Assembly: GCF_008033235.1 (NCBI RefSeq)
Contig: NZ_CP042432.1
Span: 1,984,001 to 2,048,000 of the forward strand
DNA length: 64,000 nt
Origin: Anseongella ginsenosidimutans
Lineage (GTDB): Bacteria; Bacteroidota; Bacteroidia; Sphingobacteriales; Sphingobacteriaceae
Direction of reading: 5' to 3'
Made by a program: the position numbers and the translations under genes. Position 1 is the stretch's first letter, and each line of letters starts with the position of its first letter. The notes under the pieces are model-generated. The model made no database searches, was not told the origin of the DNA, and was given only the letters and a program-made list of their open reading frames with translations. Of this stretch, positions 1-64,000 are shown in pieces.

Positions 1-809
1 ATCTCTGCCGCTGCTGCTTGCCCGGATGCAGTTTCCCGGAATGCAAGCACAGCCAGCGAGCTGTCCAGGCGAACGGTTCCCAGTTCTGCCTGCTGCCGGA
101 GCAGATCAAATTCCAGTGAGGATAGATCCAGCCGTCCCAGTCTTACCCGGGTTTCCAGGCCACCGGCTTCGTCCTTATAGAACAGCCGGAGGCCCGCGGT
201 TTGGGTTTCCTGCGCGGCGAACCTCATTTCAGCGATGTCGGATTCGTTAATCCTTGTATTAAAGTGGCCCAGGGAAACTGCCGCTTCCGAAGAGAGTGTT
301 TTGTCCAGGTAATCCAGCCGGATATTATTCAGGGTAATTTCTCCCAGGGAAATGATCAGGGGAGTGGCCGAGGTATCCTGCAATTCCGGCGGAGTTTCTT
401 CTGTTTCGAAGGCTTCGGTAATAAAATCAAAATTGAAGGAGCTGTCAGCTTCGCGGCGAATGTTCGAGTAGAGATTTTCCACCCGCACTTCGTTAATTTT
501 AATCTCGTTTTGCAGTAACCTGAACGGGCTGATATCCACGAAAAGCTGACCCGCCGCCAGCAAAGTATCCTCTTGTCTGTCTTCCAGGTAGACGTCTTCA
601 ATCAGCAGGGTGTTGGGAAGGCCCAGCCGGATATGGCCGATAGCTACTTCGGTTTGAAATTTTTCCTGAAGGTAGCCCACTACTTTCTTCCTTCCGAAAT
701 CCTGCACTGCGGGTATTTGTATGACCAGAATTAGCGCCCCAGCCAATAGAATGACGCTGGCTACAACCCATAAAATTACCTTAAAAGCGATGCTGATTCC
801 TTTTTTCAA
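1..809 (-). CDS. AsmA/TamB-like envelope protein, N-terminal part (partial)
   Basis: The reverse strand is open from a TTG start at 809 to the window edge, so only about the first 270 residues are present and the C-terminus lies outside. Residues 1-30 form a short basic stretch followed by a single hydrophobic membrane anchor (VILWVVASVILLAGALILV). After it comes a segment resembling the start of AsmA/TamB proteins: VQDFGRKKVVGYLQEKFQTE, then repeated amphipathic beta segments such as LGEITLNNIRLDYLDKT. Family knowledge: such proteins are anchored in the inner membrane, span the periplasm and help lipid transport or outer-membrane assembly. A stop codon lies two codons upstream of the TTG and no ATG is available near it, so TTG is the best start. 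It is divergent from dnaE with about 100 bases between. Family assignment is from pattern only. Confidence 0.6.
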   Translation of the reverse strand, partial: MKKGISIAFKVILWVVASVILLAGALILVIQIPAVQDFGRKKVVGYLQEKFQTEVAIGHIRLGLPNTLLIEDVYLEDRQEDTLLAAGQLFVDISPFRLLQNEIKINEVRVENLYSNIRREADSSFNFDFITEAFETEETPPELQDTSATPLIISLGEITLNNIRLDYLDKTLSSEAAVSLGHFNTRINESDIAEMRFAAQETQTAGLRLFYKDEAGGLETRVRLGRLDLSSLEFDLLRQQAELGTVRLDSSLAVLAFRETASGQAAAAE

Positions 810-911
810 AATGTTTTATCCCGGACGTACTGCGAATATCTTAACAAAATACGTGCTGAACTGTTGAAAAGTCAGAGATTTTTTAAAAATAAAGTTTGAT
901 ACATTTGTCTC

Positions 912-3900
912 ATGCCGGAATTTTCTCACTTACATGTACACACGCAATATTCGCTGCTGGACGGGGCAGCCGGAATCAAAGGACTGTTTCAGAAAGCGCA
1001 AAAAGATAATATGCGCGCCGTGGCCATTACCGATCATGGCAATATGTTCGGCGTCTTCAATTTTGTAGCCCAGGCGGGGAAATTTAATGTGAAGCCCATT
1101 GTAGGCTGCGAGTTTTACGTGGTGGAAGACCGGCACCGGAAAAGCTTTACCAAGGAAAGCGGCGACAACCGTTGTCATCAGCTGCTGCTGGCCAAAAATG
1201 CGGAAGGATATAAGAATTTATCCAAGCTTTGCTCCCTGGGGTATATCGAAGGCATGTACAGCAAGTGGCCGCGGATTGATAAAGAACTGCTTTTACAATA
1301 CCATAAAGGCTTAATTGCTACCACCTGCTGCATAGGAGCGGAAGTACCGCAAGCTATTCTTCATAAAGGGGAAGAAGCTGCGGAAACGCTTTTTAAATGG
1401 TGGCTTGACCTGTTCGGTGAAGATTATTACGTGGAACTGCAGCGCCATAAAATGGAGGAACAGGAGAAGGTGAACGCCGTCCTGCTGCGGTTTGCGAAAA
1501 AATATAATGTAAAGATCATTGCCTCTAACGATTCGCATTATATAGACCAGCAGGATGCGGATGCGCACGATATTTTACTGTGTGTCAACACCGGGGAGTT
1601 AAAAAGCACACCTATCGGGGACGGAAAAGGATTCCGCTTCGGTTTCCCGAATGACGAGTTTTACTTTAAGACGCAGGCGGAAATGAACCAATTGTTCAGC
1701 GACCTGCCGGAAGCCATTGACAACACCAACGAGATCGTGGACAAGGTAGACCTGCTGCAATTGAAGCGGGATATCCTGCTGCCCGATTTTCCCCTGCCTC
1801 CGGGGTTTGCGGATATTGACGAATACCTTCGGCATCTTACCTACGAAGGAGCCCGGAAGCGATACGGCGAGATCAGCACGGATGTGCGGGAACGGCTGGA
1901 TTTTGAATTGTTTACGATCAAAAGCATGGGTTTTGCCGGCTACTTCCTGATCGTTTCCGACTTTATACGGGCAGGAAGGGACCTTGGTGTCATGGTGGGG
2001 CCTGGCCGTGGTTCCGCGGCAGGAAGCGCCGTAGCCTATTGTATTGGCATTACCAATATTGACCCGGTTAAATACAACCTGCTGTTTGAACGTTTCCTGA
2101 ATCCCGAACGGATGAGTATGCCCGATATCGATACGGACTTTGACGATGAGGGACGCCAGAAAGTAATCGAATATGTCGTAGATAAATACGGCCGCAACCA
2201 GGTAGCGCAGATCATTACCTATGGTTCCATGGCCGCTAAAATGTCCATCAAGGACGTGGCGCGAACCCTGGAGCTGCCGCTGGCCGATTCCAATTACCTG
2301 ACCAAGCTCGTGCCTGATAAACCGGGAACCAGCCTCCGGCATGTGTTCGATATGGATATCGACGTCCTGAAGCAAAAGGGGTATAACAGTGACGATATTG
2401 CCAATATTCAGAAGCTCAGGGGCATAATTGAAGGCAATGATCTTCAGGCGAAGATATTGAAAGAGGCAAGGCTGCTGGAAGGTTCCGTTCGAAACACGGG
2501 GATACATGCGGCAGGAGTGATCATCGCACCCAATGACATTACCGATTGTATTCCCACGACGACTTCCAAGGACTCCGACCTGCTGGTGACCCAGTTTGAC
2601 GGGAAAGTGATCGAAGATGCGGGGTTGCTTAAAATGGACTTCCTCGGGCTGAAGACCCTGACCATTATCAAGGATGCGCTCCGGATGATCAAGGCCAATC
2701 ACGGCCGGGACATTGATCCCGATGCCCTGCCCCTGGACGATGAGAAGACCTTTGAGCTTTTCCAGCGCGGGGAAACCAACGGCGTGTTCCAGTTTGAAAG
2801 TTCGGGTATGCAGAAATACCTCAAGGAGCTTCGTCCCGACAAGTTTGACGACCTGATCGCCATGAACGCCCTCTACCGGCCGGGTCCGCTCGAGTATATC
2901 CCGAAATTTATCAGGCGAAAACACGGTTTGGAAGAAGTCGTGTACGACCTGCCGGAGATGGAGGAGTACCTGGCCGATACCTACGGTATTACAGTATACC
3001 AGGAGCAGGTGATGCTGCTTTCCCAGAAGCTGGCAGGCTTTTCAAAAGGAGAAGCAGACACGCTGCGTAAGGCGATGGGAAAAAAGCTGAAGGATGTCCT
3101 TGATAAAATGAAGTCCAGGTTTACCGAAGGCTGCAAGGAGCGGGGCCATGACCCAAAGGTCTGCGACAAAATATGGACCGACTGGGAAGCCTTTGCTTCC
3201 TATGCTTTCAATAAATCGCATTCAACCTGTTACGCCTTCGTGGCCTATCAAACGGCCTACCTGAAGGCGCATTATCCATCGGAGTTCATGGCAGCCGTGC
3301 TGAATGCCCAGAATAATATAGAAGATATTTCCTTCTTTATGGATGAATGCCGCCGTTTGGGCATAGCCGTGCTGGGCCCTGACGTGAATGAAAGTAGTTT
3401 CAAATTCACGGTAAATAAAAAGGGTGAAGTCCGCTTTGGCCTTGGCGGTATCAAGGGGGTAGGAAGTAAAGCTGTTGAAAATATTATTGAAGAACGCTCG
3501 GAGGCCGGGCCTTACCAGACTATTTTTGAATTCGCGAGCCGCGTGAACCCGCGCATGGTCAACAAAAAGGCCTATGAGTGCCTCGTTTACAGCGGCGCTT
3601 TTGATTGCTTCAGCGAGTATCACCGCGCCCGGTATTTTGCCGTGGTGGCGGATAAGTTCAACGGCATCGAAAGGCTCATTAAATATTCGAACGATTACCA
3701 GAATAACCTTCTTTCCAACCAGCATTCGCTTTTCGGGGGAACCTCAGAAGCTGATATCGCTGAGCCGGCGCTTCCGGAGTGCGAGCCCTGGCCGCTTCTG
3801 GAAAAACTCCGGCTGGAAAAGGATGTGATTGGCATGTATCTTTCAGGGCATCCGCTGGACGATTTCCGGCTGGAACTGGAAAGCTTTTGCGGAATTACTA

Positions 3901-4445
3901 TTGATAAATTATCGGACGAACACCTTCCGGCCCTGAAGGGCAAACAGTTTTCGTTCGCCGGGATCATTACCAATGTATATGTAGGGATGGACAAGCGGGG
4001 CCGCAATTTCGGGCGCTTCATGGTGGAAGATTATAAGAGTTCGATGAAGATGCTGCTATTCGCGGAAGATTACCTGAAATTCAAGCATTTCCTGGAGGAA
4101 GGAACTCCCGTATATATTACCGCCCGGGTAGATGAGCGGTTCAGGAACCCGGATCTGCTGGAGATCCGGGTGAACCAGATGCAGCTCCTTTCCGAAGTCA
4201 AAGACAAAATGACACGCAGTCTTACCCTTTCTGTCAGCCTGCAGGATGTGGCCGAACCCTTTATCAGCAGCCTGGAACTCCTGGTTAAGAATCATCCGGG
4301 AAAATGCAGCCTGAAGATCTGTATCAGTGATCCTTTAGAAAATATAGGAGTGGATATGCCTTCCAAAACATTAAAGGTAGCAATCAGCGAAGAGTTCCTT
4401 GCGGAACTGAACCAGATTGAAAAGATCAGCTACCGTTTAAATTAA
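912..4445 (+). CDS. dnaE: DNA polymerase III alpha subunit
   Basis: Replicative DNA polymerase of the C family. The 1177 residues match the usual DnaE length (about 1160). The N-terminal PHP domain begins with HLHVHTQYSLLDG and continues with AITDHGNMFG. The polymerase active site is visible as MPDIDTDF near residues 403-410, with a further conserved Asp in KMDFLGLKTL near residue 577. Other DnaE landmarks are VGPGRGSAAGS, the GIHAAGVI segment, FNKSHSTCYA and a C-terminal OB-fold around residues 965-1050. The extreme C-terminus is short, so a tau-binding segment cannot be confirmed. An exact TAnnTTTG hexamer-like element (900-907) sits directly before the start codon but lacks a well-spaced upstream TTTG. 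trxA follows 110 bases downstream. Confidence 0.97.
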   Translation: MPEFSHLHVHTQYSLLDGAAGIKGLFQKAQKDNMRAVAITDHGNMFGVFNFVAQAGKFNVKPIVGCEFYVVEDRHRKSFTKESGDNRCHQLLLAKNAEGYKNLSKLCSLGYIEGMYSKWPRIDKELLLQYHKGLIATTCCIGAEVPQAILHKGEEAAETLFKWWLDLFGEDYYVELQRHKMEEQEKVNAVLLRFAKKYNVKIIASNDSHYIDQQDADAHDILLCVNTGELKSTPIGDGKGFRFGFPNDEFYFKTQAEMNQLFSDLPEAIDNTNEIVDKVDLLQLKRDILLPDFPLPPGFADIDEYLRHLTYEGARKRYGEISTDVRERLDFELFTIKSMGFAGYFLIVSDFIRAGRDLGVMVGPGRGSAAGSAVAYCIGITNIDPVKYNLLFERFLNPERMSMPDIDTDFDDEGRQKVIEYVVDKYGRNQVAQIITYGSMAAKMSIKDVARTLELPLADSNYLTKLVPDKPGTSLRHVFDMDIDVLKQKGYNSDDIANIQKLRGIIEGNDLQAKILKEARLLEGSVRNTGIHAAGVIIAPNDITDCIPTTTSKDSDLLVTQFDGKVIEDAGLLKMDFLGLKTLTIIKDALRMIKANHGRDIDPDALPLDDEKTFELFQRGETNGVFQFESSGMQKYLKELRPDKFDDLIAMNALYRPGPLEYIPKFIRRKHGLEEVVYDLPEMEEYLADTYGITVYQEQVMLLSQKLAGFSKGEADTLRKAMGKKLKDVLDKMKSRFTEGCKERGHDPKVCDKIWTDWEAFASYAFNKSHSTCYAFVAYQTAYLKAHYPSEFMAAVLNAQNNIEDISFFMDECRRLGIAVLGPDVNESSFKFTVNKKGEVRFGLGGIKGVGSKAVENIIEERSEAGPYQTIFEFASRVNPRMVNKKAYECLVYSGAFDCFSEYHRARYFAVVADKFNGIERLIKYSNDYQNNLLSNQHSLFGGTSEADIAEPALPECEPWPLLEKLRLEKDVIGMYLSGHPLDDFRLELESFCGITIDKLSDEHLPALKGKQFSFAGIITNVYVGMDKRGRNFGRFMVEDYKSSMKMLLFAEDYLKFKHFLEEGTPVYITARVDERFRNPDLLEIRVNQMQLLSEVKDKMTRSLTLSVSLQDVAEPFISSLELLVKNHPGKCSLKICISDPLENIGVDMPSKTLKVAISEEFLAELNQIEKISYRLN

Positions 4446-4555
4446 TCCGTTGTGGAACAAAATTTGATGATGGTTGTTATTTAGCGAGACTGGCAGGGAT
4501 ACTGCCGGAAACCGGGATCGTGAATCTCATTTTTAAAAAATAAAATAAAAATAAA

Positions 4556-4876
4556 ATGGCTTTAGAGATTACTGACGCGAACTTTGATGAACTGGTTTTA
4601 AAGTCAGAAAAACCTGTACTGATCGATTTTTGGGCGGAATGGTGCGGACCGTGCCGCATGGTAGGACCGGTTGTGGAAGAGCTGTCCAAAGAGTATGAAG
4701 GGAAGGCAGTGGTTGGCAAAGTGAACGTGGACCATAACCCCGAGATATCCATGAAATTTGGCATCCGGAATATCCCTGCTTTACTTTTCTTCAAAGGAGG
4801 CGAAATCGTGGACAAACAGATCGGCGCCGTGCCCAAGTCAATTCTTGCCGGCAAGCTGGAAGCTCAGCTGGCCTAA
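4556..4876 (+). CDS. trxA: thioredoxin
   Basis: Small cytoplasmic dithiol-disulfide oxidoreductase that reduces protein disulfides with electrons from thioredoxin reductase. The 106-residue protein has the canonical active site WCGPC (Cys30, Cys33), the buried Asp24 and the cis-proline in NIPALLFF (Pro74), which together identify thioredoxin 1 type rather than a secreted TlpA-like form. There is no signal peptide. It lies downstream of dnaE and is closed by a strong intrinsic terminator, so the mobile intron behind it does not interfere with its expression. Confidence 0.96.
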
Positions 4877-4896
4877 GGTTTTTTCCCATAGAAAAT

Positions 4897-4929
4897 GAAA
4901 TCCCTGCCTCTGAAGGCGGGGATTTTTTT
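4897..4929 (+). terminator. intrinsic terminator of trxA, target of the group II intron
   Basis: An 11-bp stem is formed by AAATCCCTGCC and GGCGGGGATTT (one G-T pair) around a six-base loop, and the 3' arm runs into a tract of seven T (4923-4929). This is a textbook rho-independent terminator. The intron boundary is three bases past the T tract, the placement known for group IIC introns. Confidence 0.9.
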
Positions 4930-5359
4930 GTCGTGTGCCCGGCAGGGCACAGCCTCTCGGAGGTGAAAGTCCTCTACAGGCCCGGTAAGGGGAACTGTTA
5001 GCCGAGCGACAAGGGTGTCCATCGCGAGGTGGAATCTGAAGGAAGCCGAAGGCAAAGCGCTGGCCTGACGAACAGGAATCGCATATAAGGCATACATGCC
5101 GGACAAGGAGGCCATCATCTCTAAAGTCCTGTACTTATCCGGAAGGCATGGATGTAGATGCGGCAGGTATAAGCGTGAAGGAGCTGTGCATTACCCGGGG
5201 AGACCTGATCGGAAAGTTAGCGGAGGGGACGTGCGGTATCCCTGTAAGGAACAACCCGGATGAAGACATCCGGCTGAGCGATCAGGAGTCAGCAGAGGCC
5301 ATAGTAGTTCTACTATCCGGAACGAAGGGCCGAACCAATGATTACGGGAAGGAGCTATC

Positions 5360-6814
5360 ATGTTACAGAAGCAAGAAGCAGAAGCGAATGGTGGAAGCCA
5401 TTTGGCCAGGGGTGAAGGACGACTACCGGAAGTGGTCGGGAAAGCACCTGGTGCGGATACTTCTATACCCGCGGTAGAAAATCCGACCCCAGTAAAGAAG
5501 TATCTGATAGAGGAAATTGTTAGTAAGGAGAACATGGAGCTTGCCTACCGAAAGGTAGTGGGCAACAAAGGCTCGGCGGGGATAGACGGGATGGAAGTCA
5601 GCCAGCTGCGGCCGTATCTCCAAACACACTGGCAACGAATCAAAGAAGAGTTGGAAGGGGGCATCTACTGCCCCCAGCCGGTAAAGAAGGTAACCATACC
5701 GAAGCCGGGAGGAGGCCAGCGAATGCTGGGTATCCCCACGGTCACCGACCGGCTGATCCAACAAGCTATCCAGCAAGTATTGAGTCCGATCTGGGAACCC
5801 ACGTTCTCAGATCAGAGCTACGGTTTCCGTGCAGGGCGCAGGGCATCATCCGCAGTTGAACAAGCAAAGACTTATCAGGAGCAGGGCTACAAATACGTAG
5901 TGGATATGGACTTGTCAAACTTTTTTGACGAGGTCAACCACCGAAGACTGATGAGCCGGATTATGGAAAAGACCCGGGGAGAATGGCAGCTGCACCGCCT
6001 GATAGACCGTTGCCTGAAAGCAGGTATAATGGAGGGCGGGGTGCTGGAACCACGCAGTAAAGGCACTCCTCAAGGGTCACCGCTATCGCCGCTGTTGTCC
6101 AATATCGTATTAGACGAACTGGACAAAGAGTTGGAGAAGCGGGGCCATAAGTTTGTCCGATATGCTGATGACTGCAACGTGTACGTGAAAACCAGGCAAT
6201 CCGGGGAACGGGTATATGCCTCATTAACACGCTTTTTGGAAGGGAAGATGCGGCTGAAAGTGAACAAGGAAAAGAGCAAGGCAGATCGTCTGGGAAAACG
6301 AAAATTCCTGGGCTTCAGCTTCTACTGGAAGAAAGGCGGGGTGGGGATCCGGGTATCCCCCGAGAGCCTGAGACGTCTCCGGCAGGAACTCAAGAGGCTA
6401 TTCAGGCAAGGTAGAGGGAGAAACATAGGAAGGTTTATCACTGAACAGCTCAACCCTCATCTCAGGGGCTGGCTGAATTATTACCGTATAGCGGACATGA
6501 AAGGGATTGCGGAGGAGCTGGATGAATGGATCCGCAGGCGGTTACGACTGATCAAGTGGCGGCAATGGAAACGAAGGTGGACAAGACGCCTGCGTCTGAT
6601 GGCCGCAGGGCTGTCGGAGGAGCGAGCTGTTCAGTCTTCGTTCAACGACCGCGGCCCATGGTGGAATTCCGGGGCCAGCCACATGAATCAAGCCTTTCCT
6701 AAGAAGTATTTCCGACACCTTGGCTTAGAAAGCCTGCTGGACAGATATTTGATTTACAAGAAAACAGTAGGTACTGGAACCGCCGGATACGGAACCGTAC
6801 GTCCGGTGGTGTGA
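5360..6814 (+). CDS. ltrA: group II intron reverse transcriptase/maturase
   Basis: Multifunctional protein that helps the intron RNA fold and splice and copies it into DNA on insertion. The 484 residues show reverse transcriptase blocks in order: KNKGSAGIDGM-like block 0/1 (VVGNKGSAGIDGM), IPKPGGGQRMLGIPTVTDRL, YGFRAGRRASSA, VVDMDLSNFFDEVNH, GTPQGSPLSPLLSNI, the catalytic FVRYADDCNVY and KRKFLGFSFYW. A maturase (X/GIIM) segment with LNPHLRGWLNYYRIADM follows. No C-terminal HNH endonuclease is present, as is usual for class C. A GGAAGGAG stretch precedes the ATG by five bases. Oddity: the last 11 codons and the first base of the 12th (up to 6811) are encoded by the domain V hairpin, so the reading frame is not confined to domain IV. 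Confidence 0.95.
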   Translation: MLQKQEAEANGGSHLARGEGRLPEVVGKAPGADTSIPAVENPTPVKKYLIEEIVSKENMELAYRKVVGNKGSAGIDGMEVSQLRPYLQTHWQRIKEELEGGIYCPQPVKKVTIPKPGGGQRMLGIPTVTDRLIQQAIQQVLSPIWEPTFSDQSYGFRAGRRASSAVEQAKTYQEQGYKYVVDMDLSNFFDEVNHRRLMSRIMEKTRGEWQLHRLIDRCLKAGIMEGGVLEPRSKGTPQGSPLSPLLSNIVLDELDKELEKRGHKFVRYADDCNVYVKTRQSGERVYASLTRFLEGKMRLKVNKEKSKADRLGKRKFLGFSFYWKKGGVGIRVSPESLRRLRQELKRLFRQGRGRNIGRFITEQLNPHLRGWLNYYRIADMKGIAEELDEWIRRRLRLIKWRQWKRRWTRRLRLMAAGLSEERAVQSSFNDRGPWWNSGASHMNQAFPKKYFRHLGLESLLDRYLIYKKTVGTGTAGYGTVRPVV

Positions 6815-6846
6815 GAGGACGGCGAAATCTAACAATTTCGCCTCCT
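6779..6846 (+). ncRNA. group II intron domains V and VI
   Basis: This is the catalytic core end of the ribozyme. Domain V (6779-6810) folds as a 32-base hairpin with the CGC triad and CG bulge. Domain VI (6816-6846) folds as a 4-bp plus 8-bp stem (AGGA with TCCT, and GGCGAAAT with ATTTCGCC), separated by one unpaired C and capped by CTAACA. The upper part of domain V is also protein-coding. Confidence 0.8.
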
Positions 6847-6859
6847 ACTCAATTATAAA

Positions 6860-6892
6860 TTGTCAGGGAGTTAAATGAAATACGTATTTTTG
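6860..6892 (+). promoter_or_regulatory. predicted promoter of the toxin-antitoxin pair
   Basis: TTG at 6860-6862 and TATTTTTG at 6885-6892 fit the Bacteroidota -33/-7 form with a 22-base spacer, slightly longer than ideal. Both elements lie just outside the intron 3' end, so the intron has left the promoter intact. The downstream ATG of the antitoxin is 21 bases from the -7 element. Confidence 0.45.
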
Positions 6893-6912
6893 TGTATAAA
6901 ACAACACGTGTC

Positions 6913-7164
6913 ATGGATACGAAGCTTACACTTACTATAGAGCAAAGCTTGATAAAAAAGGCGAAACGATATGCTCAAACCAAAGGAAGAAGCCTTTCGG
7001 ATTTGGTAGAGAGTTATTTTAAAATCCTCGCAGAGGAAAATAGCGGAGATGATGAAATAGAATTGACTCCGGCGGTTAAATCGTTACTGGGTTCGTTTAA
7101 AGCGCCTGACGATTTTGATTACAAAAAGATATTGCAGGAAGAGATCATAAAGAAATATGAATAA
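6913..7164 (+). CDS. antitoxin, ribbon-helix-helix-like (DUF6364-type)
   Basis: The 83-residue product begins MDTKLTLTIEQSLIKKAKRY, a short beta strand followed by a basic helix and AQTKGRSLSDLVESYF, the layout of a ribbon-helix-helix DNA-binding antitoxin. The acidic C-terminal tail (FDYKKILQEEIIKKYE) would wrap the toxin. It overlaps the PIN-domain gene by eight bases, the classic toxin-antitoxin arrangement, so it probably neutralises that nuclease and represses the joint promoter. An upstream GTG at 6892 would add seven residues but falls inside the -7 element, so the ATG is preferred. Confidence 0.8.
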   Translation: MDTKLTLTIEQSLIKKAKRYAQTKGRSLSDLVESYFKILAEENSGDDEIELTPAVKSLLGSFKAPDDFDYKKILQEEIIKKYE

Positions 7165-7570
7165 AGTTTTTATTGATACGGATGTAATCCTGGATTTTCT
7201 ACTTAACAGAAAACCATTTTCCATGGATGCCGCAAGAATATTGTCGCTGTCAGAAAAAAAGGTAATTTGGGTGGGCACAACCGGTTTAGTATTCGCCAAT
7301 GCTTATTATATTTTGAGAAAACTTTCCACGCATAAAAATGTAGTTGAAAAATTGACGAAGCTGTCGGATCTTATCAAGATCATTGATTTGCCAAAAGATG
7401 CAGTAATGTCTGCTCTCAAATCTGATTTTCGTGATTTCGAAGATGCTATTCAGAATTTTTCTGCAATTCACGCAGATGTAAAAGTACTGATAACCAGGAA
7501 TAGTAAGGATTTTAAAACGAGCAGCCTGGCGGTTATGTCACCGGATATGTTTTTAAGCCTGGCAAAGTGA
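7157..7570 (+). CDS. PIN-domain ribonuclease toxin (VapC-like)
   Basis: The 137-residue product starts MNKVFIDTDVILDFLLNRKPF, with the first metal-binding Asp of the PIN fold at residue 7, and carries the central acidic segment SDFRDFEDAIQNFSA and the C-terminal ITRNSKDF, giving the acidic residues expected for a Mg-dependent RNase. Family knowledge: VapC-type toxins cleave tRNA or rRNA and are held inactive by the neighbouring antitoxin. It overlaps the antitoxin at the 5' end, and its stop codon shares one base with the ATG of the DUF58 gene (TGATG). The pair looks inserted between trxA and the DUF58 gene together with, or after, the intron. Confidence 0.85.
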   Translation: MNKVFIDTDVILDFLLNRKPFSMDAARILSLSEKKVIWVGTTGLVFANAYYILRKLSTHKNVVEKLTKLSDLIKIIDLPKDAVMSALKSDFRDFEDAIQNFSAIHADVKVLITRNSKDFKTSSLAVMSPDMFLSLAK

Positions 7571-8484
7571 TGCAGTCGCTGAATGATATAAACGATCTCC
7601 ACAAGTTCCAGTCGCTTGACCTGATCGCCCGCCAGGTGGTGGAAGGTTTTATCACGGGGCTGCATAAAAGCCCTTTTCATGGGTTTTCGGTGGAATTTGC
7701 CGAACACCGCCTGTACAACACCGGGGAATCCGTGCGAAATATCGACTGGAAACTCTACGGCCGCACCGACAAACTTTTTTCAAAACGGTACGAAGAGGAA
7801 ACCAATCTGCGCTGCCAGCTGATTATTGATTGCTCCGCCTCCATGTACTTTCCGGAGACAGCAAACAATAAGCTTGCATTTTCAGCGTATTCCGCGGCTG
7901 CACTGACACAGTTATTAAAGCGGCAGCGGGACGCTTTCGGCCTCAGCCTCTTTTCCGATCACATTTCCCTGCACACCGCTTCCCGTTCCACCGCTTCTCA
8001 TCAAAAGCTACTGTATTTTGAGCTGGATAAGTTGCTGCAGGCGCAGCCGGAAAAGAAAGGGAGCGCTATCGCGGCTACCATTCATGAGATAGCCGAAAAA
8101 CTCCATAAACGTTCGCTCGTTGTGATTTTTACCGACATGATGGATAGCTACAAAAAGGAGGACGAACTTTTCGCCGCGCTGCAGCACCTGAAGCATAACA
8201 AGCACGAAGTGGTACTCTTCCATGTCCGGGATGCCAAACACGAAATCGAGTTCAGCTATGAAAACCGTCCTTATATTTTCGTGGACGTGGAATCCGGCCA
8301 TGAAGTAAAGGCCTTCCCCCACGAAGTAAAACAAACCTACCGGCTCGCCATGGAGCGTTTCCGCAAAGAAATGAAGTTACGCTGCGGCGCGTACGGCATT
8401 GACCTGGTGGAAGCCGATATAGATGCCGGATTTTACCCGGTCTTATATGCCTACCTGGTCAAACGAAACCGGATGAAAGGTTAG
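7570..8484 (+). CDS. DUF58 domain-containing protein
   Basis: A 304-residue cytoplasmic protein with the DUF58 signature SVEFAEHRLYNTGESVRNIDWKLYGRTDKLF in its N-terminal third (positions about 40-70) and a von Willebrand factor A-like domain behind it: LIIDCSASMYF supplies the DxSxS metal-site motif, and LVVIFTDMMDS the second acidic site. In many bacteria such genes accompany MoxR ATPases and act in assembly or maturation of protein complexes. No MoxR gene is in this window. The start codon overlaps the toxin stop by one base, suggesting translational coupling. A GTG one codon upstream is possible. Confidence 0.88.
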   Translation: MQSLNDINDLHKFQSLDLIARQVVEGFITGLHKSPFHGFSVEFAEHRLYNTGESVRNIDWKLYGRTDKLFSKRYEEETNLRCQLIIDCSASMYFPETANNKLAFSAYSAAALTQLLKRQRDAFGLSLFSDHISLHTASRSTASHQKLLYFELDKLLQAQPEKKGSAIAATIHEIAEKLHKRSLVVIFTDMMDSYKKEDELFAALQHLKHNKHEVVLFHVRDAKHEIEFSYENRPYIFVDVESGHEVKAFPHEVKQTYRLAMERFRKEMKLRCGAYGIDLVEADIDAGFYPVLYAYLVKRNRMKG

Positions 8485-8527
8485 GGCCACCGGCGCTCGC
8501 CTGTTTTAAATACTTTCCAGAATAATC

Positions 8528-9703
8528 TTACAGGCTTTCCAGGATGACGGCGCAAGCTTCCCGGATTTGTTCTTCGGTAATTATCAGGGGCGGGGCCAGG
8601 CGCATCGAGCAGCTGTCGTGCAGGAACCAGTCGGTGATCACGCCTTTTTCTATGCAGCGGTCTATGATCGCTTTGTTTTGATCGAAGCTTTCAAATTCTA
8701 TGGCCATGAGCAGACCGGCGCCGCGGAACTCCTTTATTTTCGGATGCTTCAGCAGGCTTTTGAACAAGCGGTGTTTTTCCGCTACACCGGCAACCAGGTT
8801 TTCTTCCAGCAAAACATTCAGCGCCGCAAGGCCCGCTGCGCAGCTAACCGGGTGGCCGCCGAAAGTGGTGATATGGCCCAGAACCGGGTTTTGACGAAGG
8901 CTTCGCATGATATCCGCCGATGCGATGAAAGCGCCAAGCGGCATGCCGCCCCCGAGCGCTTTGGCCAGCAGCAAAACATCAGGGATGACCCCGAATTGTT
9001 CAAAGGCGAAAAGCGTCCCGCTTCGGCCGAAGCCCGCCTGGATCTCGTCCAGGATAAGCAGCGCGCCGGTTTCATCGCAGCGGCGGCGAAGCGCTTGCAT
9101 ATAAGTTCTCTGAGGAATACGCACACCCGCTTCGCCCTGGATTGTTTCTACGATCACACAGGCCGTTTCCCCGGTGACAGCGGAAAGGTCCGCCTCCTGG
9201 TTAAACCCGATGAATCGTACTCCAGGCAGGAGGGGCCGGAAGGCGGATTTATATTCCTCGTTACCCATGACACTTAAAGCGCCCTGAGTGCTGCCGTGAT
9301 AGGAATTTCTGCAGGCGATGATTTCCCTGCGCCCGGTAAAGCGTTTGGCCAGTTTCATCGCGCCTTCTGTGGCTTCGGCCCCGGAATTGGTAAAATACAC
9401 CGTGCGAAGGGTTTCCGGCAGCTGCGCGGCCAGCTTTTCTGCAAACCGTACCTGGGGGCCTTGTACAAATTCGCCGTAAACCATCAGGTGCATGAACTTT
9501 GCGGCTTGCTGCTGCACGGCCTCTACAATCTTGGGGTGTGAATGGCCGGCATTTCCAACACCTATCCCGGAAATAAGATCGGTATATTTTTTTCCGGCTG
9601 CATCGTATAAGTAGATTCCTTCGGCCCTTTCAAACTCCAGCAGGAGCGGCGCGTCTGAGGTTTGGGCATTATATTGCAGGAAACGTTGTCTTAGCGGTTG
9701 CAT
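8528..9703 (-). CDS. class-III aminotransferase (acetylornithine/ornithine aminotransferase-like)
   Basis: PLP-dependent omega-amino-acid transaminase of 391 residues. Visible landmarks are [15 protein letters not shown], the phosphate-binding NSGAEA (106-111), the RNSYHGST segment, [15 protein letters not shown] with the pyridine-binding Asp219, the Schiff-base lysine in [16 protein letters not shown] (Lys248) and [13 protein letters not shown]. The family handles ornithine, acetylornithine, 4-aminobutyrate and related substrates, and the sequence does not let me choose. No arginine-biosynthesis neighbours are present. The gene is convergent with the DUF58 gene (about 43 bases between) and divergent from the dehydrogenase (36 bases). 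Confidence 0.9.
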
Positions 9704-9739
9704 CTTGCAAAGATAAAGTTCTTGTTATCTTTACAAGAC

Positions 9740-10678
9740 ATGAAACTATTCGTTCACGCCTTTCTGACGGAGGCAAATAAGAAATTCCTTCGGGAGAAGC
9801 TTCCCCGCGAAGCTACGGTCCTGTTCCTGGATGAAATTGCCGAATCCGCACGCCGGGCGGAATTCGCCGGCTGTACGTATGTATATGGGAATCCCCCGCC
9901 CGAATGGTTGAGGGAAGAAGCGCGGAATATTAAGTGGATTCAGCTATATTCCGCGGGCTTCAGCGAATACCAGCAGCTTGGAAAGCAAATCCCTGTTAGT
10001 AATATGCATGGATTTTTCGCGTCGCCATGTGCGGAAACAGTGGTAGGGGGAATCCTGGCGCTTTATCGTAAAATAGATGAGCTGACCTTGCTTAAAAGCA
10101 GGAAAGAATGGATCGGGATTGATATGCGCCCGGGAATGAAATTACTGTCGGGCAAACGGACGCTTTTGCTGGGGGCAGGGACGATCGCTGTACGCATCGA
10201 AGAATTATTAAAAGGCTTTTTTTGCGATGTGAAATATTACAGCCGCAAGTCGCCCAGGGCAATCGCTCATACGCGGGAAGAACTCTTCGAAGCAATACCT
10301 TCGGCGGACATTGTGATCAATACCCTTCCCGGTACGGCTGAAACCTATCAATTTGTTTCGGCCTCATTTCTTGAAGCCATGCACAAAGAGGCCATTTTTG
10401 TGAATATAGGCAGGGGAAGCACTGTAGATCAGGCTGCCCTCATACAGGTTTTGCTCGAAGAGCGGATCGGCGGGGCGGTGCTGGACGTATGCGAAGAAGA
10501 ACCCTTGCCTCCGGACAGCCCCTTATGGACTTGCCCGAATACCATTCTCAGCCAGCATACCGGCGGTGGTTTTGACCGGGAGCAATCGGAAAAAGTCGGG
10601 ATTTTTATCGGGAACCTGTACCGGGTATTGGAAGGCGGAACTCCTGATAACCTGGTGGATCTTGAAAGAGGATATTAA
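9740..10678 (+). CDS. D-isomer-specific 2-hydroxyacid dehydrogenase family protein
   Basis: NAD-dependent oxidoreductase of 312 residues. The C-terminal half carries the Rossmann domain and the catalytic set: Arg in VNIGRGSTVDQAAL, Glu in VLDVCEEEPLPPDSPLW and His in ILSQHTGG. The NAD-binding loop reads GAGTIAVRIE, so the third glycine of GxGxxG is replaced by alanine, which may weaken or alter cofactor binding. The family reduces 2-keto acids such as glyoxylate or hydroxypyruvate; the substrate here is not evident. A TTG 14 codons upstream (9698) is open, but the ATG at 9740 gives the normal family N-terminus. Confidence 0.88.
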   Translation: MKLFVHAFLTEANKKFLREKLPREATVLFLDEIAESARRAEFAGCTYVYGNPPPEWLREEARNIKWIQLYSAGFSEYQQLGKQIPVSNMHGFFASPCAETVVGGILALYRKIDELTLLKSRKEWIGIDMRPGMKLLSGKRTLLLGAGTIAVRIEELLKGFFCDVKYYSRKSPRAIAHTREELFEAIPSADIVINTLPGTAETYQFVSASFLEAMHKEAIFVNIGRGSTVDQAALIQVLLEERIGGAVLDVCEEEPLPPDSPLWTCPNTILSQHTGGGFDREQSEKVGIFIGNLYRVLEGGTPDNLVDLERGY

Positions 10679-10692
10679 TGCCGTTGTTTATT

Positions 10693-10703
10693 TTGTTCTA
10701 CAT
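10693..10703. promoter_or_regulatory. predicted FCD-regulator operator ahead of the first regulator gene
   Basis: TTGTTCTACAT matches the locus-wide box (ATGTA-S-TNCAT, core GT-N3-AC) and lies about 140 bases before the regulator start. Read on the minus strand, the flank TTTG-TAAAT-ATGTAGAAC resembles the layout at 55.69 and 42.40 kb. Seventeen bases downstream lies a perfect 12-bp palindrome ATCAAATTTGAT (10720-10731). The orientation and exact promoter are unclear. Confidence 0.5.
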
Positions 10704-10843
10704 ATTTACAAAAAAATATATCAAATTTGATCGATAATTAGAACGCCGGCGCCCGGGACGTGTCAAACGCATTAATGCGGGGCGAAAAGAACAGGCACAC
10801 TGCCCGGGAGGCCGCAAAATATTGCAGCTAAAGCAAAAATGGA

Positions 10844-11536
10844 ATGTCGCAAGATGATTTAAGAAAAGACCTGGGCCGTATCACTACAAGTAGTATGGCG
10901 GACGTGATAGAACTAAGGATACGGGAATACTTAAAAAAGAAGTCGTTTAAACCGGGTGATGCCCTTCCGAGGGAAATCGAGCTTGCCGAAGCATTGGGTG
11001 TAAGCAGGAATGTAGTAAGAGAAGCCCTGAGCAGGCTAAGAATGCTGGGGATGATCGAAACCAAGCGCAGAAGGGGAATGGTCCTGGCCAATCCGGATAT
11101 ACTGGGAACACTTGAACGGGTAATGGACCCCCTGATAATGGACGAGGACACCTTGCAGGATATATTCGAACTGCGGCTTGTATTGGAAATGGGCCTGGCC
11201 GATATACTGTATATCCGCAAAACTGAAAAGCACATCAGGGAACTGGAAGAGATCGTTGAAAACGAAGTAGCCAGCACTGATCATACCTTCCGGATAAAAA
11301 ACGAAATTGCCTTCCACGGAAAATTATACGAAATTACGGGAAATAAAACGCTTAAAAGGTTTCAGAGCCTGCTAATGCCGGTTTTTGGTTACCTGATGAG
11401 TACTAAAACAAATCATAAATCCGGGGCGGTAAGCCATAAGGACCTGGTGGCGATCCTGAAGAACGGGAGCAAGCTTGAGTTCCGGGAAGGAATGTATGAA
11501 CATCTGTTGCCGCATTTTGACCGGTTGGAGAAATAG
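10844..11536 (+). CDS. GntR-family transcriptional regulator, FadR/NanR subfamily (FCD domain)
   Basis: A 230-residue regulator. Residues 20-85 form a winged helix-turn-helix: ELRIREYLKKKSFKPGDALP, then ELAEALGVSRNVVREALSRL and the wing MIETKRRRGMVLANP. Residues 95-225 form an all-helical FCD ligand-binding domain with ELRLVLEMGLADILYIRK and conserved His-containing helices (IAFHGKLYEITGN, HKDL, HLLPHF) typical of metal-assisted acid binding. Family knowledge: FCD regulators such as FadR, NanR and UxuR respond to carboxylic acids or acidic sugars. It is a close paralogue of the regulator at 54.7 kb; the recognition helix is identical. It directly precedes the first operon of the glycan locus and is the prime candidate to bind the boxes there. 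Confidence 0.93.
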   Translation: MSQDDLRKDLGRITTSSMADVIELRIREYLKKKSFKPGDALPREIELAEALGVSRNVVREALSRLRMLGMIETKRRRGMVLANPDILGTLERVMDPLIMDEDTLQDIFELRLVLEMGLADILYIRKTEKHIRELEEIVENEVASTDHTFRIKNEIAFHGKLYEITGNKTLKRFQSLLMPVFGYLMSTKTNHKSGAVSHKDLVAILKNGSKLEFREGMYEHLLPHFDRLEK

Positions 11537-11592
11537 GCGCCGGCGGACCGGCAGCCTTCGGTAACACTAATTTCATTTTTTTCTAATGCATA

Positions 11593-11637
11593 TTTGACAT
11601 TCCGGAAATTTTTTCTGAGTTTTGATATGTACTACAT
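11593..11637 (+). promoter_or_regulatory. promoter and predicted operator of glycan operon A
   Basis: TTTG at 11593-11596 and GAGTTTTG at 11617-11624 are separated by 20 bases, a good Bacteroidota promoter with one mismatch at the first -7 base. The perfect palindrome ATGTA-C-TACAT follows at 11627-11637, covering the expected transcription start, where a bound repressor would block transcription. It contains GT-ACT-AC, the core recognised by FadR-subfamily proteins. Confidence 0.65.
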
Positions 11638-11679
11638 GAGGTATTAACTAAATAAGTATAATAGATCAAAACCTAAACA

Positions 11680-12828
11680 ATGAAAGGAACCATTATTCCA
11701 GCTGCCATTCTATTAATGGGAATTAGCGCCTGCACAGGGACGGCCGAAAAAAAGGAAACTACATCTTCATTCACGGTAGATTCTATTCCGCTTATAGACC
11801 TTTCGGAAGATACCGCCCGGCATGTGATCATTGCGCGCGGAACGGAGGATGTTTATCAGGGACATCCCACCACGGAACTGCTGCCGGACGGTAAAACCAT
11901 GTACTGTGTGTGGAGTTATAATCATGGCGGCCCCCTGGGGCCCATGAAACGCAGCAGCGATGGCGGACTTACCTGGAGCCCGTTGCTGGAAGTGCCTGAA
12001 AACTGGGCTTCCACCCGGAATTGCCCTACTATTTATCGTCTCCCGGACCCGGAGGGCAACCACCGGCTTTTTGTTTTTGCCGGGGAAGGTCCTGACGGGG
12101 GCATGTACCAGGCATTTTCCGAAGATGAGGGCGCCACCTGGAGCCCCATGGTGAGCAATGGCCTCGGGCCTTCTGTAATGCCTTTTTGTACAATAGAGCC
12201 GATAAACGGCGGGAAACAGCTGCTGGCAATGACCAATATCCGCCGCCCCGGCGAAACCGAAGAAAAAAGGTCCAACATTGTCGTTCAGAGCATTTCCTCT
12301 GATGGGGGATTTAACTGGACGCCATTTGAAACCATCCTTGACTTGCCGGGACTTAAACCTTGTGAGCCGGAGATCGTTCGTTCTCCGGACGGAAAGCAGC
12401 TGCTTGCCCTGATCAGGGAGAATGTGGAACGGGTCGCCCTGTTTATTACCAGCGATGATGAGGGGAAAACCTGGTCGGAACCCAAACCACTCCCGGCAGG
12501 CCTTCACGGAGACCGGCACAAGGTGCAGTACGCGCATGACGGCCGGCTGATAATTGCGTTTCGCGATACGGAAAAGGGCAGTCCCACCCGCAATCATTTC
12601 GTGGCATGGGTAGGCGATTACGAAACCATCCTTAACCAGGGGAAAGGCCAGTACCGTATAAAGCTGCTGCATAGTTATAAAGGCGCTGACTGCGGTTATC
12701 CCGGTTTGGAACTGCTGCCGGACAGCACTTTTGTTGCCACTACCTACATAAAATACCGGCCAGGCCCGGAGAAAAACTCGGTAGTCAGCGTCCGGTTTAA
12801 GCTGACAGAGATGGACAAGCTAAAATAA
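11680..12828 (+). CDS. sialidase-fold (BNR/Asp-box) lipoprotein
   Basis: First gene of operon A, 382 residues. The N-terminus ends in a lipobox (LLMGISAC), so the mature protein is probably a lipoprotein. Four Asp-box motifs mark a six-bladed propeller: SSDGGLTWSP, SEDEGATWSP, SSDGGFNWTP and SDDEGKTWSE. The fold is shared by GH33 sialidases and several other glycan-active families. I do not see the standard RIP arginine motif at the expected N-terminal position, so true sialidase activity is uncertain. SusC begins 15 bases downstream, so the two are co-transcribed. Confidence 0.82.
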   Translation: MKGTIIPAAILLMGISACTGTAEKKETTSSFTVDSIPLIDLSEDTARHVIIARGTEDVYQGHPTTELLPDGKTMYCVWSYNHGGPLGPMKRSSDGGLTWSPLLEVPENWASTRNCPTIYRLPDPEGNHRLFVFAGEGPDGGMYQAFSEDEGATWSPMVSNGLGPSVMPFCTIEPINGGKQLLAMTNIRRPGETEEKRSNIVVQSISSDGGFNWTPFETILDLPGLKPCEPEIVRSPDGKQLLALIRENVERVALFITSDDEGKTWSEPKPLPAGLHGDRHKVQYAHDGRLIIAFRDTEKGSPTRNHFVAWVGDYETILNQGKGQYRIKLLHSYKGADCGYPGLELLPDSTFVATTYIKYRPGPEKNSVVSVRFKLTEMDKLK

Positions 12829-12843
12829 ACCTATTCAATAGTT

Positions 12844-15800
12844 ATGAATACAAGAATTTTGTACGCCCCAAACCGGCTTAAGTATACGAATTTAGTGATC
12901 GCAACACTGCTAACATTATGTTGCCTGTCAATTTCATTCTCATCGCTAGGGCAGGAGGGCGGTTTTACCATATCGGGCACCGTTACTTCAGCTGAAACAG
13001 GCGAAACCCTGCCCGGCGTAAGTATTGTTTACAAGGGGTCTCCGGAAGGCGCCGGTACGGACGTGAACGGGCGATATTCATTAAAAGTACCCTCCGGCGA
13101 AGGTGTACTCGTCTTTTCCTACGTGGGGTTTCAGACAGCTGAGGTGGCCATTGGTAAACGCAGCGAGATAAATGTATCCCTGGAGGCAAGCGTTACCGCG
13201 CTGGATGAGATCGTGGTAGTTGGTTACGGTACGCAACAGCGTGAAGATCTGACGGGGGCTATTTCCTCCGTTTCTGCGGAAGACCTGCAAAACCAGCCGC
13301 TTGTCAGTGCAGACCAGCTGCTGCAGGGTAAGGCTGCCGGCGTGCAGATATCCAATTCATCGGGCGCCCCGGGCGGCAGGGTCAATATAAGGATACGGGG
13401 CGCCAGCTCCATCAACGCCGGAAACGAGCCTTTATTCGTCATCGACGGGATTCCTGTATACAATAGCAGCAAAGACCCGGGCGGTACTTCTTATGGTACT
13501 TTTACACCAACCAATGCCCTGGCGTCTATTAACCCGAATGATATCGCGTCGGTAGAGATCTTAAAAGATGCTTCAGCGACGGCCATTTACGGATCGAGAG
13601 GTTCCAACGGCGTAGTCATTATCACTACTAAAAGAGGAAAGGGAGATAAGGTAAAGGTGAATTATAGCGGGTACTACGGAACGCAAAAACTGGTAAGAAA
13701 GCTGGACCTGATGAACGGGAGTGAACACGCCGGGTTTTTGAATGATTGGGCAGCAGCCAACGAACTTACTCAGCCCTTTGCCGATCCGGCCGCCATCGGA
13801 GAAGGTACGGACTGGCAGGAAGAGATCTTTAATTCCGCCCCCATCCAGAATCACCAGGTATCCATTTCCAGCGGAAGGGGCAATACGAATTATTATATTT
13901 CAGGTAATTACTTTAACCAACAAGGGATTGCCTTGAATTCCGGTTTGGAGCGCTATGCCATCCGGGTGAATGTCGACAATAAAATAAATGATAAACTCAC
14001 CTTCAGTCAATCCCTGACCTATAACCGGACCATCAACCGGTCGGTACCGGTCAACAGCGCCGGTTCCGATAATATACGTTCAGTGGCCGATAAGGTATAT
14101 GCCACCTCCCCGACCATAGCCGTTTATGATGAGAACGGGGAGTACATAGAGGATTGGTACGGAGCGACCAAAGCCGAAAACCCTGTGGCTTCCCTGCTTA
14201 CTATCCGGAACAAAGTTAACGGGGATAATTTACTTGGAAACCTATCTCTGGATTACGAAATAGCCGAAGGCTTGTCATTTAAAACCCTTCTGGGGGTAAA
14301 CCTGCTGAACAGGTCGAATGAAGAATATTACCCCAGGGAAACTACTTATATCGGGGGCCTGCTGGGAGGGCTTGGAATGGTTTCCGACCGGCGCATTACC
14401 AATATCCTGAATGAGAATATTTTGCGCTATTCCAAAACCATTAATAATGTGCATGATCTCGAGGTGATGGGAGGATTTACCTGGCAGACGGAAAAAACGA
14501 CCGGTGCTTCCACGCAGCCCTCCGGTTTTCCCGATGATCGCCTGGGTGTCAATTCCATAGGAAGTTCGACGGGAGTCCCTGAAATTGCCTCTTCAGTGAA
14601 CGAATGGGCGCTGGCGTCCTGGCTGGGAAGGGTCAATTACCAGTATAACCGTAAATTCCTGCTTACCGCGACCTTCCGGGCGGACGGCTCCTCCAAGTTC
14701 GGAAGCGGCAATAAATGGGGTTATTTTCCGTCGGTTGCCCTGGGGTACCGCTTATCGGAAGAAAATTTTATGAAATCGCTGGAGATGGTTGACGATCTGA
14801 AGATCCGGGCCAGTTACGGCCTTACCGGGAATCAGGAGATAGGCAGCTACCAGTCGCTGGCCCGGTTAGTCACCAGTAACATTTATATCATCGATAATCA
14901 GCTGGTATCCGGAGCGAGCCAGGTAGGGCTCGCCAACAGGGAGCTGAAGTGGGAAAAGGCCATGCAATGGGATGTAGGGCTGGATCTTTCCTTATTTAAG
15001 AACAGGCTGCGGATGGTAGTAGATTACTATGAAAAAAATACGGAAGATCTTCTGTTTACTATCAACCTGCCGGCGTATTCCGGTTTCAGTTCCGCTTTAT
15101 ATAATACAGGGGAACTGGAAAACAAAGGAATAGAAATAAACCTGGAGGCCGATATTTTTACCCGGGAATTCGGCTGGAATGTGAGCGCCAATTATGCCAG
15201 GAACCGCACGGAAGTAACTTCCCTGGGCAAGTCCGCTTCCACCTCGCTTTTTATCGGATACCCTCCGGGAGTTATCCGGGGATATTTGTATGACGGTGTT
15301 TTCAATGACCAGTCTGAAATTGACGCACAAACTGCCCAGGAGGGAATAGCGCCCGGCGATGCAAAATACAGGGACGTAAACGGAGACGGGGAACTGGATG
15401 CCGATGACCGGGTAATACTGGGAAATCCCCTGCCGGACTATATTTTCGGTTTTCGCAATAATTTCAGCTATAAGGGGCTTACGCTGAGTGTATTTATCCA
15501 GGGAGAAATAGGGATGGACTCATTCAACGGCATATCAAGTTTTGACCCTTCCACGGGGAGCAGCAACAAGTCCAGGACCTTACTGAACAGGTGGACCCCG
15601 GATAATTCCGGCAGTGATATTCCACGGGCGGGTGTCAGCAACTGGCTTTCGAATTCCAGCTATATGCTCGAGGATCGTTCCTACATCAAGATCCGGAATA
15701 TACAGCTGGGCTATGATATCCCGGCAAACATCGTTCCCTGGGCAGGCAGCGCCAATATTTACCTGTCCGGTCAGAACCTGGTGACTTTTACCGACTTCCC

Positions 15801-15876
15801 CGGTTATGATCCGGATGGCGGACGACATTATCCCACCGCCCGGACAATTATTCTGGGTGTGAACCTTGGTTTTTAA
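12844..15876 (+). CDS. SusC/RagA-family TonB-dependent outer-membrane transporter
   Basis: Outer-membrane import channel of 1010 residues that works with its SusD partner to take up oligosaccharides. After a signal peptide (cleavage near SLGQEGG) comes a carboxypeptidase-regulatory-like domain (ISGTVTSAETGETLPGVSI). The TonB box/plug region follows (LDEIVVVGYGTQQREDLTGA), with the SusC signature INPNDIASVEILKDASATAIYGSRGSNGVVIITTKRG. The beta barrel occupies the rest, ending in a hydrophobic terminal strand (TIILGVNLGF). There is no STN domain, so it should not signal to an anti-sigma factor. It lies 15 bases after the sialidase-fold gene and 19 before SusD. Confidence 0.96.
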   Translation: MNTRILYAPNRLKYTNLVIATLLTLCCLSISFSSLGQEGGFTISGTVTSAETGETLPGVSIVYKGSPEGAGTDVNGRYSLKVPSGEGVLVFSYVGFQTAEVAIGKRSEINVSLEASVTALDEIVVVGYGTQQREDLTGAISSVSAEDLQNQPLVSADQLLQGKAAGVQISNSSGAPGGRVNIRIRGASSINAGNEPLFVIDGIPVYNSSKDPGGTSYGTFTPTNALASINPNDIASVEILKDASATAIYGSRGSNGVVIITTKRGKGDKVKVNYSGYYGTQKLVRKLDLMNGSEHAGFLNDWAAANELTQPFADPAAIGEGTDWQEEIFNSAPIQNHQVSISSGRGNTNYYISGNYFNQQGIALNSGLERYAIRVNVDNKINDKLTFSQSLTYNRTINRSVPVNSAGSDNIRSVADKVYATSPTIAVYDENGEYIEDWYGATKAENPVASLLTIRNKVNGDNLLGNLSLDYEIAEGLSFKTLLGVNLLNRSNEEYYPRETTYIGGLLGGLGMVSDRRITNILNENILRYSKTINNVHDLEVMGGFTWQTEKTTGASTQPSGFPDDRLGVNSIGSSTGVPEIASSVNEWALASWLGRVNYQYNRKFLLTATFRADGSSKFGSGNKWGYFPSVALGYRLSEENFMKSLEMVDDLKIRASYGLTGNQEIGSYQSLARLVTSNIYIIDNQLVSGASQVGLANRELKWEKAMQWDVGLDLSLFKNRLRMVVDYYEKNTEDLLFTINLPAYSGFSSALYNTGELENKGIEINLEADIFTREFGWNVSANYARNRTEVTSLGKSASTSLFIGYPPGVIRGYLYDGVFNDQSEIDAQTAQEGIAPGDAKYRDVNGDGELDADDRVILGNPLPDYIFGFRNNFSYKGLTLSVFIQGEIGMDSFNGISSFDPSTGSSNKSRTLLNRWTPDNSGSDIPRAGVSNWLSNSSYMLEDRSYIKIRNIQLGYDIPANIVPWAGSANIYLSGQNLVTFTDFPGYDPDGGRHYPTARTIILGVNLGF

Positions 15877-15895
15877 TCTATTAATTTACAAGACC

Positions 15896-17413
15896 ATGAA
15901 AGGAAAGAATAAAATAATTATCGGCTGCCTGCTTGCAGCGGTAAGCTTCGGAAATTATTCCTGCGAAGACTTTCTGGAAGAGAAGCCCCAAAGCTTTCTT
16001 TCCCCCGAAAACTACTACCAGGATGAGCGCGATCTGTTTGCCGCCCTTATAGGCGTGTATGAAAGCCTGGGAGATAACAGCCAGACGTTTTTGGCAAGGC
16101 GGCTGCATTACCTGACCTGGTTTACTTCCGGTGAAGCCCTTTCACCCAATCTGTCTAACCAGCAATTGCTGACCAATTACACGTATACCGCCGACCATTC
16201 AGATATTAACAGCGTATGGACCAGCATGTACGCCACCATTAATAAGGCAAATACGGTGATAGGCAGGGCCGCCGAAGTTCCCATGGACGAAAACCTGAAA
16301 CAGCAATACGTAGCGGAAGCCAGGTTTTTACGCGCGCTTAGTTATTTCTACGGGGTCCGCCTGTGGGGCGCGCTTCCCCTGGTAACCGAAGAGGTGACCG
16401 CCATCGACGAGGTAAATGTGGCCCGCAGCCCAATATCGGATATTTATAACCTGATCATCGAAGACCTGGAATTTGCTTCCGGGCTTGTCCCGGCGACGAA
16501 TCAGCAGGGCCGGGCAATTAAGGGCGCCGTAAAAGGGCTGCTCGCCAAAGTCTATTTAACCAGGGCCTCTTCCGAAGCCGCCGGAAGCAATGATTACCAG
16601 TTATGCGCGGATCTCTGCAAGGAAGTAATAGAGATGCCTGAACATCACCTGATGCCTGATTACCAGCAAGTGTTTGGTCCGTCGAATGAGTTTAATCCGG
16701 AGTCTTTATTCGAATGGCAGGGTGACCGGAACCTGGCGCCGGTAGGCGAACACAGTCCGCTCGGCGCCTTTACCATGCCAAGGGGGATCAAGATGTTTGA
16801 AGAACAGGGCCCCTCAGACGGGGGATCAATCGTAAGCACCGTTGAATATTTTAACCTTTACCAGGAGCAGGATTACCGCAGGGAATCCACTTTTGTTACC
16901 GAAGGAACTACTTTTGACGGAGAATACCTTACCTGGCAGCAATTTGTCAATCCTTATCCCGCCCCCTGCCTGAAATACGTAGACCGGACAGCCACTTCCC
17001 GCAACGGATTTGAATGGGGCGGTAATTTTATCGTCCTCCGCCTGGCGGATCTTTATTTAATGCGCGCCGAGGCCTTAAACGAAATTAATGGGCCTACTTC
17101 AGAAGCGTACGCGATGATCAATGCAATCAGGGAACGCACCAGGAATAGGGACGGGGATTCCACTTCCGCTTTCCCGGCGGATGTTTCCGGCTTGGACAAG
17201 GCGGCATTCAGAGATACTATACTGCGTGAAAGGGCCGTGGAATTGGGATTTGAAGGGCATCGCTGGTTCGACCTGGTCAGGACCGGGCGCCTGGTGGAAA
17301 CAATAAAATCGATCGATTCCGATTACCCGGTTTCGGAAAAGCACCGGTTATTTCCGATTCCTCCCGATGAATTAATCCTAAACGAAAAATTAACTCAAAA
17401 TACCGGATGGTAA
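15896..17413 (+). CDS. SusD/RagB-family nutrient-binding lipoprotein
   Basis: Surface lipoprotein of 505 residues that caps the SusC barrel and binds glycan. The signal peptide ends in SFGNYSC with the lipidated Cys at residue 23. TPR-like helices and the family landmarks are visible: AEARFLRALSYFYGVRLWGALPL, LYLMRAEALNEI, a C-terminal LRERAVELGFEGHRWFDLVRTGR, and the closing LFPIPPDELILN. An in-frame start ten codons upstream (15866) would overlap SusC; the ATG at 15896 places the signal peptide correctly. Its stop overlaps the start of the Kelch-symporter gene. Confidence 0.95.
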   Translation: MKGKNKIIIGCLLAAVSFGNYSCEDFLEEKPQSFLSPENYYQDERDLFAALIGVYESLGDNSQTFLARRLHYLTWFTSGEALSPNLSNQQLLTNYTYTADHSDINSVWTSMYATINKANTVIGRAAEVPMDENLKQQYVAEARFLRALSYFYGVRLWGALPLVTEEVTAIDEVNVARSPISDIYNLIIEDLEFASGLVPATNQQGRAIKGAVKGLLAKVYLTRASSEAAGSNDYQLCADLCKEVIEMPEHHLMPDYQQVFGPSNEFNPESLFEWQGDRNLAPVGEHSPLGAFTMPRGIKMFEEQGPSDGGSIVSTVEYFNLYQEQDYRRESTFVTEGTTFDGEYLTWQQFVNPYPAPCLKYVDRTATSRNGFEWGGNFIVLRLADLYLMRAEALNEINGPTSEAYAMINAIRERTRNRDGDSTSAFPADVSGLDKAAFRDTILRERAVELGFEGHRWFDLVRTGRLVETIKSIDSDYPVSEKHRLFPIPPDELILNEKLTQNTGW

Positions 17414-20130
17414 GAATTTTATCGGTACCGTTTGTAGCCTGCATAATTGCCCTTACCTTTTTCTCCAATCATGTAAATGCACAGGAACAAGGTCCGGTAA
17501 CGGAACACCCGGCAACGGTAACATGGAGTGAACTTCCGCCTATACCTTCCGTATCAGCCGCCGGTGAGAATACGGGGGAGGGTGAAGGAGAAGGATTGGC
17601 GGGTCATTTTGCCGGCGTACACAAGGACGTAATGCTGGTGGCGGGCGGCACCTTCTTTCCTGAAAAGGGCCGTCCCTGGAATGGGGCTTCGCGGGTTTGG
17701 AACGGTTCCATCCATGTGCTGGAACGAAAAAACAGCGGGGAATACCAATGGCTTGACACGGTTTTCAAATTACCATCCGCCAGGGCTTACGGGGCGTCAG
17801 TCAGCACGCCTGAGGGTGTGCTGTGCATTGGCGGAATGGATGCATCCGGCAATCTCGCGGACGTTTTTTTGCTGAGCTGGGATGAATCCGGCCGGACTGT
17901 TCAAACCACAGCGTTTCCGGACCTGCCTGCTCCAATGGCATTCATGGGGGCGGTGTTACTGGATGGCTACGTGTATATTGCCGGCGGAACAGCCGGGCAG
18001 GACAAAGGGCATACCACGAAATCCTTTTACCGGCTTAACCTTCAGGGCGGCAAGCAAAGCAGCGGCGATGACTGGCACTGGGAAAAACTGCCCTCCTGGA
18101 ACGGGCCCGGCAGGATGATGCCGGTACTTGCGGAACAAAACAACGGAAAATATCATAGCTTATTCCTGTTTAGCGGAAGGAAGGGTGCGGCGGAAGGGGA
18201 AGAACTATTGTATGACGCCCATGTATTCGATGTGCATACCAAAGAGTGGAAGCAGCTTCAGGAAGTCCGCCTGGGTGACGGTTCGGTGCGTTGTTTAAGC
18301 GGCGCCTCATCCGTTTCGGTTGGGCTGAATCACATATTGGTGTTCAGCGGGGCAGACAGTGAAGACCACCGGGAGTTCCGGGCAGCTCAAAATCAATACA
18401 GGAATTTGAAAACGAGCGCCGCGCAGGATAGTATGCGCGGAGTGCTTAATGAAATAACGGATAAGCATTCGGGTTTTTCGAGCGAAGTGCTTGTTTACCA
18501 TACCCTTACGGACACCTGGATAAAAGTTGGCGATTTCCCCCGTGCCGCCCCGGTCGCGACGCAAGCCTTCTGGTGGAAAGAAGAAATCATCATCCCCGGC
18601 GGGGAGATAGCGCCGGCCTTGCGTTCGCCGGCGGTATGGAAAGCCAGTCTGGGCGCCAAAGAATCATCCATATTGAACGCTTGGGATTATTTGCTGATTC
18701 TCCTTTACTTTATAACTGTCCTGTATATCGGATACCGGTACAAGAAGAATATAAAAACTACAGACGATTATTATAAAGCAGGCGGCCGCATCCCGGGATG
18801 GGCCTCCGGCATGGCCATGTTTGGCACCTTGCTGAGCGCCATCACCTTCCTTACCACGCCGGCAAAAACATTCAATGAAAGCTGGATTTATTTTTTGCCC
18901 ACCATCAGCAGCTTGGTGGTTGCCCCGATCGTCGTGTTTTACATTATTCCTGCCTACTTTAAAATCACGGTGACAACTGCCTACGAATATCTTGAAAACC
19001 GGTTCAATGCGACAGCGCGGATATTGGGAAGTTTAAGCTTCCTGGCATTCCAGGTGGCGAAGTTCGGGGTAATGCTGCTGCTGCCTGCCCTGGCGATATC
19101 GGCGATAACCGGCATCGACGTGATGGTTTGTATTATAGTGATCGGCCTGTTTTCAACCATCTATGGAACGGTGGGTGGCATCGAGGCGGTAGTCTGGACG
19201 GAAGTGCTGCAAGTAGTTGTTTTCCTGCTGGCCGCCGCCCTGAGCATCCTCGTAGTTGCCATGAAACTGGATGGTGGAGTGAGCGAAATTATTGCCACAA
19301 ACAGTGATTTTGGAAAGTTCGACTTTGTCAACTGGGATTTTAGCTTTGCCGAGATTACTATATTTGTTGCCATTTCATACTGGGTGGGCGGCGGCATGGT
19401 GCCGTACATTGCTGATCAAACCGTCATCCAAAAGTACCTGGTGACCAAGGACGCAAAAAGTGCCTCACGCGGGGTATGGGTGAACGGAATATTGATTGTG
19501 GTATCTTCGGTATTGTTCTTCGCGATCGGAAGCGCGCTTTTTGCCTATTATGCTGCCTATCCCGAAAAATTGAATCCCGCACTCCCGACACAAGAGTCTA
19601 TCTATCCCTGGTTTATCGTCAATGAATTGCCTTCCGGAATCAGGGGAATTGTGGTGGCCGGAATATTTGCCGTGGCTATGTCCACCATCAGCAGTACAAT
19701 GAATAGTATGTCGGCAACGGTGGTTACCGATTTCGTTCGTTTCAAGCCCACGGAGCATAAGAAGCTGCTGGTTATTGCAAAAGTTGTCTCCGCGCTGTTT
19801 GGGATTCTGGGCACCTTGCTCGCCGCTATCATGTTTATTTACGAGGTGGGTTCATTGTGGGATATGATCAGGCGCCTGACCGGGTTACTTACCGGGGGCC
19901 TGGCGGGACTATTTCTTTTGGGAATCTTCACAAAGAGGGCAAATCACATAGGGGCGCTCGCCGGCTTCACCGGCAGCGCAGTTATACAATACCTTGTAAG
20001 TATGCACACGCCCATGCATTTTATGACCTACAGTTTCACAGGCATGTTATCCTGCTTCGTTATCGGCTACCTGGCAAGTATAGTGGCTCCGGTTCAGGCT
20101 AAAAAAGTGGTTGAGAAAAGTAATGAATGA
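17407..20130 (+). CDS. periplasmic Kelch mutarotase domain fused to a sodium:solute symporter
   Basis: A 907-residue fusion. Residues 1-25 form a signal peptide; residues about 35-415 form a Kelch propeller of the cyclically permuted mutarotase/NanM type, with [32 protein letters not shown] and [11 protein letters not shown]. Residues about 425-895 are a sodium:solute symporter with roughly 13 membrane helices, including [23 protein letters not shown] and [17 protein letters not shown]. NanM interconverts sialic acid anomers; tethering it to a symporter would present the preferred anomer to the pore. The gene overlaps SusD by seven bases and the FAD oxidoreductase by eight. Substrate specificity (sialic acid or a relative) is inferred from the domain and the sialidases nearby. 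Confidence 0.9.
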
Positions 20131-21456
20131 GATAAACAAGAAATTTATAGCAGAACCCGCTCGTCAGATAGAGGTAGTAAGGGAAGCGGATGTGGTTGTT
20201 TGCGGCGGCGGGCCTTCCGGGTTTATAGCGGCTATCGCGGCTGCCCGGAACGGGGCGAAGACATTGTTATTGGAACACTATGGATTTCTGGGGGGATGGC
20301 CACCGCGGGCCTGGTAGGCCCGATCAGCAAATTTAATTTCGGGGGAGATCGCATTGTTTCGGGCATTCCGGAAGAATTTATCGGCAGGATGGCTCATTTA
20401 AACGGCGCGATAATCGACCTCCAAAGCGGCAACGTGCCTTATGATCCTGAAATATATAAGTACATTGCCTTGAAAATGGTGGAAGAAGCCGGTGTGGACA
20501 TCCTGCTCCATTCCCGTATAGTGGGATGCGTTCCTGATCCCTCCCGGGCCGGAACACTCAGCCATGTGCTGATCGAAAACAAGTCCGGAAGACAAGCCAT
20601 CGCCGCAAAATATTTCCTAGATTGTACCGGCACAGGCGACCTGGTTTCGCGCAGCGGGCTGCCATGGGAAATGCGTAATAGAAATGACGGGGAGCTTCAA
20701 CCCATGTCGCTTTATTTCCGGCTTGGCGGGGTGGATACAACAGCTTTTAACTTGCTGATGGCCCAGGACGGGGTGAAGTATGCAAACGTGGAGCTGAAAA
20801 ATTTATTGTTGGAAGAAGTTGCTGCGGGAAGGCTTTCGAATTTTGGAGGGCCCTGGGCCCTGCACGGGAGCGCCCTGCGCGAAGGGCAGCTTTCCGTCAA
20901 TGCGACCAGGTTCCGGGGCAATGCCGCTGATGGAGATGATATATCAACAGCCGAGCAAACCCTGAGAGAAGATGTGATGCGTATCGTGCGGGTTTTTACA
21001 GAAAAGGTACCCGCCATGCGGGATGCTTACCTTATCGATACCGCGACACAGGTTGGTATCCGCGAAACAAGAGGAATCAAAGGACTTTATACGATGACTC
21101 TTGAGGATATCATAAGGTCCGGGGGCTTTGATGACACGGTTGCATACGGAGGGCACCCGGTGGATATTCACCGGGCAGCTGACAGCAAACAGGACGTCAA
21201 TTTCCTTCAGGAGCCTTACGCGATTCCTTACCGCTCACTCGTACCCCAGGGCGCTGCTAATCTGCTGGTAGCAGGAGGATGCCTTTCTGCCACACGTGAA
21301 GCATTTGCTTCAATACGGGTCCAGGCCCAGTGCATGGCATTGGGACAAGCGGCAGGAACCGCCATGGCGCTATGTACCCGCGGGAATATCAGTGTGTCGG
21401 AACTTGATGGAAAATCTTTGCGTGCAGCGTTAAAAGGACAAGGAGCCATAGTTTAA
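20123..21456 (+). CDS. FAD-dependent oxidoreductase (PF12831-like), frameshifted
   Basis: Cytoplasmic flavoprotein of about 444 residues if restored. The N-terminal dinucleotide-binding motif is [25 protein letters not shown], followed by [10 protein letters not shown]. The frame then breaks in a run of six G (20290-20295). Adding one G restores [14 protein letters not shown], which aligns with LGGISATLPWLG of the paralogue at 36.3 kb, and the frame continues to 21456. Later landmarks shared with the paralogue are [12 protein letters not shown]-like ([13 protein letters not shown]), [21 protein letters not shown] and [17 protein letters not shown]. The reaction is unknown. It overlaps the symporter gene by eight bases and precedes a sialidase. 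As written the sequence encodes two separate fragments, 20123-20317 and 20200-21456. Confidence 0.82.
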
Positions 21457-21464
21457 TAAACAGT

Positions 21465-22775
21465 ATGAAAGTAAGATTTTTTTGTTTGATAGTGCTTTTC
21501 CTGTCGTATAATAGCAGTGGTTTTTCGCAAGGATTAAAGCAACCGCAGAAAAAAAAACCGATGCAGGAGACGATGGTTTGGACCGGCAATGAGCGCGGCA
21601 TGAAAAATCACCGCATCCTCGGGCTTACGCTGGGCATAAAGGGCACCATCCTCGCATTTACTGAAGCCAGGCTGGACGGAAGCGATGAAGGTCCGCATGA
21701 CCTTGTATGTAAACGTTCAACAGACGGCGGAGCCACCTGGTCTTCAAATATTTATATTGAAAAAGGTGATGGCAGTTTTTGGAAGTCCCAGGGAGTTCCC
21801 GGGAAAAAAGAGGCCTGGGCAAATCCTGCCGCCCTGACAGATCGTAGCAACGGGAGAATATTTATCTTTTATGTATTGAACGAAGGGGAGCATAAGGGAG
21901 TTAATGCGCAGCGCATGACCCGTGTCTTTTACCGGTTCAGTGACGACGAAGGGTTAACCTGGAGCAAACGAACCGAAATAACTGCGGTGTTAAACGTAAA
22001 TCCCAAAGGAAAACCGCACCTGGATATTAACGGGCAACCCATTAAGAATGAAGATGGTTTTGCAGCTGACTATTTGGGGCGGGCTTTTCATATGCCGGGG
22101 CCGGGGCATGGTACCCAACTGGAAAACGGCCGTTTGCTTGTCCCGTTCTGGCATAGAAGAGCCCTGGGCCGGACAAGGCCTGATGGTACTGTCCAGAAGA
22201 TACCGGTTGATGACCGCCTTTACAGCTCTTCGGCAATTTATAGTGATGATCATGGAGTTACCTGGGAAAAGGGAACGGATACCGGCCTTGGGCACAGAAC
22301 CACGGAAGCACGAATACTGGAACTGGAAGACGGGACCGTGATGATGAATGCCAGAATGCACAATAAGAGCAGGAGATGGGTGGCGTTAAGCGATGATCAG
22401 GGTCGTAGCTGGTATAAGGGATATGAAGAACATACGGTAATGCCCTATACCTCGGTTGACTGCGGACTCCTTAGGATCCGCCCGCCGCACCCGAAAAGCA
22501 AACAAGAGAACTGGCTCCTTCACTCACATCCAAATAAAGAGAAGGAGCGGGCAGGGCTGACGGTTAGCTTAAGCACTGACGGCGGCAAAACCTGGCCGGT
22601 AAGCAAATTAGTGTATGGGTACGGAGCGATGTATTCAGATCTTGTCCAGCTCAATGACGGGAGTATTGGCCTGATATACGAAAAAAAGAATAACCACCCC
22701 GGAAGTGACCTGCCGGGCGGAATTTCATTTGCGCGGTTCGAACTCGACTGGCTGACTGAAAGTATGGGAAAATGA
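21465..22775 (+). CDS. GH33-like exo-sialidase
   Basis: Secreted propeller enzyme of 436 residues with a cleavable signal peptide ending near GFSQG. Five Asp boxes are present (STDGGATWSS, SDDEGLTWSK, SDDHGVTWEK, SDDQGRSWYK, STDGGKTWPV). The catalytic layout of sialidases can be traced: an Arg in NHRILGLTL at the start of blade one, a Glu in TTEARILELEDGTVMMNARM followed by an Arg, and a Tyr in GAMYSDLVQLNDGSIGLIYE near the end, matching the nucleophile Tyr/Glu pair. It would release terminal sialic or related nonulosonic acids from glycans. It lies eight bases after the FAD gene and one base before a sulfatase. Confidence 0.85.
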   Translation: MKVRFFCLIVLFLSYNSSGFSQGLKQPQKKKPMQETMVWTGNERGMKNHRILGLTLGIKGTILAFTEARLDGSDEGPHDLVCKRSTDGGATWSSNIYIEKGDGSFWKSQGVPGKKEAWANPAALTDRSNGRIFIFYVLNEGEHKGVNAQRMTRVFYRFSDDEGLTWSKRTEITAVLNVNPKGKPHLDINGQPIKNEDGFAADYLGRAFHMPGPGHGTQLENGRLLVPFWHRRALGRTRPDGTVQKIPVDDRLYSSSAIYSDDHGVTWEKGTDTGLGHRTTEARILELEDGTVMMNARMHNKSRRWVALSDDQGRSWYKGYEEHTVMPYTSVDCGLLRIRPPHPKSKQENWLLHSHPNKEKERAGLTVSLSTDGGKTWPVSKLVYGYGAMYSDLVQLNDGSIGLIYEKKNNHPGSDLPGGISFARFELDWLTESMGK

Positions 22776-22776
22776 T

Positions 22777-24276
22777 ATGAAAATTAAAACGATCAACGCA
22801 TTGCTTCCCCTCTTATTGCTTGCCGCGATGGTTTCGATAGTTTCGGCAAGGCAAACTCCCCGGCATCCCGATAGCCTGCGGCCGCCGAATATCGTAATTA
22901 TCTTCATGGACGACCTGGGCTACGGCGACCTGGCTTCTTATGGCGCAACGCAGTATCATACCCCAAACCTGGATCGCCTGGCCGGCGAAGGAATGCGCTT
23001 CACACACTTTTATGCCGCACAGGCAGTATGCAGCGCGTCAAGGGCGGCGCTGCTGACCGGCTGCTATTCCAACCGCGTGGGCATCTCCGGAGCCTTAGGG
23101 CCAACATCGGAAATCGGTCTGAATCCCGCTGAAACCACGATCGCCGAAGCACTTAAATCCAGGGGCTACCGCACCGCCGCAGTCGGAAAATGGCACGTCG
23201 GACATCATCTGCCCTTTCTGCCGCTTCAGCAGGGATTTGACGAATATCTTGGATTACCCTGGTCAAATGATATGACGCCGTTTTATTATGATGGAAAACG
23301 TACTTTCCCTGAAGGTCAGGAGCGGAGGAAAAACTATCCCGAACTTCCCCTTATTAAGGGAAACAAAAAAATACGGGAACTCACCACACTCAGTGACCAG
23401 GCAGAGCTGACCACGCTTTATACAGAGACGGCGGTAGATTTCATTGAACGTAACCGGGAACATCCGTTTTTCCTTTACCTGGCGCATTCTATGCCGCATG
23501 TGCCGCTGGCGGTTTCTTCCAAATTCAAAGGTAGAAGCGAACAGGGACTGTACGGCGATGTGCTGATGGAGATAGACTGGTCAGTGGGCGAAATCGTTAA
23601 AACGCTTGAAAAGCTGGAGTTGTCAAACGAAACATTGATCATATTCACCTCCGATAACGGCCCCTGGCTAAACTTTGGTGACCATGCAGGGTCCGCCGGC
23701 GGGCTCCGCGAGGGGAAGGGAACCAGTTTCGAAGGCGGGCAACGGGTTCCCTGTATTATGCGCTGGCCGGATGTGATCCCGGCAGCAACTGTATGCGAAA
23801 AGCTCGCATCCGCTATTGATATCCTGCCCACCGTCATTGACATCAGCGGAGCGGAGCAGCCTGAAAATAAAATCGACGGTGTAAATATACTTCCCCTGCT
23901 CCGGGGTGACCGGGAGGCGAATCCCAGGGATCATTTTTACTATTACTACGGGAAAAACAATCTGGAGGCGGTGAGGCGGGGGCAGTGGAAACTGGTGCTG
24001 CCGCATTCTTACCGTTCCTACGAAGGCGTTATTCCCGGCCGGAACGGGATGCCTGGCAAATATGCCCGGGGCAAGACCGAACTCAGGCTTTACGACCTGC
24101 GCCGGGATCCCGGTGAACGATACGACATGTCAGGAACCTATCCCGAAGTCGTGGATGAGCTGCTTGGCCTGGCCGCGCAGGCACGCGCCGACCTGGGGGA
24201 TGATCTTACCGGTCATGCAGGAAGTAACAGGCGCCCTGCGGGGAAAGTAGCGCAAAATACCACGAAGCAAGAATAA
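22777..24276 (+). CDS. arylsulfatase-type sulfatase (S1 family)
   Basis: Secreted sulfatase of 499 residues with an N-terminal signal peptide (cleavage near SARQ). The formylglycine motif CSASR begins at Cys85, with Ala at the third position, within VCSASRAALLTG. Calcium ligands appear as FMDDLGYGD (Asp45, Asp46) and SDNGPW further on; the signature GKWHVGHH carries the conserved Lys and His. It should remove sulfate esters from glycans after oxidation of the Cys by an anaerobic or aerobic formylglycine-generating enzyme, which is not in this window. It is packed one base behind the sialidase and about seven bases before the next sulfatase. Confidence 0.93.
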   Translation: MKIKTINALLPLLLLAAMVSIVSARQTPRHPDSLRPPNIVIIFMDDLGYGDLASYGATQYHTPNLDRLAGEGMRFTHFYAAQAVCSASRAALLTGCYSNRVGISGALGPTSEIGLNPAETTIAEALKSRGYRTAAVGKWHVGHHLPFLPLQQGFDEYLGLPWSNDMTPFYYDGKRTFPEGQERRKNYPELPLIKGNKKIRELTTLSDQAELTTLYTETAVDFIERNREHPFFLYLAHSMPHVPLAVSSKFKGRSEQGLYGDVLMEIDWSVGEIVKTLEKLELSNETLIIFTSDNGPWLNFGDHAGSAGGLREGKGTSFEGGQRVPCIMRWPDVIPAATVCEKLASAIDILPTVIDISGAEQPENKIDGVNILPLLRGDREANPRDHFYYYYGKNNLEAVRRGQWKLVLPHSYRSYEGVIPGRNGMPGKYARGKTELRLYDLRRDPGERYDMSGTYPEVVDELLGLAAQARADLGDDLTGHAGSNRRPAGKVAQNTTKQE

Positions 24277-24282
24277 TAATTG

Positions 24283-25680
24283 ATGAAACGAACGGCTTTT
24301 AACGCAATATTCCTCCTGGGATGTTTAGTGTTTTTTATGTCTGAAACGCGCGGTCAGCAGGCGCCCAATATGCTGGTGCTTATCGCTGATGACTGGGGGT
24401 ATCCTCATGCCGGAGCTTATGGAGACCATGTAGTTCAGACCCCCAATTTTGACAAAATTGCTAAACAGGGAATGCTGTTCACCAACGCGTTCACAACGCC
24501 ATCCTGTTCTCCTTCACGGGCTTCTTTACTTACCGGCCAATGGCCTCATCAGCTGGAGCAAGGGGTGCATCTAAAGGGATTCTTAAATAAGAAGTTTCCG
24601 AATTATGTCGAATTGCTGGCCGGGCAAGGATATGCAACCGGGCATAGCAAGAAAGGCTGGGGCCCGGGAAAATATCAACTGGGTGGCTACGAATACAATC
24701 CCGCCGGCCCAAAGTATCCGGATTTCGAAACGTTTTTCAAAAGCAGGTCAAAAGACCAGCCTTTTTGCTTTTGGTTTGGAAGCCATGATCCACACCGGCC
24801 CTATGAACAGGGTAGCGGAGCTACATCGGGAAAATCAATAGCTGATGTAAAAGTTCCTGCCTTTTTGCCGGACAATGCGGTGGTAAGAAATGATATACTG
24901 GACTATTATTATGAAATAGAACAATTTGACCGCGATGTTGGAAAAATTCTGGCGGTTTTGGAAGCAGCGGGTGAACTTGACAATACGTTGATTGTAATAA
25001 CCGGCGATAACGGTATGCCTTTTCCGCGGGCAAAGGCAAATATCTACGATGCCGGCACACATGTGCCATTAGCAATATCCTGGCCTGTCCGAATAAAACC
25101 GGGACAGCTTTGCACAAGCTTTGTCGGCTTCATTGATTTAGCGCCTACCTTTTTAGCAGCCGCAGGCATGCAAGCGCCAAACGCGATGACTGGTACGAAC
25201 TTGCTTCCATTAATGACAGGAGGGAAAGAGCTTGTCAAACGCGAAAAGATGTTTGTAGAACGCGAACGGCACGCGCGTGTCCGTAAAGGAAATGTTGGCT
25301 ACCCTTCACGCGGCATCCGAACAAAGGACTTTTTGTATATCCGGAATTTCAGGCCGGACCGGTGGCCCGCGGGCGACCCGGAATTCGGTACCGGACGTTT
25401 TGGAGATGTAGACAGATCACCAACCAAAGACTATATCATTAAGCGTAAGGATGATCCCGGGATTGCTCCGTTTTTTGAGAAGGCATTTATGAAAAGGCCT
25501 GCGGAAGAGCTTTATGATTTAAGGGTTGACCCGGATCAGTTGAATAATCTTGCCGGAGTAAAGCAATTTACGGCAGTTCGCAGGAAGCTGCGCCGGAAAT
25601 TACACCGCTGGATGAAAAAAACGAGTGATCCTCGCTTAAATAATGGCGGCGACCATCTTGAAAGGTATCCCTATCAGTAA
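24283..25680 (+). CDS. sulfatase (S1 family, heparan N-sulfatase-like)
   Basis: Secreted sulfatase of 465 residues with a signal peptide ending near ETRGQQ. The formylglycine motif is CSPSR at Cys75, inside TTPSCSPSRASLLTG; metal ligands lie in LIADDWGYPH and ITGDNGMPFPRAK. The segment WPHQLEQGVHLKG and the HSKKGWGPG region resemble heparan N-sulfatases more than the arylsulfatase just upstream, suggesting a different sulfate position. The substrate is inferred only. It ends operon A proper, and the sigma factor gene begins 12 bases later. Confidence 0.9.
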   Translation: MKRTAFNAIFLLGCLVFFMSETRGQQAPNMLVLIADDWGYPHAGAYGDHVVQTPNFDKIAKQGMLFTNAFTTPSCSPSRASLLTGQWPHQLEQGVHLKGFLNKKFPNYVELLAGQGYATGHSKKGWGPGKYQLGGYEYNPAGPKYPDFETFFKSRSKDQPFCFWFGSHDPHRPYEQGSGATSGKSIADVKVPAFLPDNAVVRNDILDYYYEIEQFDRDVGKILAVLEAAGELDNTLIVITGDNGMPFPRAKANIYDAGTHVPLAISWPVRIKPGQLCTSFVGFIDLAPTFLAAAGMQAPNAMTGTNLLPLMTGGKELVKREKMFVERERHARVRKGNVGYPSRGIRTKDFLYIRNFRPDRWPAGDPEFGTGRFGDVDRSPTKDYIIKRKDDPGIAPFFEKAFMKRPAEELYDLRVDPDQLNNLAGVKQFTAVRRKLRRKLHRWMKKTSDPRLNNGGDHLERYPYQ

Positions 25681-25692
25681 ACCTGACCATAT

Positions 25693-26298
25693 GTGAAGAC
25701 CGCCGTTACAAATAAAGAATACCAGGAAAAGAAGCTGTTGCTTCGCATCTCCGGGGGAGACGAACGGGCCTTTGCTCAGCTGTTCCATGCCTGGCAGGGA
25801 AGGATGTTCCAGTATATCCGAACGATCGTCAAATCCCCGCAGGTAGCTGAAGAAATAGTGTTGGATGTGATGACCAAACTCTGGCTGGGCAGGGAGATGC
25901 TACCCCGTGTTGAAAATTTAAATGCTTTCTTATTCCGGATTGCCTACCGGAGGTCCGTCGATTTTCTCCGCACCGTTGCTCGCAGCCCGAAATTGACAGA
26001 ACTATTATCTGACGAAATGGAATATGCGAGTACGGTTTCGGCCGACAGTACTGTCATTCAAAAGGAATATGAACTCAAACTAAGCGAGGCGATAACACTG
26101 CTAAGCCCGCAGCGCCGTAAGGTGTATGAAATGAGCAGGAAAGGCAGCTTATCGCATGAGGAAATCGCTGCCAGGCTTAACCTTTCCAAATATACGGTGA
26201 ATAATCATGTCTCTGATGCTGTACGTTTTATACGCCATTACCTCGTTAAGCACCTTGATATTGAGGTGATTATTCTCTACTTTTTTCTTCTGCCATAA
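25693..26298 (+). CDS. ECF-type RNA polymerase sigma factor
   Basis: A 201-residue sigma-70 family protein. Region 2 is visible as FAQLFHAWQGRMFQYIRTIVKSPQVAEEIVLDVMTKLW, and region 4 as LLSPQRRKVYEMSRKGSLSHEEIAARLNLSKYTVNNHVSDAVRFIRHYL. The start is a GTG that overlaps an out-of-frame ATGTGA. Together with the FecR-type anti-sigma factor next to it and the STN-bearing SusC after that, it forms a trans-envelope signalling module: substrate at SusC releases the sigma factor. Finding it 12 bases behind a sulfatase, without its own promoter in view, is unusual. Confidence 0.93.
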   Translation: MKTAVTNKEYQEKKLLLRISGGDERAFAQLFHAWQGRMFQYIRTIVKSPQVAEEIVLDVMTKLWLGREMLPRVENLNAFLFRIAYRRSVDFLRTVARSPKLTELLSDEMEYASTVSADSTVIQKEYELKLSEAITLLSPQRRKVYEMSRKGSLSHEEIAARLNLSKYTVNNHVSDAVRFIRHYLVKHLDIEVIILYFFLLP

Positions 26299-26417
26299 AA
26301 AGCTGTCTGAAGCTGCATTATAACCGAAGGCAAACTTCAAAAAAAACAGGGGCCAATTAGTTGTTGGTTTAGTATTCAGCGTCATGCCTTTATGAGGGGA
26401 AATCCCCTGCCTGAACC

Positions 26418-27733
26418 ATGAACACTAGAAACGACAGACTGGCTGATTTGCTTCGGCGATTCCTGGATAACAACTGCACCCGGCAGGAATTGCTTGAATT
26501 ATTGGAGATGATTGAGCAATTCCCGGATAGCGAAAATCTTCGACACGTCATGCGGGAGCAATGGCATGCTATTTCTGACGCGGAAGGAATACCGCATGCC
26601 CATGCTAAGCTGGAAAATCTTTTACGGGCATCGAGGACTGCGACGAAGGAGAGAGGCGCTGAAAGAACAGAGAAAAGGTCCGAAACAACAGGAGAACGTT
26701 GGTGGAAGCAACGACCTGCCCGACGTTTTGCTGCGGCAGCGGCTATCGCCCTGATACTTGTAAGTATCACTTACCTGTTTTTTAAGCCGGACACTTCTAT
26801 CCCGAAGCAGGCGCTGAGTGCCTATAATTCACAGAACGATATTGCGCCGGGGAGTGAAAGGGCTATCCTTACTCTGGCGGATGGGACAGCGATTTCTCTT
26901 AATAGTAAGCGCATCGGAACCCTGGCACAACAGGGCAGCATGCAGATAATCAAACTTGATAGCGGCCAACTGGCTTACTATCCTGCCGGCGATGATGAGG
27001 GACAGGGGGAAATTGCTTATAACACACTGACCACTCCCCGCGGGGGCAATTCAAAGTCACCTTACCCGATGGCACCAAAGTATGGTTAAATGCGGCGTCA
27101 ACGCTTCGTTATCCTGCCGCCTTTACCGGTAAAGAGCGTAAAGTATCGCTCACCGGGGAAGCTTATTTTGAAGTGGCATCTCAACCGCTTTCTTCCGGCG
27201 GGGCGGAGGGCGGTAAGGAGAGGATGCCTTTTATTGTTCTCGTAAACGGCATGGAAATAGAAGTGCTGGGCACTCATTTTAATGTGATGGCTTACGAAGA
27301 TGAAAACACCATCCAAACCACCTTGCTGGAAGGATCTGTAAGCGTCATTCCGACAGCAGCCTTATCCGGGAGAGTATCCGGGGAAGCGAAGCTGCTCAGG
27401 CCCGGTCAGCAGGCACGGCTTACCAATCCGGAAAAAGCGGGATCCAGGGGGGCTAATGAAATCCGGATTATCGGCGATATTGATACCCGCCAGATCATCG
27501 CCTGGAAAGAAGGATACTTTCAGTTTGACCATACCGATTTGCCCACTGTTATGCGGCGTCTGGCAAGGTGGTATGATGTCGAAGTAGTCTATGAAGATAT
27601 CGATTCAATACCAAACCAATATTTCGGAGGTCGCGTACCCAGGAACCTGCCCTTGTCAAAACTCCTGTCTGTTCTGCAGCAGAACGAGGTGAGGTTTCGT
27701 ATCCGGGGGCGGCAACTCATTATCCTGAAATAA
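26418..27733 (+). CDS. FecR-family anti-sigma factor, frameshifted
   Basis: Inner-membrane regulator of about 438 residues if restored. Residues 1-95 are the cytoplasmic sigma-binding part, one membrane helix follows (FAAAAAIALILVSITYLFF), then the periplasmic FecR domain starting ISLNSKRIGTL and a C-terminal DUF4974 segment (YFQFDHTDLPTVMRRLARWYDVEVVYE). The frame breaks at a run of five G (27042-27046). One extra G restores the conserved [24 protein letters not shown], after which the reading continues to 27733. As written the coding parts are 26418-27089 and a downstream frame containing 27173-27733. If the break is real, signalling to the neighbouring sigma factor is lost. Confidence 0.88.
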
Positions 27734-27736
27734 ATC

Positions 27737-30700
27737 ATGAACAAGACAATGTGCAAAATTCTTTTGGCAATGAAATTACATGCTGTACTATTATTAGCCG
27801 GAGCATTGCAGGTAAGTGCAGGCAGTTTTTCGCAATCCATAAGCTTTCAGGGCGAAAACGTAACACTTGAAAAGGTTTTTACCGCGATCAATCAGCAGAC
27901 GGACTATAGCGTATTCTATAATTACAGTGTGTTGAAAGATGCCAGGCCGGTTACGCTGAATCTCCGGAATACATCAGTGCAAAACCTGCTTGATGCAAGC
28001 CTGAAAGGACAAGGTTTGACTTATTCCATAGAAGAGAAGCTCATCCTTATTAAAAGAACGGAGCGATCGGGGCCGTTGCTCCGACCTCCTTCAGCAATTG
28101 ATACCATAAGGGGTTCGGTGACGGACGCGGATGGATTTCCTCTGCCCGGTGTTTCTGTGCAGGTAAAAGGAACCCTTAAGGGAACACTTACAAATGAACA
28201 AGGGAAGTATGAGCTTCCTGATGCGGACCAGGGAGAGCTTTTAGTGTTTAGTTTTCTGGGCTTTAAAACTGTTGAGACGCTGATAAATGGCCAGGCAGAG
28301 ATAAGTATAACGCTGCATCAGGATATCGCCGCCCTTGATGAAATTGTTGTGATCGGATACGGAGAGCAAGAAAGACGGGACATTACCAGTGCGATATCTT
28401 CCGTAAAGGGCGATGACGTTGAAAATAATCCCATTGCAAGCGTTGATAACTTATTGCAGGGCAGGGCTGCCGGGGTACAGGTCTTGCAGACTTCGGGTGA
28501 GCCGGGCACAGCGGTTTCCGTCAGGGTCAGAGGGTATACTTCTATCGGCGGAGGAAATGAACCGCTTTATATCGTTGACGGCGTCCCCATAAAATCGGGT
28601 AGTTATACAAGCCTTGGTCAGGGTTCGGCGGGATTTAATGCCCTCGCTGATATTAATCCAAACGATATTGCTTCTATAGAAATATTAAAAGATGCTTCTG
28701 CTACATCCATTTATGGGGCAAGGGCGTCAAACGGGGTAGTGCTGATCACTACAAAGCGCGGGCGGGCTGGTAAACCAACTCTGTCCCTGAACTTCTATTC
28801 GGGAGTGTCCAGCCTTGCAAACAAATTACCGGTACTCAATGGAAAGGAACACAGAGCCTATTTTACTGAAGCATGGCTGAACAGGGGAAGAGGGCTTAGA
28901 AATGAAATCACAGATAGTCTGAATTGGACGTTCAGTGGTGATACTGATTGGCAAGATGAAATTTTCAGAAGCGCTTCTGCCAATAATGCGGATTTTTCCT
29001 TGAGAGGAGGGAGTGATCAATTCAAATACGCTGTTTCCGGCGGTTATTTTAAGCAGGAAGGTATTTTGCTGAATTCCGTTTATGAGCGTCTTTCCGGGAG
29101 AGTGAATACTGAATATCAGGCAACAAAGAGTTTAACGATCGGCAGTAATTTATCATACAGTATTTCTTCAAGGAACACGGTGAGGCAGGGTAGCGGAAAC
29201 AACTTTCCGATATGGATGGCGCTTCGAACTTTTTCCTTTCTGAGGTCAACGGATACTTTAGGGCGTTTATGGAAAGGAACGAACCCGATCCGGCAGCTGG
29301 AGGACATAAAAAACGAAGAGAACTCGGACAGGATCATAGCCAACCTTTACGGCGAACTGGAAATAATCGAAAACCTGAAGTTAAGGTCAAATATCGCTGT
29401 CGATTTGTTGTCATTGAAGGAAGACCGTTTTACACCGGCAAGTTTACTGACCACACCACTTCGACAAGCAAACTCCAACTATTACCGGGACCGGGGCTGG
29501 GTAAACGAAAATACCCTGACCTATCAAACGAATTTTAACAGCGATCATCATGTTTCCGCACTCGCAGGGTTTAGTCAGCAAGCAAATAATATTCAGGTGC
29601 TTTCTGCTTTTGGAAGTGGGGCAGCCTCGGATAAAATTCCTACCATCAATGCCAGCGCCTCGATAGATGGGGCGTCTTCAAATGAGACCTCGTGGGGTAT
29701 TTTCTCGCTATTCGGGAGAGTAAACTATTCGTTTAAGGATAGGTACCTGTTGAATGCTACCATCAGAAGAGATGGGTCTTCGAGATTTGGCAGGGAAAAC
29801 AGGTTTGGCACGTTCCCGTCTTTTTCAGCCGGCTGGCGAATTGCTGAGGAATCGTTTATGCAAAACAGCTCCCTTGTACAGGAATTAAAGCTGCGGGTGA
29901 GTTATGGGGTGACCGGGAATCAGTCCATTGGCAATTTTATTTCACAGGGATTATTTAACGCCGGCGAGAACTATATGGGACAAGGAGGAATCGGGCCTGC
30001 TTCCAACGGAATTCCCAATCCGGATTTAAGCTGGGAGTCAACCAATCAATTTGATATTGGGCTGGACCTTTCTGTTTTTGATAACAGGATCTATCTGATT
30101 GCTGATTATTATCATAAAAGAACCCATGGACTGTTGTTTAACGTGGATCTTCCGGGAACATCCGGTTATAATTCCTTAACTACCAACCTTGGTGAAATTG
30201 AGAATAAGGGATATGAACTGACCCTCCATACCAAGAACCTAACGGGCGATTTTCAGTGGAGTACCGAAGCCAATTTCTCATACAATCAGAATAAGGTGAT
30301 AAGCCTGCCCAACGGTGAAGATCAATTTGCAGGACTGGGAATCGTCCGTGAAGGAGAGCCATTGGGGAGCTTCTACGGTTGGGTATTTGACGGCGTGTAT
30401 GCACGCGATGAAGATGTTCCGGAAGGTTTAACGACCGGGGGCGGCATAGGATTTGAAGGCGGAGATGCGATATTCCGCGATCTTAATGGTGATAACAGGA
30501 TCGACGAGAACGATCTCACCATTATCGGCAATGCCCAGCCCGATTTTGTCGGCGGACTCAGCAACAGCTTTAGTTATAAAGGTTTCGATTTAAGTATTCT
30601 ATTTACCTATTCGGGCGGGAATGAAATTTTCAATGCCGTCGAGCAAATGCGCGGAGGGAACGGCTTTTCTCAAAACCCCAGGCCTTATATCTGGAAGAAT

Positions 30701-31045
30701 GCATGGAGAGAGCAGGGAGATATAACCGACGTTCCGGTAAACTGGATGGTTAAACCGGTGGAAAATGATAGAAATTCCTCCCGTTGGGTAGAGGATGGGT
30801 CGTATTTGCGGCTAAAAAATATCTCTTTGTCCTATAACCTCAATGCTGAATTTCTAAATCGGTACTTCATTTCAGGTATGAGAATTTACGTGACCGGACA
30901 AAATGTTTGGACGGGAACCAGTTACCTTGGCTATGACCCGGAAGTGGTTACTACATCATCTGATAACTCCAGGCAATTTGGAATTGATAACGGCCGCATG
31001 CCTATTCCAAGGACATTTATGATGGGTATTAATGTTACTTTTTAA
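27737..31045 (+). CDS. SusC/RagA-family TonB-dependent transporter with STN signalling domain
   Basis: Outer-membrane receptor of 1102 residues. After the signal peptide (ending SAGSFSQ) it carries an STN domain (VFTAINQQTDYSVFYNYSVL to LIKR, residues about 45-115), a carboxypeptidase-regulatory-like domain (IRGSVTDADGFPLPGVSVQV) and the plug with INPNDIASIEILKDASATSIYGARASNGVVLITTKRG, then the barrel. The STN domain is the part that contacts FecR, so this receptor belongs to the sigma/anti-sigma pair directly upstream (gap of three bases). It is more AT-rich in codon choice than the operon A SusC, hinting at a separate origin of this module. Confidence 0.95.
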   Translation: MNKTMCKILLAMKLHAVLLLAGALQVSAGSFSQSISFQGENVTLEKVFTAINQQTDYSVFYNYSVLKDARPVTLNLRNTSVQNLLDASLKGQGLTYSIEEKLILIKRTERSGPLLRPPSAIDTIRGSVTDADGFPLPGVSVQVKGTLKGTLTNEQGKYELPDADQGELLVFSFLGFKTVETLINGQAEISITLHQDIAALDEIVVIGYGEQERRDITSAISSVKGDDVENNPIASVDNLLQGRAAGVQVLQTSGEPGTAVSVRVRGYTSIGGGNEPLYIVDGVPIKSGSYTSLGQGSAGFNALADINPNDIASIEILKDASATSIYGARASNGVVLITTKRGRAGKPTLSLNFYSGVSSLANKLPVLNGKEHRAYFTEAWLNRGRGLRNEITDSLNWTFSGDTDWQDEIFRSASANNADFSLRGGSDQFKYAVSGGYFKQEGILLNSVYERLSGRVNTEYQATKSLTIGSNLSYSISSRNTVRQGSGNNFPIWMALRTFSFLRSTDTLGRLWKGTNPIRQLEDIKNEENSDRIIANLYGELEIIENLKLRSNIAVDLLSLKEDRFTPASLLTTPLRQANSNYYRDRGWVNENTLTYQTNFNSDHHVSALAGFSQQANNIQVLSAFGSGAASDKIPTINASASIDGASSNETSWGIFSLFGRVNYSFKDRYLLNATIRRDGSSRFGRENRFGTFPSFSAGWRIAEESFMQNSSLVQELKLRVSYGVTGNQSIGNFISQGLFNAGENYMGQGGIGPASNGIPNPDLSWESTNQFDIGLDLSVFDNRIYLIADYYHKRTHGLLFNVDLPGTSGYNSLTTNLGEIENKGYELTLHTKNLTGDFQWSTEANFSYNQNKVISLPNGEDQFAGLGIVREGEPLGSFYGWVFDGVYARDEDVPEGLTTGGGIGFEGGDAIFRDLNGDNRIDENDLTIIGNAQPDFVGGLSNSFSYKGFDLSILFTYSGGNEIFNAVEQMRGGNGFSQNPRPYIWKNAWREQGDITDVPVNWMVKPVENDRNSSRWVEDGSYLRLKNISLSYNLNAEFLNRYFISGMRIYVTGQNVWTGTSYLGYDPEVVTTSSDNSRQFGIDNGRMPIPRTFMMGINVTF

Positions 31046-31054
31046 AGCAGAAAA

Positions 31055-32443
31055 ATGAAACGAATTTATTGCACAATCCTGATCGCCTCCCTTTTTAGTT
31101 GTGAAGTATTGGATCAGGAGCCGGTGAGCCAGATAACCATAGAAAATGCACTGGAGACCGGAGAAGATGCTGAATCAGCGCTGATCGGTTGCTACCATCA
31201 ACTTGCCAATACATTAAGTCAACGGTACATTCAATGGGGAGATGCCCGCGCGGATAATCTGGCTGTCGGCCTTGCGTCATCGGCTAACCTTATTGAGAAT
31301 ACATTTAACGCCAATAGCTCATTTTCAGACTGGAGTCCTTTATACAATACGATCAACCGCTGCAATATTGTAATAAACGCTGTTCCGGAAATAACCGATG
31401 GACTTACCGAAGAACGAAAGAACCAGATCACAGGGGAAGCCAGGTTCATCCGGGCTTTGTGCTATTTCTATGCCGTCCGGCTATGGGGAGATGTCCCATT
31501 GATCACACATCCGACGCTTTCCGCAGAAGGCTTAAAGGTTTCAAGGGATCCCGGGGAAAATGTATTTGCCCAGATAGAAGCCGATCTCAATGATGCCCTG
31601 GAAGCAGTACCCGTTAAATACAGCAGTGCTATAGAGAATAAAGGAAGGGCAACAAAGGGAGGGGTGCTTGCCTTGCAGATGCATGTATACGCGTGGATGG
31701 CGCAACGCGAAGGAGGAGGAGCCGGCTATTTAAACAAGGCAGTGTCGGCATATCATGATATTTTGGAATTGAATCAATATTCTTTATTGCCTGAGGGAAG
31801 CTACGGCATGCTCTTTTCACAGGAGAATACGGAAGAATCCATTTTTGAATTGCAGTATAATTATGAAAACCAGAATACGAATGGCTTAGCCGGCCTTTTA
31901 TTACAAATCCCCTTTAGCAGAGCGGCAAGGGCTGCTTACAGAATTGATCCAAAACTACTGAACGCATTTGAAGAAGGCGACTTAAGGAAAGAAGCCATCG
32001 TCTATTATCCGGATCCGGGGCAGATCGCGCAAGATCCCTATACGATCAAATATGCGGGTAAGACCCAAACTCCCGAAGGGATCAGCCTTTCGGATGATAA
32101 TATGATCATCTTCAGATTAGGCGGTGTCATGTTATTGCAGGCCGAAGTGCTTAACGAATTGAACCGGAAGGAGGAGGCGATTGGCCTGGTGAATCAGATA
32201 CGCAACCGGGCAGGTTTGCCGCCATTGGATACCGGGCTTTCCAAAGAGCAAACAAAACAAGCGATCCTGGACGAAGGATTTATTGAGTTGTGTTATGAAG
32301 GACACCGCTGGTTTGACCTCATCCGGAATGGCGTTGCGCTGGAGGTATTGGATGATATCCAGAGCGAGGATCACCTGCTCTGGCCAATCTACACCGAAGA
32401 ACTTGTCAAAAATCCCAATCTTGTTCAAAACAGTTTTTATTAA
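31055..32443 (+). CDS. SusD/RagB-family nutrient-binding lipoprotein
   Basis: Partner of the STN-type SusC, 462 residues, starting nine bases after it. The lipobox is ASLFSC with Cys16. Family landmarks include GEARFIRALCYFYAVRLWGDVPLI, RLGGVMLLQAEVLNEL, the C-terminal FIELCYEGHRWFDLIRNG and LLWPIYTEELVKNPNL. It should sit on the cell surface as the lid of the transporter. It is followed by a small fasciclin lipoprotein. Confidence 0.95.
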   Translation: MKRIYCTILIASLFSCEVLDQEPVSQITIENALETGEDAESALIGCYHQLANTLSQRYIQWGDARADNLAVGLASSANLIENTFNANSSFSDWSPLYNTINRCNIVINAVPEITDGLTEERKNQITGEARFIRALCYFYAVRLWGDVPLITHPTLSAEGLKVSRDPGENVFAQIEADLNDALEAVPVKYSSAIENKGRATKGGVLALQMHVYAWMAQREGGGAGYLNKAVSAYHDILELNQYSLLPEGSYGMLFSQENTEESIFELQYNYENQNTNGLAGLLLQIPFSRAARAAYRIDPKLLNAFEEGDLRKEAIVYYPDPGQIAQDPYTIKYAGKTQTPEGISLSDDNMIIFRLGGVMLLQAEVLNELNRKEEAIGLVNQIRNRAGLPPLDTGLSKEQTKQAILDEGFIELCYEGHRWFDLIRNGVALEVLDDIQSEDHLLWPIYTEELVKNPNLVQNSFY

Positions 32444-32453
32444 TCGAATTATT

Positions 32454-32999
32454 ATGAAAAGATCTAAGTTCATATATCCTGTTATCGTCTTCTGCATGCT
32501 GGTATCAGCCTCATGTGACGATTTTGAGTATAAGCCGGCAGGGCCATACGAGGGGAAATTTGATTTATCGGTCAATGAATTCGTAACCCAGCGATACGAC
32601 TCCCTGCAAATGCTCAATGAAGCGTTGAATATTACCGGTCTTTCCGAAACTATTGAATCAGGTCAGTATACCATATTTGCTCCCTACAATTCCAGTTTTG
32701 AGAGTTACCTCAGCGATAACGATTACCAGTCGCTGCAGGATGTACCCAAAGATGACTTGATAACGCTGCTGCAGAATCATATTATCTCCGGAAAGAAAAA
32801 AGCTTCGGCATTTCCTCCGGACGGCCGGCAATTTGAAACCCTGAGCGGAAAACTATTAGCGATCCATACGGCGGAAGATACTCGTGGTTTAAGTACAGCG
32901 TACGTGATCATTGCTGAAGGAAGGACCGTCTTAACATCAAATATAGAGTTGCGTAATGTTGTATTACACGCTTACCAGGACGATTTGCTAGCTGATTGA
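32454..32999 (+). CDS. fasciclin (FAS1) domain lipoprotein
   Basis: Small lipoprotein of 181 residues with lipobox MLVSASC and one FAS1 domain: LNEALNITGLSETIESGQYTIFAPYNSSFESYL is the first conserved block, and IELRNVVLHAYQDDLL stands where the second block (usually ending in an HxID-like strand) lies. FAS1 proteins next to SusCD pairs are thought to be accessory surface glycan-binding proteins, but their ligand is unknown. The start at 32454 is chosen because it gives the signal peptide; the open frame itself extends back into SusD. Confidence 0.8.
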   Translation: MKRSKFIYPVIVFCMLVSASCDDFEYKPAGPYEGKFDLSVNEFVTQRYDSLQMLNEALNITGLSETIESGQYTIFAPYNSSFESYLSDNDYQSLQDVPKDDLITLLQNHIISGKKKASAFPPDGRQFETLSGKLLAIHTAEDTRGLSTAYVIIAEGRTVLTSNIELRNVVLHAYQDDLLAD

Positions 33000-33074
33000 A
33001 ATTTATCGCAGGGGAAACCAGGGCCTGGTAGGAGAAAAGATAACGAATCCAAATAAATTAACAGATTGAAGAAT

Positions 33075-34853
33075 ATGGAAAACGAGTCAAGGCGAACATT
33101 TTTAAAAAATTCAGGTCTTCTGATGGGAGCAGGCGGGCTGGCCAATTTTTCATTTGATCTGCCTCAGAAGAGCGTGTATAATACGACCGCCGCCAGCAAT
33201 TACAAATGTGATATCCTGGTGGTAGGCGGGAGTTTCGGGGGCTGCGCCGCTGCTTTAGCGGCTGCAAAATTGGGGAAGAATGTAATAATTACCGAGGAAA
33301 CCTCATGGATAGGCGGGCAGGCAACCACCCAGGGCGTTCCCACAGACGAGCATCCCTGGATTGAAAAATTTGGCAGAACATTAAGTTATGCCGGTTTTCG
33401 TCAGGGAGTAAGGGATTACTACAGAAACTATTATCCGCTGTCGACTGCAGCGCGGGCTGATCCCTTCCTGAACCCCGGCGCATGCTGGGTCAGTGCCCTG
33501 GGATTTGAGCCCAGGGTAGGGATGGCCGTACTAGACCAAATGCTGATGCCTCATTACACAGCCGGCCGGGTGAAGGTCCTGACAAATGTCAGACCTGTAA
33601 GTGTGGATATGAATGGGGACAGGTGCAGAGGCGTGATCGTTAAGAGTGATCTTACGGGACAAAATATTGCGATTGAAGCTTCTTACATTTTAGATGCCAC
33701 GGAACTTGGAGACGTATTGCCCCTGGCGCAAATGGAATTTGTTACCGGATCAGAGTCTCAAAGTGAGACGGGAGAACCTTCGGCAATGGAAGGCCCGCCT
33801 CAGCCGGACAGGATACAGCCATTTACCCATTTAATAGCGATAGATTATTTACCCGGCGAAGATCATGTGATCGAAAAGCCAGCGTCTTACGAGAAATGGA
33901 GAGGCAGTTTTAAAAATTTAACAGGAGTTGATGACGGCGGCCCGCTTGAAAACAGAATGAGGCGATTGTTTGCAGAAGGCTCCGAGGGAGTATACAAACA
34001 AAGTATCTGGAACTTCCGGCGGGCATTTTGCAAGAGCAATTTTGCTCCTGGTGCATTCGCCAGTGACATCACTATGCTGATGAATGGCAATTCCTACAGC
34101 CATGGAAATTTAATCGGGGGAAGCGAGGAGGAGGCAAAGCTGCATTTTGAACAGGCCAGGCAAAAGTCCCTGAGCTTGTTATATTTCCTTCAGACAGAGG
34201 TGCCGTCTGGCTATAATAACAAGCCTGGGTTTCCCGGACTCAGGCCTCGCGGGGATGTGTTTGGTACCAGCGACGGTCTTGCGCAATACCCCTATGTCAG
34301 GGAATCAAGGCGGATCAAGGCGGAATTCACCGTACTGGAACAACATTTCAGGACGGATTTGCATCCTGACGGGCCTGTAAAATATCCTGATAGCGTAGGT
34401 GTAGGGGGGTATAGGGTAGATATCCATCTTAAGGCAAAAAATAAAAATTCAAGTTACACCCAGGCATTGCATGGAATGCACTGGCCCCAGCAAATACCAT
34501 TGGGGGCGCTGATTCCGGTAAGGGTGGACAATATTATCCCGGCTTGCAAAAATTTGGGTGTTACCCAGGTCACCAACGGCGCATTCCGGCTGCATCCTGT
34601 TGAATGGAACATTGGTGAGGCAGCGGGAGCCCTTGCCGCATTTTGTCTGGATAAAAATGCGACACCGCGGCAGGTACGGAAAACGGATGGTTTGCTGCGG
34701 GAATTTCAGGGTGTCATTACAAAAATGGGGTTCGAACTGGAATGGCCCACCATGGAATATGCCCGGTCTTATAACAGCCATTATGTGAATGAACCGGACT
34801 GGTATTGGGGAGAGGCGGACCTGATATATTCCGATGACTCTTATTTGAAGTAA
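33075..34853 (+). CDS. Tat-exported FAD-dependent oxidoreductase
   Basis: Flavoprotein of 592 residues. The N-terminus ESRRTFLKNSGLLMGAGG is a twin-arginine signal, so the enzyme is probably folded with FAD in the cytoplasm and exported. The dinucleotide site is DILVVGGSFGGCAAALAAAK, followed by IITEETSWIGGQATTQG and a C-terminal FAD contact in GVTQVTNGAFRLHPVEWNIGEAAGALAAF. It is longer than, and only distantly similar to, the two cytoplasmic FAD enzymes of the locus. A TTG three codons upstream is possible. It stands between a fasciclin gene (75-base gap) and an FN3-sialidase-fold gene. The substrate is unknown. Confidence 0.87.
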   Translation: MENESRRTFLKNSGLLMGAGGLANFSFDLPQKSVYNTTAASNYKCDILVVGGSFGGCAAALAAAKLGKNVIITEETSWIGGQATTQGVPTDEHPWIEKFGRTLSYAGFRQGVRDYYRNYYPLSTAARADPFLNPGACWVSALGFEPRVGMAVLDQMLMPHYTAGRVKVLTNVRPVSVDMNGDRCRGVIVKSDLTGQNIAIEASYILDATELGDVLPLAQMEFVTGSESQSETGEPSAMEGPPQPDRIQPFTHLIAIDYLPGEDHVIEKPASYEKWRGSFKNLTGVDDGGPLENRMRRLFAEGSEGVYKQSIWNFRRAFCKSNFAPGAFASDITMLMNGNSYSHGNLIGGSEEEAKLHFEQARQKSLSLLYFLQTEVPSGYNNKPGFPGLRPRGDVFGTSDGLAQYPYVRESRRIKAEFTVLEQHFRTDLHPDGPVKYPDSVGVGGYRVDIHLKAKNKNSSYTQALHGMHWPQQIPLGALIPVRVDNIIPACKNLGVTQVTNGAFRLHPVEWNIGEAAGALAAFCLDKNATPRQVRKTDGLLREFQGVITKMGFELEWPTMEYARSYNSHYVNEPDWYWGEADLIYSDDSYLK

Positions 34854-34856
34854 CAG

Positions 34857-36269
34857 ATGGAGCGATTAAAGTTTGCCTTACTAACAGGTGTCAGTTTGCT
34901 TTTCCTGAATTGTCAGGTCCTTGCCCAGTTTCGTTTAAACGCTCCTGCCGGATTACGTGTTCAACTAGGCTCGGCTTCGCACGTTAACTTGGTTTGGGAG
35001 GATCATTCGGATGGAGAAGGAGGTTTCCTGATTGAACGTAAAAAGAAGGATGATCCCTTTTGGGTAAAAATTGGTTTTGTGCCATCCGATACAACGCAAT
35101 TTCAAGCTGGCGGATGCGCTGCGGCTGTTGAATACGCGTTCCGGGTAAGGGCTTACAAAGGAGCCGCTTACAGCGACTATTCCAATATTGCAAAGGCTAA
35201 AACCCTTCAATCTTTTGATAAACCGCAAGGCAGTGTTATAGAAAGTTCCACGCCACGCCAGGGGGAGGGCACTGCGATTAGAACGAATAATGGAAATTAT
35301 CAGCTCTACTTTGGATCCTTTACGGGAGTCGGAGACAAGAGTGTTTCCAGCATTGCGAGAAAGGCCAGTACGAACAAGGGAAATACATGGAGTGAGATGG
35401 AGATCCTGTTTCAGGAAGAGGGGATCTCGCTTTTGCACCCTTCCGTTATACGGTTTTCCGAAAAGAGGATAGGGCTGGCTTATTCTAAAATGGTAAAGGG
35501 GCGGGCCTGGAAAGTGTTCCGTTATTCGATGGATGAAGGGGAAACCTGGAGTGAGGAGATAAACGTATCCGATGGTATCTATGAATACATGACCGGCGCG
35601 CATGACAGATTTGTAAGGTTAAGCAATGGATTGGTCGTTAATCTTGTTCACAGTATAATCCCTGCGGAAGATGATCAGCCAAAAGGTAAATTACTTGGTA
35701 CCGATCTTTATGCGACTCAGGATCAAGGGCTGACCTGGTTCCGGCTGAACAGCGAAACCGTGGTTAATCAGGAAAATCCGTATGGATTAGGCGAATATGG
35801 CTTTTATGAGGCGTCCCTAGCAGAGTATGAACCGGGTAGGCTGGTCATGTTCGGCCGGAGTGCTTCGGGGTTCCTGATGGGTAGCTATTCGGATGATTTC
35901 GGGAAGACCTGGAGTGATCCTGAAAAATTCGGTATTCAGCACCCGCTGGCCCCAGCCAGGGTTCAAATGATACCCGGAACCAACGAAATCCTGCTGATAC
36001 ACAATTCCATGAAGGATGTGACAAGTACCCGCGGCGCCAGCGACAGGTACGTATTAGCCGCAAGGCTAAGTAAAGACGGAGGGCAAACCTGGAAGCATTA
36101 TAAGCAACTGGAGTACGATAACGTGCATCATTATTCTTATCCGGCCATTTTAATCGACGGGGCCCGGGTGCATTTGTTCTATTGGAAAACGGAGCTGAAA
36201 AACAACCGCTGGGCGAAAGTGGAGCTGGCGCACCGTGCGCTGCCCCTTGAATATTTTATTAGCGAATAA
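34857..36269 (+). CDS. secreted FN3 plus sialidase-fold (BNR) protein
   Basis: A 470-residue protein with a signal peptide (ending VLAQF), an N-terminal fibronectin type III domain (PAGLRVQLGSASHVNLVWEDHS to FRVRAYKGAAYSDYSNIAKA), and a propeller with Asp-box motifs STNKGNTWSE, SMDEGETWSE, TQDQGLTWFR, SDDFGKTWSD and SKDGGQTWKH. An Arg-rich start of blade one (SSTPRQGEGTAIRTNNG) does not read as the usual RIP motif, so the glycosidase activity is unproven. It could be an enzyme of another BNR glycan family or a binding protein. Three bases separate it from the upstream flavoprotein. Confidence 0.82.
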   Translation: MERLKFALLTGVSLLFLNCQVLAQFRLNAPAGLRVQLGSASHVNLVWEDHSDGEGGFLIERKKKDDPFWVKIGFVPSDTTQFQAGGCAAAVEYAFRVRAYKGAAYSDYSNIAKAKTLQSFDKPQGSVIESSTPRQGEGTAIRTNNGNYQLYFGSFTGVGDKSVSSIARKASTNKGNTWSEMEILFQEEGISLLHPSVIRFSEKRIGLAYSKMVKGRAWKVFRYSMDEGETWSEEINVSDGIYEYMTGAHDRFVRLSNGLVVNLVHSIIPAEDDQPKGKLLGTDLYATQDQGLTWFRLNSETVVNQENPYGLGEYGFYEASLAEYEPGRLVMFGRSASGFLMGSYSDDFGKTWSDPEKFGIQHPLAPARVQMIPGTNEILLIHNSMKDVTSTRGASDRYVLAARLSKDGGQTWKHYKQLEYDNVHHYSYPAILIDGARVHLFYWKTELKNNRWAKVELAHRALPLEYFISE

Positions 36270-36298
36270 TATCAAGTTTTGTTTAAACCTGCATTATT

Positions 36299-37786
36299 AT
36301 GACGAGTAAACTGAAGGATATCCATACGGAGGTATTGGTGGTGGGGGCCGGCGCGGCAGGGATAACCTCCGCGATCGCTGCTGCAAGAAACGGCGCCAAA
36401 ACTCTTTTGATCGAATATAATGGATTCCTGGGAGGGATTTCCGCTACACTTCCCTGGCTGGGCTTTCATGACCGGGATTACCGGCAGGTCATAAAAGGAC
36501 TGCCCCATGAAATAGTAACGAAGCTGCAAAGGATGAACGCTGCCTCAGATTATGTGCTTGATCCGAAATGCAGTTCTCTGGTAAGCGTGGACAATCATTC
36601 CTGGAAAGTACTTGCCATTCAGATGGCTGAAGAAGCCGGCGTGGAAATCATGCTTCATACCCATATGGTGGATACGCTGAGAACGAATGACCGGATCGAA
36701 GGAGTGGAGGTGGAACACAAATCGGGAAGACAGAAGATTTACGCTAAGGTGACCATTGACTGCACCGGGGATGGGGATGTGGCGGCACGCGGTGGTGTTG
36801 AATGGGAAAAAGGACGTACAGCAGATGGTTTGGTTCAGGCGCCGACATTGGTTTTCAGGCTGGGCGGTATGGACAGAGATAAGTTCGTGGCTGCATGCAA
36901 AGATAAATCGTTGAATTACAGAGAATGGATCGCGCCTTATCCAGAGTTATGGGCTAAGCTGCAGAAGAACCTGGATAAACTGGACGTATTCGTTTTGGGC
37001 GGATTGGCTGTCCTCGTCGAAAAAGCACGGATGGCCGGAGATCTGGACGTTCCGCAAACGCGGGTAGTGGGCGTTAAATTACACCGGTCCGATCAGTTTC
37101 AGGTAGTCATGACCAGGGTGCTGGGCCTTGACCCCACGGATGTGAAGAGTGTAAGTATGGCCTACAGCCGGCTATACGCCCAGATCCCGCAATTGGTCCG
37201 TTTTTTTCAGAAATATGTACCAGGGGGAGAAAACTGCTATTTGCTGGAGATTGCCCCGATGCTGGGGATCAGGGAAAGCCGGAGGATCATGGGAGATTAT
37301 CTTTTGAAAAAAGAAGATCTGATAGAAGGAAGGGTGTTTGAGGATGCCGTGGCCATGGGCGGATACCATATAGATATTCACCGGCCTAAAGGCAGCTGGG
37401 TGGAATCCCATAATGTTAAGGCCTATACCATTCCCGTCCGGAGTCTGATCGCAAAAGGCGTGGAAGGCATGATGATGGCCGGAAAATGCCTTTCAGCAAC
37501 ACATGAAGCCGTAGCCTCGACGCGGGTGATTCCCATTTGTATGGCTCAGGGGGAAGCGGCCGGGACCGCTGCCGGATTGGCCGTTAAAAAAGGCATGGAA
37601 GTAAGAGATATGCCGGTTGCGGAATTGCAGCAGCAATTAAGAAAACAAGGCGCCGAGATAGGGGAAACGCTTGGAGAACCGAACTGGAAAGCCATAGAAG
37701 AAGTGGGGCAGCTTCCCATGACAGAACCGCCGACCGCCGGGGATGAGGATGCCGTCACAAAGCAAGAAAAAGCCTGGATCCAATAA
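36299..37786 (+). CDS. FAD-dependent oxidoreductase (PF12831-like)
   Basis: Cytoplasmic flavoprotein of 495 residues without a signal peptide, paralogous to the frameshifted gene at 20.1 kb. Landmarks: [88 protein letters not shown] and MMAGKCLSATHEAVASTRV. In both copies of this family the gene pairs with a Kelch-symporter fusion: here the symporter follows without any gap (TAA then ATG), there it precedes. This repeated pairing suggests that the enzyme acts on the sugar imported by the symporter. The chemistry is not known. Confidence 0.88.
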   Translation: MTSKLKDIHTEVLVVGAGAAGITSAIAAARNGAKTLLIEYNGFLGGISATLPWLGFHDRDYRQVIKGLPHEIVTKLQRMNAASDYVLDPKCSSLVSVDNHSWKVLAIQMAEEAGVEIMLHTHMVDTLRTNDRIEGVEVEHKSGRQKIYAKVTIDCTGDGDVAARGGVEWEKGRTADGLVQAPTLVFRLGGMDRDKFVAACKDKSLNYREWIAPYPELWAKLQKNLDKLDVFVLGGLAVLVEKARMAGDLDVPQTRVVGVKLHRSDQFQVVMTRVLGLDPTDVKSVSMAYSRLYAQIPQLVRFFQKYVPGGENCYLLEIAPMLGIRESRRIMGDYLLKKEDLIEGRVFEDAVAMGGYHIDIHRPKGSWVESHNVKAYTIPVRSLIAKGVEGMMMAGKCLSATHEAVASTRVIPICMAQGEAAGTAAGLAVKKGMEVRDMPVAELQQQLRKQGAEIGETLGEPNWKAIEEVGQLPMTEPPTAGDEDAVTKQEKAWIQ

Positions 37787-40282
37787 ATGCAGACCATACT
37801 TCGATTTACTGTTGCCCTGATATTATGGGCGGTACTTCCCTTAAAAGCCTTTCCGGAAAATCCTCCGCAAGGGCTGGAATTACAGCTTCAATGGGAGGAA
37901 TACGATCTGGTTAGCCCCGTCGGGAGCGGCGCGGAAATGATTGGCCTGCATCAAGGGGTGGTTTTTGCCATGAGCGCCGGGGGAAAGGACCTCGAACTGT
38001 ATTTCAGAGAGGTGGATCAAGAAACAGGACGATGGAAGAAAGCTGATCTTTCCGTAGAAAGCGCCTTCGGGGAAATAAAGCCTGTCCCTACCCCGGAAGG
38101 TATCGTCTTTTTTCAGAAAAATGAACAGTTTGGGGGATACGACCGCCCGGGGCTATTATACTGGGACAAGGACAGCCGGTTACCGGTATGGCGGGAACTC
38201 GAGCCATTGCCCGTACCATTGATAAATCCTGTGGCCAGCGCGGCTGAGGGCAGGCTGATCGTAGGCGGAAAGGAACTGCGGGCGGGTAATAAAATACTGT
38301 TTTATCAACTTCCATTACAAGCTGTCGGTAAATGGCTGGAACTACCGCCATTGAAGACGTCCGTGGACCTGCTCAATCTCCGGTTATTTATCCAGAGTGA
38401 GGGGGAAAACGATGCTGTTTTCTTGTTTGCCGGCAAGCAGAATGATAATGCCGGGAAAAGCGCGGGCTTTTATCTGAGCCCACTAAAACCGGAATGGAAA
38501 AAAATCAATATGCCCTCGTACCTTTCCGGAATTAACGGAGGGATCGTATTAGGGAACGTTCATATCTTATTAACCGCCGGCGAACAGGCAATGGCCTATC
38601 ATACGATCACGAAAACCTGGGTAAAGGTAAACGGTTTTTTATCCCCGGACCTGTCTTGTCAATTAGCCACCGATCAGACAAATTTGTACGCCTGGGAATT
38701 TGATCGATCCGGATACCGGCTTTATATAAGCCACGGTGTTTCCCGTCCCTCAGGTATCAGGCCCCTGGACTACCTGGTGCTGGTCGTGTATTTTCTCTTA
38801 TTGCTGGGGGTGGGATATCTCTTTTCAAAAGGGCTAAAGAATACGGATGATTACTTCCGGGGAGGGAAAAGGATACCCTGGTGGGCCGCCGGATTAAGTA
38901 TTCTGGTTACTAAGCTCAGTGCCATCACTTTTATGTCCCTGCCCGCAAAAGCCTACGCCACCAATTGGTTGTACTTCTGGATACCGGTGGGGAATATCGT
39001 ATTGGCTATCATTGTTATCAAGTATGTGCTGCCTTTTTTTTGCAGGCTGGATATTACCTCTACGTATGAATATCTGGAAAAACGGTTCAATACGACTACC
39101 CGGGTGATCGGCAGTATTACCTATATGCTTTTTGAACTGGTCCGGATGGGGGTATTGCTGTTATTGCCGGCCATTGTTATCGCGGTGGTAACCGGCTTTG
39201 ATATTTATCTATGCATTATTCTGATAGGTGTCGTGGCTACGGTGTATACGATGATGGGAGGGATCGAGGCCGTTATCTGGACAGATGTGCTGCAGGCGAT
39301 CATTTTAATTGCCGGGGCCATCATAGCACTGATCGTCGTCGGCAGCAAGATAGAGCTGGAAAATTTGAACACGTTTTTACAATCGCCGCTCGGCCAGGAG
39401 AAGCTGAAATACACCGATTTTAGTATTGACCTTACAAAGGCAACCTTCCTGGTGATCGCGTTAAGCTGGATCGGCAAGATACAGGACTATGTGTCTAACC
39501 AAACCGTGGTGCAGCGATTCATTTCCACCAAAGATGAAAAAAGCGCTGCCCGTAGCATTTGGGCTGCAAGTTTATTAGGCATACCGGTGATCACCCTGTT
39601 TTTAGTACTGGGTACGGCGCTTTTCCTTTTTTACGAGGCGAATCCCGGCAGATTGGACCCCTTCATGGAACAACCGGATGCCTTATTGCCCCTGTTTATT
39701 GTAAATGAGATGCCCGCCGGTGTCGCGGGGTTAGTACTAGCGGCTATTTTCGCGGCTGCTATGTCCAGCCTTGACAGTTCGCTCAACAGTATGTCCACTG
39801 TGATCGTTACGGATTTTTATAAGAAATTCGGCACCGGTATTTCGGAGGCGAAGTCGTTAAGATTGGCGAAGGTCCTTACCGTATTTTTGGGAATTTTCGG
39901 AACAGGATCCGCACTTTTTATGGTTGGTACTGAAATTTCATCGCTGTATGATCAGCTGTTTTCAGTGATCGGGCTTTTTGGGGGAGGGTTAACAGGTGTG
40001 TTTATTTTGGGTATATTTACCCGGCGGGCCAATACTGCCGGTACATTGACCGGCTTTTTTGCAAGCGCTGTCATTTTATTTGGAGTGAGTAATTATTCCG
40101 ATCTGCATGTGTTCTTATATGCGCTGATAGGCATGGTTTCCTGCGCCGGAATCGGATATTTGATGAGTTTCATTCTGCCATCCGAACAGCATGCTTCACC
40201 TGCATTCACCATCTATGATTTACCTGCAAAGGCCCGCTCAAGCTCCCCCGAAGGGAAGAATAAATCAGGAGGTTCGTATTAA
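37787..40282 (+). CDS. Kelch-like domain fused to a sodium:solute symporter (second copy)
   Basis: An 831-residue fusion built like the one at 17.4 kb: signal peptide (ending near KAFPENPP), a periplasmic propeller at about 25-320, then a sodium:solute symporter at about 330-800 with DYLVLVVYFLLLLGVGYLF, NTDDYFRGGKRIPWWAAGLSILV, YTMMGGIEAVIWTDVLQ and MSSLDSSLNSMSTVIVTDF. The propeller is shorter and its Kelch glycine pairs are poorly kept (GRLIVGGKELRAG, VHILLTAGEQAMAY), so mutarotase activity may be reduced or the ligand different. It begins directly after the FAD oxidoreductase stop codon. Confidence 0.87.
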   Translation: MQTILRFTVALILWAVLPLKAFPENPPQGLELQLQWEEYDLVSPVGSGAEMIGLHQGVVFAMSAGGKDLELYFREVDQETGRWKKADLSVESAFGEIKPVPTPEGIVFFQKNEQFGGYDRPGLLYWDKDSRLPVWRELEPLPVPLINPVASAAEGRLIVGGKELRAGNKILFYQLPLQAVGKWLELPPLKTSVDLLNLRLFIQSEGENDAVFLFAGKQNDNAGKSAGFYLSPLKPEWKKINMPSYLSGINGGIVLGNVHILLTAGEQAMAYHTITKTWVKVNGFLSPDLSCQLATDQTNLYAWEFDRSGYRLYISHGVSRPSGIRPLDYLVLVVYFLLLLGVGYLFSKGLKNTDDYFRGGKRIPWWAAGLSILVTKLSAITFMSLPAKAYATNWLYFWIPVGNIVLAIIVIKYVLPFFCRLDITSTYEYLEKRFNTTTRVIGSITYMLFELVRMGVLLLLPAIVIAVVTGFDIYLCIILIGVVATVYTMMGGIEAVIWTDVLQAIILIAGAIIALIVVGSKIELENLNTFLQSPLGQEKLKYTDFSIDLTKATFLVIALSWIGKIQDYVSNQTVVQRFISTKDEKSAARSIWAASLLGIPVITLFLVLGTALFLFYEANPGRLDPFMEQPDALLPLFIVNEMPAGVAGLVLAAIFAAAMSSLDSSLNSMSTVIVTDFYKKFGTGISEAKSLRLAKVLTVFLGIFGTGSALFMVGTEISSLYDQLFSVIGLFGGGLTGVFILGIFTRRANTAGTLTGFFASAVILFGVSNYSDLHVFLYALIGMVSCAGIGYLMSFILPSEQHASPAFTIYDLPAKARSSSPEGKNKSGGSY

Positions 40283-40301
40283 GAAGCTATCCTAAATCAT
40301 T

Positions 40302-42266
40302 ATGAATCAACACATTTCAATTTTTCTTGTCTTCGTTTTATTTTGTTCCGTCAACCTGCAGGCCCAGCGGTTTGAGCGGCTTTGCGCCGAAGTGCGGACG
40401 GAGAAAGATGTCCCGCGGCTGTTCATTAACGGGGAACTGTACCCGCCCTTTGCCTATATGTCTTATCTGGGCGAAGAAAAGTTCTATGCGGAAATGGCAG
40501 GCGCGGGGCTTCACCTTTACAATATTCCGGCCTACCTGGGCGACAGGGGTATCAATTCTTCTTCCGGCATTGGCCCGTTCAGGCCGGCGATCTGGACAGG
40601 AAACGGGCAATACGATCTTTCAAGCATTAAAAAAGACTTCGAGGAGATATTAAAAGCTGACCCCATGGCTAAGGTGATCATCAGGATTCATCTGGACCCG
40701 CCCGCCTGGTGGGAAAAGGAACATCCGGATGAAGTATGCGCGCTACCGGGAGGCGGTTCGCTGCGCACCAGTTTTTTTTCGCGTAAATGGCAGCGCGATG
40801 CGGGGAAAGCATTGAAACACTGTGTGAAAACGCTCCTCAATTCACCCTACGCCGCCCATCTTGCAGGGATACACGTTGCAGGAGGGTTTACCGAAGAGTG
40901 GTTCTATCACTTCAAAGATGAATTCCATGATGAGAGCGAAGTCCGGCTTGCCAGCTTCCGGGACTGGCTGCGGGATAAATATGGGAACAAGAGGGCGCTT
41001 CGCCAGGCATGGAAAGATAGTAAGGCAGATTTCAAAACGGCGGCGCCGGCAAATATCAGCGGGGCTGAGAAGGAAAAGCACTGGAGGGACGCCGGCGATC
41101 AGAAGTATTTCGACACTTTTGATTTTCATGCCGAAACCATGGCGGAACATATTAACTTTTTTACCAGGATCGTTAAGAAGGCGAGCAATGGCTGCCTGCT
41201 CACCGGCGCTTTTTACGGCTATCATTATTTTGTGACAGATCCAAGGCGCGGCCACGGCGCCCTGGCAAAAGTGCTGGAAAATCCTTACCTGGATTATCTT
41301 TCCAGCCCGAATGATTACAGAAGACGTGCAGGAGAGGACTGGCCGCCGATGGCAGCGATCAGGTCCGTTCAGTTGCACGGGAAATTATGGCTGGCCGAAA
41401 ACGATACCCGTACCTCCATTACTACCCTATTGAAGGACCGCGCGCCGGAAATTGATCCTCCGGGTGATTATTACAGCAGCGGGGTTTGGCACGGTCCGGA
41501 AGACATGCAAACCTCGAAAGCGCTGCTGTTAAAAAATCTTGGCCGGATGCTGGCCTATGGATACGGGGGCTGGTGGTTTGATATGTGGGGTGGCTGGTTC
41601 AGCGACCCGGAGCTGCTGGCAGTTATCCGCCAGGGACAGGAATTTTTCAAGCATTATCCTTCTGCGGCTGTGGAAGAAATGGAACCCGAAGTCGCCGTCG
41701 TAGTAGATGAAAGGCTCCAGTTTTGGGATAAAAGTTATGGCAGCCTTACCCGGCAGATACTGGGCAACCGGTATGCCCTGGGGAAGACCGGCGCTCCTTA
41801 CGATCTCTATCTCAGAAGCGATCTTGATAAGATCCCGGCCGGGAAATACAAGGTAGTTTGGCTAATGGGAATCCCGGACTTATCGCAAGGGGAGCAGAGC
41901 ATAATAGAACGCATCCATCCGGTGCTTTTTATGCATACCGACAATAGTGGAACGGTTGTCCATGCGGGACAGGCGAGCCAGCCCCGGATCTTTGAAGAGA
42001 AATTGGCCTGGAAGGCGGAGTCGCTGGCGGAGCTATGGGACCAGGCCGGCGTACACCGCTACGGTCAGGCAGGCGATATCATTTATGCCGGGCGAGGATG
42101 GCTGGTGATCCATTCTGTAAGCGGCGGAAAAAAAACCTTAAGGCTTCCCTTCGCAGCGCGGGTCATTGACCCCGTGCGTAATATCACGCTTGCAGACAAC
42201 GCACGCATAGTGCCGCTGAACCTGGAGCCAGGGGACACACGGATGCTGAGAGTAAAGCCTGAATAA
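40302..42266 (+). CDS. GH42-like glycoside hydrolase (clan GH-A), secreted
   Basis: A 654-residue protein with a signal peptide (ending NLQAQRF). The first 430 residues read as a TIM-barrel beta-galactosidase-like domain: RLFINGELYPPFAYMSY, IIRIHLDPPAWW, a candidate acid/base Glu198/199 in HVAGGFTEEWF, a candidate nucleophile Glu366 in LWLAENDTRT and GGWWFDMWGGWF. The remainder (VAVVVDERLQFW onward) resembles the flavodoxin-like trimerisation domain of GH42 enzymes, ending in a small beta domain. The substrate cannot be deduced. It closes the long gene run before unit B, 20 bases after the symporter. Confidence 0.75.
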   Translation: MNQHISIFLVFVLFCSVNLQAQRFERLCAEVRTEKDVPRLFINGELYPPFAYMSYLGEEKFYAEMAGAGLHLYNIPAYLGDRGINSSSGIGPFRPAIWTGNGQYDLSSIKKDFEEILKADPMAKVIIRIHLDPPAWWEKEHPDEVCALPGGGSLRTSFFSRKWQRDAGKALKHCVKTLLNSPYAAHLAGIHVAGGFTEEWFYHFKDEFHDESEVRLASFRDWLRDKYGNKRALRQAWKDSKADFKTAAPANISGAEKEKHWRDAGDQKYFDTFDFHAETMAEHINFFTRIVKKASNGCLLTGAFYGYHYFVTDPRRGHGALAKVLENPYLDYLSSPNDYRRRAGEDWPPMAAIRSVQLHGKLWLAENDTRTSITTLLKDRAPEIDPPGDYYSSGVWHGPEDMQTSKALLLKNLGRMLAYGYGGWWFDMWGGWFSDPELLAVIRQGQEFFKHYPSAAVEEMEPEVAVVVDERLQFWDKSYGSLTRQILGNRYALGKTGAPYDLYLRSDLDKIPAGKYKVVWLMGIPDLSQGEQSIIERIHPVLFMHTDNSGTVVHAGQASQPRIFEEKLAWKAESLAELWDQAGVHRYGQAGDIIYAGRGWLVIHSVSGGKKTLRLPFAARVIDPVRNITLADNARIVPLNLEPGDTRMLRVKPE

Positions 42267-42367
42267 ACCTACGCCCAACAAAACGGGCTTCCATGTTTCT
42301 CGTATTAATATTGCTTAGCGGGCCTGTATCCAGCGATTTTTTTATCCAATTATTTTTCTCCGAAATA

Positions 42368-42414
42368 TTTGCAGCTGCAATAAACTTTTGTACATTTGTT
42401 AATATGTAGTGCAT
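42368..42414 (+). promoter_or_regulatory. promoter and predicted operator of glycan operon B
   Basis: TTTG at 42368-42371, a 19-base spacer and TACATTTG at 42391-42398 match the Bacteroidota consensus exactly. Five bases on lies ATGTAGTGCAT (42404-42414), the locus box. The string TTTGTTAATATGTAGT is identical to that of unit C. A small hairpin (CCGA with TCGG) follows in the leader. Confidence 0.7.
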
Positions 42415-42465
42415 ACCGACAATTATTATCGGAACTAACCAACAAACCAAATACCCTAAAGAAAT

Positions 42466-45400
42466 ATGTATGCAAAGATTATTTACCCGTTTTTGACAGG
42501 GCTTCTTCTTTTCGTTTCTTATGGAGCGAAACCGGCAGGCTACGACCGTTTCCCGGAGGGCCCGGCCGCAGTTCACCTCGATATCGGGGTTAGAGGAACC
42601 GTACAGGATTCCGCAGGGAATACCTTGCCCGGTGTATCCGTGACGGTAAAAGGACAGACCACTATTGGAACAACAACCGATTTGAATGGCAAGTATTTCC
42701 TTGAAGTGCCGGACGGAGCCACTCTGATTTTTAGTATGATCGGTTATGAGCAACAAGAGATCCCTGTAAACGGGAGAGAACTGATCGACGTTACGCTGCA
42801 CGAATCCACATCGCAACTGGATGACGTGGTGGTGGTCGCTTTCGGTACCCAGAAAAAAAGCGAGATGGTCGGTGCTGTGACGACGATCAACCCCTCGGAG
42901 TTGAAAGTGCCGTCCAGTAACCTTACAACCGCCCTTGCAGGACGGCTGGCCGGAGTGATCGCCTACCAGCGGAGCGGTGAACCAGGTCTGGACAATGCAG
43001 ATTTCTTTATCCGGGGAGTGACCACATTCGGCTATAAGGTCGATCCCTTAATTCTCATTGACGGTGTGGAATTTACCGCTACCGACCTTGCCCGGCTTCA
43101 GCCGGATGATATCGCCAGTTTTTCCATTATGAAAGATGCCACCGCCACGGCTTTGTACGGGGCGCGGGGGGCGAACGGCGTGATCCTGGTGACCACTAAA
43201 GAAGGTAAAGAAGGGCCTGCAAAGGTTAGTTTCCGTTTGGAAAATTCCATTTCCGCTCCAACCCGGAATGTCGAACTGGCCGATCCGATTACGTATATGC
43301 GACTGCATAATGAAGCAGTGTCCACGCGGGATCCCCTGGCTTTCCGGCCCTATTCCCAAAGCAAGATCGATAATACGGTAGCCGGTACCAATCCGTACAT
43401 GTATCCTGCAACCGATTGGCGGAAAGCGCTGTTTAAGGATTATACGATGAACCAGCGGGCGAATTTCAATGTAAGCGGCGGAGGACAGGTAGCGCGCTAT
43501 TATTTCGCCGGTACCTATAACCAGGACAATGGGGTATTGAAAGTGGACGGCCGTAACAATTTCAACAATAACATCGATTTGAAAAGCTATTTGCTGCGGT
43601 CCAATGTCAATGTTAACATCACCAAGACTACGAAGGTGGGTGTGCGGTTATACGGCTCATTTGATGACTACAGCGGGCCGGTCGATGGCGGCAAAGGATT
43701 GTACGAAAAGGTGATGCGTTCAAACCCTGTGATGTTTCCGGCCTACTACCCCGTTATGCCGGGATATGAGCATGTTCAGCATATCATGTTTGGAGGTACG
43801 GTGGAAGAAGGATATATCAACCCCTATGCCGATATGGTGAAAGGATATAAGGACTACTCACGTTCGCTGATGCTTGCCCAGTTTGAGGTGGAACAGGATC
43901 TTAATTTTCTGACAGAAGGCCTGTCTTTCAGGGCTCTGGGCAATACCAACAGAGAGTCCTATTTTGATGTTTCACGTTTTTACGACCCGTTTTACTACGA
44001 AGCGTCAGGATACGATAAGGCAAGCGACACCTATAGCCTGCAAATATTGAATGAGAACCAGGGAACAGATTACCTGGACTATAAGGAGGGTGAAAAGAAA
44101 ATATCCTCCGTGTTTTACCTGGAATCTGCCATGAATTACAACCGTACATTCGGGGAAAAGCACGGACTGAGCGGTATGCTGGTATATACCATGCGCCAGA
44201 AGCTGAATGCCAATGCGGGAGATCTTCAGCAATCGCTTCCGTTCAGGAACCTGGGATTATCAGGCAGGTTTACGTATGCCTATGACAGCCGTTACTATGC
44301 TGAGTTTAATTTCGGATATAACGGATCGGAGCGGTTCCAGTCCGATTACCGGTTTGGATTTTTTCCGGCCGGCGGGGTAGCCTGGCAGGTCTCCAATGAG
44401 AAATTCTGGGAGCCTTTGCGTAATACCGTTTCCCTGCTGAAAGTCAGGGCAACCTATGGTTTGGTGGGCAACGATGCCATTGGCGGTCCTGAAGACCGGT
44501 TCTTCTATTTATCCAATGTAAACATGGATGATGCCGGAAGAGGGGCTACGTTCGGCATAGACGACGGGTACACCAGACCAGGGGTATCGATAGAAAGATA
44601 TGACAACGCCGCCATCACCTGGGAGACCGCTGAAAAGGTCAATTTAGGGCTTGAAATGAACTTATTCGGCAAGGTGGGTATCCAGGCGGATTTCTTCTCG
44701 GAGTACCGCAGGAATATTCTGATGACCCGGGCAACGGTTCCCGGGTACATGGGATTGTCTGCTGATGTGCGGGCCAATGTGGGAGAGGCCGCTGGCCGCG
44801 GTATGGACCTGTCCGTTGACTATAGTCAGACCTTCGGGCCCGATCTATGGATTATCGCCCGGGGTAATTTCACCTATGCAACCAGTGAATTTAAAGTATA
44901 CGAAGAACCCGAATATGAAAGAGAGTGGTGGAAGTCGTATGTGGGGCATTCACTGAAGCAGAAATTCGGATACATCGCCGAGCGATTATTTGTAGATGAC
45001 GAGGAGGTGCTTAATTCTCCCACGCAGGGCTTTGGCTCCATGGTAATGGGAGGAGATATCAAATATCGTGATATTAACGGAGACGGGCAGATTACGCCCC
45101 TGGATCAGGTGCCTATCGGGAATCCCACGGTCCCCGAAATCGTTTACGGGTTCGGCTTCTCGGCCGGCTTTAGGAATTTTGACATGTCGTGCTTCTTTCA
45201 GGGGCTAAGCAATGAGTCATTCTGGATTGATGCAACGAAGACAAGGCCGTTTGTGAACCAAAACCAACTGCTAAAAGCCTATGCTGACAGCCACTGGTCT
45301 GAGCGGAATGGCGATGTGACGGCGCTTTGGCCCCGGTTGAGTGCCTCGTCAGTGGCTAATAATAACCAGACAAGCACGTGGTTTATGCGTGACGGTTCAT

Positions 45401-45609
45401 TTATTCGTCTGAAGACGGCAGAATTAGGCTATACGTTCCGGGAGGAACAAATGAGCAGGCTTGGCCTGGAGAGCTTAAGAATATACCTGAGCGGTACCAA
45501 CCTGCTCAGCTGGAGCCGGTTCAAATTATGGGATATCGAGATGGCAGGAGAGGGTTTAGGCTACCCTGTTCAGCGGGTATTCAATCTGGGCGTGCAGGTA
45601 TCACTTTAA
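42466..45609 (+). CDS. SusC/RagA-family TonB-dependent transporter
   Basis: Outer-membrane transporter of 1047 residues that opens unit B. The signal peptide is followed by a carboxypeptidase-regulatory-like domain (VRGTVQDSAGNTLPGVSVTV), the TonB box region LDDVVVVAFGTQKKSEMVGA and the plug motif LQPDDIASFSIMKDATATALYGARGANGVILVTTKEG, which departs from the usual EILKDASA wording. No STN domain is present. The barrel closes with QRVFNLGVQVSL. A SusD follows 13 bases later. The predicted FCD-regulator box stands about 50 bases ahead of the start codon. Confidence 0.95.
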   Translation: MYAKIIYPFLTGLLLFVSYGAKPAGYDRFPEGPAAVHLDIGVRGTVQDSAGNTLPGVSVTVKGQTTIGTTTDLNGKYFLEVPDGATLIFSMIGYEQQEIPVNGRELIDVTLHESTSQLDDVVVVAFGTQKKSEMVGAVTTINPSELKVPSSNLTTALAGRLAGVIAYQRSGEPGLDNADFFIRGVTTFGYKVDPLILIDGVEFTATDLARLQPDDIASFSIMKDATATALYGARGANGVILVTTKEGKEGPAKVSFRLENSISAPTRNVELADPITYMRLHNEAVSTRDPLAFRPYSQSKIDNTVAGTNPYMYPATDWRKALFKDYTMNQRANFNVSGGGQVARYYFAGTYNQDNGVLKVDGRNNFNNNIDLKSYLLRSNVNVNITKTTKVGVRLYGSFDDYSGPVDGGKGLYEKVMRSNPVMFPAYYPVMPGYEHVQHIMFGGTVEEGYINPYADMVKGYKDYSRSLMLAQFEVEQDLNFLTEGLSFRALGNTNRESYFDVSRFYDPFYYEASGYDKASDTYSLQILNENQGTDYLDYKEGEKKISSVFYLESAMNYNRTFGEKHGLSGMLVYTMRQKLNANAGDLQQSLPFRNLGLSGRFTYAYDSRYYAEFNFGYNGSERFQSDYRFGFFPAGGVAWQVSNEKFWEPLRNTVSLLKVRATYGLVGNDAIGGPEDRFFYLSNVNMDDAGRGATFGIDDGYTRPGVSIERYDNAAITWETAEKVNLGLEMNLFGKVGIQADFFSEYRRNILMTRATVPGYMGLSADVRANVGEAAGRGMDLSVDYSQTFGPDLWIIARGNFTYATSEFKVYEEPEYEREWWKSYVGHSLKQKFGYIAERLFVDDEEVLNSPTQGFGSMVMGGDIKYRDINGDGQITPLDQVPIGNPTVPEIVYGFGFSAGFRNFDMSCFFQGLSNESFWIDATKTRPFVNQNQLLKAYADSHWSERNGDVTALWPRLSASSVANNNQTSTWFMRDGSFIRLKTAELGYTFREEQMSRLGLESLRIYLSGTNLLSWSRFKLWDIEMAGEGLGYPVQRVFNLGVQVSL

Positions 45610-45622
45610 AAATGAGAGAATC

Positions 45623-47511
45623 ATGAAACAAAGAATAAAAGGAATAATCATTGTTTTCTGCATGTGTGCCTGTACTTCGTGCAATTACCTGGATGTCGTT
45701 CCCGACAACGTCGCCACCCTCGATAATGCATTTAATATGCGAAGCTCGGCCGAACGCTACTTATTTACCTGCTATTCCTGGCTGCCGAGCGAGGGGGAAT
45801 ACATGGGGGAAATCCCGCGTTGACCGCCGGCGATGAAATGTGGTTCCTCACCAACCGCCCCGATGAGCAATACGCCTGGCGGATTGCCACGGGAAACCAG
45901 AATGTGGCAAATCCCCTGGTTAATTTCTGGAGTGGTACAAACGGTGGAAAGAATATGTACCGCGGCATACGGGAATGCAATATCTTTTTGGAAAATATCG
46001 AATCCGTACCAGACATGTCGGCATCTGAAAAGGCCGTATGGACCGCGGAAGTCAAGTTTTTGAAGGCCTATTATCATTTCCTGTTATTCCGCATGTACGG
46101 GCCCATTCCGCTAATACGAGAGAATATCCCTGTATCCGCGAGCGTGGAGGAGGTAAAATCGGTTTTCCGGGACCCGGTGGACGGGTGCATTGACTACATC
46201 GTGGAGTTGCTGGATGAAGCTATTGCCGCCTTGCCCGATGCCGTACAATTTGACATACAAGAGGGCGGGCGGGTTACAAGGCCCATTGCATTAACGTTGA
46301 AGGCATACGTACTTGTGACGGCTGCCAGCCCATTATACAATGGCAATACAGATTTTGCCAGCTATAAGGACCCCGACGGGCAATTATTTTTCAATCAAAC
46401 CTATGACCCCCAAAAATGGCAGCGGGCGGTTAATGCCTGCAAGGAGGCTATTGATGTCTGCCATGCGACAGGACGCGAGTTGTATGAATTTCAACCGGCA
46501 TCCGGCGAAGACCTTTCCGAAGAGACAATTACGGAACTGAGCGTGCGGAACCCATTGACCCAGCGCTGGAACAGCGAGCAAATATGGACGAATACCAATT
46601 CCATCGGGGGGATTATCCAAAGCGCCGCGCAGCCTAAGCTGCTAAGCGGTTCCTCGATGCCCAGGTCCAGGCTAAGCCCGCCGATTAAAATTGCAGAATT
46701 GTTTTATACGGAAAACGGCGTGCCTATCAATGAAGACAAGGCGTATCGTTATGAGGACCGGTATAGCCTGAAACAGTCGGAAGAAAGTGACCGGCTGTAC
46801 CTGAAGCCCGGTGAAGAAATTCCGGTGCTTCACTTTGACCGGGAACCGCGGTTTTATGCTTTTTTGGGTTTTGACCAGGGCAGATGGTATGGTACAGGAT
46901 GGTATTCAGACGACGATAATATGTATGTGGATGCGAAATCCGGCGGCATTGCGTCCAGCGCGGGCCTCAATAACAGGTCGGCTACGGGCTACTGGCCTAA
47001 GAAATTGGTCAATTATCTTAACGTGGCTACACCGAATGCCTATAATTTGCAGAATTACCCCTGGCCTACGTTTCGCCTGGCAGATTTGTACCTTTTATAC
47101 GCCGAAGCGCTTAACGAAGCGAATGGTCCCGGAGCCGAGGTGTATCATTGGCTGAACCTGATACGCGACCGCGCCGGTTTACCCACTGTAGAGGATGCCT
47201 GGACAAATCATTCTACCCAGCCGGCCAAATATACCACGCAGCAGGGCTTGCGGGAGATCATCCATCAGGAGCGGATGATCGAGCTGCTTTTCGAAGGTCA
47301 TCGCTACTGGGACCTGAAACGCTGGAAAAAGGCGCCCCAGGTATTGAGCCAACCCATTACCGGGTGGGATATTTACCAGGAAGACGCCGCGACCTATTAT
47401 CGGGTAAGGTTGATATTCAACCAGCAGTTCAGGATGCGCGATTATTTCTGGCCTGTCAGGGAATCTGAATTACTGATCAACCGGAACCTGGTACAAAGCC
47501 CGGGATGGTAA
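45623..47511 (+). CDS. SusD/RagB-family lipoprotein, frameshifted
   Basis: Partner of the unit B SusC, about 629 residues if restored. The lipobox CACTSC puts the lipidated Cys at residue 20. The frame breaks near residue 62 in a run of five G (45805-45809): as written it ends EYMGEIPR, while one added G gives EYMGGNPALTAGDEMW and joins the frame that runs to 47511. Downstream landmarks are AEVKFLKAYYHFLLFRMYGPIPLI, FRLADLYLLYAEALNEAN and IHQERMIELLFEGHRYWDLKRWKKA. A second G run (45793-45797) just upstream could also hold the missing base. Fragments as written: 45623-45823 and 45820-47511. Confidence 0.88.
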
Positions 47512-47553
47512 AGCGTTTGAAAAACATTGGAAATTTTAAAAAACACACGTTTT

Positions 47554-48758
47554 ATGACGTACAGAATATTGATGCTACTCGGAATAGGCCTGTTGTTTCT
47601 GAGATGCTCGGAAGAACGGCCGACCATTATTAATGACAATGACCATGTACCCCCGCCTGTCTCCAACGTAGTCGTGGAAAGTATCCCAGGCGGCGCTGCA
47701 ATTACCTATGACCTGCCGAAAGGGGGCAAATCACTCTATGTGCTGGCCGAATGGGAGCAAAATGGCAAGGTGATGACCGCTCAGGCATCTTTTTATGATA
47801 ATTCCCTGGTAGTCGAAGGATTTGGCGACACGCAGGAATATGAAGTCAATTTATATACCGTGGGCCGGAACCTGAAGCGTTCCGAGCCTGTGCTTGTAAA
47901 AATAAAGCCGCTCACCCCGCCGATTTTATCCGTTCTCGAATCGTTTGACATACACGAGGACTTCGGCGGACTAAGGATGGACTTTTTTAATACGAGCGAG
48001 GAAGAAGTATCCATCGAAGTATACACCATGGACGATTTGGGCGACTGGGTGCCTGTGGAGACGTTCTATACCGGCCGGCCGGAAGGAAGGCTGTTTGTAC
48101 GCGGCTTCGGTGCGGAAGAACGCCAGTTTGGATTTATCGTCAAAGACCAATGGGGAAACCAGACCGAAATGCTGACCAAAACGGTGACTCCCTTGTTTGA
48201 AAGGAAATTTGACACGGAGTTATTCAGAACATTATCCCCCTCGCTTCCTGGCGATATGGAGGCCTACGAGGGTACCACGCTTAGTAATATATGGAGCGGC
48301 AACTACACGGCTAATAACAGCATTCCCACCGACGGCTTTTTTCGGTCGGCCAACGGCTTAACCCTGCCCGCGCATTTTACCTTTGACCTGGGCGTTGTCG
48401 GTAAGTTAGGCCGGTATGTACTGCGGCAGCGCGGCGCCTATATATCGCCATATACTTTCACGTATTCAGGAGGGTCCCCCGCACGTGGGAAATATGGGGA
48501 AGGGCCGACGAACCCACATCCGGAGGCTGGGAGGGCTGGACTAAGCTCATGGACTGCGAAATGCTGAAACCATCCGGATTGCCCGTAGGGCAGACCAGCA
48601 ATGAGGACGTCGAGCTTGCCCAGGCCGGGCATGAGTTTTCCTTTTCGCCGGATCTGCCGGAAGTGAGATACATCCGTGTCAACATACTTAGCAACTGGGG
48701 CGGGGTACAATATGTTAACCTTAGCCAACTGGAGTTTTACGGCGCTCCCGGTGAATAA
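47554..48758 (+). CDS. DUF4959/DUF5000-type surface lipoprotein, frameshifted
   Basis: SusD-companion lipoprotein, about 401 residues if restored. The signal ends in GLLFLRC. The N-terminal part (VPPPVSNVVVESIPGGAAITYDLP) reads as a beta-sandwich of the DUF4959 kind, a middle segment as the next beta domain, and the C-terminal part as a discoidin-like carbohydrate-binding domain (SNIWSGNYTANNSIPTDGFF, FTFDLGVVGKLGRYVLRQR). The frame breaks in a run of five C (48476-48480). One added C restores RTWEIWGRADEPTSGGWEGW, equivalent to RRWEVWGSNEP of the next gene, and the frame then reaches 48758. It probably binds the glycan at the cell surface beside SusCD. Confidence 0.82.
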
Positions 48759-48776
48759 ACATGAATCAATAAACGA

Positions 48777-50060
48777 ATGATCATGAAAAGAATGAAATAC
48801 AGCCTGGCTGGCCTCATCACGGCGATAACCATATGCGGTTTTTCTGCCTGCAGCGACCAGGACGATACCTACAAACAATTTTTGGAAGGCGGCGAACACG
48901 TTTACGTAGAACGGGCCGATTCGCTGAAGGCCTATCCTGGCAAAAACCGAATAAAACTTTCCTGGGCTATTTTTTCAGATCCGGATGTAAGTAGTGCGAG
49001 GATATTCTGGAATAACGGCTCGGATTCTATGGAAGTCCCTATTACACGTACCACAGGCATAGATACGATTGAAGTCGTTCTGGATAACCTGGCTGAAGGG
49101 TCGTACACTTTCGATGTATATACCTATGACAAGGAGGGTAATTCCTCCATCAAAGCAGATGTATTCGCCGAAGTGTATGGCGATGTCTATGTCAGCTCCT
49201 TACTTAACAGGGCGATAGAACAGATTGGCTATAATAATGGCAAGCTGGAACTGGCTTGGTACAGGGCCGACAACGAGGACATCGGTACGGAAGTGACCTA
49301 TACGGATGCGTCGGATGTGCGGCGCAAAATTACCGTATACCCGGAGGATTCAGTTTCTGTACTGGTGGATTACAAGCCCAATAGCCCTTTCGAATATGTG
49401 ACCTATTATAAGCCTGATTCTACTGCGATAGACATTTTTTCGGCCAGCGCCAGCACAGTGGAAGTATTGATGCAGCACCATCAGGACGTCGATTTGGATA
49501 AATCTTTGTTCGCACCGCTTTACCTGCCGGGCGATGCGCCTATCTGGAAGACCTCCTCCTCAGAAGGCAATGATCTCTCCAACCTGTGGAGCGGGATATT
49601 TATAGGCAGAACGGCTGCAAGCCGCGCCTGGTACCGAACCGCGGATGGTACCGGTGTGCCCCAGCATTTCCAGTTCGACCTGGGCGTAAGCGCCAAGCTG
49701 AACAGCTTCAAGTTGCTGCAGCGGGGTGTGTTTGATCACCAAAGTTTAGTATATGCCAATGCGAACCCTCGTCGCTGGGAAGTTTGGGGGAGTAACGAGC
49801 CGGCGGAAGACGGAAGCTATGAGGGATGGATAAAATTGGCGGATTGTGAATCCTATAAACCCTCGGGTACGCCTGTAGGCGAACTGACCGACGAAGATAT
49901 CGCTTATGCGCAGGCAGGTGAAACCTTTGAGATCCCTGCCGATATGCCTGCGGTAAGGTATATCCGGCTCAATATACTGGAAACATGGGGCGATAAAACG
50001 GCTGTTTTTATCAGCGAGGTATGGCTCAACGGCAGTTACTGGACGATTGATCAGGATTAA
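48777..50060 (+). CDS. DUF4998-type surface lipoprotein with discoidin-like domain
   Basis: Lipoprotein of 427 residues (lipobox ICGFSAC); a second ATG at 48783 would work equally well. The N-terminal beta domain (DSLKAYPGKNRIKLSWAIFSDPDVSSARIFWNNG) fits DUF4998, and the C-terminal 150 residues are discoidin-like: LSNLWSGIFIGRTAASRAWYRTADG, FQFDLGVSAKLNSFKLLQRG, NPRRWEVWGSNEP and RYIRLNILETWG. That C-terminal domain is clearly related to the one in the gene before it, so the two likely bind the same glycan. It is unbroken, which helped to locate the frameshift in its neighbour. Confidence 0.87.
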   Translation: MIMKRMKYSLAGLITAITICGFSACSDQDDTYKQFLEGGEHVYVERADSLKAYPGKNRIKLSWAIFSDPDVSSARIFWNNGSDSMEVPITRTTGIDTIEVVLDNLAEGSYTFDVYTYDKEGNSSIKADVFAEVYGDVYVSSLLNRAIEQIGYNNGKLELAWYRADNEDIGTEVTYTDASDVRRKITVYPEDSVSVLVDYKPNSPFEYVTYYKPDSTAIDIFSASASTVEVLMQHHQDVDLDKSLFAPLYLPGDAPIWKTSSSEGNDLSNLWSGIFIGRTAASRAWYRTADGTGVPQHFQFDLGVSAKLNSFKLLQRGVFDHQSLVYANANPRRWEVWGSNEPAEDGSYEGWIKLADCESYKPSGTPVGELTDEDIAYAQAGETFEIPADMPAVRYIRLNILETWGDKTAVFISEVWLNGSYWTIDQD

Positions 50061-50103
50061 GAAGCCTTGTACTAACTAAATATTTACTGATCCGATTTTA
50101 TTT

Positions 50104-51908
50104 ATGATACTTTTTTTGAAGTTCACGATATATTTGTTTTCCCTTCCCTTTTTTATCGGTGTGCCCGCGAACACAGCCGATGTAACCTCAGTTGCCCCGC
50201 CGGGCCTGCATTCACAATCGCTCGAAATATTCACTCCGCGGCCAGGCCAGGTTTACACTGATGATTTTGAAGACGAGAAGGAAGCCGGCAGTCCAAGCCC
50301 TTGGATAGAAAATAATAAGCACAACTACTGGAACATCGCCAGGGAGGGCGCCAATAACGTATATCGCGTAAAGAGCAATGAAGTTTCTACCTGGTCATGG
50401 CTGCATGTATTTGAAAGGGACGTCACGTTCGATGTCCGTTTCAAGGTGGCTGAAGTTGCCAAAGAGGATGCTGAACTCAAGTTTGCCGTGAGATTCAATG
50501 ATTACGAAGCATTGGTTTACCTGGGGTATAATTTCAAAACTGAAAAATGGTACCTGGCTGAACAACGGGGTAAGGATTTTGAGGAGGTTGTTTTTGAGCA
50601 GGTTATCAATTCAAAACGTGAGGTAGAGCCGCTGAAAACTGACGTATGGTATCATATACGGGTTCTGTCTGAGAACGAAACGGTAACGGTATATATTAAT
50701 GACATGACACGGCCCAAATTATGGGCTACGGACGTCAGGCACCAGTCTCCCGGACGCGTGGCCCTCGGCGCATATAATGCTACCGTTGACTTTGATGATG
50801 TGGCGCTAAACCTCAGAAGCGGTCAGGGCCGGGTAAATGAAGGTGTGCTGGAATATACGATCGGAGATGATGATCGTTTCAGGGAGGGAGCTTCTATTGT
50901 TGAAAAGAGCAATGGAGACCTTTTGTTGCTGCATCGCTCGGAAGAATTCCATTCCTCGGATCAGGGCGAGACGTTTACAGGCCCCTTTCCGTTTAGCTGG
51001 CCAAAGAATGCGCATGGGCATCATAGTGTCCTGCGATTGAAATCGGGGAAGCTGCTGAATATGGTCGCCGAACGCGCCGGCAAGGGGCAGGGGGCACGGT
51101 TCAGAGCCAAACTATCAAGCGATGACGGCGCTACCTGGGTGGATGGAGGAGTGACATGGGAAGCCTACCGGGAAGGGCTCCCGGGCAAGTCCGAAGTGAT
51201 CGTAATGAACGATAAGCTAACCCAGGTGCCCAACGGACGTATCTTCTTTGTCGTGCCTGTCAGAAAGGACGACGGAGAAAAGATCACAGGTCATAAAACA
51301 GAAATCTACTATTCCGATGACGAGGGTAAAACCTGGAACCAGTCAAAGAACGACTCTGATGATTTTACAGAAATTAACCGCTATGCGGAAGGAAAAGTTA
51401 TTCAAACATCCAAAGGTACGTTAAGACTATATACCCCTGGAACACCGCCCATAGTGTGCGGTATTCAGTATCCCGCGACAACGGCGAAACATGGAAGGGT
51501 GACTTCGCGCTGGATAAGCTCAGGAACTCAAGATCATCCTTTGCGCTGATACAGGACATGTACGCGCCAAGAACCACGTTTTATATGGTTTGGGTGTTTA
51601 ATAACACCTTTGATACGGACATCGTATTCCTGCCTCGTTCAAGGTTAGGCTTAGCCAGAAGTTACGATGGTATTCATTGGGAGTACATGATGGATGTGGA
51701 ACGATGGATCAGCCCCGCCAGGAAAGACAGGCGGGTAATCACCCAGATCCTCGACCCGAGCCTGACTGCTACGGACAAATACCTCTATGTGACCATCGGA
51801 CGCTCCGACCGGGCAGGCGAAAGCGGGCACAATCACCAAAGATTAAGATTTTATCGGATAGAAAAGTCCAGGCTGGAGCCTTATCCGGCCTGGCCAACAG
51901 AATTTTGA
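50104..51908 (+). CDS. concanavalin-like plus sialidase-fold protein, frameshifted
   Basis: Secreted protein of about 601 residues if restored. The signal peptide is followed by a jelly-roll region (VYTDDFEDEKEAGSPSPWIE to LGAYNATVDFDDVALNLRSG, residues about 55-240). A propeller follows with Asp boxes SSDQGETFTG, SSDDGATWVD, SDDEGKTWNQ and SRDNGETWKG. The frame breaks in a run of four C (51434-51437): one added C restores YTPWNTAHSVRYSVSRDNG and joins the frame ending at 51908. The order of a lectin-like domain before a sialidase fold resembles large sialidases, but catalytic residues are not certain. Fragments as written: 50104-51549 and 51456-51908. Confidence 0.82.
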
Positions 51909-51927
51909 AAAGCAATAAAAAAATAAA

Positions 51928-52854
51928 ATGGAAAGAACATTAACTTATGACGGGGGATTGGCGAAATACCAGCCCCTTCGGCATATCATCTGCTATGATG
52001 ATTTCGACCGCGGCCCCTCCGGCTGGCTGAACCTGATGCCAAATTATACCCTGGAGAATTTCGGCGTGCGGAAAAGTATTGTTGAAAAAACCCAGTGGGG
52101 ACCCATTATGCTCAGCAGCGCTACCTTCCGGTTTCCCGGTACGCACGGATCGATGAATGGAACGTATTCCCTGAAATTGGCTACCAGGCCCACAGCGTGG
52201 AAATATGAAGGGCCTCCTGCTCCGGGAAGCGTCAGCCACGCTATCAAACGGCTTACCACTCATCGTAAACCCGGGCTGCTGCAATTTGAAATGTGGTACG
52301 CTTATAAGCCGGAGCAGGACCGGATAGGATTAAGCGAAAAAGATATCCGGGCATTTGGCATCTGTTTCGATATGCAGGACGCAAAAGCAAGGAACTTTGT
52401 GGGTGTACGCTATGTCAATTCCGTGAACGGGGAAATGAAAAAGGAATGGCAGTACATGCAAGCGGCTGATGTGAGTGATGAGGAATGGGCCTACGACACA
52501 AGCGGCGATTGGTGCAAAAGGGGAATAGACCCGATATGGTATGGTAAGCGCTATCCGGACGGCGCAACTGACGGGTTTAAGTTTGTTCCCGGAGGCAGGC
52601 AGGAGCTATGTTACAACGAAAGCGACGATAAGATCAACTGGTTATACCTGCGCTTGCTTTATGATACCGCTAAAAAACAGTATGTTGAATTCCAGTCAAA
52701 AGACCAGGTATTCGACCTGAGGGGGAAATCGCCATCCGATACACCACCTTATGCAAGGATAGAAGGCTTGCTTAACCCGGTAATATGGGTAGAGACAGAT
52801 ACCGATAGAAGAGCATTTCTTTTTGTAGATTCAGTGGTTATATCAATGGAATAA
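51928..52854 (+). CDS. unrecognised protein, probable beta-sandwich, no signal peptide
   Basis: I do not recognise this 308-residue protein. It has no signal peptide or membrane segment, so it is predicted to be cytoplasmic, which is odd for a beta-rich product in a glycan locus. The start HIICYDDFDRGPSGWLNLMP resembles the opening strand of concanavalin-like domains and echoes YTDDFEDEKEAG in the secreted protein just upstream. Many aromatic residues (WYAYKPEQDRIG, IDPIWYGKRYPDG) suggest sugar contact. Nineteen bases separate it from the sialidase-fold gene, eight from the next small gene. It may be a sugar-processing or sensing protein. Confidence 0.72.
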   Translation: MERTLTYDGGLAKYQPLRHIICYDDFDRGPSGWLNLMPNYTLENFGVRKSIVEKTQWGPIMLSSATFRFPGTHGSMNGTYSLKLATRPTAWKYEGPPAPGSVSHAIKRLTTHRKPGLLQFEMWYAYKPEQDRIGLSEKDIRAFGICFDMQDAKARNFVGVRYVNSVNGEMKKEWQYMQAADVSDEEWAYDTSGDWCKRGIDPIWYGKRYPDGATDGFKFVPGGRQELCYNESDDKINWLYLRLLYDTAKKQYVEFQSKDQVFDLRGKSPSDTPPYARIEGLLNPVIWVETDTDRRAFLFVDSVVISME

Positions 52855-52862
52855 GGGAACAT

Positions 52863-53198
52863 ATGAGACAATTTATGACCACTACCGTGGAACAGAGAAA
52901 GGATTTCACGGGCGCCTTTTCTACTCATCCTATGGAAACAGCATGGGCCGGCGAAGCTATTTTTTTTATTACCGTTGAAAAAGTAAGCGGCAATGCCGCC
53001 TTGCTGCATGCCCGGGTGCAGCTGTCCGTGGATGGGGTAAACTGGCTGGACGAGGGCACGGCGTTTTCACCTTTAAATAAACCCGGGCAGTATTTTGTAA
53101 GGGTAAGCCATTTCGGGGGATGGCTGCGGTTAAATGTTGACATTGAAGGTGAGGACAGCGTTTTTAACCTCACTATTCACCTGGTACTTAAAGAATAA
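52863..53198 (+). CDS. unrecognised small beta-rich protein
   Basis: A 111-residue protein without a signal peptide. Alternating hydrophobic pattern (AIFFITVEKVSGNAALLHAR, QYFVRVSHFGGWLRLNVDIE, VFNLTIHLVLKE) suggests a single small beta-sandwich. I do not recognise a family. It is tightly packed between the preceding unknown gene and the symporter (eight and five bases), so all three are likely co-expressed and may act on the imported sugar. Confidence 0.65.
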   Translation: MRQFMTTTVEQRKDFTGAFSTHPMETAWAGEAIFFITVEKVSGNAALLHARVQLSVDGVNWLDEGTAFSPLNKPGQYFVRVSHFGGWLRLNVDIEGEDSVFNLTIHLVLKE

Positions 53199-53203
53199 CG
53201 AAT

Positions 53204-54661
53204 ATGCAGCTTTTGGATTATTGTGTGCTGGCCGGTTATTTCCTGGTCATATTTCTGATCGGCAGTTTCTTTAGTACAAGTCAAAAGTCCCTGAAAGACT
53301 ATTTCCTGGGCAGCAGGAATATCCCCTGGTGGGCGGTGTCCTTTTCAGGCATTGCTACTGTGATCAGCGCTATTTCTTACATAGGGGCTGTGGGCTTGGG
53401 CTTTAGCAGCGATTTTGGCTTCCTTCAATACAGGCTGGCCATACCAATTGCCATCCTGGTAATCGTTGTCATTATTCTCCCCTTCTTTTACAACCTGCAG
53501 CTTTATTCAATCTATGAATATCTTGAAAAGCGGTTCAATTTGACCATTCGCCTGCTCGGAAGTGGAATATTTATCCTTTTCAAATGCTGCTACCTGGCGC
53601 TTGCGATTTTTGCGCCTGCTATTGTGATTGAAGTGCTTACAGGCATCAACCTGATCTGGATCGTACTTATTACCGGGGCCGTAACCACGCTTTATACCCT
53701 GCTTGGCGGAATTAAATCCGTGATCTGGACGGACGCTCTTCAGCTGGTCATTCTGCTCGGGGGCATTTTTCTGGTGATTGGGATCAGCGTTGAAGGGGTG
53801 GACGGCGGGCTTTCAGGCGTCCTGGACACAGGAAAGGAATTTGACAAGTTCCGTTACTTACGTCCTTCTTTGAGCCTTACGGAAACCTATACCATCTGGA
53901 ACGGATTGATCGGCGGTGCATTCTTAATGATCTCCCAGTTTGGTACGGATCAAACAGAAATGCAGCGGTTCCTGACCACCCGTTCTTTGAAGAAAGCGAA
54001 TATAGCCCTGGCTTCTTCCTTGCTGATAGCCGCCCTGATGGGCTTTTTGATCTTCTTTGAAGGGGCTGCTATCTTTGCGTTTTACGAGCAGCGGGGCCAG
54101 GCCGGCATCGAGCCCAACCAGGTGCTTGTAAAATTTATTGTAGAAGAACTGCCAACTGGTGTGAAGGGCTTCTTGCTGGCCGGTATTCTTGCGGCCGCGA
54201 TGTCCACGATCAGCTCGGTACTGAATTCATTGACCACGGTTTCCCTGTCAGATTTCTATAATCGTTTTAAAAAGCGCGAAGCCAGTGTTTCGCTGGCCCG
54301 CATGGTGACCCTGGGCTTCGGCCTTTTGGCTACTTTCCTGGCTTGTTTTGGAAACTATTTCGGAAATATCCTTGAAACAGCCATGACGGTAATTAATTTT
54401 TTCGGCGGAGGCCTGGTTGGTTTGTTTCTCCTGGGTATGCTGAGCAGGAAAGCTACTCCGGGCGGCGCCATGGCAGGTTTTATCGCGGGTTTTGTGGTGA
54501 TTTTGCCGGTAGCAGCGTTCACTGACGTGGCGTACATGTGGTACAGCGCCATTACCGCCATATGCACCTATGTGGTGGGTTTACTCGTAAGCCGGCTATC
54601 CGGCACAAAGCCCCTGCCCGGCCAGGAAGCGCTGGTTTACTCACGACATAAAAAAAAATAA
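53204..54661 (+). CDS. sodium:solute symporter (SSS family)
   Basis: Inner-membrane transporter of 485 residues with about 13 membrane helices. Family landmarks are DYFLGSRNIPWWAVSFSGIATVISAISYIGAVG near the N-terminus, TLYTLLGGIKSVIWTDALQ, the segment FGTDQTEMQRFLTTRS and AAAMSTISSVLNSLTTVSLSDFY. Unlike the two other symporters of the locus it has no Kelch domain, which hints that it moves a different sugar or that the mutarotase is not needed. Gene order puts it between two unknown genes and the second FCD regulator. Confidence 0.93.
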   Translation: MQLLDYCVLAGYFLVIFLIGSFFSTSQKSLKDYFLGSRNIPWWAVSFSGIATVISAISYIGAVGLGFSSDFGFLQYRLAIPIAILVIVVIILPFFYNLQLYSIYEYLEKRFNLTIRLLGSGIFILFKCCYLALAIFAPAIVIEVLTGINLIWIVLITGAVTTLYTLLGGIKSVIWTDALQLVILLGGIFLVIGISVEGVDGGLSGVLDTGKEFDKFRYLRPSLSLTETYTIWNGLIGGAFLMISQFGTDQTEMQRFLTTRSLKKANIALASSLLIAALMGFLIFFEGAAIFAFYEQRGQAGIEPNQVLVKFIVEELPTGVKGFLLAGILAAAMSTISSVLNSLTTVSLSDFYNRFKKREASVSLARMVTLGFGLLATFLACFGNYFGNILETAMTVINFFGGGLVGLFLLGMLSRKATPGGAMAGFIAGFVVILPVAAFTDVAYMWYSAITAICTYVVGLLVSRLSGTKPLPGQEALVYSRHKKK

Positions 54662-54694
54662 CCATATTTGGAACATATTAAAAGCACCGAGAGA

Positions 54695-55396
54695 ATGCCC
54701 AATGATGATTTGAGAAAGGATTTGAAACGCGTTACGACCAAAACAATGGCAGACGTGGTGGAACTTCATTTAAGGGAATACCTGAAAAAAAAATCATTCA
54801 AGCCCGGAGATGCATTGCCAAAGGAAACCGAACTTGCGGAAGCCTTAGGGGTTAGCCGTAATGTGGTACGGGAAGCATTGAGCAGGCTGCGGATGCTCGG
54901 AATGGTCGAATCCAGGAAAAAACGCGGGATGATCCTTGCCAATCCGGATATCCTGGGAGCCTTTGAGCGTGTCCTGGACCCCTTGATTTTGGATGAAGTA
55001 ACCCTCCGGAATGTGTTTGAATTACGGTTGGTGCTGGAAATGGGACTGGCCGATATCCTTTATATACGTAAAACCCAGAAAGATATCGAAGAGCTGGAGG
55101 AGATCGTAAAAAGGGAAGTCAACAAGAAGCAAAAACCTTTCAGAGTAAAATACGAAATTGCTTTTCACGGGAAGTTGTACGAAATGACAGGAAATGATAC
55201 TTTTCTCCGTTTTCAGAGCATGTTACTCCCCGTTTTTGAATACGTGGTGGACGAAGAGATCAAGACCAGCGGTAAAGCCGAGGTGGGAAAGGTCACGCAT
55301 CATGACCTGGTAGAGATACTCAAGGCCGGCACGCCGGATGAGTTCCGTGCGGGAATGAGGGAACACCTGAAACCGCATTTTGACCGCTTGAAGTGA
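54695..55396 (+). CDS. GntR-family transcriptional regulator, FadR/NanR subfamily (second copy)
   Basis: A 233-residue paralogue of the regulator at 10.8 kb. The winged helix part is nearly the same (ELAEALGVSRNVVREALSRLRMLGMVE), including every residue of the recognition helix. The FCD domain keeps ELRLVLEMGLADILYIRK and the His-bearing helices IAFHGKLYEMTGN and HHDLVEIL but differs more towards the C-terminus, so the two may read the same operator while answering different ligands. A TTG nine codons upstream is open, but the ATG at 54695 matches the paralogue start. It follows the symporter by 33 bases and ends unit B. Confidence 0.93.
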   Translation: MPNDDLRKDLKRVTTKTMADVVELHLREYLKKKSFKPGDALPKETELAEALGVSRNVVREALSRLRMLGMVESRKKRGMILANPDILGAFERVLDPLILDEVTLRNVFELRLVLEMGLADILYIRKTQKDIEELEEIVKREVNKKQKPFRVKYEIAFHGKLYEMTGNDTFLRFQSMLLPVFEYVVDEEIKTSGKAEVGKVTHHDLVEILKAGTPDEFRAGMREHLKPHFDRLK

Positions 55397-55399
55397 ACG

Positions 55400-55420
55400 G
55401 CCACCACCGAAGTAGGTGGC
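55400..55420 (+). terminator. hairpin after the second regulator gene
   Basis: GCCACC (55400-55405) and GGTGGC (55415-55420) form a 6-bp stem with a nine-base loop starting three bases after the regulator stop codon. No T tract follows, so it may mark an mRNA end rather than an intrinsic terminator. Confidence 0.3.
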
Positions 55421-55438
55421 TTCACAGTCCCGGCCATT

Positions 55439-55626
55439 ACCGGCGCGCGGACGCGGATTTTGCGTTGTCCGGTCTCGCTCAGGCTGATTTTCGGGGCACC
55501 ACACTTTCGCGTGCGCGAAAATCAAAAGTCGCTTGCCGCGGACAACAGAATGTTGATCTTTGTGGCTTTGCCGCAAAGATCGCCTTAAGGGAATCCGGGC
55601 AATCAAACCAGCACGCCGCGCGCGGT
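55439..55626. repeat. intergenic inverted-repeat element or structured RNA
   Basis: This stretch has no convincing gene but is full of paired arms. The outer stem is ACCGGCGCGCGG (55439-55450) with CCGCGCGCGGT (55616-55626), one bulge. Inside, GTTGTCCG (55464-55471) pairs with CGGACAAC (55539-55546), and nested in it TGATTTTCG (55485-55493) with CGAAAATCA (55516-55524). A separate hairpin has a 12-bp stem, GATCTTTGTGGC (55555-55566) with GCCGCAAAGATC (55570-55581), and a three-T loop. Together they fold as a closed multi-branch structure. It may be a non-autonomous mobile repeat or an RNA. Confidence 0.55.
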
Positions 55627-55653
55627 CCCGATGTGCGAATTTTTCCGGATTAA

Positions 55654-55707
55654 TTTGGATGTGGCGGCGAAACTTTCTATTTTTGTTAATATGTAGTTCA
55701 TAACTAC
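55654..55707 (+). promoter_or_regulatory. promoter and predicted operator of sulfatase unit C
   Basis: TTTG at 55654-55657, a 20-base spacer and TATTTTTG at 55678-55685 fit the Bacteroidota consensus exactly. Five bases on is the locus box ATGTAGTTCAT (55691-55701). It overlaps a perfect 15-bp palindrome, GTAGTT-CAT-AACTAC (55693-55707), so the operator here could be read in two registers. The sulfatase start is about 50 bases further. Confidence 0.7.
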
Positions 55708-55752
55708 TTGACTATCGCTTCAGCTCCTGAACCGAAGCGCCTGAACAAAAAT

Positions 55753-57210
55753 ATGAATAGAGAGAAATACGAGGTTCAACCGCCGTTGTATCTTATATTG
55801 TTTTTTATGCTCGTGGCCGCCGGATGCGGCCCTAAGCGGGAAAAAAACAACAGCGTTTCCGAAAACACGAAGATGAATGTGCTGTTCATTGCCGTTGACG
55901 ACCTTAACGACTGGATACAGCTGCTGGACAGCAATGCACCGATTAAAACGCCTAACCTGGAGCGGCTTGCCAGCAAGGGAATGCTGTTTACGCAGGCTTA
56001 TTGCCCCTCGCCTTCCTGCAATCCTTCACGGACGGCTGTTCTGACAGGAAAAATGCCTTCTTCGTCGGGCGTTTATAACAATGCCGCCGATTGGAAAAGC
56101 GCACTTCCTGATGCGCTTACCCTTCCCCGTTATTTCATGGAAAACGGCTACCGGACCGAAGGAGCCGGAAAGATATTTCACCATCACATGAACGGCGCGT
56201 TTCATGATACGCTTGCTTTCGATGAATTCCGGCAAATGCCCTGGCCTCCTGACGCGCCTATGCCCGGGCAGAAACTGAACGGGTTGAAATGGTACGGTAC
56301 ATCCAATACCGATTGGGGGATCTGGCCCGCGGAAGACAGCATGCATGTAGATGAACGTACGGTCGGGTACATTACACAGAAACTGGCGGGAACGTTCGAA
56401 GAGCCTTTCTTCCTTGCGGCCGGCATCTTTCGTCCTCATATGCCTTTTTTTGCTCCTTCTGAATACTTTGAACAATACCCTTCCGATAAGGTACAGATGC
56501 CTGAAGTGCAAGAAAATGACCTGGATGATATCCCCTCTGGCGGCAGGGTGTTATGGGAAGAAACACGCTGGTTCTTCGACGGGATGATGAAGGCCGAAAA
56601 GCAGGAAAGAGGCGCCTGGAAAGAAGCCGTCAGGGCCTATCAGGCTTCGGCTACTTTTGCAGATGCGCAGGTAGGAAAGATCCTTGACGCACTTGAAAAG
56701 AGTGCTTATGCAGATAATACGATTATCGTACTCTGGTCTGACCATGGTTACCATCTTGGGGAGAAACGGCACTGGGAAAAGTTTGCCTTATGGGAGAAGA
56801 CCACCCACGTGCCGTTTATTATCGTTGCTCCCGGTATTACCCGGCCCGGGTCACGCTGCAGTCAACCGGTAAGCCTCGCGTCAATTTACCCGACGCTGGT
56901 GGAACTATGCGGGTTGCCGCCGAAGCATGGATTGGACGCCCCCAGCCTGGTGCCTTTGCTTAAAGATCCCGGAACAGCATGGAAATACCCCGCGCTGATG
57001 ACGTACGGAAAGGGAAACCACGCGATACGCAGCGGGCAATGGCGGTATATCCGGTACGCGGACGGAACCGAGGAGCTATACGACCGTGAAAGCGATCCGC
57101 AAGAATGGCATAATATTGCAGACAACCCTGCTCATGCAGCGTTGAAGAAGGAATTAGCGCAATGGCTGCCCGCGCAGGAAGCGGCGCCCTGGCCCGATAT
57201 GAAAAAATGA
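55753..57210 (+). CDS. iduronate-2-sulfatase-like sulfatase (S1 family), lipoprotein
   Basis: Sulfatase of 485 residues with a lipobox (LVAAGC, Cys25), so probably membrane-anchored. The formylglycine motif is CNPSR at Cys89 in PSCNPSRTAVLTG; metal ligands lie in FIAVDDLNDW and LWSDHGYHLGEKRHWEKF. The DLNDW/HGYHLGE wording is that of iduronate-2-sulfatase-type enzymes, which hydrolyse 2-O-sulfate on uronates, although relatives act on other sugars. An upstream in-frame start (55708) would lie in the leader. Its last codons overlap the start of the next sulfatase (ATGA). Confidence 0.92.
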   Translation: MNREKYEVQPPLYLILFFMLVAAGCGPKREKNNSVSENTKMNVLFIAVDDLNDWIQLLDSNAPIKTPNLERLASKGMLFTQAYCPSPSCNPSRTAVLTGKMPSSSGVYNNAADWKSALPDALTLPRYFMENGYRTEGAGKIFHHHMNGAFHDTLAFDEFRQMPWPPDAPMPGQKLNGLKWYGTSNTDWGIWPAEDSMHVDERTVGYITQKLAGTFEEPFFLAAGIFRPHMPFFAPSEYFEQYPSDKVQMPEVQENDLDDIPSGGRVLWEETRWFFDGMMKAEKQERGAWKEAVRAYQASATFADAQVGKILDALEKSAYADNTIIVLWSDHGYHLGEKRHWEKFALWEKTTHVPFIIVAPGITRPGSRCSQPVSLASIYPTLVELCGLPPKHGLDAPSLVPLLKDPGTAWKYPALMTYGKGNHAIRSGQWRYIRYADGTEELYDRESDPQEWHNIADNPAHAALKKELAQWLPAQEAAPWPDMKK

Positions 57211-58646
57211 AACTACTTGTACTAAGCGGAGTATTTGTTTTACTGGCATTTACATCCTGCGGACAGGAGCAACCGCCCGCCCGCCCGAATGTCTTATTTA
57301 TTGCCGTTGACGATCTGCGCGTGCAGCTTGGCTGTTACGGCGACCCTGTTGCGGTAACCCCGAATATAAACCGGCTTGCCGCTAAAGGGATGGTGTTTAA
57401 CCGGGCCTATTGCCAGCAGGCAGTCTGTAATCCGTCAAGGGCTTCCTTAATGACCGGAAGGCGTCCGAATACCACCAGGGTGTGGAACCTCAGCACACAT
57501 TTCCGCGAAGCGCTTCCGCAGGTAGTTACCCTGCCGCAGTACTTTAAGCAGAATGGGTACCATACCCGCGCGATAGGAAAGATCTATCATGACCCTGCCT
57601 GGGCGAAAGACTCCGTCTCCTGGTCGGCGCCGGAAATTCTGGCGGTGACCGGAACAAAAGGAAAATATACGCTGGATTCCAACCTGAATAAAAAGGGGTC
57701 CTGGAAAGCCGGTGCTACCGAGCGGGCCAATGTGGAGGACGAGGCCTATATTGATGGCAAAGTAAGCCAGGCTGCCGTTGAGCTGCTTTCGGAAATAAAG
57801 GACGAACCTTTTTTCCTGGCTGTGGGTTTCCGGAGGCCCCACCTTCCCTTTAGCGCGCCTGAACCGTACTGGGAATTATATGATCCGGCCGCCCTGCCTC
57901 TGCCGAAATTCAGGCAGGCGCCGGCAAACGCCCCTGAACTTGCCCTGCATCATTCAGACGAACTCCGGGGTTACCGGGATATCCCGGATGAAGGTCCTCT
58001 CCCCGAAGAAAAAGTACGGGAGTTAATACATGGATACTATGCCGCTACCAGCTATATCGATGCACAGATAGGGAATGTAATCCGTGAACTGGAAAGATTA
58101 GGCCTTAGGGAAAATACCATTATTGTACTATGGAGTGATCACGGATTTCATCTTGGAGAACATGGCCTTTGGAGCAAAACAACAAATTTTGAACTGGATA
58201 CGCGGGTTCCCCTCATCATCTCCGCTCCCGGGCAGGAAGCGACAGGCGTCCGTTCGGACGCTTTGGTTGAACTGGTTGACCTTTATCCCACGCTGGCGGA
58301 ACTGGCGGGCCTCACACTTCCGGCAGGCCTGGAAGGTACCAGTATGAAACCCTTGCTTGCCGACCCTGACCAGCCCTGGAAAACGGCAGCTTTCAGCCAG
58401 TTTCCCCGTCCCTGGAGATATAAAAAACAGCCGGCGATAATGGGCTATTCCCTCCGGACAGCGGATTATCGCTATACCGAATGGCAAGACTTTGAAACAG
58501 GCGAGGTGGAGGCGCGGGAATTATATGATCATCGTAAGGATCCGCTGGAAACGGAGAATATAGCCGGTAAGAACGAACAAGCGAAAAATATAGAACTTTT
58601 AAGCCAGATGCTGAAAGAAGGTTGGCAGGGGCCGTACCCGAAGTAA
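57207..58646 (+). CDS. iduronate-2-sulfatase-like sulfatase (S1 family), lipoprotein
   Basis: Second sulfatase of unit C, 479 residues, overlapping the first by four bases (ATGA), so translation is probably coupled. The lipobox is LAFTSC (Cys18). The formylglycine motif CNPSR begins at Cys74 in AVCNPSRASLMTG; metal ligands are in FIAVDDLRVQLG and LWSDHGFHLGEHGLWSK. It is a paralogue of its neighbour but clearly diverged, so the pair may remove sulfate from two positions or two sugars of the same glycan. About 30 bases after its stop the next promoter begins. Confidence 0.92.
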   Translation: MKLLVLSGVFVLLAFTSCGQEQPPARPNVLFIAVDDLRVQLGCYGDPVAVTPNINRLAAKGMVFNRAYCQQAVCNPSRASLMTGRRPNTTRVWNLSTHFREALPQVVTLPQYFKQNGYHTRAIGKIYHDPAWAKDSVSWSAPEILAVTGTKGKYTLDSNLNKKGSWKAGATERANVEDEAYIDGKVSQAAVELLSEIKDEPFFLAVGFRRPHLPFSAPEPYWELYDPAALPLPKFRQAPANAPELALHHSDELRGYRDIPDEGPLPEEKVRELIHGYYAATSYIDAQIGNVIRELERLGLRENTIIVLWSDHGFHLGEHGLWSKTTNFELDTRVPLIISAPGQEATGVRSDALVELVDLYPTLAELAGLTLPAGLEGTSMKPLLADPDQPWKTAAFSQFPRPWRYKKQPAIMGYSLRTADYRYTEWQDFETGEVEARELYDHRKDPLETENIAGKNEQAKNIELLSQMLKEGWQGPYPK

Positions 58647-58651
58647 AATAA

Positions 58652-58714
58652 TTTGCAATTATAGGTAGATTAATTATATTTGCATATATGTTCTACATTA
58701 AGACTACTTAATGT
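58652..58714 (+). promoter_or_regulatory. promoter, predicted operator and leader hairpin of unit D
   Basis: TTTG at 58652-58655, a 19-base spacer and TATATTTG at 58675-58682 fit the Bacteroidota consensus exactly. Five bases on is the locus box ATGTTCTACAT (58688-58698). It overlaps a perfect 8-bp inverted repeat, ACATTAAG with CTTAATGT (58695-58714, four-base loop), that could form a hairpin in the leader. The sialidase start is 50 bases further. Confidence 0.7.
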
Positions 58715-58763
58715 AAGGACAATTAACCGAACCGAGAGCGATTAACCTAAAAAACCGATAAGG

Positions 58764-60479
58764 ATGCATGCAATCCAGGGGAACGTGTTCCGTGTAGTTA
58801 AATACTTTCTTTTCATAGCGGTATTGCTGTTTCCATCGCAAAATATCGATGCGCAGCACGCAAACCTTCCTTTTCCTGTGACCCAGCGGCAGTTCCAGCT
58901 TCCTGTCTTAAAGAATAAGCCGCGGAACCCTGTGCTTCGAATCCGCATTACGGCAGATGCTCCTGTATTGCTTACCGGCTTAACGTTAACGGCGGCGGGT
59001 ACCAGCCGGCTTCGCGACTTACATACGGTAAGTGTCTATTACCGTGGGACTGATTCCCTTGCCGGCGATCTGGCAAGCGGGAAGGCTAAACTTTTTGGCG
59101 CCGTCTCCCGGCCGGGAGAACAAATGGAGGTCTCCGGAAAGCTAATGCTGGAAGCCGGAACGCATTATTTCTGGGTGGCAGCGGATCTGGATCCCGCGGC
59201 GAGCCTGGATCATTTAATAAGCATTTCCGGAACCAGTTTGATCCTTGAGGGAAAAGAGGGAAAAGAAAGCAAAACATTGCCGGTACCCCCGGTCGCCCGG
59301 CCGGTCCTGCAGCGTGTGGGAGTAGCTGTAAGGCAGCATGGGCAAGACGGTACTCATACCGCCCGGATCCCCGGGCTGGTCACTACGAACAAAGGCACCT
59401 TGCTGGCAATTTTTGACGCCCGCCATGACAGCGCCCGGGACCTGCAGGGAAATATGGATATAGGCCTGCACAGAAGCACCGACGGAGGAGCCACCTGGGA
59501 GCCCATCCGCATTGTGCTGGATCAAAAGGAATGGGGCGGGCTGCCGGAAAAGTTCAACGGAGTATCCGATGCGTGTATTCTTGTAGACCGGAATTCCGAT
59601 GTCATTTATATTGCCGGGCTGTGGATGCACGGCGTGATCAATCCGGAAGGCGAATGGGTGGAAGGGCTGAATGAACAGAGTGATGTATGGAATCATCAAT
59701 GGAGGAATAAAGCCTCCCAGCCAGGCTATGGCGTAAAACAGACCTCTCAATTCCTGCTGGTTAAAAGCACCGACGATGGAAAAACCTGGAGCAAACCTGT
59801 AAATATTACCCGCATGGGTAAAAAAGAAGACTGGTGGCTGTGGGCGCCCGCGCCCGGCCGGGGGATTACCCTGAAGGACGGCACACTTGTTTTTCCCACC
59901 CAGGGAAGAGACGCTTCGGGCAAAGGATTTTCAACGGTTACCTACAGTAAAGACGGTGGGGAAACCTGGATTACCGGCAGCCCCGCGACCATGGCGGTGG
60001 AGGTAAGTACGACCGAATGCGCCGTGGTGCAGCTTGGTGACGGATCCCTGATGCTGAATATGCGATCGGGGAAGAATAAGGGAAATACCGGCGACGATAA
60101 CGGCCGCCCCATTGCCGTCAGCCAGGATATGGGCAAGACCTGGCAGGAACATCCTGCTTCTTTCGGCGCGTTGCCGGAGCCCACCTGTATGGCCAGCCTT
60201 TACAAGCATACTTTTCTTAAAGGACGTAAAGAGCGATCCATACTGCTCTTTTCGAACCCGAATTCCAAAACCCACCGTGAGAACATGACCATAAAGACAA
60301 GTTTTGATGACGGTAATACCTGGCCGGTAGAAAATCAGGTTTTACTTGACGAGTGGCGGGGAAGGGGATATTCCTGTCTGACCTCGGTGGATGAAGATCA
60401 TATCGGCATCCTTTACGAGAGCAGCCAGGCCGACCTGGTATTTCAGCGAATCCCACTAAGCGCCTTATTAAATCAATGA
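58764..60479 (+). CDS. exo-alpha-sialidase (GH33)
   Basis: Secreted enzyme of 571 residues resembling NanH-type sialidases of gut Bacteroidota. Signal peptide (ending NIDAQH), then an N-terminal beta domain (residues about 35-180) and the catalytic propeller. The arginine motif TARIPGLVTTNKGTLLAIFDARHD opens the propeller, followed by Asp boxes STDGGATWEP, STDDGKTWSK, SKDGGETWIT, SQDMGKTWQE and SFDDGNTWPV. The acid/Arg segment is STTECAVVQLGDGSLMLNMRSG, and the late Tyr appears in GRGYSCLTSVDEDHIGILYE. Of the five sialidase-fold genes here this is the one with the fullest catalytic signature. It leads unit D. Confidence 0.93.
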   Translation: MHAIQGNVFRVVKYFLFIAVLLFPSQNIDAQHANLPFPVTQRQFQLPVLKNKPRNPVLRIRITADAPVLLTGLTLTAAGTSRLRDLHTVSVYYRGTDSLAGDLASGKAKLFGAVSRPGEQMEVSGKLMLEAGTHYFWVAADLDPAASLDHLISISGTSLILEGKEGKESKTLPVPPVARPVLQRVGVAVRQHGQDGTHTARIPGLVTTNKGTLLAIFDARHDSARDLQGNMDIGLHRSTDGGATWEPIRIVLDQKEWGGLPEKFNGVSDACILVDRNSDVIYIAGLWMHGVINPEGEWVEGLNEQSDVWNHQWRNKASQPGYGVKQTSQFLLVKSTDDGKTWSKPVNITRMGKKEDWWLWAPAPGRGITLKDGTLVFPTQGRDASGKGFSTVTYSKDGGETWITGSPATMAVEVSTTECAVVQLGDGSLMLNMRSGKNKGNTGDDNGRPIAVSQDMGKTWQEHPASFGALPEPTCMASLYKHTFLKGRKERSILLFSNPNSKTHRENMTIKTSFDDGNTWPVENQVLLDEWRGRGYSCLTSVDEDHIGILYESSQADLVFQRIPLSALLNQ

Positions 60480-60482
60480 TAT

Positions 60483-62423
60483 ATGAATAGACAGCGACAC
60501 TCGCATTTGCTTCTTCTTTATTTCACGCTGGCAGTTTTCATGACAGCATGTTCCAAAGATTTCGATGAGCATTATTATCCGTCCACCCAGCTGGAGGATA
60601 ATATTATTGAAGTGCTTGAAAAGGACGGCCGTTTTTCAGCTTTCGTGGGGATGATCGATACGCTGGGGCTGCGGGAAACGCTCGGGGAAGCGGCTATTTA
60701 TACCTGTCTGGCCCCAACCGACGAACAAGTGCAGTCATTTGTCCGGGATGCCGGTTATCAAACCCTGAATGAGGTGCCGCGGGAGCAGCTGGAGCAGTTT
60801 GTAAATTACCATTTCATCAATGGCATGTACTATGCCTATGACCTGGAGAAAAGATACCTGGACGCGAACACGGAGCTGGAACAAACGCGTGCCACCATTT
60901 TTAAGACAAGGGCCAGCGATAAGATTCCCGGGAAGTCTATCCGCATTTTCGCGCCCGCGTTTTTTAGCCGGCAGCAGGAAGATTACAGCGGACTGTTCTC
61001 CACGGGAGGGAGCGGACTAATGGTGGAATCGGCGCAGATATCGGAAACCGACAGGGACATCGACGCCAATAACGGGGTCATCCATGTACTGGCCGGGCCC
61101 CTTCCTGTGCTGCCGCGCACCGACATTGCCCTGATGAATGACCCGGAAACGAGCATTTACAGCCAATGGATGGAAAAACATGTACAGTATACGCTGGGCG
61201 AGAAGGATGAATACGGCTGGGTGGACACCACACTGTACAAAGGCTATTCATTCGGACGCAACCTTGCGGACGAGGACGTGCGGTCTACCTTGCTGGTGCC
61301 AACCGATGAAGCCATCCTTTCCTATTTCGAGCCGTATATGGAAGAGGATCTTTATAATACGATCGATTCGCTTCCCAAAAAAGTAATGTATTCGCTGCTG
61401 CGTTCCACCATTATCAGCGATTTCTGGTTCAAAACCGACCTTGTACGATACGATCCGATATGGCGTCCTATTGTGGGCCATCCTGAATCGATCCTGGATG
61501 TTTCAACCGCCATTACCGGTTCGGTGCCAGCCAGCAACAGCGTTATTTATAAAGTGAATAAAGTGGTAGAGTCGCCGGAAATGCACAGCGTTGAGGGCGG
61601 TGTTTACATGAAATTCAGGGAATACAGCCAGTGGTACTGGATGTTCGAGCATACCAATCTGGAAGAAGGGCTGACCGATATCCTGCGTTACCAGCATGCC
61701 CCCAAGACTGTTCTGTTGCAGTCCGACGAGCTATGGGGCGTTCCGCTGGCGCAGGATATGAACGAAGACGAACTGGAATACCGCTATATGCAATGCCGGG
61801 CCGGGATCCTCAACGAGGATGTCCGCACCGAAGAGGGATTCCGGAGGAAGTATTACCCCACCGAATTCGGTTATGTTTATTATGAAGACGGAAAGATCTA
61901 TGATTATACCGGCAATTCGGTTTCGCTGGTTTCGGCCGCGCCCACCTGGGAACGCGGTAACGGGGCCATTTACGAGATCGACGGCTTCCTGACACCGATG
62001 AATAAGCTGGATACCACGCTAAGCGTGTATTCGCTGATGCGCCAGGACCCGGAGCTGTCGGTATTCGTCAACGCTTGCGGGCGGGCGGGCCTGGGTGCGG
62101 AGCTGAACCTCACCGGCTTTTTTTCCTATACGATACTGGCTCCGACCAACGATGCCATCGTGGCGGCGGGCCTGCATCCCGAACTACTCAGCGGGGATGA
62201 GTTGAAGGCTTTTGTGAACGCCTACATTATTCCTAACCGCTATGTTTTTTCTGACGGCACCTTCCAGGGCCAGCTTCCCGATAAGAACGGCGACCTGGTC
62301 CGGGTAGCCGGGGAATGGGGCAGTTTCAGTATCACCGGAGCTTCGGGAAATACGGTAATGCCCTCGGAAGCCAACCTGCAAGGCTGTAACGGGGTGATTC
62401 ACAAGATTGCCGATGTCTTATAA
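60483..62423 (+). CDS. multi-domain fasciclin (FAS1) lipoprotein
   Basis: A 646-residue lipoprotein (lipobox AVFMTAC). At least two FAS1 domains are visible: residues about 35-200, with the blocks YTCLAPTDEQVQSF and NNGVIHVLAGPLPVL, and a C-terminal one with YTILAPTNDAIVAAGL and LQGCNGVIHKIADVL. A middle segment (STLLVPTDEAILSYFEPYM to ASNSVIYKVNKVV) reads as a third, more diverged copy. It lies three bases after the sialidase and just before SusC, where many loci place SusD or a surface glycan-binding protein. It probably binds glycan at the surface. Confidence 0.85.
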   Translation: MNRQRHSHLLLLYFTLAVFMTACSKDFDEHYYPSTQLEDNIIEVLEKDGRFSAFVGMIDTLGLRETLGEAAIYTCLAPTDEQVQSFVRDAGYQTLNEVPREQLEQFVNYHFINGMYYAYDLEKRYLDANTELEQTRATIFKTRASDKIPGKSIRIFAPAFFSRQQEDYSGLFSTGGSGLMVESAQISETDRDIDANNGVIHVLAGPLPVLPRTDIALMNDPETSIYSQWMEKHVQYTLGEKDEYGWVDTTLYKGYSFGRNLADEDVRSTLLVPTDEAILSYFEPYMEEDLYNTIDSLPKKVMYSLLRSTIISDFWFKTDLVRYDPIWRPIVGHPESILDVSTAITGSVPASNSVIYKVNKVVESPEMHSVEGGVYMKFREYSQWYWMFEHTNLEEGLTDILRYQHAPKTVLLQSDELWGVPLAQDMNEDELEYRYMQCRAGILNEDVRTEEGFRRKYYPTEFGYVYYEDGKIYDYTGNSVSLVSAAPTWERGNGAIYEIDGFLTPMNKLDTTLSVYSLMRQDPELSVFVNACGRAGLGAELNLTGFFSYTILAPTNDAIVAAGLHPELLSGDELKAFVNAYIIPNRYVFSDGTFQGQLPDKNGDLVRVAGEWGSFSITGASGNTVMPSEANLQGCNGVIHKIADVL

Positions 62424-62442
62424 AATGATTAATTGTTTACGC

Positions 62443-64000
62443 ATGAAATTTTTCAAAACAGGTATTTTTATCGCGTTCATCATGTGTTGCGGCGCTGGTG
62501 CCTGGGGACAGCAAACCGTCCTGCAGGGCGGTGTGTATTTCGCCACGAAAAACAACCCGCTTCCCGGCGTATCGGTGATGCTGGTCAATCGCAACGGGCT
62601 TGTACTCAGTGGGGTCAATACCGATGAAAACGGGCAGTTCCGGATCCCTCACGATCCTGATGCCGAAACAATCACTTTCTCCATGATCGGTTTCAAGACC
62701 CAGGAACTTCCGCTCAGCGGGACGACTGAATTCGAGGTCTTTCTCCTGGAGGATCTGGCCGAACTGGAAGGCGTGGAAGTGGTCGCTGAGAAAGACCCCG
62801 ACGTAGACCTTGGTTTTCTTTCGATCGATAAAAGCGAGATGAGCAGCGCGGTGTCTTCGATTGATATGGAAGGCCTGGACAAGGTGCCGGTAACGTCAGT
62901 AGATCAGCTGATCCAGGGCGCCGCGCCGGGACTTCAGGTGGTGGCCGCCAGCGGCGACCCGGGGGCAGCCGCCTCCATCCGGATCCGGGGTGTTTCGAGT
63001 ATTTCAGGCATCAATGACCCCCTCTGGGTAATCGATGGACGCGAAGTGATCGGCAGCAATTACAAGGTGGAAAGTATTACCGATTTCGGTTTCAGCCCCA
63101 TCGGTGACCTGGACCCGGCCGACATTGAGTCAATCGACATTCTGAAGGATGCCTCGGCAACGGCGTTGTATGGCTCGCGGGGCGCTAACGGCGTGATCGT
63201 GATCCGTACTAAACGGGGAAGGAAAGGAAAACCTCAGCTGACCTTCAATTCCAAGCTGACCATGACCGAAGTGCCGCGCACTATCCCCATGCTCTCCGGC
63301 GATGACCAGCGGATCTATTACCTTGAAAAGTGGACCAACGGCCAGGATAACGGAACGGCCCTTCCCCAGCTTCGGGGCGATTTAAGCCGTGAAGATGCAT
63401 GGATCTTCAATAACAATACCGATTGGGTGGATGTCATCAACCGGGATGGTTTTTACCAGCAATATAATACGGCCCTGAGCGGGGGCGGTGACCGGGTGAG
63501 CTACTACTGGGGACTGGGATACACCAACCAGTACGGCACCACTTTAGGGACCGGTTACGATCGGTTCAATACCCGTTTCAACCTGAACTACCAGGTTTCT
63601 GATAAGCTGAAGGTATCGGCGGACCTTTCTTATACCAATTCCCTCACCGATAAGCGCGGACAGGACCATCCGGTCGATAATGAAAACGTCAACCCCATTC
63701 GTTTGTCGCGGGAAACCCCGGCCTATTTCCCGGTGTATTCCAGGAATGGCCTCAACTATTTCGTTGACCAGAACGCGGCGGTTTCCAGCCATTCCCGGTA
63801 TAATCCGCTTGCAATTATTGACTATTCCAGCTATCTGACAAAGGCCAACCGGTTCATGGCCTCTACTTCCATTGATTATAAGATCTTAGATAATCTTGAA
63901 TTCCGGACGCAGGTGGCGGCTGACTTCCGCGAGTCGGCTGACGAATACTTTCTGCCGGGATATGCGACCGATGCTATTCCCGGGGAAGACCTTTACAACA
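62443..64000 (+). CDS. SusC/RagA-family TonB-dependent transporter (partial)
   Basis: The first 519 residues of a SusC-type receptor; the rest lies beyond the window. After a signal peptide (ending GAWGQQ) comes a carboxypeptidase-regulatory-like domain (LQGGVYFATKNNPLPGVSVM), an unusually spaced plug start (LAELEGVEVVAEKDPDVDLGFLSID) and the motif LDPADIESIDILKDASATALYGSRGANGVIVIRTKRG. The region LGFLSIDKSEMSSAVSSI replaces the usual VVGYGTQKK wording. No STN domain is present. An in-frame ATG at 62425, one base after the preceding stop, is an alternative start. Confidence 0.93.
   Translation, partial: MKFFKTGIFIAFIMCCGAGAWGQQTVLQGGVYFATKNNPLPGVSVMLVNRNGLVLSGVNTDENGQFRIPHDPDAETITFSMIGFKTQELPLSGTTEFEVFLLEDLAELEGVEVVAEKDPDVDLGFLSIDKSEMSSAVSSIDMEGLDKVPVTSVDQLIQGAAPGLQVVAASGDPGAAASIRIRGVSSISGINDPLWVIDGREVIGSNYKVESITDFGFSPIGDLDPADIESIDILKDASATALYGSRGANGVIVIRTKRGRKGKPQLTFNSKLTMTEVPRTIPMLSGDDQRIYYLEKWTNGQDNGTALPQLRGDLSREDAWIFNNNTDWVDVINRDGFYQQYNTALSGGGDRVSYYWGLGYTNQYGTTLGTGYDRFNTRFNLNYQVSDKLKVSADLSYTNSLTDKRGQDHPVDNENVNPIRLSRETPAYFPVYSRNGLNYFVDQNAAVSSHSRYNPLAIIDYSSYLTKANRFMASTSIDYKILDNLEFRTQVAADFRESADEYFLPGYATDAIPGEDLYN

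Follow-up and report, generated by a model that had tools for sequence, protein, structure and literature searches.

Structure of the repeat locus behind a GntR-type regulator gene

The window analyzed here is a stretch of 64,000 nucleotides from Anseongella ginsenosidimutans, in which a block of inverted repeats (55439-55626) follows a gene for a GntR/FCD regulator on the plus strand (ORF 54668-55396, stop codon 55394-55396, with Pfam matches of 65 bits to GntR and 57 bits to FCD). Further downstream and outside the element is a sulfatase-like gene, also on the plus strand (55708-57210), assigned as an ORF only. The inverted repeats are real, and the block represents one member locus of a family of dispersed palindromic repeats. 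The stems listed in the earlier note were recovered, with an outer stem that joins ACCGGCGCGCGG (55439-55450) to CCGCGCGCGGT (55616-55626) through 11 pairs and one bulged G, and a two-tier hairpin in which GTTGTCCG (55464-55471) faces CGGACAAC (55539-55546) in the outer tier and TGATTTTCG (55485-55493) faces CGAAAATCA (55516-55524) in the inner one, all arms being given on the plus strand. The further hairpin GATCTTTGTGGC-TTT-GCCGCAAAGATC (55555-55581), described as a perfect 12-bp stem, is present but not perfect, having 11 Watson-Crick pairs and one G-T (92%). Recovery of these inverted repeats required a seed length of 6, as the repeat finder returned nothing at its default settings. The block is also GC-richer than its surroundings, as had been stated (G+C 0.585 versus 0.484 and 0.478 in the 500 nucleotides on each side), and the segment 55430-55640 folds better than dinucleotide shuffles both as DNA (z -3.37, with 1 of 200 shuffles equally good) and as RNA (z -4.15, 0 of 200).

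The covariance model R1 identifies 55448-55567 on the plus strand as a full repeat unit of type A (81.2 bits, E 3.9e-18), a score to be read with the fact that this copy is one of the 24 units from which R1 was built; blastn alone gives 20 other places. The outer and inner tiers of the hairpin are the stems P1 and P2 of this unit, which also carries the two sides of a conserved internal motif, TCGCTC at 55475-55480 (within TCGCTCAGGC, 55475-55484) and TCGCTT at 55529-55534, where most copies have TCGCTC. A second unit, inverted and decayed, lies behind the first on the minus strand (55512-55619; R1 match of 25.3 bits, E 6e-4) and has blastn matches elsewhere in the genome; it is reduced to the inner hairpin, which is the 12-bp hairpin above, and one arm, GCCTTAAGGGAATCCGGGCAATCAAA. 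Because the window locus thus consists of a full unit and an inverted second unit, the outer stem and the separate 12-bp hairpin represent the join of the two.

The stems covary between copies and enclose a paired motif

Each unit reads P1, GG(A/T)CTCGCTCAGGC, P2 with its loop, ACATCGCTCGCTG and P1 again, where P1 is the outer stem and varies in sequence, P2 is the inner stem, and the internal motif between them is conserved, with TCGCTCAGGC and TCGCTCGCTG on its respective arms. Two types of P2 occur, TGATTTTCGGG... (type A) and GATTCTTGCGG... (type B). Mean P1 identity is 0.48-0.59 within every class of P2 identity, making the outer stem the variable part, although to call P1 wholly unique to each locus proved too strong, as a loosely shared consensus persists around a variable middle. 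The 24 units taken from blastn places aligned cleanly with MAFFT, and in this alignment 25 of the 29 pairs show double-sided changes, with a covariation of 0.492 against 0.095-0.109 when the partners are slid. A larger alignment of 49 rows, 47 from A. ginsenosidimutans and two from a congener, gave double changes in 29 of 29 pairs and a covariation of 0.711 against at most 0.137, values that are biased towards the structure because the rows were fitted to the model. RNAalifold, to which no structure was supplied, recovered both stems and in addition a central G-C and C-G pair inside the facing TCGCTC motifs, so that covariation at paired positions, one of the outcomes proposed to identify the element, is found in all three analyses. 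In the paired module, T-C mismatches lie on either side of two Watson-Crick pairs. Both central pairs are G-C and C-G in 45 of the 49 rows; the other four have A-T with C-G, G-C with T-A, a T-G and a gap, one row each. The two arms both carry CGCT in 41 rows, and the whole of TCGCTC in 29.

If a transcribed RNA were under selection, an excess of G-U over A-C would be expected among the imperfect pairs. No such excess was seen on the transcribed strand, where the 43 strong rows contain 945 Watson-Crick, 20 G-T, 23 A-C and 27 other cells. Nine of the 23 A-C cells fall at one P1 position, three of these nine coming from tandem copies, and by helix the 49 rows give 15 G-T versus 6 A-C in P2 and 8 G-T versus 23 A-C in the inner part of P1. 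Given this near equality, the covariation alone does not make the element an RNA. A search of Rfam gave no match at E ≤1 in the window at 53000-57500, and none on the element in 10 further loci.

Copies are scattered through one genome and rare outside it

The 4.32-Mb genome holds about 50 model matches. Searching it with 55400-55660 by blastn gave 21 matches including the query itself, most spanning one half of the query, whereas R1 gave 49 at E ≤0.01 (best 150 of 1176 candidates scored) and the model R2 gave 51 (best 150 of 842), both counts including a few places matched on both strands. The many scattered copies anticipated for a mobile repeat are thus present. Among 101 genomes of the family, only A. 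ginsenosidimutans and one congener (G001, three matches) gave matches, the other 99 sampled genomes having no model match. Across 300 genomes of the order R2 matched only its own genome, with the best 12 candidates per genome scored, so weak copies elsewhere in the order may be missed. The motif pattern occurred in only this one of 395 sampled genomes of the phylum (14 matches); viral contigs gave 0 matches. With one genome per species, the pattern gave four matches outside the species, in one stretch shared by two Thioclava species and in two Nitrospira metagenome-assembled genomes (MAGs). The Thioclava matches were rejected as copies of the element, since the two are alike along the whole stretch, presumably a TolC-type gene, and score at best 17.8 bits with R1. 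At two places in the Anseongella genome (about 3381500-3382100 and 554700-555500) partial extra copies adjoin full units, consisting of repeat arms, some with half a motif, as in composite REP clusters.

Copies lie behind genes in the sense orientation

None of the 49 copies is inside a called gene, and 26 of them lie between convergent genes. They are mostly found 6-126 nucleotides past a stop codon and oriented as the upstream gene; within 130 nucleotides, 29 copies have a gene end in the sense orientation only, four in the antisense only, three in both and 13 in neither (binomial p 1e-5). Restricting the count to the 39 copies that score 65 bits or more gives the same pattern (26, 3, 2 and 8, respectively), and several convergent gene pairs have a copy for each gene. 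Gene ends were taken from ORF calling made for this analysis, with one correction by hand (at 892125). We considered whether replication sets the orientation and rejected this, as, of the copies scoring 45 bits or more and directed against the fork, 14 are sense-only and none is antisense-only (one both, one neither), so orientation tracks the gene and not the fork. The replication arms were derived from parS-like sites at 962 kb and a change of GC skew near 3.15 Mb; the sites themselves are two palindromes, TGTTCCACGTGGAACA (962429-962444 and 962961-962976), that mark the likely origin region.

The upstream genes are functionally unrelated. Of 19 scanned, 17 exceed a Pfam cut-off, among them genes for PhoU, an outer-membrane efflux protein, GntR, homoserine dehydrogenase and glutamate synthase; from their Pfam matches we would read others as a MiaA-type transferase, a LysRS-type synthetase and a RecN-type ATPase. 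Since the family tracks the 3' end of the upstream gene, here that of the GntR/FCD regulator, and these genes are unrelated elsewhere, the influence on sulfatase expression proposed in the earlier note is unsupported, and the window copy belongs behind the GntR gene. At about 1918000 the upstream gene is separated from the repeat by a near-perfect, long hairpin, GACCTTGGGGTATTCGC...GCGAATACCCCAAGGTC, and an ORF that by reading resembles an IS3-type transposase (4185860-4186675) is found 1.6 kb from the copy at 4188307.

Most comparable sites in the congener are empty

The element is absent from G001 at 11 of 12 comparable sites, a site counting as comparable if its two flanks could be aligned and its copy scored 45 bits or more; the comparison covered 1.11 of about 3.1 million G001 bases. 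These sites are 192848/193114, 743464, 1103895, 1581545, 1835318, 1847643-1848518, 1918284, 1964452/1964810, 2078305, 3381831, 4117023 and 4219020; we omitted 1925189 (27.9 bits, with abutting flanks in G001), 1506389 (right flank 3 kb off) and sites with one flank. The copies have therefore either been gained recently in A. ginsenosidimutans or lost in G001, and with a single congener loss stays an alternative to gain. The one of these sites that is occupied in both species, 743464, carries copies of opposite orientation with different P1 stems. At the empty sites G001 has at most 182 nucleotides between the aligned flanks, compared with about 190 to 1204 in A. ginsenosidimutans. Clean single insertions are not seen, because the extra sequence often exceeds the element and includes A+T-rich tandem repeats, and the junctions, with any target-site duplication, are unreadable because intergenic flanks have diverged too far between the species. 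Short tandem repeats of this kind (AAACCTTGAACC or AAACTTTAAAC) adjoin copies at several loci (L072, L078, L079 and L087), and at the first two of these they account for much of the length by which the intergenic region exceeds that of G001. We also considered, and rejected, insertion of the core into pre-existing terminator hairpins, as no match was seen between the P1 stems and the hairpins at empty G001 sites.

Comparison with known palindromic repeats

Miniature inverted-repeat transposable elements (MITEs) have a target-site duplication and terminal inverted repeats that are conserved and have counterparts in an autonomous element. In the present family the outer stem is the variable part. 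Integron attC sites have conserved end boxes and stand in cassette arrays; the copies here are dispersed and form no array. A REP-associated Y1 transposase (RAYT) is defining for the GTAG families only. Neither tag is enriched at the foot of the stem among the 43 copies scoring 45 bits or more, with GTAG at the 5' end in three and at the 3' end in one, and CGTC in two and four, respectively. No Y1 transposase (Y1_Tnp, PF01797) was found in A. ginsenosidimutans or G001, although the control search found matches in five of 14 genomes, including E. coli. The suggestion of a REP-type element was accordingly right in kind, but the REP tags and the Y1 transposase are absent. With REP elements (GTAG and CGTC families, BIMEs), as described in PMC3733652, the repeat shares many dispersed intergenic copies of a short palindrome, mostly downstream of genes, between convergent or co-directional genes and sometimes in inverted pairs; it differs in length (about 100-125 nucleotides, compared with 20-40 bp in the abstract of that paper) and in having its conserved motif within the stem and not at one end. 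ERIC and similar repeats, as described in PMC2267715, are likewise dispersed intergenic sequences of roughly 100-130 bp with one long hairpin, and by that description the internal motif and the stems covarying between copies set the present repeat apart. The SPRITE repeat of Streptococcus pneumoniae, as described in PMC3049150, is similarly a hairpin that is enriched between convergent genes and directly after gene ends, but it has a long U-rich tract that is missing here. The repeat thus behaves like REP, ERIC and SPRITE and lacks the REP tags, the transposase and the SPRITE tract, and it looks like a new REP/ERIC-like family of interspersed palindromic repeats. Neither it nor the Nitrospira palindrome treated below is described in the open-access literature searched.

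Proposed origin and retention of the repeat

We consider that the element is probably a lineage-specific, non-autonomous palindromic repeat, REP/ERIC-like in behavior, that would be retained as a hairpin in 3'-UTRs; the dispersal, the common hairpin with its paired motif, the covarying stems, the intergenic sense placement and the absences from the congener at most comparable sites speak for it. The hairpin, as single-stranded DNA, would be the unit recognized during spread, through a putative enzyme acting in trans. Copies would survive best behind genes in the sense orientation because transcription there would give the mRNA a long hairpin at its 3' end, and this might slow 3' decay or read-through and leave promoters unharmed. 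Counting against this explanation, 13 of the 49 copies are further than 130 nucleotides from any called gene end, the absence of Y1_Tnp leaves no candidate transposase, the site occupied in both species has copies of opposite orientation, and G-T does not exceed A-C.

The earlier note had also allowed for an RNA, and gene-sense placement is a better argument for an effect at the RNA level than covariation; the equality of G-T and A-C lends the RNA reading no support. That the copies form a structured RNA family in the strict sense, with a protein-binding motif in the 3'-UTR and retention through a selected function and not through spread, seems doubtful. This would fit the sense placement (29 versus 4), the covarying stems, the conservation of TCGCTC on both sides and two compensated central pairs (L096:3981 and L073), but the upstream genes have no common function, G-T is not above A-C, orthologous congener genes lack the element at 11 of 12 sites and Rfam has no match in the regions searched. 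That the repeat is mobile DNA only, with the host unaffected, orientation arising from the mode of insertion (at gene ends, for instance, into non-template DNA that is single-stranded) and arm complementarity from template switching, we judge unlikely. Mismatches that are symmetric between the strands, tandem copies with one common P1 (L066, L098 and, in G001, L059/L061) and half units beside full ones, as at the window locus, would agree with it, but template switching leaves the conservation of the internal motif unexplained. Intrinsic terminators made alike by convergence, despite the position just past stop codons and the 26 copies between convergent genes, are very improbable, as the T-tract is missing (in all 43 copies scoring 45 bits or more, the longest T run within the outermost 45 nucleotides is at most 4) and sequence conservation is located inside the hairpin. 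The family adds to the bacterial palindromic repeats one with about 50 copies in a single genome, a strong and readable record of covariation, a precisely defined motif inside the stem and sites that are empty in the sister species, and it makes testable both the spread of tag-less palindromes without a RAYT and their retention behind genes for an effect at the mRNA end.

A palindrome with the same paired motif in Nitrospira

The Nitrospira pattern match that was tested sits in a dispersed palindrome with at least 41 matches in one MAG, and the match in the second MAG aligns with the first. Facing TCGCTCAG and TCGCTCGCTGCGG lie between its outer and inner stems, so that, as in Anseongella, the same motif stands on both arms at the same structural place. 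Since the match was found by a motif search, the sharing of letters is by selection; its position at that place in a dispersed palindrome was not selected for. The central C-G pair is replaced by T-A on both sides in four of 25 copies, which look like one sub-type and so perhaps reflect one event. Unlike the Anseongella repeat, the palindrome has an outer stem conserved between copies and no clear orientation bias, and R1 gave no match at E ≤1 to two Nitrospira loci. Y1 transposase genes are present in that Nitrospira genome, with no copy of the palindrome flanking the four tested.

The likeness of the motifs may reflect homology, convergence or chance; if not a coincidence, it would point to a common recognizing protein. 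It is conceivable, though improbable, that the paired TCGCTC/TCGCTC module is the recognition site of one putative DNA- or RNA-binding enzyme, whose action would have spread hairpins in Nitrospira and, independently, in a genus of Bacteroidota; both would then belong to a palindromic mobile class without RAYT tags. The Nitrospira palindrome is abundant and has conserved ends, AGCAGGCTGTTGAAAAAG, in 19 of 20 loci (among L062, L065, L102-L109 and L172-L191), and some Nitrospira gene frames seem to terminate inside it.
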